From Jaapia argillacea MUCL 33604 (Eukaryota > Basidiomycota > Agaricomycetes > Jaapiales > Jaapiaceae), in the NCBI GenBank assembly GCA_000697665.1, contig KL197724.1, positions 322,373-386,372 of the forward strand: a stretch of DNA of 64,000 bases, read 5' to 3'. The notes below the pieces were generated by a model. The model did no database searches and was not told where the DNA came from. It saw only the letters and a program-made list of their open reading frames with translations. Positions within the stretch are counted from its first letter, which is position 1. Each line of letters starts with the position of its first letter. This document shows positions 1 to 64,000 of the stretch, piece by piece. Both the position numbers and the translations under genes were made by a program.

Positions 1-37
1 CAGGAGATGAGAACTCTTCCTTCTCCATCCTCTCCCT

Positions 38-669
38 TTGTGTGTTGTATTTCACAGACTTCTCGTTCTCGGTTTTATTAACGATCATATCTCCCCAGCT
101 CTTTACGGAGTCATCGTTGGCGCTGTCGGAATTGGCTCACTCGTCGTCCGGAATTGGGCCATCAAAGCGGTCCAATACACCACGTACGCGTGGGCTCCAG
201 TAGCAGTAATATCACTACTACTGGCGGCTTTTGTCCCAAGCTGCGTCCCATCTATCCCAGATGGCATCACGTCCAGGAATTCAGCGCCCCCAAAAAAACG
301 GATGGTTGGCCGTCTAATATCCGTCTATCTATTCTTCGGATTAGCGGCCTTCTATCACGACTGGGCCCTTGCCGCCATGGTTAATAACTACGTCGGAACT
401 GCTCACAATACCACGGTGATGATTATCTACCTGGTGTTCAAGCATTTGCTCCTTCTGGCATAACGTAAGTTTTCCATGAGGCATCAGGTGGCGTTACTGA
501 AGGTTCTGGACTTTTCACTTGTAGGGTGACCTGTTATAAATCATGGCGCAGAGCCCTCAATTACGACTGGACCAATGTCTGGGTCCTAACTTGTCTCTCC
601 TCCTTCATTGTGACTATCTTTGGACACATTCTTTGGGAATTTTTGGACGCTCTGGGAACCACTCATTAG
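38..669 (+). CDS. 3' end of a multi-pass membrane protein gene
   Basis: The gene is cut off by the window start. A probable acceptor (TTTCACAG at about 50-57) opens an exon that reads to about 430 and contains several hydrophobic segments and a short FFGLAAFYHDWAL stretch. That stretch resembles the segment around the conserved histidine of fungal wax-synthase/MBOAT-like acyltransferases. A good intron (GTAAGT at 465 to TAG at 524) leads to a last exon ending in TAG at 667-669, with a further membrane-like segment (VLTCLSSFIVTIFGHILW). The large exon and the splice at 464/525 are in different frames, so there is either a sequencing indel near 400-440 or a decayed gene. The family call is a guess. 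The membrane topology and the last exon are visible directly. Confidence 0.35.
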
Positions 670-1033
670 GTTACATATCTTGTAATATTATATCCCGTCC
701 TTGTCAATGCTTTCGGGGAACACTTCTTGGAACAATGGAACATCTTGCACATTTACATCTTCGGCATCTTCGTGTTATCAAGAAGCCACATCCTTCAGCT
801 TCTTGAATTAAGATCACACGAACCTTACAACCTTGTCTGATCATGCTCTGAACTTCGATCTTGTCGTCAAACAGTGGGACTTCATGACAAGATAAATGTC
901 TGTCATTGGGTTCAAGATACCAAGTCTTCGTGGAAAGAATAGAAAGCAGTATCACCACTGCTTTGCGACTGTACGGAAAATATAGAGTCCGTAGATTTGT
1001 ATTGCCCTAATCGACGTTGGACTTTGCTGCCTA
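670..1033. other. intergenic, no gene seen
   Basis: About 360 bases between the membrane-protein tail and the 3' end of the minus-strand repeat-protein gene, so a convergent 3' region. Short ORFs on both strands lack start or splice context. I see nothing to annotate. Confidence 0.5.
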
Positions 1034-4000
1034 CTAAAAACGCATGAACGGTAAACGTGGTATGCAAGACCCAAAATTTACACGGCACGTACCCTGCAAT
1101 TTCACGACGCGATGGGTTTCGACATCAATCAGTTCTATTGTCATGTTATTTTCATCGTCTCGACTCTTGAGATCAGGTCGGGAAGCCTTCATATGGGGGC
1201 GTTGGTGGTGGTCTTCATTACAATTTCGTCGCAGGTCAACGTTTTTCGGTTCATTAATATCCTGTACTGAGGATAGGGAGGACATAGGCAGGTTTTTTCC
1301 TCGAAGCGCGGCAGGAGAACGTCCCTCTTCGAGAGATTGGGACGATGTGGAAGATATTGCAGCCCATGAATCAAGTGCCTGTTTGTGACGCCTTGGCGAT
1401 CCACGAGAGTGGCTTGACTGTTCTTGACACCGAAGACATAAGTTCTCCGGGCGACGTCCTGGTGCTTGACAGTATGGAGAAGACACGGAATGCCAGCGAC
1501 TGAGGGATCCGGACGATGTAGATCGACCGCGGGTCCATTCTGTGACAGACTGGTAAGCATGTGGAGACTCTCAGTTGAAGGACAACAAAACCACTCACCT
1601 GGGCGATTCGGGATCCGAGCCGATATACGGCGTAAGGTCGACTTTGGCTGTACCTGTCGAGGTCTGCTGTCGGAGAAAGAAGGAACGGCGGGGATGGCAC
1701 TGCAGATGGAGCTAACTTCGTCTTCCAGCGAAGTTGATTCTAAGGAAGGAAGCCATCAGGGCCAGTGAATATCAGCGGTGAACTCTATACTTGCCTTCCA
1801 CGTCACCGAAGTTATCTTCCGTACAATCTGTTTCGCTGAGTCGACGGACGAAAATGAGCTCACGGGAGTCGACGGTCAAATGCTCCAAGCGGCTGCGACG
1901 AGCTTGCTTTGTGCAAATTGTTGCTACTTGTGAATTGTCTCCTATTGGAGACGCAGGTGACCTACGGAAGTCTACGCATCGCATGGTTAATCAACATCCA
2001 GCACGAAAGAAAAGGGAGCGACGCTTGCGATGCGCAATCAGGGAGGGTCGGGGGAAGAGCTATATTCGTTCTTGATGGGTACTTACGTTGAGGTATCTCT
2101 ACCTTGTGCAAGGCTTCGTCGTCTCCTCGGTTCAGAAGTGTTTTGTCTCCTTCGAAGATGTGATGCACAAAAGTGTCGTCCTCATCCCAATCGGAGACAT
2201 CTTCATCGCCGAAGGGCTGCACCTCATAGTAAGCGTCTCCGTCGTAATAAATAGGCGCAGATAGATCGGAGGGAGTTTGTCGGCCGTCAATAGTGTGTAT
2301 AGATCTGTCGTGAGCCTCGACATCGGACCAGGGGTTCCTCACGACGTCCGGTAACGTGTCACTGGATTTGTAGGGGACGCTCTCAATCCTCCGCGGTGGT
2401 GTCCACGGTCGTTCTTCTGTAATTTCAGGAGAGGATTTCCTCGCCAGAACTGGTGGTGGAATGAGAAAATTCTTTACTGAGGCATGATCGGAGGATTCCC
2501 CAGGGTCTCCTGGAGATATAATTGTCGGTCCTACGTGGTGGGCTTCTGTGAATTTCCAATGAGCCTGATTGTCCAATTCAAGCCGTCCATTCTGGTGGAT
2601 GGTGTGGCCTTGAAGGTTGACATGATCGTCTTGGTCCCGGATAAAGCACCTATCGCCGGATGATCCAGCTATAGTCTCACTCTTTACTCCATAACTCCAG
2701 AAAATACGCCGATCTGCGATATGGCCGAAATCAGAGGCGATCATGTGTCTGGCGATGTTCTCGCCGACCTACCATTGAATACGGGGTCACCAGAGGCTCG
2801 TCCACGATCTGGGTCAATTTCGAATCCACTACCTGAGTCGCTTGAGAATTCATCGACCCGATGCAGAGAAGGAACTCTAGAAGCGGCGTTCCTGCCTAGG
2901 TATCCGTAACTTGTAAGACCCAAGAAAAGGTTGACTGAAGCACACCAACATACCATTAGTTGGGCCTCTCGCAATGGGAGCAAGCGATTGTACCGCTTCC
3001 GGTCTGTATTGGATAAAGACGGCTGGAGTGTGGATGGGTTCCACAGCTTTTGGCTGGTGTTGCATGGCTACTTGCTGTCCCAGGCCAGTAATTTTGACAT
3101 TAAAGGGAATGGCACCTTGGTTCACTAATGGGAGACCAGGTGGCCTCAACATGATTGGAATGAAGGAACTATCCGTGCTGGATGTATCAATATCATCGAC
3201 CCAATGGACAGGCGATGGGCTTCTATCCACAGTTGGGATAGCAGGAACCTGCGTTGGTTCATGTCGCGTATGGGGTGGGACAAGTTGTACACCACGAAGA
3301 GGGGAGGATGGGACCTTTGGCTCAACGCAGTGGGTTTTTGTAGCTCTCCTCTGAGCGTGATGTTCGGATGCCGCAGGTCTAACCTGGTGGTAGTCGCCTC
3401 GGTAGGCTCCTCTTCCACGGTCTGAATCAATTTCAAATCTACTGCCAGAGCTATCTGAACAGTCATCGACCCAGGGCCGAGGAGGTTTCGATTCTGTCCC
3501 AAAAAGCCGTGAGATAGGAGAATTATTCCGACAGGACCGACCTACGAGTAAGCGGTTCTCCTCGAATGTTCCTGAACGGAGGAGTCTGCATGATAACAGA
3601 TTTGTTCCGGGGAGACGTAGGCTGCATACACTCCACCGCCTCAGAATGACTTCGCATTGGCATTTGTTGTCTAAGTTCGCCAACCTTGAGTTGTGGAGCG
3701 CCTTGGTTGGGAGATGGTCCAACAAGCGGTCGAGACATAATTGGGATAAAAGAGCTATCCGCACTTGAGCTATCGATATCATCTACCCAATGGAGAGGAG
3801 AATCATTAGCGGCGGTCTTCGTTCCTAATCGCCAAAAAAGTGTGAGCCTTCAGAAGAGCCTCGCTAGTACGAACGTACGATGAGATGGACCTCCTGCGAT
3901 AATTGGTGCATGAGGAGCCTGTGCTGTCTCAAGTCTCCTCTGACTGAAGACAGGTATTCTACCATTGATGTTTCCCACGACCTTGGGGTTGTGCTGGATT

Positions 4001-4407
4001 GACGCCTGTTGTCCAATCCCACCGGCGATGAACGTGACGCCTTGGTTTGAATGTGGTACATTAAGTGTCCGAAACATGATCGGGACGAAGGAACTGTCTG
4101 TGCTCGAGCTATCGATATCATCGACCCAGTGAACAGGGGACGCTGTCCGACGAGGTCCTAGAAATGAGCGACGAATGAGCGGGAATGCATATTGGCCAGA
4201 GAACACCCTCGAGCTACCATTGGCATGTCCACGAATTGACGTCTTGCGTGTCGCCCGAGCAGCATGTCCCCCAACAAACTGTTCCTTCATCCTCCATCCT
4301 GGGACCTCCGTCTGCATGATCATTCTATTTGCTTCAGATCCAATTGGTGTGGCATTCATCGTGGGTCTCGTCCTCTCAAACGTGACGTGGGAACCTCTGG
4401 AGAACAT
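1034..4407 (-). CDS. 974-residue protein with WVDD-type internal repeats, unknown function
   Basis: Eight exons on the minus strand: 3879..4407, 3546..3824, 2954..3492, 2773..2895, 2087..2713, 1791..1971, 1599..1739, 1034..1539. All introns are GT-AG and the total is 2925 nt, exactly 975 codons. The ATG at 4407 is the first in-frame ATG after an in-frame TTG. I do not recognise the family. The N-terminal half contains three copies of a roughly 90-residue unit with the core HWVDDIDSSSxDSSFxPIM, followed by a proline/glutamine-rich stretch. Two shorter serine-aspartate variants follow (WVDDCSDSSGSRFEI and VDEFSSDSGSGFEIDP). The rest is low-complexity and acidic, with no signal peptide or membrane segment. 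The last exon ends in a compact segment, MTIELIDVETHRVVKLQG. The clean frame across eight exons argues for a real gene. A disordered nuclear or signalling protein is a guess. Confidence 0.75.
3142..4138 (-). repeat. three diverged copies of a WVDD/DSSS coding repeat
   Basis: The copies lie at about 4077-4138, 3738-3798 and 3142-3214, each encoding WVDDIDxSSxDSSFxPIM. Each is followed by similar text with an NQG motif and a GQQ or RQQ motif. Introns interrupt the array between copies, so this is an old exon-scale duplication rather than a recent satellite. Confidence 0.75.
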
Positions 4408-5150
4408 ATTTCTCAAAACACGACTTGAGGAAAGCAAGGAAGGAGCAGATTAGGTATTGGAGGGCACGAGAGTGATGATCTTCACAGCAGGACAGCATAT
4501 TCGTCGTTATAAAGGGTCTCGGGAAGACAAGGCAACGTTGTCAAGAATACCGAGTAGCATAGAAACAGTCTGATGTCTTGTTTTTTGTTATCTCCACTTC
4601 GAGCGTGACAGGTAGGACCTTGTGGGTGCCATACAAGTTAACAAGGGAGGTGATGAACAAATGTAATTGTGGCAGTGGTCGAGGAAGCAAAAGTGGTACA
4701 TAACAACGTGGCTGGATGAGAGGCACCGGCGACAAATGACTTCAACTCTCAGGCCCAGCAATTCCCAAAGTCAAATATCAAGCACTAGTACTGGGGAGGC
4801 GCAATGCAATGGGAAATTTCCAGCGCCACCGTGCCAGTGGCTGATGTTTGTCCGTATATCTTTTTGTCTGAATGCAGTCAAGAACGCCAAGAAGATTTGA
4901 TGGTGACCACAGATAAGAGCGAAGGTCACACCAAGTCACAACAGAAATGTGGTCAGGATGATAGAGAGTCAGCGGTGACAGATATGATTTCAACTTTCAC
5001 CGAGGAAAGGGTACAGAACGGTCAGGTCTTTGAATTGTTCAAGCCAGAATTTTTCCAGAGGTCATGGGTGGTCGGAAAATGTTAGCTTGCGGGGAGTTCA
5101 GAGGGATTTTAGGAATTCTGTCTTGAACACTTTGATCTACGTCATCAACC
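4408..5150. other. intergenic, promoter side of the repeat-protein gene
   Basis: Upstream region of the minus-strand repeat-protein gene. A 93-codon plus-strand ORF at 4804-5085 has no homology I recognise and no convincing splice context. It runs into the sequence repeated on the far side of the gap, so I do not call it. Confidence 0.4.
5053..5150 (+). repeat. left flank of assembly gap, duplicated on the right flank
   Basis: These 98 bases match 5585-5680 (96 bases) apart from two single-base insertions (TTAGC against TTGC, CTACGTC against CTCGTC). The match runs right up to the N run on this side and begins right after it on the other. This looks like two contig ends covering the same locus rather than a biological repeat. 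Confidence 0.85.
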
Positions 5151-5584
5151 NNNNNNNNNNNNNNNNNNNNNNNNNNNNNNNNNNNNNNNNNNNNNNNNNN
5201 NNNNNNNNNNNNNNNNNNNNNNNNNNNNNNNNNNNNNNNNNNNNNNNNNNNNNNNNNNNNNNNNNNNNNNNNNNNNNNNNNNNNNNNNNNNNNNNNNNNN
5301 NNNNNNNNNNNNNNNNNNNNNNNNNNNNNNNNNNNNNNNNNNNNNNNNNNNNNNNNNNNNNNNNNNNNNNNNNNNNNNNNNNNNNNNNNNNNNNNNNNNN
5401 NNNNNNNNNNNNNNNNNNNNNNNNNNNNNNNNNNNNNNNNNNNNNNNNNNNNNNNNNNNNNNNNNNNNNNNNNNNNNNNNNNNNNNNNNNNNNNNNNNNN
5501 NNNNNNNNNNNNNNNNNNNNNNNNNNNNNNNNNNNNNNNNNNNNNNNNNNNNNNNNNNNNNNNNNNNNNNNNNNNNNNNNNNNN
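5151..5584. other. assembly gap (434 N)
   Basis: A run of unknown bases. Because its two flanks are near-identical, the true gap may have zero or negative length. Confidence 0.99.
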
Positions 5585-5680
5585 TTCCAGAGGTCATGGG
5601 TGGTCGGAAAATGTTGCTTGCGGGGAGTTCAGAGGGATTTTAGGAATTCTGTCTTGAACACTTTGATCTCGTCATCAACC
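5585..5680 (+). repeat. right flank of assembly gap, copy of left flank
   Basis: Near-identical to 5053-5150. See that entry. The two single-nucleotide length differences are typical of low-quality contig ends. Confidence 0.85.
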
Positions 5681-7266
5681 CTGTCCCATCTGGCGAGTAG
5701 AATTTTTATTCTCTTGAATGTGTCGACCAGTGGTCTCTCATTTCTGCGAGAGTTTTGTGCAGCTTAGATAACGGAAATTCCCAAACACGGAAATTGTTGC
5801 GACCCAAATGCTCATCCGTTTGCCACGTGGAATGTCACCGACCGTTATCTTGTCACGGGCCTATATGCCGCCATCACGCCGAATACAATCTAAGCGAAAT
5901 CTCACTGGTTTTGGGTGCTGATCAAGCCGCTCCCAGGATGTGGCTGACACGATTTTTGAACCGGCGTTGCGCCTCCCCACTAGTACTCTGAAATACAGTA
6001 TATACGTTTGTGTAACGCAAACCCCATCTACGATTCTCATCATCGAATCCCCGCACCTCCGCACTTACGACATGAACAAACCTGAAGTTTTCTCATGCAA
6101 GTCTCCGCAAAATTTACGTCCGGAAACGGGACGCCTGTTGTGGGTGTCGATGAAAATTGACCGACGGAAAACTTGAGGAAGGCAGCATCTGCATGCACAG
6201 CGACGCCTACGATACCTGGCCATCAGATTTCAAGGTCACAGGCCTAGGGTGGCAAGATGTACGGAAGTCGCTCCTTATTGACTGGATCGCCAAAGAAACG
6301 TAATCCGGGGAAACAGTCTCCTAGCTTGGAAATGACCCCAGAAGACGCGCATACTTGAAAGTGCCCCCCCTCTCCGATCCCGGTGAGATCCACGAAACCT
6401 CCTCAAGGGGGGCATTGGATTGGAGTCTGGCGTCCCAAGAGGAAGGCCTCTGAAATTCTTGGGTGCTCGTCAATGCCTTCAATGTACGATCTGTGGTGTA
6501 GTTTAGCAGGAGTAGATCTTGTTTAACAATGACATTTCTAAGAGAGCTGGTTGTGAAGGCAGCTCTGGGACGAGACTCGGACCACAGGGTTTGGGAATAG
6601 GGAATTCATGGAGGGATTGATCGTGGAGGGCACGGTTCACCTCCAAAACGACGCCAAGATCAAGGTGGCAAAGCCTCTATGAGTCTGCCTTCGCGAATTC
6701 AGGGAGGTGATGTAGCCAGTCAAACCGGTACGAATCGGGTCATACGTACACCTCTCTTCGCACCCAACGCCCGAATATATGACCCTACTGCTTGAGCTGT
6801 TCTGGGCCACCAAGTGGATGACAGTCAAATACTAGTGGAGCCGTTTTGGGGTGAGGATTCCAGTAAAACGTTTGCACGTCAAGGCCAGTCGACTCAACGA
6901 TTCGAGCTGGCATTTTTCAGCCTACAGGGGTAACGAGTTCTCCACGGAGGTCGGGATGAAGTGGATGAGAGAGTCGCGTTGGTCCTCTTTGTCTCCACTT
7001 TGCACGCGTGAAAACGGAGTCAGATAAGGGTCACAAGTGTCAACCCACAACAAAAGAGGCGCCTGTAACGGTGTAACCTGTATCACAGGAACGTCTCTAC
7101 GACAATAAACAAGCTGGAAAGGGCTCTCGATCATGGACAACAGTCACTCTGATATGAAGCCCCACACAATTGCCCATTTCACAAGATATAGCTCATATTG
7201 CCTCGACAGGCCGAGGAAATACCCTCCCTCCTCTCCCTCCGATTAACCTCAGATCCATCCTTAAAC
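5681..7266. other. about 1.6 kb without a supportable gene
   Basis: Scattered short ORFs occur on both strands (the longest is under 80 codons) with no consistent splice chain, recognisable domain, RNA gene or transposon signature. The last 150 bases are the promoter side of the gene starting at 7267. Confidence 0.45.
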
Positions 7267-7965
7267 ATGGTGATGGTCAGTGTTTTGGGCTTGCCAGCAG
7301 ACAATGCAAAAAATCACCAGGTGCGTTTATCCATGCATAGGAATGTATGACAAAGGACTAATAAACATTCCGTCCCCGCAGCCCACGAGCAGCCAATCGA
7401 ACAAGAACAGGCTCTACCTCGCTTTTTACACCAAGACTTACCAATGGGAACCCAGAGTCAGGTATCAAACCGCGCTCCTCGTCACGCCCAAGAAACCAAA
7501 CCCATCACTCGTACAAACGTGGCGATACCACGTCCGAGATAACTTCGTGGAGGGGCTATTGAGATACGAGTTCGAAGGGATACAAACAGTCAATGTCGAT
7601 CGGCGATTGGTGGCATTGGTACATGTTTGTAAGCTGGATCCCGAGATCAGCGGCGTGGGGCTCTCGATGTTGTTAAAGGAGCTAGAGGTCGACGAAGAGG
7701 AGGGAGATATCGGTGCGGTGTATTGGGTGTGGAAAGCAATACGTGTGAGGTTACCTTTTGATTTGAGATGGAGGCATGAAGCTTACGAGGGTGATCTCAG
7801 CATCTAGTTGAAAGGGGGGTAATCTCGCCATTACATCTACGCCCGCAGAAGATCTGGGAGAACGGCTATCAGTTTGCTCAAGCTGTGGAGGGTCGGGAAG
7901 AGGGAAGGGTTCCCACTTGCGATATCTATGGCACCAGGCAGCAATCGGAGGTTGCTCGTCCTTGA
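7267..7965 (+). CDS. small fungal-specific protein, unknown function
   Basis: Exon 1 is 7267..7320 (ATG, 18 codons) and ends at GTGCGT. Exon 2 starts at 7382 after CCGCAG and reads to about 7757. The last exon is 7849..7965 and ends in TGA. The protein carries the pattern NRLYLAFYTKTY...RYQTALLVTPKK and, in the last exon, GRVPTCDIYG. To my knowledge this kind of text is common in small lineage-specific basidiomycete proteins of unknown role. The junction between exon 2 and the last exon is unresolved. One reading is a single intron of about 90 nt. The other uses an 11-nt microexon (7808..7818) and a 30-nt intron, giving a smoother protein (AILERGKIWENG). There is no signal peptide or membrane segment. 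I do not assign a function. Confidence 0.65.
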
Positions 7966-8820
7966 CATCTCCGGCCGCGGTGCGAAGATATTCGTATGCT
8001 CCGAGATGGCCTGGCTGCCCTCGGTTTAAGTTATGCCTATTATTTATTCTTCGAGCTCTTGCGATATTGTGCGGATCTTTCGAAAGTGGTCTTTGGAGAG
8101 ACTATCGCTCCTTGTAAATTATGCTCATTAGCGCCTATGTATTCTTCGAGTTTCTTGCAATGATTTTATGCGGATCTTTCGAAAGTAAATTTTGGAGAGA
8201 AGGTAAAGTAGCGACCATGAGGCCTTGAGGAACGATAGACGCTCTACAAGGACGGATTCGCAGTGACGAAACAAAGATGATCTGCGGAAATATTCCTTGG
8301 AGGCGACCTGTCAACTCATCTATCCAGTAACGCTGAACCAAGGTTGTGCCAGTCCCCGGATGGACGGTATGAGGTTTCGCAATGGTGAAGAAAGAAGGTT
8401 TGCGCATCGAGATCTTCAACTGTGGATCACAGAGATATGATTAACCAGATCCAGGATTGATAAACTTTGTGGTTGCAGACCTCTCCGATCTCGTGGATGA
8501 GGTCGGGTTCGGAAACACAAGAAGCGAACAACAGATCTGAGGGCAAGCTCCCCAAGAGATGGAGATATGGAATCCATTTATAGTCGGCAGCGACGAAAGC
8601 CGAATCTGGTCGGTTCCCAACAGCGACAATGACAGGAAGAAGACCAAGAGAGATAAATCTAGAGGCGAATCCATCCGTCCCATCGAAGGACGTTCAAATG
8701 CGGCAGAGGCATTCATCGAAAGCAGGCGCAAGTAAGATGGTATCCAAATAAGATAATCGAGAATATCTTGAATCTCTATATCGCAAAACAAACAAATCAT
8801 CATGACTTGAATCATCAAGG
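7966..8820. other. intergenic, holds a short imperfect repeat
   Basis: Convergent 3' region between the small gene and the carrier gene. It contains two imperfect copies of an approximately 75-base sequence (separate entry). Minus-strand ORFs at 8135-8419 and 8441-8827 show no domain I recognise and start at non-ATG codons, so they are not called. Confidence 0.4.
8031..8200 (+). repeat. two imperfect tandem copies of an ~75-bp sequence
   Basis: Copy A (about 8031-8101) and copy B (about 8119-8200) share ATTCTTCGAG, TTGC, TGCGGATCTTTCGAAAGT and TTTGGAGAGA in the same order and spacing. The 18-base core TGCGGATCTTTCGAAAGT is identical in both. This is non-coding and its role is unknown. Confidence 0.75.
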
Positions 8821-10072
8821 TCACCACGAGTTGAGTACACGATTGGCCAGCTCAAACCCAAGGAACGTCGCTCCATTCGCAAAAGGAGATCTAATAGAGC
8901 GAGGGAACGGTTAGCCTAAACTCGGAGGGAGTACTGTGGAGGAAGACGAACCGAATCAGTGTGGGGACCAATCCCCTCGAAAATGCCCTCGGGCCTTCCG
9001 TCTTCCACACTTTCCGGACACAGTCCAAAGTCGAAGTATATTTCTGACCTGTTGCTGGTGTGAATCCGTCCGTTTGCATTCGTGATTTTATCATATCTAT
9101 AGGGTATATGACAGCCCAGAGCTACCGTCCCGCCGACGATCAGTATCAAGCAAGGGCTACTCGAGACCAATATATGAATGAGACGTACGGCGTAACCTGC
9201 GGCAGCACCGTAAAGAATGGCGTTGCCCAAGCTAATCTCGTCCCTTCTAATCCCCTTCTTAGCCATCTCACGCTGCACTAGCTTCTCGTACGCCAGGAAG
9301 TAGATGCCGTAGCCAACAGACTCTCTCCAGAGCGTGACGACCTGACCTTTGTAGATACCAGCAATGCCATGGGACTTGGCGATTTTCTTGACAGCATCGA
9401 ACGGACCAGAAAAGACAGGGTTCTTAGCGTCCTGCGTTTGTAGGCCTGCAGCAAATAAGCGAACAAAACAATGAGATAGATCATGTGAGACATACGGATA
9501 CGAAGATGTTCTACTGGTCCTGAAACAACCGAGTTCCCCACACCAGCGAACACACCAGCCAAATACAGCTGTCCATTGGAGAGGAGTTTTCCATCGGGAC
9601 CTCCGACTCCATTGTCTACATTCTGGCTTGCGAATACACGCTTTGTGTATTCCAGAACGCCAAATTGGATCGAGACACAAGCTCCGATGCCGACAAGCGG
9701 TGGCACTGTACCCTGTGGTTCCAAGGTCAATATTAAAGAATGTAGACAAATGACTGGAGATAAAGGACGGACCTTGTAGAATGCAAGGGGACCCTCATTT
9801 CTCAATATCCGACCGGCACAGTCGAGCATACCCTTATAGGTCCCCGCTGCAGATGTTTGCATCCGCTGGGTGAAGGGTAAGCACATCCTCTCCACTACAA
9901 CTATCGCAACGATGCGATTCTACTCACCACTTTTACAATGTCGAACGGTTGCCCGACCAAAACCTATGCCACCGAGTCATTCCACCAACCATCGATCGTG
10001 AAGTTGTCATTAGCATACCTGGGCGATCCCCCCCGCTGTGCCTGCTGTTAAATCTTTCACTGTCTTTGACAT
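8821..10072 (-). CDS. YMC1: mitochondrial carrier protein, Ymc1/Ymc2 type
   Basis: Seven exons (10019..10072, 9928..9963, 9773..9865, 9496..9712, 9189..9445, 8952..9121, 8821..8890) total 897 nt, giving 298 residues, the usual size of an SLC25 carrier. Three carrier repeats are visible, each with a P-x-D/E motif: GQPFDIVKVRMQT (N-terminal), GPVEHLRIRLQTQ (middle) and YPIDMIKSRMQT (C-terminal). The middle signature with its glutamate is typical of the Ymc1/Ymc2 group of inner-membrane amino-acid/oxodicarboxylate carriers, though substrate cannot be fixed from this. The ATG at 10072 gives the expected short N-terminus (MSKTVKDLTAG) with no cleaved presequence, as is normal for the family. All introns are 50-67 nt GT-AG. 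The reading frame is intact. Orthology to YMC1 rather than another amino-acid carrier is likely but not proven. Confidence 0.88.
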
Positions 10073-10547
10073 CGTCGACGTTTTATTCTGTACTTGAAAA
10101 AACAGAGTCCCTCTTTAACCAGTTTGACGATACCGAGCAAAGACAGTGGACACAGCAGACACAGGGACTGAGCAGACGACTGGTCCAATCAATCACAGTC
10201 ATTCCGCTGCAAAAATACGCTCACGTGGCGATTGTAAGGGATTATTACATTCGGCCGACAAGCCCGGTATGTAATTACATAAGATGATAAGATAAGATAG
10301 GACTACAAGGTTTACCTATGCAGTTGCCAATTCAAGACACAAACGATGAACCCTTTCTGATAAAAACATATGGCTACACGGATAATGGACTGTCCTTGAT
10401 GAATATTATTACGACTGCCCGAATACGGTCTCCCCGCTTTTCTCTTCATTCCCCCCAGATTCCGTCTCGCTATCGCGTCGATAATCGTCGCCCTTCAACC
10501 TGGGTAAAGGGCGGACCCAAAGGTTTGTGTGCGGAGGGTGAGCCACC
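10073..10547. other. intergenic, no gene seen
   Basis: Promoter side of the carrier gene and 3' side of the next minus-strand gene. A 112-codon plus-strand ORF (9949-10287) overlaps the carrier's first exons antisense and is not called. Confidence 0.45.
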
Positions 10548-11035
10548 CTACATCTTCGACCCTAGCCCCCTCCTACCCGTTTGTCGGTTGGCCTGAAAGA
10601 ATTGCGCCCTCGCCTTCGCGTCAGCCTCGCGCCATTTCTTTTGTTCGGCAGTAGACTCCATTTGCCAGGCTTTGGCGATAGCCTGCGCCGGGGTCAAGGT
10701 TGGTATGGGCGGAGGTCTTGTTGCATCTTTTCGCGAAGAACGGGGTGGGTGATCTCGTGCCATGATAGGTGGAACGACGGATGCCATACTGTAATGTAAA
10801 ATAGAAGGGTGTGGTTCAGAACGAGGCGCCATCGAAGATTCTGAAAACGAGGGAAGGGTAAGATGGCGCACTCACTGGCGAGGAGATCACAGTGGTTGTA
10901 GGCTAATCTGCCGCTTGCATTTATAAGGGAACTCAAACCTTGACCGAGCCTGGAATGTTTCGGTATTCCTGGCCGTATGACAAGGGTATAACGAGCGAGA
11001 TGGAATGCAACAAATTCACCTAAATAAGCCGCCAT
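10548..11035 (-). CDS. small hypothetical protein (about 150 aa), unknown function
   Basis: The most supportable part is the last exon, which encodes a proline-rich segment followed by a charged helix-like stretch (LTPAQAIAKAWQMESTAEQ, then KKWREADAKARAQFFQANR) and ends in TGA at 10548. Joining it across a short 35-nt intron (10841..10875, GTGAGT to TTTCAG) to 10876..11035 gives an ATG-started frame of 453 nt, 150 residues, with a mildly hydrophobic N-terminus. Alternatives are a start at an internal ATG (10787) with the upstream exon as UTR. I do not recognise the family. The predicted alanine/glutamine-rich helix could be a coiled-coil or a mitochondrial assembly-type segment, but that is speculation. 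Confidence 0.45.
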
Positions 11036-12120
11036 AAACGCGATACGCCATTTACGCCCAAATAAGGCAAGTCAAAAGGGACGTGGAGAACGTGAGGACT
11101 CCGGGAAAAGTGTCTTGAAATCTCGCCTGCCTGCGTGCAAATTAACAACATCGGATGGTGCTTCACACTGTCGTAAATTCCGGTGTTGCGATGCGGACAA
11201 CGAGGCGAACGGATGGAGCAAATCAGGAGACGGAGATACCGAGGACCGCCTTCCACCACGCAGGCCCGAACGGACATCAGGACGCATACGACACGACAAA
11301 GATATCAGCAAGTCAAATCGTGGGGCGATGGGCAATGCAATGTTGCCGCTTCAGATAATGATTCGCGGAACCTGGAGATCCTGCAACAACACGTGAGGCA
11401 AACCTTGCGACAGGGCGCGTCAATCCCGATCAAATGACTCACCATATCCTCGAGTATATGACTCTCATGCGAAGTGAGCCTATGGCTCGTATGCGGCGCA
11501 CATCATATGCCCCTTGATGGACTGGGTGTGTGTATGCAAAAGCTGGAACCTTTGTGAAGCGTGTGATATCGCCAAGTACAGTTAACCAGATTGCTGGAGA
11601 CACCGATCCTTCTCCATTGCACCCAAGGGAAAGTCGAAAGAAGACTTGCACTCAACAGGAAAGGACAATGGGATGACTGGAGAACAATGTGGAATTGACC
11701 GGCCGTGGGGAGATCGCTCCGAGAGGAGACGATCTGTAGGAATAGAACTGCCATTGGTGGTTCCAGGAAAGGGTCCTGAGGAGCTATAGCCAGAATATCT
11801 CGTCAAGTACAAGAACTAGTCAACCAGCACAGGATCGAAAAAAACATCTGCCATCCTAACGTGAGCCCTTGGGTGATAATCATCGCCCAAATTGGGAGAA
11901 GATACCATGTCATCAGCTTGAACCGAACCAAGCAACCCAGGAAGTCGGCGTTCGGAAACGCTTCTTCGCCTTCTTACACGGATTGATAATCGACACAGTA
12001 ATGCAACCAGCGAAACCCACGTTAAAACAAGCCGGTCCTAGAGTACCCTCCCCCATCATCGTCAGCTAGATTGGATCTCCCCGGCAGACTGATTGCTCGA
12101 GCATCTCCAGGCTTTTGAAA
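11036..12120. other. about 1.1 kb without a confident gene
   Basis: Overlapping ORFs of 60-93 codons occur on both strands with no recognised domain and no splice chain I trust. The right end is the promoter of NPY1. I see no RNA gene or repeat here. Confidence 0.4.
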
Positions 12121-13863
12121 ATGGGAGAAACGTGAGTACAGCGTGTATCAGGCCTCTATCTGTCAAAGGGGTCATGGGGAAACTGACGTCGAGGGGCCGA
12201 TTAACAGATACGTTAACTTCCTTGGAGGGGCCCCTTTGAATCGCCTCTCATGGTTGAGGTCGTCGGCCACGTTTTTAAACTCTATCATTGCCTCCCCCGA
12301 CACTCGCTGGCTCGTCGTACAGGCCGGTCAGCCACTTCTGAGCACACGACCCAATGCCGACGGACAACCACGCTCCCTTGCACGTCTTTCGACAGTGGAT
12401 GTCAGGCCGTTCCTGGGTACGGAGCCTTTCTTCGGCCAGGGCCAGAAGGATGGCGAATCCGCGCCTGAAGGTGTACACGTTTTGGAAGCCGCTCGACTTC
12501 GACATGCACCTATCGTATTCCTAGGACTGCACGAGCCTGATGGGAATACTGCCGGTGCTCTTCCTTCCTCCGACTTTAGCACCAAGGGTGAAACACCCGA
12601 AACGGTTGTCTCAAGGATTAAGGGAACAGCGTATTTCACCGTCGATGTGACGGATATCGAGGAGGAAACCGTCACTTCTGTATTAGAGAACACCCAAGCC
12701 GCGAAAGCGGGCGAGATTTTGGAGTTTTCAGAGCCGCGATCCGCTATGGGTTCTTTTGATGGTTTCCAAGCAGCCATCTTTGCAGAAACCCGCAGCATGG
12801 TTGACTGGAACGCCCGAAATAAGTTCTGCCCTGCATGTGGCTCCCCTGTTTATTCGCTCTGGGCCGGCTGGAAGCTAACGTGCTCATCTTTACTGCCGTG
12901 GGCTGATAACAGCGGCCGAAAGCCTTGTCCAACTGCGTACGAAGGTTTTACCACCCTTGAATCTACCGTCAGCTGAGTCTCACCTAACGCAGGAAAGGTC
13001 TCCATAATTTCTCGCATCCAAGGACGGACCCTGTTGTCATCATGATCGCCATCGACCAATCCGGTGATAAGATACTTCTGGGGAGGAATGTATGTCCATC
13101 TCTCGTCGCCGTGTTCACTCCCCCATTCTCACCGTGACATTTGGAATGCAGAAAAAATTCCCTGGAGGGTTCTACTCCGCCCTGGCAGGCTTCATCGAGC
13201 CGGGCGAGTCATTCGAAGATGCCGTCAAGCGAGAGATGTGGGAGGAAGCGGGTGTAACAGTATGGAACGTGAAATATCACTCAACCCAACCTTGGGTTAG
13301 TTACATTTCATCCGCTCCGTAAAATCCCAGCCAGGTGGTAACCTATGAAATTCCCCAGCCGTATCCCGCCAACCTGATGGTCGGATTCTACGCCACAGCA
13401 GATTCTTCCCAACCAATACGTACCGATCTTGATAATGAATTGGAAGGTTAGTACACATCCTCATCCTTATTCCTTTCGGTATATATTCCCCTCTCGTCAC
13501 TCACGTCACGTACCGTCAGATGCGCAATGGTACACCCGCTCGGAAGTTCTCACCATACTCGGTCGCCCCGGAGGCACTTCATTCACTCGTCGGGATCACC
13601 GCCAAATGGCGGCTGCCCAGGAGGAGAGGATCAATAATGAATCGGCGCCTCAGCAGGGAGCTGCCGTCCTCGCTCACTCAGATCCGAATATTCAACAGTC
13701 GAAAGGGAAGGAGGACGAAATCAAGCAGAAGGATCAAGCTCCCAACGGCTTACCTCCGATCAAAGTTCCTCCTCTAACAGCCATAGCAGGTGTCTTGATC
13801 AGCGAGTGGGCCCACGGGAGGATAACGAACATTACCACCTCGCCCATGAAAGGGAATTTGTAA
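12121..13863 (+). CDS. NPY1: peroxisomal-type NADH pyrophosphatase (Nudix hydrolase)
   Basis: Six exons (12121..12131, 12208..12936, 12993..13089, 13152..13295, 13359..13446, 13520..13863) sum to 1413 nt, 470 residues. The Nudix box is complete: GFIEPGESFEDAVKREMWEE followed by AGV fits GX5EX7REUXEEXGU. Upstream is the zinc-ribbon typical of NudC/NUDT12/Npy1 (FCPACG, then TCSS and a KPCPT cysteine), followed by the family text SHPRTDPVVIMI. Downstream are DAQWYTR and PPLTAIAGVLI, also family hallmarks. Enzymes of this family hydrolyse NADH or NAD+, and some act on NAD-capped RNA. Yeast Npy1 is peroxisomal. The last residues (KGNL) are not a clear PTS1, so location is open. A lysine/glutamine-rich insert between the Nudix core and the C-terminal helix makes it longer than the yeast enzyme (384 aa). 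The first exon is only 11 nt (MGE plus two bases). Confidence 0.93.
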
Positions 13864-14074
13864 CCTTGTGAGTTGTTGTTTTGCTTTGGCGATGATAGAC
13901 ACTAACCATCGATGTTGCAATAGTGTAGCAGGGTATGTACGAGGCGAAGGTAGCATATAGAAGTAGGCAGCGGGATACAAGACTAGAAGAAAGCACTGCG
14001 ATAACGAGAACTTGTAACAAACGCAAGAAAGAGAACAGGGCAACAACCAAGACCAAGAGAAAGCGGCAATCCAG

Positions 14075-17000
14075 CTATGACATTTCTTCGTCCGAATCCT
14101 CGATGTACTCCTTGCTCTTGCTAGAGTGCGACGAGTGGTCAATATCCACACGACGAGGTGGCGACAAGCGACGTACATCATTTTCTTCCTTGGCGCCTGC
14201 CCCGCACCGTCAACTTCTTCGTCGTCGTCATCCCTGACAGCCCGTTTTTTGGGGCGCTATAGAAAACCCTGGGTGAGCGAAACCCAGAAAGTCACAGGAA
14301 GGCCAGTGTTTACCTTTTTGACGGCCTTCTCACCCTCCTCTTCGCTGAACAATGCATCGTCGCCATCAACCTCTCCAGCTTCCCCTTCTCGATCCTTCTT
14401 CCTCACCCTCTTCTTCTTCTTGGGCTCCGGCGCGGGCCCACCTTCATCGCCACTACCCTCACCTTTCGGTTTCCTGGCGGCCTTTCTCGATCTCCTTTGT
14501 TCCTGTTTCTCACGCTCTTCATCGCTCTCCATTTTGACCTCACGACTCCATTGCAATGCCTGTTCTCGTGCCTTCCTGCGTTCTTCTGCAAGTTCTTCAG
14601 CTTGACGACGGAGTTCTGCCATTTTTTGGTACTATATATTAATGAAGCATTGAGTTGTCGGACAATGCCAGGAAATGAAGACCAATAACGAGTGGACTCA
14701 CCTCTAAAGTTTCGAGCCTTTCCTTTTCTTCCTGTCTCTTCTGTCGAGCAGTATCCAACTTGGCTTGGGCTTCTGCTTCATATTGTCGTTGCCCCACAAG
14801 GTGTTCCTCTACCTTTCGCAACATACCATCTCCATACTTCCGTCTTTGATCCGCGATATCCTTACTGTACGGAACTTGGGAGGACGGATCCGCCGCTAGA
14901 GAGGCAAACAATCTATCCAATACGAGTTAGTAGCCAGATAGGAGATCATTCACGCAAAGACCGAAACCAACTTTTGCGCGTGACCAGCATGCTCAATAGC
15001 ACGTTGCAGCTCCGCAAGTGAACGTTTAGCATGAGGCAGTGCAAACATCATCTCCGCCGCTTTTTGTTGAATCATAGCAATGTTGTACAGAATGGCCTTG
15101 TCGCTCGGTTGGAGATGTAACGCCTATAACACGACATCTAGGTGAGTATCGGGAGGCCCATAATCCAATGACACCATACCTTTTGAGCATATCCAAGTGC
15201 CGTATTCATCGCGACGAAGGATTGGTCCTTGTTAGCTTTGGCATACCACGATCGACACAGGCACAGCAGAACAGGTGCGTTATGGCCGTTATAGAACCGA
15301 TTGGCAGTTTCATACTAAATTGGATTTAAGTCAGATGGATAAATCTGGAGGCGTGCAGGATCGGGACTTACGCTCTCAACCGCTCGGTCATAATCATCAC
15401 GAGCATAGTGGCAGTGACCCATGTTGAAATACACGCTCCCATCGCTGATCGACTCCCTGACTTTGGCAAACACCTCCAGAGCGTCCCGAGCATTCTTGAA
15501 TCGTTTCTGCGCTTCCTCGGTTCCCGAGGTAGACGGAGCTCCGCCGCTCAACGATCCTAGAGCATCCTCAGCAGTAACAATAGCAAGCGCTTGCGCAGCG
15601 AACGCGCACATGGGATCCAGCTGCAATGACTTTTCGAAGAACTCGGCAGCTCGTTGGAAACCCCGCCTCCGCTCATCCGCTCCTTTTGGACTGAGGTCAC
15701 GACTCTCGCGGGCTTGATGGTACATGATCCATCCGGCAGCGCATAATGAGTAGATGTCATGCTTGTCGTGATCTTTGAGTGTCGCAAAGACGAACTCCTT
15801 GGCTGGTTTGGGAAGGTTGGCTTGGATGAGGAAATGTGTGTAGTACGCGCGTAGGTTGAGGTTGCCATTCTGCGACGACAATGCTTGCTTGAGGAGTTCG
15901 TGCGCATCGTTGCTCCGGTTGAGATCCGCCAACATCTGGGCTTGCCGGATTTTCGCTGGAAGGGAAGATGGTCAGGTCAGTTCACTCGACAACACCTATA
16001 CAACTCACCATCGACATACTCGGGGTGTCGTGTCAACAACTTATCGTAAGCCTCCTTTGCCATACTCTCATCGCCCTGCTCCTCGTACACCCTTGCAAGA
16101 TTGTACAAGATCGACGTCGACATCCCCTCCCCAATCTCAGGAGGCTGCTGTGACGCACTAACGAGCGCACGCTCGTACATCCCCCTCGCCTCTGCCAAGT
16201 TACCATCCAAGTGATGCAGCGTACCAAGATTGTTCAAAAGTCTCGGATCTACCTGACCCGTACTCTCGCTAATCCTTAAGGCTTCACGAAGCGCCTTGCC
16301 CGTCCGATCCAAGTTCTCCTCTTGCCACAACCTGGCAACTTCTGCATGCATGTCCATATCCTCGCTAAGTTCCCGAGCAGACTTGGCTATACTGTTGGCG
16401 TTGAGACCATTGGCTTGAAGCAACGGGTCTTCATACAAATGGAGTTCCTTCGCTACCTTGTCAAGGGCATCTCTCGCTCGAGCCTTTTCTTGAGTCAGTT
16501 CTGAAGCCGAAACACCTGGTCGTGGAGTAACTCGAAGCGATGCGAGCATCACCATGGCTTCTAGTGACCGCTGAGGATTAGGAGGTTGAAGGAGGTTATC
16601 GAGAGAGTGAATCGCGGCTGGCATCTCATCTTACAATGATTGGCTATTGTCAGTACGGAGAACGCCGGACATCACGAGCAACTCACTATTCAGCATCTGC
16701 ATCTGTGCGAGGCCGATAGACCCGACTATATGCTTTGGATACGTCTCAACAGCGGCATTATAATGTTTCATGGCTTCACCAGTCGAACCCTCGGCATGAG
16801 AAACTCGTCCAGCTCGAATGTAGCCCTCCGTGATGAGGCTCCGGGTATCAGCGTACTGGATCGCACGTTCCGCGAGCTTCAAGGCCTAAATCCGCGTGCA
16901 AAATCGAATTGAATCAATCACCATTCCTGGAGTTATGCAGCGATGGAACGTACTGTTTTCTGATTACCGCGGCGTAAGAAAACGTCTGCGAGGGCATTTG

Positions 17001-18566
17001 CAGCAGCGGCACTCTTGTTGTTGGCTCGGAAAGCCTTCTCGATCATAGTAGTCCCGGCAACAAGGAAATGCTCGCGCTCCTCCCGGGATTTACTCTCATC
17101 TTTTCCGCTGTTCACAGCTTCGAGCCCAAGTAATAGTTGTGCCACCCAGCCTGTGGGGTTCTACTCGCAGGCATGTGAAACGTGTAAGTGGATCGGTCAG
17201 TGAAAAGTCAACCAGTTTACAGCAAGACTGGATTGACTGACCACTTCGATGCTACGGTGCCAAGCAGCCTTTGCTTTAGCCTTGTGGTCCATGGACCAAA
17301 GACAGAGACCAATACCAATACGAGGATCAGGTAGACACTGTGGATTATATTGAAGAACTTGTTGGAATATCTTGAGAGCTTGAGGGAATTGTCGTCGAGT
17401 TAGTAATATCCGAGCCTAGTTGGTGATTAAAGAAAATTCCCAAGATAAATAAAAGGTAACAGACATACCTTGCCCATAAGTGCGACGATGTTTGTCGGCT
17501 TTTGGGCTAATACACCCTCGAAGGACCGAAGTGCATCCTCCAAAGAATTCGTGGCTAATTGGTGGGCACCTAATCCATAGAAGGTTACTTTTGAAGACTA
17601 TAATGGACACAAAGGGAGATCGTACCTCGTGTCAAGAAGGACAGTATACTACTCTGGAATTCAGATGGTTCCTGGATCGCCAGATTGAGTGAAGTAGCTG
17701 CCCCACGATAATATTCTTCCTTCGGCTTTTCATTCTGTAGCTTGTCCATCCCTGGAGTTCATATTAAGTTGAGGTGGCGCGACACAGAAAAGTGATTTCA
17801 CTCTTCGACTCACGGGAATTGTCAAGGATTAGTTTGGGCGCTGACGCAGCGCGAGCAATCTGGAGGTTGGCGCGGAGGAGGTAGATTGGTGGGAGGGAGG
17901 CTTGGGCACCGTTCGCGGTAAATGCTATAGATGTGATGAGGTGGATTGTTGAACATATAAGATACGTGGAGATATCAGAGGGAGATAAGGGTTTAGAAGG
18001 GTGATGTTTCTAAGAAGGTATGTGCAAAGATTGATGGACCAGATATGGCTTATGAACAGTGAAGCCTCTACCCTGGTCACATCAAAATTACCTCGACTGT
18101 AGGTATCCTCGAGGAACTGGGGTGCTCCATAGCCCGCAACACCGCTCGCAGACCATCGCGGCTTCGAGCATAATAGAAACATAACCAAAGAGCGTTGGAA
18201 ATTAATCCAGATAAAAGAGAGCACGTCTCACACGGCGAAGCGGGGAGTAGGCAGCCCAAAAAGGCCGCAAACTCCGGAAAGGGCAAGATATATAGAGGTA
18301 CCAAGAGTATTAAGCTACTCACAGTCAACTGCAGCTTCTACAATCTTGTCGGCCCCGTCAATATTCCCCCTTCTCCAGTACTCTCCCGCAAGCTTTGTCC
18401 AAACCCAGACACTACACTGGCCTTCCTTTAGTAACTCCAACACATCATCAGGATTGGGGTCGAGCGTGTCCAGCTCGATGGTGATGACTTCTTGAGTTCC
18501 AATCTCAATGTCCATTGTACGCCCCGCCGTCGGCGTAGCAGGGTAGTCGCGGTCATCCAAGTCCAT
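14075..18566 (-). CDS. CTR9: Paf1 complex subunit Ctr9 (TPR protein)
   Basis: A long minus-strand gene of about 15 exons starting at ATG 18566 (MDLDDRDYPATP) and ending TAG at 14075-14077, roughly 1,100 residues. The first exon (18323..18566) reads VITIELDTLDPNPDDVLELL, a Ctr9-type start. Exon 2 (17814..17924) reads SLPPIYLLRANLQIARA. Successive exons carry TPR motifs (for example KEEYYRGAATSLNLA, LNNLGTLHHLDGNLAEARGM, VYFNMGHCHYARDDYDRAVE). The C-terminus is a long charged coiled-coil (repeated Arg/Glu/Gln) and then an acidic-basic tail ending KSKEYIEDSDEEMS. Ctr9 scaffolds the Paf1 complex on elongating RNA polymerase II. The first intron is unusually long for this locus (about 400 nt, 17925-18322). 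Internal exon borders are approximate. It is transcribed away from ADA2 across a shared 0.5-kb region. Confidence 0.92.
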
Positions 18567-19079
18567 GGAGTCGTAGTGAAAAAGCGCCGTATAACCTATG
18601 TGCTTTGGGTTCAACCAGACAAGAGCTAAGTCACAGAAGGGTAGAAACTCAATATCAACGGCAGAATTTCATAGGCAAGCCAGAATATTGTCAACGCCCG
18701 GTTCGTTGGCTGAGATGGCCAAGGGTGAGCAAGCGAAAGCTGGAAATTCAGCACAAGTCAAACGCCGAAGTCTTCGAGGTCGCAAGTCACGCGGTCGATG
18801 CTGCGCCACAATTTTGTGTTTGCGTTTGGTTGCGAAGGTTTGCCAGCGCAAATATTCACCTCCTCGTTCCAAACGTCCACCACGGCGAGCTCGCGTATTC
18901 CAGCAGCCTCGAGGTTGAACTTCGATCGCGTCCCCGCACCGTGCACCACACAATTTGAGCTAGGCGATACCGCTGACCCCCTCAAGCATACCCTGCTGTT
19001 CTGATCCTGTGGCGCATTATTTACCGCTATTCGCTCTTCTGACCGTCTCCCTCCCATCCTTTGGTGAGCCCGCCTCAAG
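18567..19079. promoter_or_regulatory. shared divergent promoter of CTR9 and ADA2
   Basis: 513 bases separate the two start codons, which point away from each other. ORFs inside it (up to about 117 codons) overlap in all frames and have no recognised homology. I see no strong TATA box. Co-regulation is an inference from geometry only. Confidence 0.6.
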
Positions 19080-21613
19080 ATGACGGTGACGCATCGCAAA
19101 CGACAGCAACCAGAGGAGTTACAGAGTATGTGATTCTACGCCAACCTTTCCACGAGCCACGAATCCTGGTTTCCCACGGCTAACCTCTTACGTAAATATG
19201 TAGTTGTCAACGAACCTGGCGTTCAGATCGAATGTGATGGCTGCTCATGCGACCTCACCCATTCCGTCCGCATAAAATGCGCCGACGAAGTCTGTGAAGA
19301 CGATGACGGCGTCGATATATGTCCCTCATGTTTTTGCAACGGCAAGGAATTTGCGAAACATAAACGGTGGCATGATTACCGAGTTGTGGTAAGTGCCAGG
19401 CTTTCCCTTTACCTAACGTCTGCACGAGAGGTGTCAAGATGTTCATCCGCGTCCTTTCAGGAACTCCACTCGTACCCCATCTTCTCGGAGGATTGGGGCG
19501 CAGATGAGTCAGTGACCTCCATCGTAATCTTCCCATGTCACTAATAATTTATGACCACAATTCAGAGAGCTTCTCCTCCTTGAAGGAGTGTCCCTTCAAG
19601 GTCTTGGAAATTGGCAAGCTATTGCCGAACATATTGGCACTCGCACTAAGGAAGAAGTAGAAGAACACTACAACTCCGTTTACGTCGACTCCCCCGACTG
19701 GCCTCTTCCCGTAAGCACTTCCCCCTGCCATGTTCAACCTTCAATTCCACTGATATTCTTCTCTCCCCTTTCAGAGAATGGATCTCGAATTCTCCATTGA
19801 CCCAAACGAATTCCAAGAGCGCAAACGCCGGCGCATCGCAACTCTCAACACCAACGCCCCTCCTCCCCCAAAAGCCGTAACCTCCGCCCCTGGCGTCCAC
19901 GAAATAGCCACCTTCCTTCCTGGTCGTCTCGAATTTGAACATGAACTAGACAACGACGCCGAAGACCTTATCAAAGACCTTGAATTTGGGGTTTGTCAAA
20001 TGTATGACGGTGATCAGATCGTTGAAGACGAGAACGACCCTGATGTGAAGGCGAGACAGAAGATGAAGGAAGAAGCTGGTGGGCCCAGTTTGGGCGGTGG
20101 CGGCAGCGGGCATCCTGGGATGAAGGCTGTGGTCGCTGGGAAGGGGATTATGAATGGGATGACGAATGGTAAGACGAACGGACATGGACATGGACACAGG
20201 GGTGTCAATGGAACGGGCAGCAAATCAGACCCAAGAGTCAAGAATGAAGACGAGAAGATGGACGATGGCTCGACGGCAGATGGCGAGAACGCTGGCGACG
20301 AAGCCACGCAGCCTCTCCCTTTCGAAACCCCCGACTCTGTAGCCTTCAAGTTGACTCTGATCGAGATGTATATGCAACGAGTGGCGAAACGACATGAAGC
20401 CAAGGCGATCATGTTTGACCGCGGGCTGCTGGAGAATAAGAAGGTATCAGATTGTTATCCTGCATTGTTTGGTTGACAGGGTTTCCTCATACGTTGGTTT
20501 AGATGCAAGCCGCGGACAAGAAGAGACCGAAGGAGGAGAGGGACATCGTTAACCGCCTTCGGCCATTCGCGAAGCTCCAAACGGCCCAAGATTATGAAGA
20601 GTTTGTGACCGATATCCTTTGTAAAATCGTGCCCAGTCTATCCATTGGTTTCCCTCGCTCACCCTTTGCTCAGATGAACACCTTCTGAGAAAACGCATAC
20701 AAGAGTTGCAACTGTATAGAAGACTAGGCCTTCGAACAGCGGCTGATATTGAACAATATGATCTCGACCTTGCCAAGCGTGTACGTACTTCCTGATGTCC
20801 CTGCATTCCCCTCGGTTTATTCACCTTCTCTTCCAGGCCAAAGCAAAGGAAGATTATTCCAAGGGATACTATTCCTCAGAGCGACTGCAACAACTCCGGG
20901 CCGTCAGTGGTCGAGGGTCCTCTGGACCAGATCCTCGTCGCGCTAGTGTCATGTCTGAGGATCGACGGAGTCGCTCTCGTGAACCCACACCCGGCAGGCA
21001 AGTATCCGCTCAACAACCGTCTGCGTCCGGTACAGGTCCTCCTCAGGTTCGCAAGATGCGTGAGTATCTCTACCCACCACCATCCGCTGCTCTCAAATAC
21101 TGACAATACGAATTCAGCCGCACCTTTGAACCTCGCAAACAGCCCTTCCCTCCATCTCCTCACTCCAGCAGAGCAAACACTATGCTCTCAGCTTCGAATC
21201 CTCCCAAAACCCTATCTCGTTATCAAAGAGACTTTGGTACGCGAGTATGCGCGCAGAGGCGGCAAGTTACGGCGTCGTGAAGCCCGTGATCTGGTCAAGA
21301 TCGACGTGAATAAGACGAGTCGAGTATGGGACTTTTTGGTCCAAGCTGGGTATCTCAGAATCAACCAAGAACCATCGACATCAACTGCACAGGACAACAC
21401 CGCGTAAGTTAGTAAGACCGATTTAACGCATTATCTCACACCTTTATTAGATCGACTTCTACCTCTCAACCTCAGAGAGATGGCCAAGGATTTGTTCCGC
21501 CGAAGCCACCGTCCCAGACTATAGGACAGAATGGAGTCGCCTCCTCTTCGTCACAATCGATATGGGCTCCACAGTCGATACCACCCCCTGGCGCGCCTAC
21601 ATGGCCGGGCTAA
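19080..21613 (+). CDS. ADA2: SAGA/ADA transcriptional adaptor Ada2
   Basis: Ten exons (19080..19125, 19204..19388, 19461..19507, 19566..19710, 19775..20443, 20503..20620, 20674..20780, 20837..21059, 21118..21403, 21451..21613) total 1989 nt, 662 residues. Domains in order: a ZZ zinc finger (about 19-77, with [15 protein letters not shown] and [10 protein letters not shown]), a SANT/Myb-like domain (about 88-140, DWGADEELLLLEG and [19 protein letters not shown]), the central Ada2 region ([20 protein letters not shown]) and a C-terminal SWIRM domain ([19 protein letters not shown] to [11 protein letters not shown]). Ada2 binds Gcn5 and stimulates nucleosomal histone acetylation within SAGA/ADA. 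A glycine/asparagine/histidine-rich linker sits between the central region and the helical part. Its start faces CTR9. The order and completeness of domains make this call secure. Confidence 0.95.
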
Positions 21614-21738
21614 CACGACATTGCGTTGTTGACCCTTCTCTCCTGCACGAACTTCTGACCACTACATCTGTATTCTTATCACTACCCTGCTGCGACTGAA
21701 TGGAGCATATCTGATACCTAATTACATTGTATTCCACT

Positions 21739-24024
21739 CTATACCGAACCGTTGGGAATTGGCCTGTTCAGCAAATTCTCCGTGATCTCCGTGTCGACGG
21801 GAATGCCTGCAGCTCGGAGGTAATCATCATTCCTGTTAATAACGTTAGGGGTTTGGATCCATCCAGACGATAAGACAGTTCTACACATACCAGAACTATT
21901 CATACAGTCGGTTCAGGTTGAGACACGAATAACAGCAACATAAGTCAAGAACGCACCTTCGAGTAATGCCGGTTGCCAGAGTCGCACCTACAATGTGTGG
22001 AACTGAGACCACTAAACGACGAAGTATATAGGGAAATACATACAATATCGTCACAACCCTTTGCCCGTCCTTCCATCCCATCTTCTCCACGAACTTGACA
22101 CACGCAACCAGATTACACGCGCTGCTGGAGCCTAAGAAGAAACCATCATGGCGCACTAAGTAGCGCGACATGCTGACAGCCTCCGCATCGGTTATTCTGC
22201 GAGAATGAGGGACAAGAACCTGCCATCAGAGAGGCAGATCGGGTCAAGTACGACTCAGCATACCGGAATGCGTCGTCTATGATTGGGATGGCTAGCTCGA
22301 TGTTGTTGGTCAATCGATTATTGCCTCTGCAGTGGAGGAAATGAATCAATTAACGGGTGAGTTGGAAAGGGGAGAAAAGAAGCACTGACATTCCCTCAAC
22401 GATCGTGTCCACTTGATGGCGCCTCTTCGTCCCTTCCCTCTCCTTGCGATCAAACATAACTCCATGCTTAACCTACGTTCATAAGTGACGGCTCAACATG
22501 CGAGAACGACGAAGTTACCTTGTTGTACAACCCGCTTCCCTCTGGATCTGCGAGGACTACTTCCAGGTCCTCATTCATGGACTTGAGATACTGTCCAGTA
22601 CCTGCTATTGTCCCTCCAGTTCCTGAGAATTTCCTCAGACATTGTGACGATGAATCGAGCGATCCGACAAGGGACACACCTGCTCCAGCGACAAAGGCAT
22701 CCACTCTCCCACTTGTCTGCCTCCAAATTTCAGGACCAGTCCCTTCAAAGTGTGCATCAAAGTTGCTTCTATTCTGTAGGAAAACGTCAACCACCAATCG
22801 CGATGCTGCACAGTATATTCACCTCAAACTGATCAGCAAAGAAACCGCGAGGCTCGAGTCTGCGCCGTTCTTCGGCAGCTGGTGAGTCAGCTTTTGATTT
22901 CGCTGAACCGTTCCCAGTCGTAGTAACCACTATACAAGAGGACAGAGTTCGTAGTCTTGGTCGACCACTTGTGAATGGCTCGGGGTGACCAAAATGGATC
23001 GCGTGTTGGCGGGCTAAATTCTGAGTTATGGGATTATTAGACGGTATATACGACGCAGGCTGGATGTGAAAGATACGCACAACATACTGTGAAAGTCCAA
23101 GATATAGGTTAGAGACATTAAGCCAGTGCATCAAACTCTACACACCTGCTTCTTATCAACTATGCTAGCAGGCCTGACGCGTTCAACGTCAGCACCTAAA
23201 GCAAGAAGAGCTTTCACTTTCTCCTCAGCAACATCATCGGGCATAATTATCGCTGTGTTGAAAGCGATGAACAGAAGTCTTCGCCACGTAGTCACAACCT
23301 CACATACTTGTGTCATAACCTCTGCGAAACGTAGTGATAAGCATCCCTTCACATTGCGTCATGACAATCCTGCAGAGAAATACCTGGAACGGGCGATGGT
23401 GGCTATTGAGATACCCGTTGACCCAACTGTTCCCTCGAATATTCGGGAACCTGTGTGTGGGTGTAGGAGACCCTGTCGCTCTGCGTCCTCAATCACTACA
23501 TACTCCGGAAATCATTATCAGTAAGCTGGCCCTGAAAACCAACATGAGCACCCTACCTCGTAAGGCGACACGATCCTTCACACTTCCACCCGGATTGAGA
23601 TACTAAAAACGGAGAGATCATAGGGATAATCGAATTTTGGTATATGTAGGACGACCAACCTCTGCCTTTCCAAGAATCTCAACTCCAAGAGCATCACTTA
23701 AGGATTTGATTCTTACAAGCGGCGTGTGTCCTTTATGTCACAAGTATCTATCAACGTCTTATAGCCTTGAAATAAACGAGAGTACATACCGATCAACCCC
23801 GCCACGCCGTCAACGATCTCGTCACTCCTCAGTTCGATGGGCCTCGGTTCAAACACCTTCTCCTTGATGCGCGGCTTCTTCCGCCTCTCGTAACGTTGGA
23901 CGAGGGACGTGGTGGTCAGAGAAAGTGACACTCCGATGAGAATCCCGAAGAAGACGTTTCGCATGGTGGAAGAAGAGGGCATGTTGGACAAGGAGGGAAG
24001 GGTAACGAAGAAATGGAAAGGCAT
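21739..24024 (-). CDS. MCY1: Mcy1-type mitochondrial cysteine synthase-like PLP enzyme
   Basis: About ten short exons on the minus strand, from ATG 24024 (an alternative ATG is at 23982) to TAG 21739-21741. Motifs of the cysteine synthase/CBS fold-type II family in order: GHTPLVRI (the family usually has GNTPLV), LNPGGSVKDR with the PLP-binding lysine, a GTVGSTGIS-like phosphate-binding segment in the exons around 23.4 kb, IIMPDDV, GFFADQFE, SGTGGTIAGTGQYLK and FLGSSSACN. The N-terminus has one hydrophobic helix (VFFGILIGVSLSLTT) followed by a basic stretch. This matches yeast Mcy1 (YGR012W), a membrane-anchored mitochondrial relative of cysteine synthase. An insertion of about 50 residues between NLARQHA and RGFFADQ may be real or contain an unrecognised intron. 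Exact exon borders were not all worked out. Confidence 0.85.
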
Positions 24025-24395
24025 TCTGTGCTGAAGGATACCCTCCAGAATTTCCGCGTGAGCTTCCGACGTAACTCAACTCTAAACTGCAGATTGAGTT
24101 CCGGAGCTGCCAGACAGAGGGCGTGGTTGTCTGTAGTGGGAGGTCGCCTCCAAGCAAGATAGTATTCTCAAAGTTCTCTGTCTGCGCCTCCAGCTCCGGT
24201 GCTATTTCGGACTTGAGCTTCAGACCCGCAGATGACGGAAGGGGACGGAAAGATTATTGAAGTCATTTGATGATTTGGAAACGCGAAAGCAGCACGCAAG
24301 GAAGGTGACACTATTTGTCACACGACTCTTCGAAACGGAGCAAGCGGTCCGCCCTCCTCTGATTTCGCCACCATCTCCTCCAGAACAGAATCCCG
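24025..24395. promoter_or_regulatory. divergent promoter of MCY1 and the CoA-binding protein
   Basis: 371 bases between two outward-facing start codons. No further ORF or obvious motif is seen. Confidence 0.5.
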
Positions 24396-24980
24396 ATGGC
24401 CAGTGCTCGCGAAATCCAGAAGACCTTTCTCTCCGCCCCCCGTTTTGCCGTAGTTGGGGCTTCCAAGGATGCTTCAAAGTATGGCACAAAAGTCAGTGGT
24501 CAACCTCTCACCAGGAATCTCCCCGCTTACTAACTCTTTGAAGGTTCTACGATGGTACCTCGCTAGAAATAAGCCAGTCACCCCGGTGCATCCCGTAAGC
24601 CCTTCTTTATCCCCGCTCTCCCATACTTGATCTTTGCTGGGATCACAGAAGGAAGACGAGCTCGAAGGGATCGCGACAGTCCGAACACTCGCAGACCTCC
24701 CCTCTCCATCCGAAACCGCCATCAGCATCATAACCCCACCAAAGGTCAGCCATTTCCCCCTTACCATTCCTAATTCCTCAGATAAACTTTCCATCAGATC
24801 ACCCTCGGGATCCTCGAGCAAGCCAAAGCCCTCTCCATCCCTACACTTTGGCTGCAACCAGGAGCAGAAGACGAAACCGTCACTGCCTACATTCACGACA
24901 ATCTCAGCGATCGTGTTATATACGGTGGACCGTGCATCTTACGAGACGGTGATGGCCTCATCCACGAATTTAAGCTTTAA
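24396..24980 (+). CDS. CoA-binding domain protein (YccU-like)
   Basis: Four exons (24396..24491, 24544..24594, 24649..24744, 24798..24980) total 426 nt, 141 residues. The protein is a single Rossmann-like CoA-binding domain: FLSAPRFAVVGASKDASKYG at the N-terminus, then VLRWYLARNKPVTPVHP, ISIITPPKITLGILEQA, LWLQPGAEDE and a closing ILRDGDGLIHEFKL. The length equals that of stand-alone bacterial and fungal members. The domain is known to bind CoA. The physiological role of the stand-alone fungal proteins is not established. It is transcribed divergently from MCY1. All four splice junctions are phase 0, which is tidy and supports the model. Confidence 0.88.
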
Positions 24981-25084
24981 ATAAATGTCCACAACCAGTA
25001 GCTGGGACTCGCAATCAATGTATTTTGAGGCACTGTATCAACAAATGAATGTATTACCCCTACTCACACTACTCACCACACGAG

Positions 25085-26833
25085 CTACGCAGAATCGCGA
25101 AACCCCTCCAAACCAGCTTCAAAATCAACCTGCTCATCCACCTCTTCATCCGCACGCAGATCTACAGATTCCTCTTCCTCGTCATTGCTCGAATAACAAT
25201 ACTCACTGTCCGTCTCCGAAAATTCCGAGGAATAATTCTCGTCCTCAGGATCACTTGGGTACTCCGGCTCCTTATAAATATATCCATCCTCACCTGCTCC
25301 GGGAGGTAGCGGTCCAGGAACAGGCTCGATCCCAAGATATGTTTCCTGAACGTCCATCCCGGGCAACCGGTATATTCTCTTTTCCCCTAATTGAAACCCC
25401 TCGCCAGGTGGGAATAGCAAAGGCAAATTGGAATAGCAAGAGACTGAGTGATGGAACAAGCGTCGGCGTTGGAACGAGGGAAAACCAGGCATATCCTTTG
25501 GGAAACGCAGGGAGTGAAATGACCAGGCGTCTATCCACTGCAAGGTCGGATGGCTCGTCGGCATGGGGGCCGATCCCGGAACTACGAGATGTATCAAGGC
25601 AGGTAGACGCTCGATAATGCCCTGCATAGCCAAATTTTTCCCCGCCACCTCTATACCCGAACCGGAGAAGCATAAAGTCCGGACGGTCGGATACATCCCA
25701 CAAAACTTGAAGAATGGCTCAGCGAACCAGAAGTAAGTGCTTCCCTGACCATGGCCGGTGAGCTCGAAAGTGAGCTGGTGGAGTTGTGGCATGCTCCATC
25801 GGAGTGCAAGGCCAGGTAGGTGGGAAGCGCTTTGAGAAGAAAGCACCGCTCGGAAAAGTTGAAGATGGGGGAAGGATAATGTGAGGGCGAAAGCGCTATT
25901 TTCGTCGATTGTAAGTTGGGGTGGGATCCAGACGCTGAGCGAGGTGAGCTTGTCACGAGTAGCGAGCGACGTGAGGATCATGGGAGGTATGGCCATGACC
26001 TGGTTCATCTCTGCAAAATACATGCCTGCGCCCTCTTCAGCAGGTAGGCCGTCAACGAGAGCCCCGATTGGTGGGTACGTCGAGCGAAATGAAATACTGT
26101 TAAGCCGTGGACACCGGTTCAGGAGTCGTCCAAGGGCTTCTTCAAACAAGGATGTGCATTGCTTGGGGACGACACAGGAAAGTGTGAGGTCTTTCACTAG
26201 AGCTCCAAGGCTTGTTTCACTTGACTCGAGAGTATAGACAAGGGCCGGGAGTTGTCCAATTCGTCGAAGGGCGACATTCCTGTACAGGAACTCTTGTCCG
26301 ACGTCTCTCCAGAATTTACAGACCTCCAAGATAGACTTTCTATCTCGGAGCGCTTGTGACCATGGGGACTCTGGGCCATGCTCGAGAGCAGGATCGAGGA
26401 GGCCGGGAGGTGGGAACGTAAGAAGAAATATAATTCGGAGAACTTCAGCAGGGGGTTGTTTCAGTGATGGCCTGCTCGCGTTGAATGAGTCGATGATCGA
26501 CTACAGACGACGTTAATTAATGACTTCCAACGATTTCGGGGTGGAATTCTCACCTTGAGTCTTTTGTTTTCAGCCTCCAGGCTGGCAGCGTGGTCAGCGA
26601 GACCAAAGAGCGCACATCCGATAGCGAAGCGCTTTTGTTGGCTCATTCTAGCTATCTGCGGGGAAGAAGGTTAACGTTAGTTGGTGATTACGAGGAGATT
26701 GGGACTTTGGGTAACGTACTTCTTCCTCCGACAAACTCTCAACCTCGCTCCAACCATCGCAACTCTCGTTTTCAACCTCCTCGCCTTCGTTCGATCCAGA
26801 ATTGACATCGGGCAAGATGGTATCTTCGTCCAT
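25085..26833 (-). CDS. F-box protein with acidic C-terminus
   Basis: Three exons (26720..26833, 26554..26655, 25085..26500) sum to 1632 nt, 543 residues. The N-terminus is acidic (MDEDTILPDV...). A short coiled stretch, LADHAASLEAENKRLK, is followed by the F-box: PAEVLRIIFLLTFPP then a later SILEVCKFWRDVGQEFLYRN, the typical Agaricomycete arrangement. The middle 300 residues are leucine-rich with regularly spaced LxxLxxL segments (for example LPALVYTLESS, LHQLTFELTG) and probably form an irregular LRR-like substrate module. The C-terminus is strongly acidic (DEEEESVDL). Such proteins recruit targets to SCF ubiquitin ligases. The target is unknown. Large F-box families are common in basidiomycetes. 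The frame continues cleanly through all junctions. Confidence 0.85.
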
Positions 26834-27488
26834 ACGTGTAGAAGCCGGGGCTGTCTGAAAGCAAGTCCGAGAAGCAATTGGTTCGAAGTTGAACCCAACC
26901 AGCCTCACGCGTCCGCCAAGCATCGACTGCATCGCCATGGCCACGGCGAAGGCGCACAAGAATTCGTAAAAAGTATTAGGGCCGCCTCGAGGAACAACTT
27001 CAAGTTACTTGGTGCACCCAAACTGCAGATACGGGCAATAATCAACGGCATGGCTCCCAGCATGGTCCCAATACTTATCATTCAAATGCCATTGAGAGTC
27101 AACAATGTTCCTTGTATGTTTGCAACCTTGATTCTTCCGAGTTCTTTGTTGATGACCAGTGAAAGAACTGTGAAAGAACCTCGAGAAGAATCATGCTATC
27201 GTAGCAAACACCAAAGCTTTCGAAGTCGGACTTCTCAGCTCCACAACGCTTTGATAGACATGCCCACGCATACCCTACCTGAAAATAGCTCACAATTCGT
27301 CCCAAATACGTATTGATCAAGTTGTCGTGCCTTGTCGTACCTGTCTATGTTGAACGTTTCCAGCCCCACCGCCTTCGGCTACAAAATGTATAAAGGAGAT
27401 CATCAACATATTTCATATTTACAACTTTTCCTCTCTGCTCATCGTCTCTTGTCCTTCTTTCACGTCGTTCTTTTCAGTCCCTTTCCCG
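26834..27488. other. intergenic between F-box gene and chitinase 1
   Basis: 655 bases, divergent promoter region. A 211-codon plus-strand ORF (26681-27316) overlaps the F-box gene's first exon and intron antisense and reads as a shadow. TATAAA at about 27390 lies roughly 100 bases upstream of the chitinase start and may be its core promoter. Confidence 0.5.
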
Positions 27489-28961
27489 ATGACCATCATC
27501 ACCCAGCTGCTCGTGCTGGCCTTGTTGGCCGTCACGATTCAAGCTACCCCTTCCTCCCCTTTCCATCACAAACACACTCGTTCATCCAAGAAGGTGGCGT
27601 CGACTTGGTGGGCTAGTTGGCATGCATCCGACTTCCCAGTCTCGTCTTTGAGTTGGTCAAAATACTCACGTGTAACATACGCCTTCGCGTGAGTAATTCC
27701 CAGATCGGTTGAAGACGACTTGATCTCTGATATTGTGAGTTTGTAGCGTTACCACGACGGACATCAATACCTTGGACTTGGGGCCATCCGGAGATCAGTA
27801 TTTGAACGAATTGGTCGGAAACGGTCACAAACATGTGAGTAGTCTACTGTGACAGCGTTCGTACCACGTTAACAATTGTCCAGGGTGTCCAAGTCGCTGT
27901 TGCCATCGGCGGTTGGACCGGTTCTCGATATTTCTCCGATCATGTTTCAACCGCCGCCAAACGCACAGAGTTCGTCCACACCGTCATCAACCTAGTCAAC
28001 AAATATAAACTCGACGGTATCGACTTTGATTGGGAATATCCCGGGCAACAAGGCATTGGTTGTAACGGTCTCTCTACCGCCGACACGGCCAACTTCCTTT
28101 CCTTCTTGAAACTCCTCCGAGCTGATCCCGTCGGCTCCAAGTTGGTGTTATCAGCTGCGACTGGTCTTGCCCCCTTCACTTCTGCCTCTGGGACACCTTC
28201 TACCGATGTCTCTGGCTTCGCCCAAGTCTTGGACTTTATCGAGATCATGAACTATGACGTTTGGGGCCGTGAGTTGGCATTTCTCTCATCTCTTACCTAT
28301 CTGATCGTTCTGCCACAGCATGGAGCAGCGCCGTTGGACCCAACGCGCCTTTGGATGACAGTTGCGCACCAGTTGGTGACCATCAAGGAAGTGCCATGAG
28401 CGCCGTCCACTCTTGGACCTCCGCTGGTATGCCCGCTCACCAAATCGTCCTTGGAGTGGCCGCCTACGGTCACGCATTCCGAGTCCACGCCGCCCAAGCC
28501 ATCGTCAATGGAAAACTCGCTGCGTATCCCGCCTTTGACGCTTCCAACCCTCCCCTTGGGGACAAGTGGGATAACGCCGGTGGTACTGATGTGTGTGGTG
28601 TCTATGAGCCATCTGGTGGCACTTTCTCTTTCAATGGGATGATTGAGAATGGGTTCTTGAGCTCCAATGGTCTCCCTGCTAATGGTATCAAGTATCGTTA
28701 TGGGTCATGCAGTCAAACCGTGAGTTGATTTATGTTTTACTCGTCGGGAACGGGGGGCTGTGACTGATCCTTAATATTTTACAGCCTTACGTGTGGAACC
28801 CTACCAGCGAAGTCATGATTTCCTATGACAACGCCCAGTCCTTCACCGCCAAAGGGAAATACATCTCAAGTGCTGGACTTCGTGGATTCAGTATGTGGGA
28901 GGCCGGTGGTGACAGCCATGATATCTTGCTCAACGCCATCCGTTCTGGAGGAGGGTATTGA
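27489..28961 (+). CDS. secreted GH18 chitinase, copy 1
   Basis: Five exons (27489..27688, 27747..27834, 27884..28268, 28319..28719, 28785..28961) total 1251 nt, 416 residues. A signal peptide is evident (TQLLVLALLAVTIQA, cleavage near ATPSS). The catalytic GH18 motif DGIDFDWEYPG fits DxxDxDxE, with the glutamate as general acid. Other family landmarks are VAVAIGGWTGS, LSAATG, IEIMNYDVWG, LGVAAYGHAF and FSMWEAGGD. There is no carbohydrate-binding or serine-rich anchor region. It hydrolyses beta-1,4-GlcNAc polymers outside the cell, for wall remodelling or nutrition. A near-identical gene architecture follows 0.6 kb downstream. Confidence 0.94.
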
Positions 28962-29586
28962 TTGACAAACGTTGTGGGACAGATTCTGATATGAGAGGAC
29001 GGATACTTCCTGAAAAACATACTATACTCTGGGTGACGCTCTTTTGGACGTACAAGTAGCTTCTACAGCAATCACATTCTTTATAGTAGATACCGTCTTT
29101 GAATATACCAGGATAATGGCAAAACTGCAGTAAGCGTGTGGATACATGAGCACTGGTGATCCCAACACCCTTTGATCGCGGCAACGCTTGTACACACACA
29201 GACATGCTCCCACCTATACTTCCCCTGTTTGATTTCTGGATCCCTCACTCACCTAGCCTCCCCTCTGCGACGGACGAGCTGCCCAGCGGCTGTTCTGGTA
29301 AGATGAGGCATCAGAGGCGACGATCGTGGGCGGCGATGCAGACAGTGACGATAATCACGTACTCCGCCTCCCCTTGGTCCTTCCTCATATCTTGTTCCGC
29401 CTTCTGAGCTCCGAAACCCTCACAGTCGGGGGTCGTGGCGGATCCATCAGCTAATGGACCATGTGTATTGATGGAATGATGTATTCATCGTCAAGCTTCT
29501 CTGCCACTCCACTGCCTTCGGCCTACATCATAATATAGACTCGGAATGGCTGACTTGGTTCCACACCTCGTTCCATCCCCTTCACT
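28962..29586. other. spacer between the two chitinase genes
   Basis: 625 bases between head-to-tail chitinases. It holds the 3' region of copy 1 and the promoter of copy 2 (AATATAGAC at about 29532 as a possible TATA-like element). No other ORF is supported. Confidence 0.45.
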
Positions 29587-31100
29587 ATGTCCCTCCTCCC
29601 AAAATTACTCTCCTTAGCCCTGTTAGCTATTTATGTTCAAGCCACACCAGCTTCGTCGAGCTATGGTCGTCGAGGTGCAGGTCATTCCGGTGGAGGCAAG
29701 GTCGCTTCTACTTGGTGGACGAATTGGCATGCTTCCGATTTTCCTGTATCGGCTTTGAGTTGGGAAAAGTATACTCGTGTCACATTCGCCTTTGCGTGAG
29801 TCCTCACTTTGTTGATCCTATTAACCTGGGTCTGAATCAACCCTCGGCCTGGACAGCGAAACGACACCAGATGTTCACTCTCTCAACTTGAGTGCTAACT
29901 TGACCGCGGGACTTGGCGAATCTCTTCTTACCGAGCTTGTTGCTGCTGGTCACCAGCATGTGAGGAACTGCTTTCAGTTTCCCTTTCTTCGCGTTCTCAA
30001 ACGTCGTTTTTAGGGTGTCCAAGTGGCAGTATCCATTGGTGGGTGGACTGGGTCCCGATGGTACTCTTCCAACGTCGCCACGCCCGAAAACCGCACGGCA
30101 TTCGTTAAAACGGTCGTGGGCCTCGCCACCACATACGACCTCGACGGCCTTGATTTTGACTGGGAATATCCTGGTAACCAGGGTATCGGATGTAACGTCA
30201 TCTCACCCAACGACACATCGAACTTCCTCTCCTTCCTTCAAGAACTGCGATCTGACCCAGTGGGCGCCAAGTTGGTCCTATCAGCTGCAACATCCATCGT
30301 ACCATTCTATAACTCTTCTGGGAAACCTTCCACGGACGTCTCTGCGTTCTCAAAAGTTTTGGACTTTATTGAAGTTATGAATTACGATGTTTGGGGCTGT
30401 GAGTCGTTATCGCACCCATCATTTCTCTCGTCCTCTAATATCAAACTTCGCCCTTCGCAGCCTGGAGTACAGGTGTAGGTCCCAACTCCCCTCTGAACGA
30501 CACCTGTGCCCCAACACTCGACCAACAAGGTAGCGCAGTCAGCGCCCTAAAAGCTTGGACGTCAGCCGGTATGCCCGCACACCAACTCGTACTAGGCGTA
30601 GCCGCCTACGGTCATTCATTCCGAGTGAACCACTCCCAAGCTCTCGATGCCAATGGCCAATTGACTGCATACCCGGCGTTCAACGCATCCGATCAGCCCG
30701 TTGGAGATAAGTGGGATGACCCTGCTGCCGTTGATGAGTGTGGGGCGAAACAAGGACCCGGTGGACAATTCACATTTTGGGGCATGATGGATGCTGGATT
30801 CTTGACTCCTACTGGGCATCCGGCTGAGGGGATTGATTACCGGTATGATACTTGCAGCCAGACAGTCAGTCCATCCCCCCTTTCTCTTCATCGCAACCGC
30901 TCTGACGATATCGCCTCTCGTAGCCCTATGTCTACAACACAACCTCCGACGTCATGATCTCATTTGATAACGCCAGGTCTTTCGCCGAGAAGGGTCGTTT
31001 CATCGATTGGGCTTCGCTTGGTGGTTTCGCAATGTGGGAAGCTGGTGGAGATCGAGATGATATACTCCTTGATGCCATTCGGGCTGGTGGGAAGTATTGA
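29587..31100 (+). CDS. secreted GH18 chitinase, copy 2
   Basis: Five exons (29587..29795, 29857..29959, 30014..30398, 30461..30864, 30924..31100) total 1278 nt, 425 residues. A signal peptide is present (KLLSLALLAIYVQA, then TPASSS). The catalytic motif is DGLDFDWEYPG. Landmarks VAVSIGGWTGS, LSAATS, IEVMNYDVWG, LGVAAYGHSF and FAMWEAGGD align one for one with copy 1. Exons 3 and 5 have exactly the same length in both genes (385 and 177 nt), and all four introns sit at the same positions, so this is a tandem duplication. Several NxS/T sites (for example NHSQ, NASD, NTTS) could be glycosylated. Sequence divergence in exon 2 and around the SWSTGVGPN loop suggests the copies have been separate for some time. 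Confidence 0.94.
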
Positions 31101-31590
31101 GTGGCTTGAGTGGTATGTTTCGATGGGTGGGCGACTGGGACCCTTGGACACAGACCTTACTTCGAACGTACCAATACTGCACGGACAGTTGTACGGACTA
31201 GTACATAATGAACCTGTCGGACATCCGTATCAAAAGTACCACGTTGCATGTCTTGATCACCAATGTACTTCATACACCCTTACACAGTGTTCTTGTCACA
31301 ACTCGTCAATCTGAGACGAGGTGATGCTAGACGCAACCATTTCCTCTTGGATCATCGAAGTGAACGCGCTTCCTCGTGAAATTTTGTCTGAAGGAACGCC
31401 TCCATGATTGGATTGGAGGATCGATGTCAGAGGATGACCCCTGAAGGATTCGGATAAATGGCAGGAATAGTTCCGAATAGCCTTCAGTCGCAGGCTAGAA
31501 CGAAGAGCTGCGCAAGACACTGTCGTCGTCTACGCATTAAATAAACCACCCGAAGAGGATCGACAAGGATGTAACATTAACGTGGAAGGA
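31101..31590. other. convergent 3' region
   Basis: 490 bases between the chitinase stop and the 3' end of the minus-strand hydrolase gene. No gene or repeat is seen. Confidence 0.5.
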
Positions 31591-32814
31591 TCATGCGACG
31601 GGGGATGCGATCAAGGCTGCGATGGCTTGCATCGTGCCTCTTGGATCATCCCAGTGGGCCTAATTATGGATTTCAGATCGATATCTTGCCAACATACTGA
31701 AAAACAACCTACAAAATGATTCGCCCCCTTCTGTTCCACAACTCGGACAGACCTCCCCATTCCACCTTTTCGTCGATTCTCCACCAGCATGTTCTCCATT
31801 TCCCAACCGACGGTAGGGATTTCCCAAACGCTCTGGTTACACCAAATCAACCCGACTCTGGTCTTGGGACACATCTTGACAGTCTCGTGATCAAACAATG
31901 CCTTTCGGAGCTGTTCGACATATAGTTCAGGACTAAGGGTCAACAACGCAATGTCTGCAGCGAACGGTCTGAGATCGGAGACCATATTCAGCTCTTCTGG
32001 TGACATGCCAATGAGGGTTGGTGTCTTCGTAGACATTGGTTCTTTTGCGAGATCGTTGATGGATTGCGAGATTGACTGATGGTCGTAATATGAGGAGACG
32101 AAGCGATAGAAGGTGGGAAGGAGTTGGTCGGGTGGTATTGTCGTATCAAAGAATGGGTGCCATATCTCAGGAGGATACGCCAAGCCCAACAGGAATCGAG
32201 GAAGGTCTGAGTACATTCTATCAGTGAGGAGACCAACAAAGTTGTCGAAGAAAAACAACCGAAAAGAATGACCACGTTAAGATACTCTTCAAGAACGTCC
32301 CTCTTCGCCGTGCTTAGCTTATCCAGATTGGCAAGGACAGAAAGCGCGGCATTATTGCCGGCTGACCACCCAAACAGATTTATCCCTCCAACTTTGTCTC
32401 CTCCTTCCAAAGTCGAAATTGCAGGGATGTTTTGCGTAGATGCAAACCAGGCGAGGAAAGCAGCGATTTCCAAACCCCTGGCTTGGAGGAACGATGCTTC
32501 TCGATGCTTGTCACCGCTCTTCAGACCTTCGAGGTCGTCTGCTGAGAGAGGGGTGGAACCGTCGTAGTCTCTCCTATTGATCCGAACCAGACGCAATTTG
32601 TACTCGGTCGCCAGTGGTACTAGGCGGCTAAATATGGCTACGGGGGACATCATAGTAAGGAAGGAGAAGGAGATAAAAGGTAGAAAAGCTCACCGCTATG
32701 AAATGTAGCACCGTGGACCATCACAAGGGTAGTGTAGGTAGAGCTCCCCGAAGGTATCCCAGAGTCTTCAAAGAAAATATGAGTACCATGATCGTCGACA
32801 GTTGCGACGGGCAT
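31591..32814 (-). CDS. alpha/beta hydrolase fold protein
   Basis: Four exons (32694..32814, 32260..32637, 31713..32206, 31591..31659) total 1062 nt, 353 residues. The fold is shown by the oxyanion segment LVMVHGATFHS (about 30-40), the nucleophile elbow GWSAGN (with the preceding strand GGINLF) and a C-terminal catalytic histidine in GANHFAHWDDP. The loop between strand 3 and the nucleophile is long and charged (LEGLKSGDKHREASF), and the cap region is helix-rich (YPPEIWHPFFDTTIPPDQ). There is no signal peptide or membrane helix, so it is probably cytosolic. The family is broad (esterases, epoxide hydrolases, thioesterases), and I cannot name the substrate. Introns are 52-56 nt. Confidence 0.88.
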
Positions 32815-33275
32815 TCTGCACTGCAGTTCGAAAGGGATGAGGAAGCAAACAAGGGTCTAAACACACGCAGTTTGTTCGCCCTGCGATAGATAAGGGGGAA
32901 AGTCTGATGGCAGGAACACATCGATGAAGAATCAGGGCATCGCCATGAAACCTTCTCTGACAGTTTCGAAGATACGGCATCGCTCAGAAGAGGTCTCAGT
33001 CTGTAACTGAATCCGAGAGGAAGAACTTGGGAGACCATTGGCGGTCGCTGCAAATGAACGTTGACAACCCTGTTACTAGCTCAACAACTCCTGCTGCAAG
33101 TACTTCAAGAATACAATGGAAGGGACGTAGCATTGCATCATAGAAAACAAGCAGGTAAAGTCGCGGACGTGATTCCGCTATTCTTGGGACGGCCGAATGT
33201 CGTAAAGGTAGATGCGACAAGCCCATGATGCTCATACAACATAATAACATGAAGGAGACATCGCAACTCCACCAC
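32815..33275. other. intergenic, no gene seen
   Basis: 461 bases, holding the promoter of the hydrolase gene and the 3' region of RPS0. ORFs here are antisense continuations without splice support. Confidence 0.45.
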
Positions 33276-34262
33276 TTAATCCCACCCGCTCGACTGAGGG
33301 TTGGCGTCAGCGCCCCATCCAGCAGCAGTAGGCTCTGCCGCCCAGTCAGTTGGGCCAGCACCCTCGTTAGCCCAGTCAAGTGCACCTGGAGATACAATAT
33401 GATGAGTGAAAGTCAAGCTATCAAGTCGTGGGATACTTACCTCCCTCACCGGCCAACGCAGGGTTGATGCCACCAACTTGAGGTGCAGATGTAACATCCC
33501 ACTCTCCAACGGGAGCGGGCTCGGGCTCAGCAGCGGCCAATGCTTTCTGAGCCTCTTCCTGCTGCTGCTTCTCGACTTCCTCGGGATCACGGTAGAAGAA
33601 CATATCAACCATGACATTCCAGCCATCAGACGTGCGGGGGATCGTTCCGCGAAGACGGAGGACCTCCCTGGCCAACAACCACCAAACGAGACCGACGGAA
33701 TGGCGGGATTTGTTGTTTGTGGGGATGGCAATGTCAACGAATTTCATGGGTGCGTCGGTATCGCAGAAGGCAATGACGGGGATGTTGACGTAGGAAGCTT
33801 CACGGATGGCTTGGTGGTCGACACGGGGGTCGGTGACGATGATGAGACGGGGTTCTTTGAATGAGCGGGTGATGTAATTGGTGAAACTACCGGGTGTGAA
33901 ACGACCTGCGATGGCTTGGGCGCCTGTGTTTGCGGCGTATTTCAAGACGGCACGGTGTCCGTATGGGCGAGCAGAGATGGCGACGACATCGTTGGGATTC
34001 TCGACGGCGGCAATGACTCGTGCAGCGAATACGATCTTCTCCCAGGTCTTTCCAATGTTCAAGATGTGAATGCCTGTAGAATTGGTTTGATTGAGGGGTC
34101 CAGCGGGTGGCAGGATTGAAACGAACCGTCTGGTCTCCTCTTCCACACATAACCCTCCATATGCTTATCACAGTTCTTGGTACCAATGTGCGCCTGGGCG
34201 GCCACGAGCATTTGAATGTCCTCCTCAGTGGCGCTGAGGACGGACGGAAGTTTTGACGACAT
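33276..34262 (-). CDS. RPS0: 40S ribosomal protein S0 (uS2, RPSA family)
   Basis: Three exons (34127..34262, 33441..34073, 33276..33385) total 879 nt, 292 residues. The conserved core is unmistakable: [101 protein letters not shown] and LRGTIPR. The C-terminal tail is acidic and tryptophan-rich ([22 protein letters not shown]), as in other fungal S0 proteins. uS2 joins the 40S head and is needed for late 18S rRNA processing. The ATG at 34262 gives the standard start (MSSKLPSVL). Confidence 0.97.
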
Positions 34263-35792
34263 GATTGACCTGTGGAATGGGGTATCAACATCCGATTACG
34301 CTCAAGTCAATCCAATCCAACCCCGTCGCCGATTTGCTTCGTTCTTTCGCATATCATTCAGCAGAGATGGGAAGGACACGTACCGAAGAGCGGATTTTGG
34401 GTTCGACGTCGGCTTGCACGACAGTCGCAGTGTTTTGAGGACTTCTGGAGTGATGCTCACGCGAAATGGGAAATTGGACCGGGAACTCAATGCGTGTGGG
34501 AAGTATGGTCCATACGGGACCCTTTTGGAGACCGTGTTTGGTCCGCCTGCCCGGACGAACCGCCAACCAAACGATCGCATATCTCAGCATGCTTTTCTTC
34601 TTGGCCAGGATGTTTGAGGATAGTCAGGGGACCAAGTCCCCAACAGCCTCGTCAAATTGGGTTTTGGTGCTCATATTCATCAGATTCTGATTCGGCTCAG
34701 TCTAAAGTCACCTCTCGGAATCTTCACAACCATCGGGCGTCGTTTCATTGCTCAGCTATGGATATTCAGGCATGTCAGCTCCTTGGATTGCTATTTTCTC
34801 AACAGAAAATCTTGGATATTCTTCACGACCGGTCCTCCGGGACAGCCATAATCTTTCGATGTTTGAATGGGAGCAGCATTCGGGAAGCCAAAGTATAACT
34901 AGAGTTCCCCATGATTTCGACAATCCCCTGCGATCGACTCGACCTCTACCGTCCCCAGGATCTGGAGGCGTCATGGATAAATGATTGTCAACTGGTGATG
35001 TTGGACGGAGCCTTTCTTCAAAAAAGGCGAAAGGCTTTCCTCGTATTGTTCTGTTCATCATTATGGCGAGACTGGTGTGAACTATGCCTTCAAGGGATAC
35101 AGGCGTAACTCCGGGGAAGATTGACTCAAGGCAGAGGGTGTCGAGGGAGGGCCACTGGAATTAGTGCCGAGACGACATGACACTATCGTCGAGCTGCTAC
35201 AACGAAATGCACCACTGTCATCGTGGCGTTCAGTCCAACGATTCGATCATCAAGTGGGATGGAGTGTTGAGTGTTGCTGAGGGACGTCCACCGCTAACAA
35301 GCGGTTCGACGGCGTCTCGCTCGCTGCGAGCATACTTCGCCCAGGTTACCAGACGCCTCAAGACCGTTGTCACTGCCGTTGAGTGCGCTGAGGTGTCACT
35401 CGAGCCTACCAACATCAATCACCAGGTTATATTCATGTCGATTAAGTCCCTAAAGTAACGGTACGGTGGTCCCTTCTTTGTCCCTTGCGTCGAACATGGG
35501 ATTCTGATGGGATAATCAGAGATCCATGTTGTGACCAAGAGTGGGGAGGGGTCGCTTGTACTGGACCGCCTGACTCCCCAAACGCATGGGTCGCGAATCC
35601 CTCCTATCGTGACGCCTTTACTAAGTTCCTTCCCAAAGATTGCGGCAATATTCCTGACACCCAAGGTTCGGTGGTGAGCTAAGCTTGGGCATCGCGCTCT
35701 CCTTCATCGTAATCGCGTGAGTTAAACGAGCTCTGTCACTAAATCAAAAGAAAATAATAGTATAAGGGGTTTTAGTAGAGGGTAAATCAGTC
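34263..35792. other. 1.5 kb without a confident gene
   Basis: The right side of RPS0 (its promoter and possibly a 5' UTR intron) and the 3' side of the next minus-strand gene. A 208-codon plus-strand ORF (34272-34898) and an opposite 92-codon ORF overlap each other and neither has domain or splice support. Shorter plus-strand ORFs at 35177-35458 and 35485-35682 are equally unsupported. No RNA gene or transposon is recognised. Confidence 0.4.
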
Positions 35793-38324
35793 TCACCGGC
35801 TATGCCAGTAGATTTCTGGGACCCAACCATTTTCGCCCGTTTGTGCAACCAAGATGTGGAGATCGCCCATGTCAACTGATAGGGCGGTGATTTTACCAAC
35901 TACCAGTTCTTCGGAAACAGAATCGCGGAGAGCAAATGTCGATGTGAGCACCAAGGGCAACAGCCCACGTGGGCTTTCGGTAATCACGCCCCAGGTAGGC
36001 ACACATCCCACATATTCCGGTCTTCCGTGTAGATCAACATTGAAGACAATAGGCTCGTATCCTTTGCAACGCGTCAAATAGGTTGATAAGGGCATCCAAC
36101 GCATAGAGTCGATGGGCCCTACAAGGTGTTCGGTGTCATGGAGCTTATGTGGATCTGGCAGCCAGTAACACATATGTCCACCGTGTACCTGGAATATTTG
36201 AGCTGATCAGCTCGAAAACTGAAGGGTTGGAGATAGTACCTCATGTTTACGCGGCAGGTGGGACGTTTCTTGGTGGAGGCATTTGTAGATTCCACAACAG
36301 TACGCCGGTTGGGTGCCCTCAACGTCTCCTCCGAGAATGCTTTTGTGGGTGGGGGTTAGGGAGGATAGAACTTGCAGAAGTGTCGTCCATTTGCGGCCCT
36401 CGTACAATTTTTCGCCGGAGATGATGTCGATCATTTCGTAACGACAATCCCTGTCTAATTTTGCAACCTTCAGCAAGTCATCAACCGAACACTCCACCCT
36501 TCATCAATCTCAATCAGGATGTGTCCACAAGGGGGATAGGGGTTCCTCACCTTGATACAAGTTGTATCAACTTGCGACACAGGTTTCGTTGGGTCCTTGG
36601 TCGAATCTTGCGCAAAGGGAGGCTATTATCATAATGGTGTGGGGAGGTTTGAAAATTTGGGTTTGTGGTGGTGTTTGTATAAAACCCGAAGTAAAATTCT
36701 CGACAGAAGTCTCCCCAGAGTTGGAAGAAGGGGGTGGTATAAAGGACCAATGGAGAAAAGACGCGGGCCTCATAAGGTGTCATTATACCTGGTTGCCAAC
36801 AGTCATTCAAGACATCTCGGAGTTGACTTCGGACCGTGTCGCATATAGTCACGGCAATGTAATCAAGAGGCCAGTAGTCGATGGAAGAGAGGAGATCTTC
36901 TCGGAGCCATTCGATGGTCCCGTGAGGGCGGGGATCTGAACAGTGGTAGAAAAATCAGCCCGCCAGAAAACTCAGAGATGCAGCAGGAAACCCACCTTGA
37001 CGAGCCACGCAAACCTGTCGTAGAAGGGAAATGACGACAGATAACCAGGAATTGATCCCGTGCGCGTGGAGTGAGTAGATGCGAATCAGATTGTAAAGCA
37101 AACGTAGAAATATCCGGCGACAAAGGGGGTCTTCGGAGACAGCGTAGTATGCCCACTGGTCCAACAGGTTTTGCGGAAAGAGTAGTCCAATAGCGGGGTC
37201 GAAAAAGAGTGGTTCAAGTGGAAAGATGGCGGACGAGAGGCGAAACGCCACTAAGAGTTGAGTATCATGATTGCTATCGGTTGTGTCAGACGGCACACCT
37301 AGCGAGAAAGGACTGAAATGCTCACATGGACTGAGCGACAAGCTGTGAGAGAATTGCGAGTCGCGGCGCTTCGTTCCCAACCGCTGCTGGAATCCCATCG
37401 TATTTCTGGATGGTCGTCAAAGCCTCCGACTCTGACAAGCTGACCAACGCTCTCAACGAAGGCGAGAGCAGTATATCACGATCTGGATTTCTGGCGGGCA
37501 TTAACGATGCCCTAAGGATTATGTGCTTGACCGCGTCAGAAGTGTCAAGGCGTTCAAAAGTTTGTTGAAAGTGGGGAGAAACGGAAACTAGGGCGGAGAT
37601 ATAGTAAAGGGCCAGAAGTTGTGACTGAGGTTTCCGATGCCTAGTTATGGATGGGTTGGATGCGAAGAGAAAATCATGGGGAAACTGAGGAATACCTAAG
37701 AGCGCCGACGAGACGTCGGCAGAAACGATCAAATCTGCCAGATTCGATTCTGTCCTGAGCCCACTGACTCGGATTTGAGAGGTCTACTATGAGATCCTCG
37801 AAAGATGGAGTGGATCGAAAGACGTTCGGGATGCGAATTTTACCCAGCCATGGGGAGGTGGCCCGCGGATGAGAATGGTCCAGCATTTGAGCTACAACCG
37901 CAGAGGGGCCAAGTCCTATCATCTCTGCCACAGCGCTCAGCAGTCTTTCGACACTAAGACCTGCCCTCGCTAACCACTTGTCTAGAGTACAACCGGGGCC
38001 TACCAAATCCGAGGCTGTGTCATCGCTGTCACTCTGTACGTCGAAAGAGTGCGTGGCAATGAATCCACCCAATGGGTCGATGGCCAAAAACTCGACGAGA
38101 GTAGGACCAGAAACAATTCCGTGGCCTGCGGGTTTATGGCTGTGGATGAATCGGTCTAATCTCCTTCCGGCCTTGGAGATCAAACCGTCAACCGTTCGCC
38201 CTGGGCCTGGGGCATCGGAGACAGTGCTATCACTCTGGGCGGTAATGGAGTAAGTGGAATAGAGCTCGTCTAAGTCGTCGGAGTCTGCGAATTGGAAGTA
38301 GATCGGGATCGGGGAAGACTTCAT
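35793..38324 (-). CDS. 753-aa protein, N-terminus shared with the WW-like array proteins
   Basis: Six exons (37696..38324, 37326..37640, 36996..37273, 36551..36935, 36240..36498, 35793..36188) sum to 2262 nt, 753 residues. The exon 36551..36935 may contain a further frame-neutral intron starting at GTATAA (36788). The first exon has two copies of a motif: STVSDAPGPGRTVDGLISK, then DTASDLVGPGCTLDKWLAR. A matching motif occurs once near the start of the two array proteins at 53.8 and 63.3 kb (STVSNQSGVGRTLGELILA, STISNFPGVGRTLDRMLSR). The following exon (ALYYISALVSVSPHFQQTF) corresponds in place and pattern to the array proteins' ALRYISLLLCFRPDFKSIF. The C-terminal half is different (GTIEWLREDLLSS, WVPEIYWHSR) and has no WW-like units. 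Function is unknown. I read it as a third, diverged family member. Confidence 0.72.
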
Positions 38325-38827
38325 TCGGAGGAAGAGGATGAACGCAGAAAGAAGCAAAGAGCCAAAGAGTCAGAGCAAGAGGACGCCCTGCCTTTTATAA
38401 GGCTGTATCAGTCGAGACATCGATCGAAGGAGAACAAAAGCGGTGACAAATGCTGGAAAAGCTTTTGTAAAAACCGCAATTGTGTATTTTTATAAGTGGG
38501 GCGGAAAACCGGGTGCGGGACGAGCGTCGAAGACCATGAAGTTATAATCAACCGTTCAAGCATCAGGAATACTAGGTGTTACGGTAAGTAGCTGTAATGT
38601 ATCCGTCTCACCTACTAGTAGGGGCTGTGCGGGTTCCAAACCAAAGTGGGCATTTTCAAAACAGGACCAAACCAAGTAAACGCGCCACGCCACCGAATAT
38701 CGACGTGGACGCGAACTCTCAACGCTGTAGAACCAAAAGTCTGTTCTCAGCGACGCCTCAGCTTTTAGCTCAGCTTCTGTCAACCCACTCAATCTGCAAA
38801 CCCTTTGATGACCACAAGTGCACCGAG
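38325..38827. promoter_or_regulatory. divergent promoter region
   Basis: 503 bases between the outward-facing starts of the minus-strand family member (38324) and SPC3 (38828). TTTTATAAGG (about 38393) and TTTTTATAAG (about 38487) are TATA-like on the plus strand. The ORFs within have no support. Confidence 0.5.
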
Positions 38828-39927
38828 ATGCACAGTATCTACGCTCGAATCAACAACTTTTCTGCATTCTTGTCCTCCTGCATTCTGACTTTGCTCGGAG
38901 CAATTGCACTGTCCTCGTTCCTCTTCACCGCTAATCCGCAAGGAGACCTATCCGTCTTATCCGTCAAAGTGTCAGTGTCTCCCCGTCTCTGGTCTCTGCC
39001 GCTCTGCATCGTCGCAACGCTTTTACCTCGGCCACTATAATCCATCCATGCACGCATGGTTATCTTTCGCCACTTGCCGACGCTACTGCTATTTGGACCA
39101 GCGCTGATCAATGTCTATTTGGGTCTTATCCCATTCCAGATATCCGGGCAATTCAAGACGACAGCCTGGCCTATCTCAAGAATACACGTTTGTTAATTTC
39201 AACATTAGCGCAGGCAAGTCCTTCCTTCTTTCCATTGTCTGCTTCTCTGATATCCCCAATCTTTCTCTCCGTGTTGACCGCACGTTTTCTGATCCATCAA
39301 CTCACTGCGAATCCCCCTCTCATAGATCTCACCCCACTCTTTCATTGGAACACCAAACAGCTGTTCCTATATCTTCAAGCGGAATACACGGATGCTAAAG
39401 GGGTAAGTGTGTCCCCCCGAAGTTTTTGACTCTTGTGGACAACGTCCCTGCGCCTCCATGCCCACACGTCCACCTTACCTCCTCCAGAAATCACCTTTCC
39501 GGAGCAGGTAAGGTATGGTTGATGGATGATATTCTTCCCTTTCCCACACATTCAGTTGTGTGAAGGAAGTTCCCGTGATCATCTTTTGTTCTAATGGGAT
39601 TCGCATTTTTGGCGTTTAGGTGCGGAACGATGTCGTCATTTGGGACCGTATTGTGAGACGAAAGGAAGAAGCCGTAATCAACGTCGTTGGGAGGAACAAG
39701 TACGTTTTTAGAGATATTTCGCATTCCTTCAAGTACGCCTTGTCTTCATCTCATCTCAATTCGGGATGCGACTTACCGTTCTCGATTTGTGTAGGAACGT
39801 ACCCCCGGCGAATTACTCCCTTCAATATAACCTCATGCCTCACGTCGGCGTCCTCACATATGGTGAAGCGGGTCGGACGACGGAACCAGTACCTTTCCCA
39901 CCGGCTCAGGATTTCGTATCAAGATAA
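38828..39927 (+). CDS. SPC3: signal peptidase complex subunit 3
   Basis: Five exons (38828..38970, 39140..39213, 39326..39402, 39620..39732, 39795..39927) total 540 nt, 179 residues, the family's usual length. The N-terminus is the type II membrane anchor MHSIYARINNFSAFLSS followed by TLLGAIALSSFLF. The lumenal domain shows the conserved text FVNFNISADLTPLFHWNTKQ, FLYLQAEYTDAKG, RNDVVIWDRIV, KYVFRDISHSFK, PPANYSLQYNLMPHVGVL and EPVPFPPAQ. Spc3 is the essential non-catalytic subunit of ER signal peptidase. Intron 2 (39214..39325) starts with GCAAGT rather than GT and ends with CATAG. No alternative GT site keeps both the frame and the conserved NISADLTPLFHW junction. Confidence 0.95.
39214..39325 (+). 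other. GC-AG intron in SPC3
   Basis: Exon 2 ends AGCGCAG and the intron begins GCAAGT. It ends CTCATAG before ATCTCACC. The spliced product reads NISADLTPLFHW, exactly the conserved SPC3 sequence. GC-AG introns are a known minor class in fungi. Confidence 0.85.
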
Positions 39928-41353
39928 CCATGAGGCGCTCGGCCATTAGTACTGTTGCATGTACCTTTCATTGGCCTGTCAGAATGTAGGTTTTTGAGTT
40001 GGTTAGGACGGCCCCCTGAGAATCCGAATTGCCCTTGCTACCCGTATCAGATGGGTTATTTTGAACGAGCTTCCTTGTGTATGGCCGGCCCGCCAATCCA
40101 GTGAACCCACTGTATCTACCCTTCTCGAGCAGTCGACGACGATAAACGTGTGTTTCATTATCAACCGCTAGACTTTCTTCCCGACAAATTCCCAACTCCA
40201 GAACGTCGTCAGAGACGTTCCCTTTCGGTTGTACATTTTGTCATGGCTCCCCAGAAGGCTGGTAAGTAGGGTTGCCGTATTCTGATATCTGCCTGCAAAC
40301 TCTATCGGACACAATAGCTGAGGCGCTTGGAGACCAAAGAGGAGATCGGTCAGGGAAGATGGCAGGGGTACGAGCTTCTAGACTTGGGCTGTATCCACGT
40401 TTCTGCCCCAGTTTGACAAGTCACTCCCATCAAAGCCTATTCAGTCGCAACCACGGGTGCAGTCAGGGAAACGTGACGAAGCATTGGCTGGTGCTCTGTG
40501 AGGGTAAGATACGTATAGCTCAGACGAAAAGGGCACGTCGATGCCAGTGTTTCGGGTGATACGAGCTGGGGTGTACGAAGGACGCAGTGACCTAGCCGGG
40601 TGGCCTTGTGGAGTCCGCAAGGGTTTTGCGACTACTCTAGTTTGTGCGTAAGCAATTATTCATTTGAAAAGACTATACAAGCCTTTTGTTTTATTCCGAG
40701 TTGAAGCGAACTATCCAGTGAAGATAATCTAGGAGATTTGAATATTTTTTTGAGGGAACAGATCGTGCCCGTCCTCTCGGGCGACATCTGGATGCGTGTA
40801 TTTGCGTCTGGCACTTCTGATCCATTTTAGAGTACAGCCGACACAGATGAGTTAGCCTTGAAAAGGTAATGGTCCAGCGATGGACGTCGTTTCTCTCGAT
40901 TGAGAAGAGGGCGGAGATCTTGGATCTGTCGGCTAGGGGTAAACGAAGGTCAAGATCCTGCAGAATGGCTCCGCGATCTCGACGGTGCGCTGGAACCGGT
41001 ACGTTGAGGGCGAAAAGAGAGGTGTTGAGGATGCTATGGACGAGTATTCGAGGATATTGTGAGCTGGAGGGAGAGGATACACAGCAGGATATTGTAGGAT
41101 TAGTTATATTGGAAGCGATAAGGGGAGTTGTGGGTCCGAGTTTACTTTAGCGTGCTTCTGTCATCTGACCGGCAGTGAAGGCCCGGGATTGCAAGGTTCC
41201 TCATCGACCAGCTTAGTGGCACCCTACATTTCGCTTTTTTATTGAAGAAAAAGCTTATTAGCCCCTCTGCACCTGCACTAGTCACCACGGGTCCTTATAG
41301 TCTGACGCCAGCGATCCTATCGATCGTGCCCACATTTGCTTCCGTCTCCAACG
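39928..41353. other. 1.4 kb without a confident gene
   Basis: It contains a possible orphan first exon at 40244-40262 (separate entry) and a 93-codon plus-strand ORF (40869-41150) with no recognised domain. The right end is the promoter of the Zn2Cys6 gene. No RNA gene or repeat is recognised. Confidence 0.4.
40244..40262 (+). other. possible orphan first exon (MAPQKA, then GTAAGT)
   Basis: ATGGCTCCCCAGAAGGCTG is followed directly by a GTAAGT donor and preceded by a pyrimidine-rich stretch. This layout is typical of short first exons of fungal ribosomal-protein and histone genes. I found no matching downstream exon, so it is either a truncated gene remnant or chance. Confidence 0.25.
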
Positions 41354-43412
41354 ATGGCTTCAGATTTGCTTCCGCACCAGTACAACGACCCGTATCACGA
41401 CTCCCGACAGTACCATTACTCTCAGCCCTATGCGCAGAACGCGTATCCCGATGAATATCAAGGTTATTATCAGGCTCCGGCTGGTGAAGTGGCGGTCAGT
41501 AGCGTGATCTACGACGGCGCCCACTCTGCGCCACATTACTTGCAGGAGGCGCAAGAATACACCCAAGTGAGTATTCATTTACTTCTGCTCGGAACGTGGC
41601 TAAGTATATAAATCCATCGTTCTGAAGTTTGTGTACGACAACGGTAGCCAGGCTCAAGGCTACGTTGTTGTTGATAACTTCGACGATGGTGTCGGATGCG
41701 CTCATCATCCCGCCGGTCAGCATCCCCAGTACCCGGAACCACCCCAGCAAGTGGTGGATCACCAGGGATGGACTGCCGAAGCACCGATGGATCAATTCAT
41801 AGGCTATGGTCAATGTGAAGAAGTCGAAGAGCCAATGTATTCCGCACCTCCGGAGCACCATCACTTCATTCAACCCCCTCCTCCCTCGCAATCCGAATAT
41901 CAGAACTACTCTGTTTCCCCCTCCGAAACCCTCCACGATTTCCCCGCTTCAGAACTCCCGGTAGTCGACAGGTTCGATGCCCGAGGCTATGTCTATCCTT
42001 CCGATCAGTGTACGATGTCTTCGCCTGTACCTACTTCCACTACCGTTGCCTCTGAGCCAGTTGAGCACCATCACTGGGCGAAACAGAGAAGCAGCGGGCA
42101 TGACCCGCGGATATTCGAGAGGTACCAACCTCCCGAGCCCAGTATGGTCAGTGCCCGCAATCCACCTCCGTTTCGCGCGACAACTGATGTTTCTCTTCTT
42201 GGCTTTGTAGCAGGAAATGGCCGAGCACCTTGGTATCGAACGTGTACATCACTACGCGCCAGCTGCGCCGTCCCCGTTCACGACGACTCCCCTCACCGGT
42301 ATATCTCCGCAGAAGACGATGCGGTACCGCGTCGAGGAGTCGCAAAGCCCGCTGATGACGCCCCCAATGATCGTGCCGTCGCAACAACCGATGCTGGAGC
42401 ACCTGGAGCGAATGCGGAGGAGGATGAACGCTCGTCGACGACGATCAGCGTCGCCGAGGATCCCGAAGAAGTCATCCCCGCCTATGGATCACCTCCCGAC
42501 TCCCTTCTCACCCGTCATCCATATTCCGAACCCTCCCATTGTGCCGTCTCAGGCCGGAACCTCAACGATCGATTTCGCAACGACGCAATTCGCGCAAGCT
42601 CGCGAGGAACAGCAACACAATCACTCGCTGGACCTCCAGCTCAAAGGACGAAGCAACTCGTACCCGTACATTCACGATCACATGGAACCGACACCCGCTC
42701 CGTCAGAGCCATGGGCGTGCGCCGCCCCCTCCAGTTCTCGTCGCCATCCTCTCGTCTTCGCGAAGGACGGATCTCACCCCCTGATCAAGTCAGAGCCCGG
42801 CGAGATTCAGATGTCATCTCTTGGTAGCCCCTCGTCTTCGCCGCCATCGCATGATCACAAGATCGAGAACTATCAGGACTCACCGCCGTCGCCTGGATCA
42901 ATCTTGAAGGTTAGCGCCTCGAGGAAGGTATGCGAGAAGAAGCCGGTGCTAGCGTGCTTGTTTTGCCGTGGTCGCAAGATCGCCTGTGGTCCGCCGTTAC
43001 CCGGTAGCAAGGACAAGACGTGCAAGTGAGTAGGACCTTCCAGCTTCGTATTTTCTCTGCTTCGAGGACAAGCCGTCCTTGGTCCTTTTATACTTCTTTT
43101 AATCATCCTTGCTGTACTCGCCGTCCTCGTGTAGGGCACAGGGCGTTTTCAAGCTCGGTTTAATTTCTTCATCTTTTTTTTTGTCTTTCCATCTCCGTTT
43201 TCTCTGCGCACGTCTCGTGCGTCTCGTCAATATCAATTTGCTGACATTTTTGATTGATCCATAGTCAATGTGCCCGTCGCAATCTCAAGTGCGAGTACCC
43301 TACCGAATCACGTCGTGGACAACGAAAGCGGGGACCGAAGACTGCACCTTGTGGTGATCACTCCCACGAGGCCGACGGCCCTCCGAAGGCCAAGGCTGCG
43401 CGCAAGAATTGA
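41354..43412 (+). CDS. protein with C-terminal Zn2Cys6 cluster, putative transcription factor
   Basis: Four exons (41354..41566, 41628..42146, 42211..43025, 43265..43412) total 1695 nt, 564 residues. The first 400 residues are low-complexity and rich in Pro, Gln, His, Tyr and Ser (for example SQPYAQNAYPDEY, HHHFIQPPPPSQSEYQ), as in disordered activation regions. The zinc cluster lies close to the C-terminus: ACLFCRGRKIACGPP, then DKTCNQCARRNLKCEYP, giving C-x2-C-x6-C-x(n)-C-x2-C-x6-C. A basic tail, RRGQRKRGPKT, follows and is probably the nuclear localisation signal. A C-terminal position is less usual in ascomycete Gal4-type factors but is known in basidiomycetes. Intron 3 (239 nt) splits the cluster between the fourth and fifth cysteines. 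Target genes are unknown. Confidence 0.9.
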
Positions 43413-44256
43413 TATCTTTTCGTTTCACCTCGCCGTTGTCCTCGCCTTGGTCGTGCGTTGGTCCCTCCCTGTTATTCGCTTTTCCCTTTGTCTTTTCTTC
43501 CTTTGGTATCATACATCCTATCGGCTCCATGTTCACGCTTTCGTCCGCTTTCAATCCTGGTTGCTTCCTATTCCGTTGTTTCGCTTTCTCGTGCTCACCG
43601 GCTATCCCTCACCAAATATATTATCATCTATTCGGGATTGTCTGTCGCCGTGTCATCACCACTCGCGTACCTGGGCTCCGTCTTGTATACTGTTACTTTT
43701 ATCTCTTGCGTCACCTCCCCCATGTCCCTCGTTTTTCGCGCGTGTTAGTTAGCTACCATCTCTTGTATGGGCGGCTGTGCCCGTCTAGCATCTTATCATG
43801 TCATGTCACGAAGTAGTATGCAATGCATGTTCTGGATGATGCTTCTGTGCTTTGTGGACCCTGGTTGAGATTTTTAGTGTATGTTACAAATGAATTCCAT
43901 TGGTCGGAGGGTGAGACAATACGATTTTAGTGGGATACAGATACGATGTGTAGGACAGAAAGCAGGTGCGGAAAGCAAGGACGTAAGAGAGTAATAGATT
44001 AGGAAAAACCGAGAAAGGGAGATTCAAGAGGACGAGCATGAAACTGTAGATGTGAATGATAGTGGGCAAGAACTTGAGAAAACGAGTGACCGCGTCCTGT
44101 AGACCGGCGGGACGGATAACCGAAACAATGATCAAGCCAAGTTGAAATAAACGGAAGATGTTGTGGGATGATGGGAATTAAAAATGATTGAAACCAGACG
44201 AGACAAGACAAGAAACCGAGAGTAAAGAGTCCCATAATTCTATGAAAAAACGCGAC
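43413..44256. other. convergent 3' region
   Basis: 844 bases between the Zn2Cys6 gene stop and the 3' end of the minus-strand kinase. It is pyrimidine-rich on the plus strand from 43430 to 43800, consistent with long 3' UTRs. The ORFs there are low-complexity shadows. Confidence 0.45.
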
Positions 44257-47200
44257 TCAAGCCCTCCTGGCCTTTTGCGGGGTTCTCGTACTCCTCCTAG
44301 TAGGCTTCTCCTCAACCTCATGGTCCGGAGTCGGATGGGCAGCGGAAGACCTCGTCATTCTCCCTTTCGGCTGAGCAGGGGTCGAGACCTTGCCACCCTT
44401 CCCCTTACTCTTTCCAATTTTCGAACTCGGCGCCTTCCCATTCTTCTTCCCATTGATAATGGCGTCCGACAGTGGACTATCCCCCACCATGGCAACATCC
44501 TCTTCCTCCGACAACGGCGTCAACGAGGCCTTACGCTTGACCCCAGCAGCTTTCTCCGGTGTCTTCATAGCGGCGTCGGCAGCAGTGATCATCTCTTGAG
44601 AAGGCTGGGGTAATTTGACATCCACGTTCTCGGCCGCTTCAGCTAATACGTGGCTCCTCCTTTGCAACTTCGAGCCTTCCCTCCTTAACCCGTTCCCACT
44701 TGGAGGGGTGGGGAAATGACCAGGGAGGTCGGAGAGGTCTTGTGACGAAGAGGAGGCTTGGTTGAGGTTGAGATGGCTCATACCCTGGATTGGGCTCGGG
44801 CCGTCGCCGTTCATGATCATCGAGGCGTCTCCATCCGCGGCACCACCTGAGGGCGCTCCGTTCGAGCTCGACGGCCCTGCTTGGGGTTGTTGCGGATTCG
44901 AAGAGGTAGGAGTCGTAGTATTCGAGGAGGAAGAGGGGTGGACTTGTTGTGCAGCATCAAATCGGGGGTAGACAGGTGGGACAATCCCCCGAGCGTCGGT
45001 GTATTGTTTGAGCCAAGGGTGGTGACGGGCCGCGTCGAGGGACATGCGATGATCAGGGCGGGTGTCGAGGAGCCTCTGGATGAAGTCCACGGCTAAAAGA
45101 AACGCCAATAAGTAGATGAGTAGGTAGTGTCGAGAGTGTCTTACCTTGAGGACTGACGCCGGCGTTATTCAATGTCGGCCAATCTACTCTCCTCGTAATG
45201 ATCCTCGTTCGAAGATCAGCCGAATCATCTTCAATGAACGGGCTCGTGTTCGTGATCCTGCACCAAAAAAACATCATCAGTAACTCGCTCACATCGTACA
45301 TGAAAACGTGCGCACATGGAGAAAACGATAGTGCCAACGCTCCAACTATCCACGATAGTATCATAGCCCGAGTTGTTCTCCTGTAACACCACTTCAGGTG
45401 CCAGATACGAAGGAGTACCACACATAGTCTAGGAAGGACAAAGTCAGTCCTCGGTCGGACGTGGTAGGATGCGCAATGGAAGAAAGGAAAAGTTGACATA
45501 CCCTCAACATCGTCAAACTATCCACCGCCTTCGCCAACCCAAAGTCGGCAACTTTGACAATGGGAGGCTCATCAGTCGTCAAAAGGACATTCTCAGGTTT
45601 GAGATCTCGGTGAGCAATTCCGCGTGCGTGGATGTACTGTACATAAAACGAATAGTTAAATTCAGCGTAAGAAAGTCGGCGACAGCAGCGAGGGATAGGA
45701 AAACAAAAGATATATAGAACGTACGGCTAGAGCGTCACATATTTGATATGTGATATGTTGCGCGTCCGCTTCTCCTATCCAGACGGGAATTAGTTAGCAC
45801 GGCGACGTAGAGCATATATATGAGTGAGGGGGGCGAGAGAGGGGAGGGAGGGTTAGATGAAACGAAACTGAGCGGGACGGAGTTCAGAGGGGAAGCGGAG
45901 TATGATCGACGGGAAGGGGAGAGAGGAGGTAAATAGCTAGGACGCAAGCACTCACCTACACCTCCACGCTTGAGGATGAAATCCAACAAATCTCCTCCTT
46001 CTATCAACTCGAGCACCAGATCTAAAAGAAATAACAAAGAAGAGTCAGTATACATACACTCGCCAGCTATAGAGCCAAAGAAATCACTCACGGATATTCT
46101 TATCGTCCTTATCAAAAAAGGCCTCCTTCAACCCGCATATATTGTCATGTTTCAAACCCTCCAAAATCATGATCTCGCGAGTGAAGGCGGAGGATTTGGA
46201 GCGTTCCTGGCCTTGGGAGTCTGTTGGGTTCCGCATCTATTGGGAGAGGGTGTTAGTGGGTGGTGAGAGTGATCGGAGAGGGGAGGAAATACGGAAAGGG
46301 TCACATGGGGAGAAAAGGGAGAACAACAGGAAGTCGATACATACCTTCCTCAAGTCAATAATCTTAACAGCATACCAAGTCCCCGTTCCTCGATGGATGG
46401 CTTTCATGACACTCGCAAACGATCCCTTGCCAAGTTCCGTACCTATCGTGGTGTGTTCCAATTAGCCGATCATAGATAGCGGTCGGATGAGGGAGAAGCG
46501 AAGGGAAGGTAGGGCAGAGAGCGGGGGACGTACCGAGCTCATAATGTTTGTGGAACCCTTCCAGAGGGGGTCCTGGGGCTGTCAAACGGAAAATGAAGCC
46601 TGGCGGAGGGGGAAAGTGATTAGTCGGTGATCAAAAGTGACGGGGCGGAGACGGAAATGTTTCCAACGGGAGTGGTGGATGAGCGTGAAGGAAGTGAATA
46701 TATGCGTGAAGAAATGGAGTATATGCGTAATGAAATGGGGGACATGCGTGGAGAAAAGCGACATATGGGAGAAAGATAACAGGAAGCAATACGCACGGTA
46801 ATCTTCGTCGTGATTGAGTTGAGGTTGGGGAGTGCCGAACGCCAACTCGTTCCCATCTCGGAGGAGAGCTGCTTGGCCCTTGCCTATTCTGTTACCGGAG
46901 ATCTAAGAATACGAAGCGGAGTTAGTACTAGTGGACTGCAAGAGGGAAGCCGGGTGAGGCTGAGAATCGGAGTTTGGCCGATAATGGAGAGGCGAAGAGA
47001 GATATATACGCACGAAGGTGCCGTTACTCGAATGATCATGGACAGTGACGACCGAGTTTTTGGTTTCCTTTCCGTCCCAGTGGATCGTGCAGTGGTTGTT
47101 GCCTGAGGGCGAATGTTAGTTCATGATAAATGCAAACAGAATCCGGAAATGAGAAAGGATCGATGGGATTGAAAGTCGACATATATCCGAACAAGCAGAA

Positions 47201-47618
47201 CGGGGTCATAGACAGCTCAAAGGCGCCTAGGACGCGATCAATACGTCTGAACGCGTCGATCGTTCACAGCAGGCCTTCATTTCGGCTCAGGGCTCCGGAT
47301 CTCCATTCCATCCCATTCCTCCTCCCACTACTATATCACGCCACTCGCACCCAAGAAATGACCCAGATACTCACTAACTTTCAACCCAGGAAAGATCACA
47401 TCGCTCCCTACACTCCGGCCCACCCGATACGTCGGCTGAATCTTCCACAAATCCACCCTCCTAATATTCGGTGAGCAGGGTTGTAGATACCCCCAAAGGT
47501 GAGAGTCGGGAGTTGTTCCTGGGATGGGCGGTTGGGAGTCCTGTTGGGTCGACTGGGTCGCTTGACCGTCAGTGTCATCTTGGACAGCTGGAGCAGGCGG
47601 GGGTGGGGGTTGCATCAT
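44257..47618 (-). CDS. FHA-domain checkpoint kinase, Chk2/Rad53/Cds1 type
   Basis: About ten exons from ATG 47618 to TGA 44257-44259, roughly 690 residues. An N-terminal SQ/TQ-containing stretch ([11 protein letters not shown]) precedes an FHA domain (about 63-140: [34 protein letters not shown]). The kinase domain follows with [17 protein letters not shown] (glycine loop), [11 protein letters not shown] (ATP lysine), [11 protein letters not shown] (catalytic loop), [22 protein letters not shown] and a final [13 protein letters not shown]. The C-terminal 250 residues are low-complexity with basic clusters ([22 protein letters not shown]). FHA plus kinase in this order is the Chk2 architecture: phospho-threonine binding and DNA-damage/replication checkpoint signalling. 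The 5' third of this gene is duplicated as a fragment at 56.5-57.4 kb. Internal exon borders are approximate. Confidence 0.9.
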
Positions 47619-49588
47619 TTTGGGCTGAAGGCGCAGAGAGAGGGGTTGTAAAACGTAGGTGGGAAGGTGTGTATGAGGACGCGAGGCTCGTTCGAATCCT
47701 TTTTATTGTAATCGTCTGTGCTTGGACCAGGAGTGGCACTGGTCGCTTTGGGTGCTTTGACCTTGGGCCCTGTCGAAATCCCCTTTGATGTACGTATTAG
47801 AAAGAAATGTGGACTCCGAGTCAAAGCAACCAGTCCAACGAGGGTGTTCAGAACGGAGAGGATCAGATGGCGGCAGAGGGTTGCCGTCGAACGGGCCAGG
47901 AAAACGCAGGGTCGCCACAATTCAGTGCACCAAGCTGCCGCAACGTTTCACTGCTTGTCAAGGTTTCCTTACTCCTTTTGGAAGCGGTAATATCGCTTGG
48001 AATTTACGAAAAATTTGGCGTTGTGGACTGGTTCTCTTCTTCCCTGACGACCAACCACGACGATCTGAGATCACTCAGAGTCAGACACCTCTCCGTTTGC
48101 AAGGGTCGGTTTATCTTGTATCGTCGCCTCTGCAAGCGACGAACCCCCACTTCGCCCTGGTGTTCAACTCTGCCCCATCGCCCACCTCCACAAACTTTGC
48201 ATGCCCGACAGAATGAGCCGTCGAGTGCTCAGTGGATATCGCAAGGGACTGCAACCGACCTCCAATTAGTTGATCCAGAGGTAGGGCAAGTTTGTCATTT
48301 ATTCTTCACATCAAAAGTTGAATCGCTAGCCCATCTTGATTCCTTTCCTTGCAGTACCATCCGTTAGCGGACTCGTCCGGGCTAAACGTCAAGCTTCCCA
48401 TCCAAACCTACACATCAGGCTCGAGTCACTTGACGCCGCCTATACTCATCTGGCCCAAGCCCAACACGAGATACTCTCCATCCTACTGGACACATTAAGT
48501 ACTCCTTGTGGTTACTTCGTCGGCGATCCTGATGATTTGGCGACAAGTCTCTCTCTCTGACTTCCATTCTCAAGTTTGATTATCCTAGGTCTGTGGATAC
48601 GACCATTCCTTCAGACCACATTAGATATTGCAGTGCGTTCCCATTCACTAAATTCGTTGACTAATACCTACGCCTTGTCGATTACCTAGACGCTCGCCAT
48701 CGGTTTTCCGTCTTCAAACGAGAAACTGCTACATCCATCGAACCAGCCACCGGACGACGAAAGTTCATCTCCGACTCGAAGCCCTTCCTTCGGTCCCATC
48801 TGACTAACACACAAATCAGCAGAAACGCCCGCGTACCCTTGCGAGGATAGTGTCGTCATCACACCTAGGCATATGGGATCTTCGGATGGATCTCGTCAGT
48901 GGACGTCCTTCCTCTTCTCTCTGGCAGTGTTTTCTCTTGGTGGAAGGAGGATCCCCATGCCGTCCTGCGATAGGACGGAGCCAATCTCCAGCTCTTCTTT
49001 GCTCTCCCTGTTCTCCCCTTTTTTCTTCACCCCATTCACGAAGTGTTTTACCATCCCTTCTCCCTACCAACTTGACCTTCCAACTGGGACTGTTTGCTGT
49101 AATACGCCGCCTACCTCTCCTGTTCTTCTGTACTCTATTTATCCAATGATTTCTACTAGGATCAATTGAACGTCGTTTCCGTTGGTCGTGGATGGTCAGA
49201 GCGATCTGGTGTGCTGTCTCACAAGTATTCCGTGGGTTGAACGGGAACGAGTGAACTCCCCTCTGAGTGTAGTATGGTGGAGCTGTCAAAGTGCTAACTC
49301 GATAAAAGTTTGAAGTATACAACTGCTGTGAGCCGCGTATAGATTTGTAACGCATGGTATATGATACGGGTGAGTCGCAAGATCAAGAAAGACACATTCT
49401 CGTAGTCGAAGTTCGCGTTGCTGCTGTCAGAAGATTAGAACATCAGATGTCGGCGGAGGCCCTGTAGAAGAAACTGCAACATGAGACACAGAATCCAGAG
49501 ATCGGCGATTACAAAGGGGAAATGCCCGGTCGAGATGGGGAGGGAACCTGCAATGACTCGGAGCAAGGTGGAATGGGGTGATGTTTGC
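47619..49588. other. about 2 kb between kinase and array gene, probably decayed or non-coding
   Basis: Much of this has a diverged counterpart at 57.4-58.97 kb. A plus-strand stretch at 48356-48560 (acceptor CTTGCAG, then frame LDAAYTHLAQAQHEI) looks like an old exon. The counterpart near 57.6 kb reads LAQVQ followed at once by a stop. I therefore treat it as the remnant of a gene rather than a working one. The left end is the promoter of the kinase. Confidence 0.4.
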
Positions 49589-52500
49589 CTACTCGGCGGG
49601 GGTTGATTGACTGTCCAAAACTTCGGGACGGACGCGAGGATCTTGGGAGGTGGAAACGTTGGTGGCGATATTGAAGAAATACAATGTGTCGTCGGGCGAG
49701 ACCCGCATTTCCCACCCAGCAGGGGGTGGTACGGGATCAAGAACATCCGGGTGGGTTCGCGGATCCTCAAAGATGGCAAATCGAGTCTTGGGATCAATGA
49801 AATATGGGGTGCCCTTGGCTGAGAAACACATCTCCCACATGGTGGGTAGTGGTTCGGTCTTCAGAGGTGCTGGATCGATACGTGGGTCCTCGAATGTGGA
49901 AACTCGAGTCTTGGAGTTGAAGAAATACAGCACATCATTATCTGAAATCCTCATTTCCCAACCAGCAGGTAGCGCTCGTACATCGAGGATTTCGGGGTGA
50001 GTGCGCGGATCCTCCAATGTCTGAACTCGAGTCTCGGAATTGTAGAATACCAGGACATCATTCGGTGAAAATCGCATTCCCCACCCTGCAGGTAGTGGTT
50101 GTACATCGAGGAGTTCCGGGTGCGTGCGCGGATCCTCGAAGGTGCAAACTCGACTCCGAGAGTCGAAGAAATATGGGGTATCCCTGGACGAAAAGTCCAT
50201 TTCCCACCCAGAAGGCAGTGGTGGTCCATTGAGAAGTTCGGGGTGTGTGCGCGGATCCTCGAATGTGCAAACTCGACTGCGGAAGTCAAAGAAATAGGGA
50301 GTATCTCTGGAAGAAAAGTCCATTTCCCACCCAGCAGGCAGTGGTTGTCGATCGAGAAGTTCGGGGTGTGTGCGCGGATCCTCGAAGGTGTAAACTCGAG
50401 TCGCGGAATCGAAGAATACCAGGGCGTCCGTAGGCGAAAACTGTATTTCCCATCCTGTGGGTAGTGGCTGCACATCGAGAAGCTCGGGGTGTGTGCGCGG
50501 ATCCTCGAATGCGTAAACCCCGGTCTTGGAATCGAAGAATACCAGGACATCTGTAAGCGAATATCGCATTTCCCACCCTGCAGGTAGTGGTTGCATATTG
50601 AGCAGTTCTGGGTGTGTTCGTGGGTCCTCGAATGTGCGAACTCGAGTCTTGGACTCGAAGAAAGCCGGAGTATCCCTCGGTGAAAGCAGCATTTGCCAAC
50701 CAGCAGGTAATGGTTGCATATCAAGGAGATCAGGGTGAGTGCGGGGATCCTCAAATGTGTAGGCTCCAGTCCTATAGTCGAAGAAACATGGACTATCCCT
50801 AGGGGAAAACTCCATTTCCCACCCAGCAGGTAGTGGTTCCATATCGAGAAGTTCGGGGTGTGTTCGCGGATCCTCGAAAGTGCAAACTCGAGTCTTGTGG
50901 TTGAAGAAATACGGGCTGTCCTTGGGCGAAAACTGCATTTCCCACCCCGCAGGTAGTGGTTCAGATTGTTCGGGGTGTGTGCACGGATCCTCGAATGTGA
51001 GGACTCGAGCCTTGGAGTTGAAGAAATACGGACTATCCTTCGGTGAAAACTTCATTTCCCATCCGGTAGGTAGCGGCGTCGTATTGAGCAGTTCGCGGTG
51101 TGCACGCGGATCCTTGAATGTACGGACTCGAGTCGTAGAGTTGAAGAAATGTGGACTATCTTTAGGTGAAAAGTGCATTTCCCACCCAATAGGTAATGGT
51201 TGCATATCAAGCAGTTCGGGGTGTGTGCGCGGATCCTCGAATGTACGGACTCGAGCCTCGGAATTGAAGAAATATGGGATATCCTTAGGCGAAAATTGCA
51301 TTTCCCACCCCACAGGTAGTGGTTGCAAATCAAGCAGTTGGGGTGTGTGCGAGGATCCTTGAATGTGTAAACTCGAGTCTTCGAATCGTAGTATACCAGG
51401 GCATCCATAGGCGAAAACTGCATTTCCCACCATGCAGGCAGTGGTTGCATGCGAAGCAGTTCGGGGTGTGTGCGCGGATCCTCGAATGTGCGAACTCGAG
51501 TCTGAGACTCGAAGAAAGCGGGGTTACCCCTTGGTGAAAGCAGCATTTGCCACCCAGCAGGTAGCGGTTGCATGTCAAGGAGATCGGGGTGAGTGCGGGG
51601 ATCCTCAAATGTGTAGACTCCAGTCCTATAGTCGAAGAATCATGGACTATCCCTAGGCGAAATCTGCATTTCCCACCCAGCGGGTAGTGGTTCCATATCG
51701 AGAAGTTCGGGATGTGTTCGCGGATCCTCGAAAGTGCAAACTCGAGCCTTGTGGTCGAAGAAATACGGGCTGTCCTTGGGCGAAAACTGCATCTCCCACC
51801 CCGCAGGTAGCGGTACAAAAGGTCCGGTGTGAGTGCGCGGATCCTCAAATGTGCGGACTTCAGTCATGGAGTTGAAGAAATATGGTCTATCCTTCGGTGA
51901 AAACTTCATTTCCCACTCGGAAGGTAATGGTTGCATATCGAGAAGATTGGTGTGCGTGCGCGGATCTTCGAAAGTGCAAACTCGAGTCTTGTGGTCGAAG
52001 AAATACAGGCTGTCCTTGGGCGAAAACTGCATTTCCCACCCTGTAGGTAGTGGTACAAATGGTTTGGGGTGTGCGCGCGGATCCTCAAATGTGCGGACTC
52101 GAGTCGTGGAGTCGAAGAAATACGGGTTATCCTGAGGTGAAAACTTCATTTCCCACCCAGAAGGTAATGGTTGCATACTGAGAAGCTCGGGGTGTGTGCG
52201 CGGATCCTCAAATGTGCGGACTCGAGCCCTGGAGTCGAAGAAATATGGGATATCCTTGGGCGAAAACAACATTTCCCACCCCACAGGTAGTGGTTGTATA
52301 TCAAGCAGTTCGGGGTGTGTCCGCGGATCCTCGAATGTGTAAACTCGAGTCTTGGAGTCGAAGAAGCACGGGTTCTCTTTAGATGAGAGGTGCACCTCCC
52401 ATCCAGAAGGCAAGGGTACCATATTAAAAATCTCGGTGTGACGCCGCGGGTCTACCCTAGTCCGACTCTGGGTGGCGTTGTCCACATAATGCAACAAGTG

Positions 52501-53845
52501 TGATGGTTGGATCTGAACTTTCCAACCTGATGGCAATGTAGAGGACTCCAGGGATATAGGATGAATGCGCGGATCATCCCTTGTTTGGAGATAGTGGACG
52601 TGATTGAAGAACAAGACGGTGCCATCATCCATCGAAGGGGAAATTCCCCAACCACTAGGGAGATGACCAGCGCCATATGCCTCCCGTATTTTAGACTCTA
52701 CACGGGGATCGTAGGGGGACATGTAACCGGTGGACACATCGCGGAAGAAGATATGCGCAGGATGACCGAAGTGCATCTCCAAAGGGGGGGGAAGTGCACC
52801 GAGGGTGTATGCCTGATGTAGGAAGGGATAACGACCGAAGGGAAGGATTGTTGTTGTCTCGGGAGTTGGAACCTCATCCTTGGGGACTGCCCAAGATATT
52901 TCAAGTTCGGTCATTTCCAAACTCTGGAGAATGTCCTGAGTGAGCTGACTTTGCTCGAGGGTCGTCGATTGGACAATGATATTTTTTCGGCAAAATTCGA
53001 TGCCGAAAGAGATTTTGAGGAGGTCTTCCGCCATTCGATCAAAAACATCATGTTTAGCAAAGGCCGGCGAGGAATTCAAAATCAACAAGGCCTGCTCAGC
53101 TGCAGTGACAGCAGATTTGATTCCATCGTCCTCTTGAATGAACAGGAGGTTATCCCTGATGAATGACTGGAACCTCTCATTGCATTGAAGACCGACAAAG
53201 ATCGATTTGAAATCAGGCCTGAAGCAGAGGAGCAGGGATATGTAACGCAAAGCCGCTCTCTGATTAGATGAATGGACGATAACTCCCCTGGACATTGTAC
53301 TTACGATGAGTGAAAGCCATAAATGAGAGCAACCCTGAAGCTCACCTAAGATATCCGACAAGTCTCTCACAATCTCCAACAACCAACGTGTCGTCCTCCG
53401 CATTGTACATGAAATGAAGATACCGGCAAAGCTGACAGTTGGAGCAAGCCAACAGATGGGCACCAAGGTGATGCATCAGAGATCTAAGGATCAACGGTTC
53501 GGTGGGGTGCTTCCAGCATTCGTCAACTAGATTCCTCAGGGGTTGACTGCATCGGGTACAGAAAGCTTCGGATACCGTGCGTAGGATGCGGAGGAGGAGT
53601 CGATCGGGGGTGAGAATTATGCGCTTGGCGACCTCGGACATTGATTTTTCCACCCAACCCCCTGCCGCAAGAATCAGCTCGCCAAGGGTGCGCCCAACCC
53701 CTGACTGGTTGGAGACAGTCGAATTGGTGCTCGTTACGATGGAAAGCTCGTCGCCACTGACTGGCAGCTTTCTTCGAGTCTTGAATTGTCCACTGGGAAG
53801 TTCTGGCACTTCATCCTCAGATTCCGGTGGATGATGGTCCTCCAT
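49589..53845 (-). pseudogene. WW-like array gene, copy A (25 units; frame interrupted)
   Basis: Exon 1 is 53346..53845 (ATG 53845). Exon 2 starts at 53299 and would run to TAG at 49589. The N-terminal 270 residues hold the STVSNQSGVGRTL motif, a cysteine set (FCTRCSQPL, LLACSNCQLCRYLHF) that could bind zinc, and a helical region (FAKHDVFDRMAEDLLKI). Then follow 25 units of about 41 residues of the form LPAGWEMxFSPKDxxYFF, DSKTRVxTFEDPRTHPELLDM. The unit fits a WW domain (LPxGWE, aromatic pair, T, DPR), but the second tryptophan is Phe and the usual His is lost. The frame is broken twice. TGA at 51640-51642 replaces a cysteine codon (TGT in the sister unit), and a base is missing near 51339. 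The frame is otherwise open for over 4 kb. It may be a young pseudogene, or a working gene with assembly errors. I cannot tell which. Confidence 0.75.
49610..52672 (-). repeat. tandem array of 25 WW-like coding units (~123 bp each)
   Basis: Each unit carries GGATCCTCGAA or a close variant (coding for FEDPR) and CATTTCCCACC (coding for GWEM), at a period of about 123 bp. Units 8-10 (about 51.5-51.8 kb) and 15-17 (about 50.6-50.95 kb) are nearly identical to each other, showing a later block duplication within the array. The first two units are more diverged and retain H (FFNHVHY) or a different spacing. Confidence 0.9.
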
Positions 53846-53868
53846 GGAACGATAGCTGATGCACGGTT

Positions 53869-53924
53869 CTATGAAAGGCACAAAGTGGGTTTAGTCAGGG
53901 TCCGTCATTGAGCACTGCACTCAC
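53869..53924 (-). other. 5' UTR intron of array gene, copy A
   Basis: A GTGAGT donor at 53924 and a TTCATAG acceptor at 53869-53870 lie just upstream of the ATG at 53845. The same signals and surrounding text occur upstream of the copy B start (63288). Conservation in both copies supports a real leader intron and a common promoter layout. Confidence 0.6.
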
Positions 53925-53950
53925 CGTTAGGTAGTGGAAGGATAGCTGCA

Positions 53951-56519
53951 AACACAAGCCCCCGCACAACGCCCAGTGAAGAGTCAAATTGAAATCGCAA
54001 TCAGAGTTGAACAGAGGAGGGGTACATTACTTCTACTGATAAGGTCCCATTTGGGTCCCATAATTGGAACAATGAATCGGTTTGCGATATTGCATGTACA
54101 AGCCACGCCGGGCGATCCACACAGGTTTTTGTAACTTCACCGGGAATAACGTCCTTGTTGTCGTACATTTCAGGATCTACGTACTTCTCTCAAAGAGATC
54201 TCCCGAAATTTCACGACAGGACGAGTTGTGTGGCTGTCCTTGTATTCAGAGGTTCCTGCAGTTGGCCAGTTGGCGATACCTGCCGCCTGTACTAGTAGTG
54301 GACCCGCAACGCATCTCCAGATCATCAGCTAAAGCTATTCGACATCCTCATGAGACCAGCCTCGTCCCCCTCGTCTGCACACACCTCCCAGCTGAAGTTT
54401 TTCTTGAGAGCTTTGTCACGTGGGTCCAAGGTCAGACAACCCGTGGCAACCGTCCTTCCCCCACTCTATACGACGAGATGTAATTCGAAGTTGTCCGAGG
54501 AGGTCTGAGGCGGTGCATTTGTTCTCGATGAGAGACGATCGCGTGAGTTTTCGTTGTGTTCTTTATCATGTTTTTGGGTGTCCTTTGTCCTTTTTCCCGC
54601 CCTCACACAATTGGAAGAAGCCCCGATTTCTGCTGATCCTGTCTCGATGATACAGATCAGCGACGTGTGATGTTCTGATGATGATGCTCCACGCAACATT
54701 CATCTCATCCAGGTCTCCCTTCCTCCCACTATCCTCCATAGCCCAAAGAAACTCAACTTTCCGAACCCAAAATCTCCTCCACTACTGACCCAAAACCTCA
54801 CAAACCCCATCGCAGACCTCGACGCCTGTTTCCTCAGGTGACATACAAGCCAAGAGGAACTTGCCACATGGGACAGTTTTTGTCTGGAGTAAGTCCCGCC
54901 CTTCGTGCGTTCGCATCCTCCGTGATCAGGTCCTTTTTGGTTTCATACGGAGATCGTGATGATGTGCGTTTGAGGACACGGTTGACTGCTAGGAGGTCCC
55001 AGAACGATGATGATGCACATTCTCAGGCAACCGCGACATACCTACTTTTCGAGGGAGGTACAATATGAGCTTAACGAGAATCGCGCTGAGTTCTGGTGCA
55101 CCTTCTTTCCATTTCTATTCCTCCTCACCCTCGCTTGTCTCTTCATCGCTGAATTTACTCCCACCTCTCATATTGTAGACACGCTCATGCTGACCCCGCC
55201 CAACAGGAACGTTTCACGCTCGAGAGAAAGCACATATACTGGCACGTTCCCCTCAGCGCCTAGCTATTGCAATCATGTGTAGGGATCAGAGCAAGTATCG
55301 GAATAATGGTGCTCTTTCCCCTCTCCCTCTCCCTCTCCCCACCTCCTCCGCTAACATAGTCTTCACAGGTTATCACAGAGTACGCCTTCCCTTCCCTTCC
55401 CCTCCCTTCCCTAATGTAATCCAAGACCTCCTGCGAAGCGGTTAATGAGAGAGCGAGAGAGGGTTTAAGCCGGATGACCCTCAACCTCGGAGATTATTGA
55501 GATTTTGGAGGTTTGGGTTCGACCCGTTTGGTTTTGGGGTTCGGTCGGTGACTTGGAGAGGGTGCTTAAGGGTATATGTGTCCTCCACGACATCTGGAAG
55601 CCTTGAGGGGGGAGCTCCTCGTGGGATCGATGTCGGGTAGTCGGGGATGGTGATCATCATGCGAGGTGTGCTCTTTTGAAATACCCTTCGTCGGTATCCA
55701 CCCACCATTTTTCATTCTCAGTCTTCACTCTGTCAGGCAAGGGCGCTGATGAACTTCTTGATATTGCAATTAGGGAGAAACGAAAGTTTAATACTTAGAC
55801 GGCCTCACAGACGTACGTCTCCACCATGTACACTCATCGACCTCCCATCCAGACAGGGGAGAAATGTTGCTGATCTCCTTTCAACTCAAGTGTTCTACTT
55901 GATCTCTCGATGCATTACTAAAGTCGAAAGCCGTGTTGTTGATTCTTGTCTCTCCCCTCTTTCTCCTTTTCTCTCTCTCTTCCGTTCCATTCCGACTCGA
56001 CCGTTTTTCCCATCCCTTCACCTCCCTCTCCCTCATCCACGCTCCATCACTCATCCAAATCGATGACCTTGTTGGGCACCGTTCGTCGGACCAGGCCTAT
56101 TTATCCTGTTTTTCTTCCGTTCTGTCTCTCTCGTTGGACCATTTTCCCGATGTTAAAATTTGTGGTACAATCCGTTGGTCTTGGGTAGTCGGATGGATAT
56201 CAACTTTTCTCGACCTATTCCGAGGAGTGAACCACAGTCTCAGAGTCACACGCAAGTTTGAAATCGTGTGTGCAAATCGCAGAGCCTGAAAGTCAGATTC
56301 TCGGAATGCAAGGCAGCGTTTGCTGTCAGACATCACAAGGTAAAGGATGCCCGGGCACAGGTATAATATTCAATGGGGATCGAGAGGCCGGTGGGACATT
56401 GAAGAGATATGACGTTGTGTCGTGTGGAGAATGGTGGTATTTGCGAGCCACGAAAAGCGAGTATATGCTTGTCGAAAAGCGAAAGAAAAGAAGGAACGTA
56501 TGGAAACCAGACGTACGGC
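53951..56519. other. 2.6 kb between the duplicated segments, no confident gene
   Basis: It holds the upstream region of array gene A. A plus-strand ORF at 54838-55068 (SPALRAFASSVIRSFLVSY, then LRTRLTARRSQNDDDAHSQ) looks more protein-like than its surroundings but has no domain I recognise and no clear splice partners. A GT donor at its end could join it to further text. Pyrimidine-rich low-complexity tracts lie at 55315-55410 ((CCCTCT)n) and 55930-56050. No transposon ends are seen at the borders. Confidence 0.35.
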
Positions 56520-57370
56520 GATCCACATTGTGATTGAGTTGAGGTTGGGGAGTCCCAAACACTAAGTTATTCCGATCTTGAAGGAGGACAGCTTGGTCGT
56601 CGCCCATTCTATGACCGGAGATCTAAAGGAATGGAGAAGGGGTTAGTTCCAGAAGTGTACAGGGAGGCCGGGGTGAGAGGGGGTGAGAGTGGGATCGGGA
56701 GGCTGACCGATGAAGGAGATGCGAATGCGAAGAGATCGATATGCACGAAAGTACCATCACTCTAACCATTGGTCATCGACAGTGACAACCGAGTTTTTGG
56801 TCTCCTTCCACCCCAGTGGATTCTGCAGTGGTTGTTGGCGAAGGACAGGTGTCAGTTCATGTCAAGTAAGGGCAAACAGGTTGAAGAGAATGCAGAAACA
56901 AGGACAAGCCGGTTTGGATGGAAACTTCACAGCAAGAAGAACTGGGCCACAGACAGTTCGAAGGCAGAGACGACATCGCGTCCAGCCGTCTGAACGCGTC
57001 GATGGTCCAAACCTTCATTTCGGCAGACTTCCCGATCTCCATTCCATTCCTCCCTCAAGCTTGCCTCAACGTCAACTCTATCACACCTTTCCTAGCTAAG
57101 ATGCAACTCAAGTACTCACTTCCACTCATCCAGGGAAAGATCACAATCGCTCCCCACACTCTGGCCCACCCGATGTGTGGGTGAATCTTCCACAAATCCA
57201 CTCTCCTAATATTGGGTGAGCAGGGTTGTAGATACCCCCAAAGGTGAGCGTCGGGAGATGTGCCTGGGATGGGTGGTTGAGAGTCCTGTTGGGTTGACTG
57301 GGACCTGGGTTGCTTGGCAGTTGGCCACCCGTTTCGGTTTCGGACAGCTGGAGCAAGCGGGGGCATCATT
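56520..57370 (-). pseudogene. decayed 5' fragment of the FHA-kinase gene
   Basis: Three blocks match the working gene at 44.3-47.6 kb. 57130-57370 matches exon 1 ([30 protein letters not shown]). 56765-56860 matches the FHA exon with its HW motif. 56520-56615 matches the exon GDDQAVLLQDRNNLVFGTPQ. An extra T (GATTGTGATC against GATGTGATC) throws the FHA core VGRSVGSD out of frame, and the block matching DHSSNGTF has lost its reading frame. No kinase-domain sequence follows. The copy is therefore truncated and broken, a by-product of the segmental duplication. Confidence 0.82.
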
Positions 57371-58976
57371 TGGGGCTGAGGGTGCTGAGGGAGGGGTTGT
57401 GAATCGTAGAATGAGTCGTCGAGTGGAGACAGCAAGGGTTCGCAAGCGATGACCTCCAAGGGGTCGGTGCAGAGGTATGATATGTCTGTCTTTTTGAAGT
57501 CCAATCGTCAACTTATCCGATTCCTTTGCTTGCAGTACCATCCCATTAACCGAGTCGCCCGGGGAGAGCGCCAAGCCTGCCTTATTTCTTGACCTATACT
57601 CGGATCTGGCCCAAGTCCAATAATACACCCATACCCAAGAACTCTCATCTGGTCTCCATTGGCAGTACCAAATTCAACACGTCAAGAGTTTGCTGACATT
57701 CATGTGATGACACTTCGTTGTTCATTCTCTTGACGAGACGTTGCGGTGATCACAAGAGGTACCCCGCGAGTCCTCTTCAAGTCCACCCCTATCCGCTATT
57801 CCTCAAACGAATCCCACCACACGTCCTTTTGGTACGCATCTCTGACTTCCCATCTTACTTTTCAATTCTCTATCGGTGGATACGACCATCCCTTCAGACC
57901 ACACAGGTATTCTAGGTTGTTTTCCATTCACTGAGTTGATTGACTAACGCCTACGACTTGTCGAATGCTTAGACTCTCAACGTCAGCTTTCCCCCTTCAA
58001 ATGATGCTACGACATCCACCGAACCAGCCAACCACCGGACGACGACCGTGTATCTCCGAATTCTTAGGTCCTGTCGGAGCCAGCCATAAATACAGCTGAA
58101 GCACCCGCCCTCCACGCATCCTTGCGAGGATATAGCGTCATCCTCCACACCTCAGCATGCGATATTTTCAGATGGAGCTCATCGGTGGACCTCCCTTGTT
58201 TTCCATCTGAACGCGCGATTCTCTCGACGGAAGGTGGATATTAGCGCCCTCCTGCAATCAGACGGAGTCATTCTCAAGCTCTTCTTCGTTCTCCGTGTTC
58301 TCCCCTCTTATCAACACCCCCCATCACGAAGAGACTGCTGAATAACGTCGGGAGGTGTGTTCGACTGGCAACCTGTCAGGTCCGAACGTGTATCTCCCTT
58401 GCAGAACAAGCATACCTCTTCCACCTCATCTTGCCCTCCCCGTTTACTCCCTTTCCCATCTCTCACCTTCCCTTCTCCCCACCATCTTGGCCTTCTGACT
58501 GGGAACCGCCCATTGTAATACACTGCCCGCCTCTCCTGTTCTCTTGTACTCCATTTGTCGAATGATTTCGGTGATGATCAATTAAATGTCGTCCTGTCCA
58601 TTGGTCGTTGGTGGTCGAATCGATCTCGTGTGCTCTCTACCAAGGCCTTTGTGGGTTGAACGGGAATGAGTGAACTCCACTCCGCGTATATGGTGCAGCT
58701 GCCAAAGTACTAATTCAATAGTATACAACTCCTTTGAGTTACGTACGAATATGGAACACAAGGTATGGTACGGGTGAGTCGCAAGATCAAGAAAGACTCG
58801 TTCTCTTAGTCCAGATTCGTATTTACTGTCAGAAGATCGGAGGTCAATGGTGGCGGTGTAAAACAAAACTGAAACATGAGAGATAACATCCTGATATCAG
58901 CGATTACGAAGGAGTGAATACCGGTCGAAACGGGAAGGGAGCTCACAAGAAACCAGGTAGACTGGATGATGTTTGC
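57371..58976. other. about 1.6 kb, decayed counterpart of 47.6-49.6 kb
   Basis: It shares blocks with copy A (for example GTGGATACGACCAT near 57880 and 48592, and CACCGGACGACGA near 58032 and 48747). A plus-strand ORF at 57746-57934 (FWYASLTSHLTFQFSIGGYD) reads like an old exon. Stops and indels differ between the copies, so no shared intact frame exists. I read it as non-functional. Confidence 0.4.
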
Positions 58977-61900
58977 CTACTCGGTGGGGGGCGGTTGGGT
59001 GTCCAGAATTTCGGGACTGAGGCGAGGATCTTGGGACGTAGAAACTTTGGTGGCAAGATCGAAGAAATAGATCGTGTCGTCAGGTGAGATCCGTACTTCC
59101 CACTTAGCAGGGAGTGGTCCGAGATCAAGAACGTCGGGGCATGCACGTGGATCCTTAAAGGTGGCAAATCGAGTCTTGGGATCGAAGAAATATGGGGTAC
59201 CTTTAGATGAGAAGCACATCTCCCACACCGCCGGTAGTGGTTTGGTATCGAGAGGTGTGGGGTAGATGCGTGGGTCCTCGAATGTGGCAAGTCGAGTCTT
59301 GGAGTCTAAGAAATACAGCACATCATCATCCGAAATCCTCATTCCCCACCCAAGAGGGAGTGGTTGCGTATCGAGAAGTTGGGTGTGTGTGCGCGGATCC
59401 TCGAATGTCCAAACTCGTGTCTTGGACTCGAAGAAAGCCGGGGTATCCCTCGGCGAAAGCAGCATTCGCCACCCAGCAGGTAGTGGCAGCATATCAAGGA
59501 GGCCGGGGTGTGTGCGCGGATCCTCAAATGTGTAGACTCCAGTCCTGTAGTCGAAGAAACATGGGCTATCCCTAGGCGAAAACTCCATTTCCCACCCAGC
59601 GGGTAGTGGCGGCGCCTCGAGAAGTTCAGGGTGTGTGCGCGGATCTCAAAGTGTACAAACTCCAGTCTTGGCGTTGAAGAAATGTGAGGTATCCCCAGGT
59701 GAAACCCACATTCGCCACCCAGCAGGTAGTGGTTGCACATCAAGAAGTTCAGGGTGTGTGCACCGATCCTCGAATCTCGAAAATTTAGTCATGGAGTAAA
59801 AGAAATGTGGGGTATCCCTGGGTGGAAATGCCATTATTTGCCAAGCAGGTAGTCGTGGCATGTCGAGAAATTTGAGGGGTACGCGCGGATCGTGGTACGT
59901 ATGGGCTGCAGTCTTGTAGTTGAAGAAATATGGCCTATCCTTGGCCGAAAAGTCCATTCGCCAGCCGACAGGCAATGGTTGTGCATCGAGGAGTTCGGGG
60001 TGTACGCGCGGATCATCAAATGTGTGAACTTCAGTCTTGGAGTCGAAGAAATACGGGCTATCCTGAGGTGAAAAGTGCATGTTCCACCCATCAGGTAGTG
60101 GTTGCCTATCGACAAGCCCGGGGCGCATGCGCGGATCCTCAAATGTGCAGACTCGAGTCGTGGAGTCGAAGAAATATGGCCTATCCTTAGGAGAAAAGTA
60201 CATATTCCACCCACGAGGTAGTGGTTGCCTATGGAAACGCCCGGGACGCCGCCGTGGATCCTCAAATGTACGGACTCCAGTGTTGAAGTTAAAAAAATAT
60301 AGGCCATCCTTCGGTGTGAATTCCATTTCCCACCCCACAGGCAGTGGATTCATATCGAGAAGTTCGGAATGTATGCGCGGATCCTCGAATGTGCGGACTC
60401 GAGTCTTGGAGTGGAAGAAATATGGGCTATCCTCAGGCGAAAACAACATCTCCCACCCTGTAGGTAGTGGATCCATATTGAGAAGTTCGGGGTGTGTGCG
60501 CGGATCCTGGAATGTGCGGATTTGAGTCTTGAAGTCCAAGAAGTGCGGGCGATCCTTCGGTGAAAAGTCCATGTCCCACCCCACAGGTAGTGGATCCATA
60601 TTGAGAAGTTCGGGGTGTGTTCGCGGATCCTCAAATGTGCGGACTTGAGTCTTGGAGTCGAAGAAATATGGACTATCCTTAGGTGAAAACCGCATTTCCC
60701 ACCCGTCAGGTAGTGGTTGCATATATAATAGTTCAGGATGTGTGCGTGGGTCATTGAATGTGCGAACTCGGGTCTTGGAGTCGAAGAAATACAGGCTATC
60801 CTTCGGTGAAAACAACATTTCCCACCCTGCAGGTAGTGACCGCATATTGAGAAGCTCGGTGTGTGCGCGCGGATCCTCGAATGTACGAGTTGCAGCGATT
60901 TCGTTGAAGAAATATGGCCTATCCTTAGCTGAAAAGTCCATTCGCCACCCGTTAGGTAGTGGTTGCATATCGAGAAGTTCAGGGTGTGTACGCGGATCCT
61001 CGAATGTGCGAACTTGAGTCTTGGGGTCAAAGAAATGCAGGTTATCCTTAGATGAAAACCACATTTCCCACCCCGCAGGTAGTGATTGCATATAGGGAGG
61101 TTCGAGATCTGTGCGTGGATCCTCGAATGTGCGGACTCGAGTCACGGAGTTGAAGAAATATGGGGTATCCTTCGGTGAAAAGTCCATTTCCCACCCTGCA
61201 GGTAGTGGATCCATATCGAGAAGTTCAGAGTGTGTGCGTGGATCCTTGAATGTGCGGACTCGAGTCTCGGAGTTGGAGAAATATGGGGTATCCTTCGGTG
61301 AAATGTCCATTTCCCACCCCGCAGGTAGTGGTTGTATGTCGAGCAGTTCGGGGTGTTCGCGTGGACCCTCGAATGTGTAAACTTGAGTCTTGGAGTCGAA
61401 GAATACTAGACCATCCCTAGTAGACGAAAACCCCATTGCATAAAGCCGCACTGCCCACCCCACAGGTAGTGGTTGCATATCGAGGTGTGTACGCGGATCC
61501 TCGAATGTGTAAACTCGAGTCTTGGAGTCGTAGAATACCAGGACATCCCTTGCCGAAAATCGTGTTTCCCACCCTGCAGGTAGTGGTTGTATGTTGAGCA
61601 GTTTGGGTTGTGTGCGCGGATCCTCGATTGTGTAAACTTGAGTCTTGGAGTCAAAGAATACTAGACTATCCCTGGGTGAAAACCGCATTTCCCACCCCAT
61701 AGGTAGTGGTTGTACGTCGAGCAGTTCGGGGTGTGTGCGCGGATCCTCAAATGTGTAAACTTGAGTCTTGGAGTCGAAGAAAACCAGACTATCCCTTGGA
61801 GAATACCGCATTTTCCACCCCCCAGGTAGTGGCTGCATATTCAAAAGTTCAGGGTAACGCCGCGGGTCTACCCTCGTCTCTACCCTCTCCCCACACTGTG

Positions 61901-63288
61901 TGGTGTTGTCCACAAAATACAACAGGTGTGGATGCAGAATCTGAAATTTCCATCCTGCTGGCAATGTAGTGGACTCAACAGATATAGGGCGAATGCGAGG
62001 GTCGTCCCTTGTTTGGAAATAGTGGATGTGATTGAAGAACCGGACAATGCCACCATCCATTGATGGGGAAATTCCCCAACCACTAGGGAGAGGGCCCGCA
62101 TAATATTCCTCCCGTACTTTGTACTTTATGCAGGGGTCATAGGGGGATGTGGAACTGGTGGACGTGTTGAGAAAGAAGATATGTGCAGTATGACTAAAGC
62201 ACATCTCTAAATTGGGGGGCAGTGCACTGTGGGTGTATGCCTGATGTAGCAAGGGATAACGACGGAGGGGAAGGGCGGTTGATGCCTCGGACTCAGCCAC
62301 AACCTCGTCGCTAGCCAGAGAATGGTCGAGATGGAGTAGCATAGATATTGCATCTTTGGTCACTTCCAAACTCCGAAGAACACCCTCGGTGAGGCTGCTT
62401 TGCCACTCAATGGTTGTCGATTGTGCGGTGATATTATTTCGATGAGATTCGATGCTGGAAGAGATTTTGAGGAGGTCTCCCAACATATCGTCGAAGATGT
62501 CATCTCTGGAGATGATTGAGGATGAATCAAGTATTGAAGCGGCCTGCTGAGCGACAGTGATAGCATATTCGATTCTAGGGTCATCTCCGACGAATAGGAG
62601 GTTATCCTTGATGAAAGACTGCAACGTCTCGGCACATCGAAGGCTGACAAAGATTGACTTCAAATCAGGTCTGAAGCAGAGGAGCACGGAGGTGTAATAC
62701 AAAGCCGCTGTGCGATTGGATGGACGGACAGTGGTCCCCCTGAACATCGTACTTATGATGAGTGAAAACCAGACATGAGAGCAACCATGAAGCTCACCTG
62801 AGATATTCAACGAGTTTCTTGCAATCCTCAACAACCGACTTATCGTCGTCCGCATGGTACATGAAATGAAGATACCGGCACAGCCCACAGTTGGAACAAG
62901 CCAGCAGATGGGCACCAAGGTGGGGTATCAGAGACGTAGGGTCTGGGGGTTCTCCGGGGCGCCTCAAGCATTCGTCAACTAGTTTCATGAGGGGTTGGCT
63001 GCATCGGTTACAGAACGCTTCGGATACGGTGCGCAAGATACGGAGGAGGAGTCGATCGGGGGTGAGAATGATGCGGCGGGCGACCTTGGTCAAGGACTTT
63101 TCCGCCCACCCGCCTGCTCGGGAAAGCATTCTATCGAGGGTGCGCCCGACGCCAGGGAAGTTGGAGATAGTCGAATCGGTGCCCGTTACAATGGAAAGCT
63201 GGTCGGCACTGACTGGCAGCCTCCTGCTGAATCGTCCACTGGAAGGTTCTGGCACTTCATCCTTAGATTCGGAAGGGCGACGGTCCAT
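58977..63288 (-). pseudogene. WW-like array gene, copy B (25 units; one in-frame TGA)
   Basis: Exon 1 is 62798..63288 (ATG 63288). Exon 2 starts at 62751. The first 1,198 codons are open, then TGA occurs at 59646-59648, then the same frame continues to TAG at 58977. The N-terminal region matches copy A: STISNFPGVGRTLDRMLSR, FCNRCSQPL, LLACSNCGLCRYLHF, ALYYTSVLLCFRPDLKSIF. Twenty WW-like units precede the TGA and five follow. The TGA stands where other units have GAG (Glu of FEDPR). It arose from a compensated +1/-1 change (TGT ACA CTT TGA against TGC ACT TTT GAG), so the frame downstream is kept. Loss of five units might be tolerated, giving a 1,198-residue protein. That makes this copy the better candidate for a working gene. 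It has no signal peptide or membrane segment. Function is unknown; repeated ligand binding is the natural guess. Confidence 0.75.
58990..62098 (-). repeat. tandem array of 25 WW-like coding units, copy B
   Basis: Units of about 41 codons encode LPxGWxMxFSPKDxPYFF, DSKTxVxTFEDPRTHPELL. Unit 6 carries an insertion (LYAMGFSST) and unit 5 is short by a few residues. Unit 2 keeps a longer loop. Unit 19 has lost the GW. The array is the same length in units as copy A, but individual units do not all pair one to one, so exchange within arrays has continued since the duplication. Confidence 0.9.
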
Positions 63289-64000
63289 GGAGCGATAGCT
63301 AAAGAACGGTTCTATGGAAGGCGCAAGATGGGTCTAGTCAGTCGCCGCAATTGAGCACCACACTCACCGTTGTGCAGTGAAGGATATTGGAAACGCCCGC
63401 CACTGCAGCGCGCCCGAAATCGTAATTAAACTGGGGCGCTTTTCACAGCATGGTGTCACGTAGATTTATGTAACTTGAACTTCACTGGAAATCCATGATG
63501 ACGCCGTGGACAAATTTCGATGGGCAGATGAGGGAGTGTGAGCTGTACTACTGGGATACAACTCGACGAACCACCGGAAAGCCAGAATAGTACTTCAGAT
63601 GATAGATAGATTCTGTAGATACACCAGGGCGTGGGTGATCAGGAGCAATCCTACTTCTCCCCCACTAACTTCTGACATAAGCTTTCCCGCGCGTGCCAAA
63701 TTGGTGTTGTTCTTGCCATATACGAACTTCTGTTTCCGTCGAACTTGGAATAACATCTGGATACACTTTATCGACTGCTTACTTGTCTTACCGGCCTCGA
63801 AATAATCTATTTGTTGCTTTTATGATCCTCTGAGACACTTCTGGCATCTTAAATCCTGGCATAACCGCAAAAAATAACACGAAACTCTACATTGGTGCAC
63901 AATGAGTGGTAGTAAGTGCTCAAATACACATTGTACTACAGTGCTTCCAGTCGGAACACGGTGGAAAACATGTGCAAAACATCGTGAGGAGATGAGGGAA
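63289..64000. other. upstream region of array gene B, no further gene seen
   Basis: The first 100 bases match the 5' UTR intron region of copy A. Beyond about 63390 the homology ends. A short plus-strand ORF (63599-63805) has no support. Confidence 0.5.

Follow-up and report, generated by a model that had tools for sequence, protein, structure and literature searches.

The window, meaning the whole stretch of 64,000 nucleotides that was analysed, corresponds to positions 322373-386372 of contig KL197724.1 (C16) of the Jaapia argillacea MUCL 33604 genome (43.7 Mb in 95 contigs). It contains two tandem arrays with a period of 123 bases (TRF scores 2256 and 1950), carried by two minus-strand genes about 5 kb apart, gene A at 53845-49589 and gene B at 63288-58977; both are included in the span 49589..63288, which is bounded by the end of A and the start of B. 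Runs of N occur at window positions 5151-5584 and, just past the window end and beside gene B, at positions 74-3709 of locus L009. Gene models were built from reading frames and copy-to-copy comparison, and the two genes are alike in layout, with an N-terminal helical module followed by three divergent units that are WW-like and then by 23 regular ones, each of about 41 residues. In gene A, exon 1 (53346..53845, ATG at 53845) encodes the helical, cysteine-bearing N-terminal module and is followed by a modelled GT-AG intron of 58 nt (53288..53345), whose position and length are the same in copies B, C and D. In both genes exon 2 starts with a stretch for which helix is predicted with very low confidence, ahead of the entry units. 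The three divergent entry units of gene A (52444..52794) were recognized by sequence pattern, the matching stretch of gene B being unreported by Pfam, and its array of 23 regular Phe-type WW units (49634..52413) by the TRF period, PF00397 and unit alignment. The corresponding features of gene B are exon 1 with the N-terminal module (62798..63288, ATG at 63288), a modelled 58-nt intron placed by copy comparison (62740..62797), three divergent entry units seen by sequence pattern (61860..62222) and 23 regular Phe-type WW units (59022..61829), delimited in the same way as in gene A. A preliminary description of this DNA, made from its letters, had reported two genes, each with about 25 tandem units of about 41 residues marked by LPxGWE, a PYFF-type core, T, TF and DPR. 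Units of this kind are present in both minus-strand arrays, and their number stands as 23 regular plus three divergent entry units, but in this assembly neither array reads as one open frame.

In gene A an in-frame TGA lies in unit A07 (51640..51642), with 715 aa up to the TGA (three entry and six whole regular units). The frame of this gene also changes by one base between A09 and A10, near 51340, placed by frame comparison at 51333..51345; past this change the gene is open as far as 49589. Gene B has an in-frame TGA in unit B18 (59646..59648), with 1194 aa up to the TGA (three entry and 17 whole regular units), after which the frame is open again until a stop at 58979-58977. No additional stops were found in the long array remainder of either gene. 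As both long copies are interrupted in the assembly, their present products may be shorter, at 715 and 1194 aa. Loose GT-AG introns able to remove a TGA amounted to two candidates in A and seven in B, and in a control such candidates were equally common at unbroken units. None of the TGA-removing candidates has a branch-site match, but the four modelled introns all lack one too, which makes this test void. The existence of TGA-removing introns in A or B is, from the sequence, neither supported nor excluded.

Two additional copies, C and D, lie outside the window (L010 ~687-4453; C16:396.8-400.6 kb), where an in-frame fusion makes them a single open gene (1216 aa) in the order N-terminal module, seven WW units, N-terminal module, seven WW units. 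With four plus four regular units its arrays are short. This open frame assumes that two modelled 58-nt introns are spliced, the first of which ends in AAG, and the fusion has lost the end of one copy and the start of the other. The copies of the cluster thus contrast with one another, both long arrays being interrupted and the short fused gene open.

Past the breaks in the two genes, dN/dS came to 0.39 over 127 codons (Fisher p 0.0009) and to 0.114 over 82 codons (p 7e-8). This sequence shows purifying selection and not long free decay, although selection that acted before a recent break would leave the same trace; it follows that the breaks either arose recently, are bypassed or are errors of the assembly. 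These values bear on whether the cluster is decaying, its array once functional and genes A and B now pseudogenes, which we consider unlikely. The TGA and frame change of A, the TGA of B and the loss of two gene ends at the C-D fusion are all in keeping with such decay, but the stop-free remainders of both arrays, the low dN/dS (with the ambiguity just given) and the N-terminal frames, open in 4/4 copies (A to D), speak against it. Another explanation is that both genes are intact and that errors of assembly or sequencing account for the breaks. Repeats assemble poorly, past each break the frame resumes immediately, and the signal of selection is continuous; against this, three separate errors would be needed and the stretch around the gene B stop differs from its neighbours at several bases, and we regard errors as quite unlikely.

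The regular units score far above the PF00397 cut-off of 26.9 bits, with 278.9 bits for the B array up to its stop and 264.4 bits for the A array after its frame change. An AlphaFold2 model of three consecutive units (pLDDT 93.6, pTM 0.81), computed with an alignment of the array's own units only (30/34 unbroken triplets, B01 to B04 being left out), has three-stranded sheets with a linker helix between neighbours, and single units of the model superpose on ITCH WW3 and WW4. Judged by profile and predicted fold, the regular units are true WW domains, as the preliminary description had proposed, and the missing second Trp is no bar to this membership because Phe members are known. When the three-unit model was compared with known structures in Foldseek, the tandem WW domains of KIBRA, YAP, SAV1, MAGI2 and PRPF40A were matched; these have two WW domains each and their overall arrangement fits poorly (query TM about 0.3, ranging from 0.25 to 0.31). 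Since known WW tandems fit the model poorly as a whole, a rod formed by the array is a matter of prediction. The entry units have no Pfam match across 289 aa of gene B, except at the end of the third, and the third entry units match a typical regular unit weakly (E 1.6e-4 to 0.012). The pieces of A and B that were scanned with Pfam gave no match to HECT or C2, the second exon of gene A up to its TGA lying outside the scan.

The N-terminal module has no Pfam match in the scanned pieces of the array genes and of other family members. A search of the genome with exon 1 returned 75 places at E up to 1 and 29 matches at E up to 0.001, of which four belong to the array cluster and 25 lie elsewhere, several of them on C25 and C14 (also C38, C45) and two sharing one frame. 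By coordinates, no PF00397 match lies less than 100 kb from any of these 25. Members of the N-terminal family have the motif S-x-x-S...G-x-G-R-T in common. A further gene of this family, with two GxGRT motifs (36207..38369, minus strand; E 0.011 against exon 1), is located about 11 kb from gene A, and WW is absent in the four pieces of it that were scanned. The N-terminal region had been taken as a sign of a distinct protein class: it has no Pfam match, but with 25 other genome matches that have no WW nearby, the module is by sequence comparison not special to arrays. The name "armadillo-like" is not claimed here for its helices.

To locate the ligand-binding residues, groove and pocket were mapped onto the units by YAP residue numbering. 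Residues of genes A and B were counted in 45 of the 46 regular units in a gap-free alignment, and cluster-wide counts cover 53 of the 54 regular units of A to D; B04, which has an insertion, was left out of both. At the second-Trp position the 45 units have F in 39, L in 2, S in 2, I in 1, Y in 1 and W in 0, the Phe codon being TTC in 26 and TTT in 13, while the first Trp is present in 44. The pocket His is retained in three of the 45, all in gene A (A04, A06 and A13). Both the Phe in nearly every unit and the loss of the His had been described before and are borne out by these counts. Across the cluster, the second Trp occurs in 0/53 units and Phe in 47/53, and the fold core (first Trp, core aromatic, final Pro) is kept in 52/53. 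A groove made of Tyr plus an aromatic residue (F, W or Y) in the place of the second Trp is found in 30/53 units. The pocket His is found in 3/53 and the aliphatic pocket residue in 5/53, and the full set of groove, pocket His and aliphatic residue in 0/53, with A04, A06 and A13 combining groove Tyr, aromatic and pocket His. The earlier proposal that the ligand site is altered thus agrees with the residues of the pocket. Its premise that WW domains keep two tryptophans does not hold, since the HECT-proximal WW domains of the NEDD4 family carry Phe or Tyr; at the corresponding place WWP1 WW4 reads TTTFKDPR and ITCH WW4 TTTYIDPR in PDB sequence-match alignments.

According to a report on WWP2 WW4, Phe472 replaces the usual Trp in this domain, the groove consists of Tyr461 and Phe472, the pocket consists of Val463, His465 and Arg468, and despite the Phe the domain binds the PPxY motif of Smad7 (PMC6801763). 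The idea that Phe alone means a lost ligand is ruled out by this example. Because WWP2 WW4 has Phe and binds PPxY, Phe is a known natural state, and the informative change in our units is, as read from their sequences, in the Tyr pocket and not in the Phe. The same example raises the possibility that the units bind in the ordinary way of Phe-type WW domains such as WWP2 WW4, and that the array is a multivalent PPxY binder or decoy, possibly a competitor of RSP5. The groove of 30/53 units and the three that keep His as well would suit such a role, and in WWP1 the PY site of WW4 is reported to accommodate an IxY motif (PMC6639328). However, the pocket His in 3/53 units, the aliphatic pocket residue in 5/53 and the full set in none argue against PPxY binding, as does the H517A mutation of WWP1 WW4, which is reported to severely impair contact with HECT (PMC6639328). 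We give this alternative a low probability.

Selection was estimated from divergence among copies and units; these estimates are limited by gene conversion, shared history and a crude method. Between copies, exon 1 had NG86 dN/dS values of 0.351 to 0.51 (6 pairs), and the part of exon 2 ahead of the regular units had values of 0.361 to 0.609 (6 pairs). Among 43 units (A07 and B18, which contain stops, and B04 being left out), pN/pS taken over all pairs was 0.47. At the Phe position nonsynonymous change was low (pN 0.087, pS 1.05), while at the groove-Tyr position (pN 0.433, pS 0.448) and the pocket-His position (pN 0.387, pS 0.312) it was as high as synonymous change.

The best PDB sequence matches of the units are ITCH and WWP1. 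When a typical unit was searched in the genome, 68 places were found, 58 on C16 and 10 on C7 and C42. The units were then compared with a reference of seven WW units from the two HECT loci of the genome, seven other WW loci being left out. In this nearest-unit test 45/53 array units were closest to WW3 of the C42 gene (47.8 with ties split), and 34.2/53 when the Phe position was removed; the identities are modest, at 18/31 for C42 WW3 vs 17/31 for C7 WW2, and the test is weak. The C42 gene is RSP5-type, with three WW domains and a HECT piece on the same strand. The third WW of this gene (L013 2538-4939) reads TTTFDDPR, with a natural Phe where the second Trp would be. The RSP5-type gene on C7 is adjoined by two more WW-bearing stretches that look like diverged copies (L012 7994-8677; C7:372442), the second of which scores 13.9 bits, below the WW cut-off. 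Within the arrays, A07, A14 and B19 share 94% identity, which points to block duplication.

Among known systems, WW4 and the WW3-WW4 tandem of the NEDD4-family proteins ITCH, WWP1 and WWP2 resemble the units in having Phe or Tyr at the second-Trp position. In those proteins, however, the WW pairs stand beside a HECT domain and keep the pocket His, whereas the arrays have 23 regular units per gene, His in 3/53 and no HECT match. For WWP1, WW3 and WW4 are reported to pack closely, and WW4 to hold an IxY motif in its PY site (PMC6639328). Fungal RSP5 (C2, three WW, HECT) is also similar, as the WW3 of C42 carries Phe and is the closest match for most units; three WW domains were counted in 207/226 RSP5 proteins (PMC5913265). 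It differs in possessing C2 and HECT, while the array genes begin with a different N-terminal region and gave no match to either domain in the scanned pieces. Among the titles and abstract openings listed in a literature search, with most subscription journals outside its coverage, none describes a WW array this large. Phe-type WW domains are already known, and long arrays of units whose Tyr pocket is mostly lost are an unusual form of this module.

Taken together, the reading that we favour, at a little less than an even chance, is that of a lineage-local WW array that grew by duplication and mostly lost its Tyr pocket, and that would most likely serve as a scaffold or spacer or bind a ligand other than PPxY; such a role is put first because the core and the Phe are kept while the Tyr pocket is lost. 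It is possible that a tandem cluster of paralogues joined a helical N-terminal module common in the genome to WW units, which may have resembled the Phe-type WW that stands next to HECT in an RSP5-like ligase. Later duplications, of single units and of blocks, would have lengthened the array until A and B had 23 regular units each. The WW fold is predicted for every regular unit, and short helical linkers may join neighbours into a long, perhaps rod-like scaffold. The fold core and the Phe would have been maintained by selection, whereas nearly every unit has probably lost its pocket for the Tyr of PPxY. The array may thereby act as a scaffold or spacer, or may bind proline-rich or other non-PPxY ligands through the groove kept in 30/53 units. 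A stronger version, in which a peptide-binding domain has turned into a structural repeat of a fast-evolving family, its core kept, its Tyr pocket lost and its linker helices forming a rigid superhelical rod of more than 20 units, draws on the predicted structure and appears improbable to us.

For studies of WW domains in general, Phe at the second-Trp position must not by itself be taken as a loss of binding. If the proposed reading is true, the cluster would be a natural case of a signalling module that became a building block, and its 54 diverged regular units would serve as a natural library for learning what this fold requires when its binding site is relaxed.
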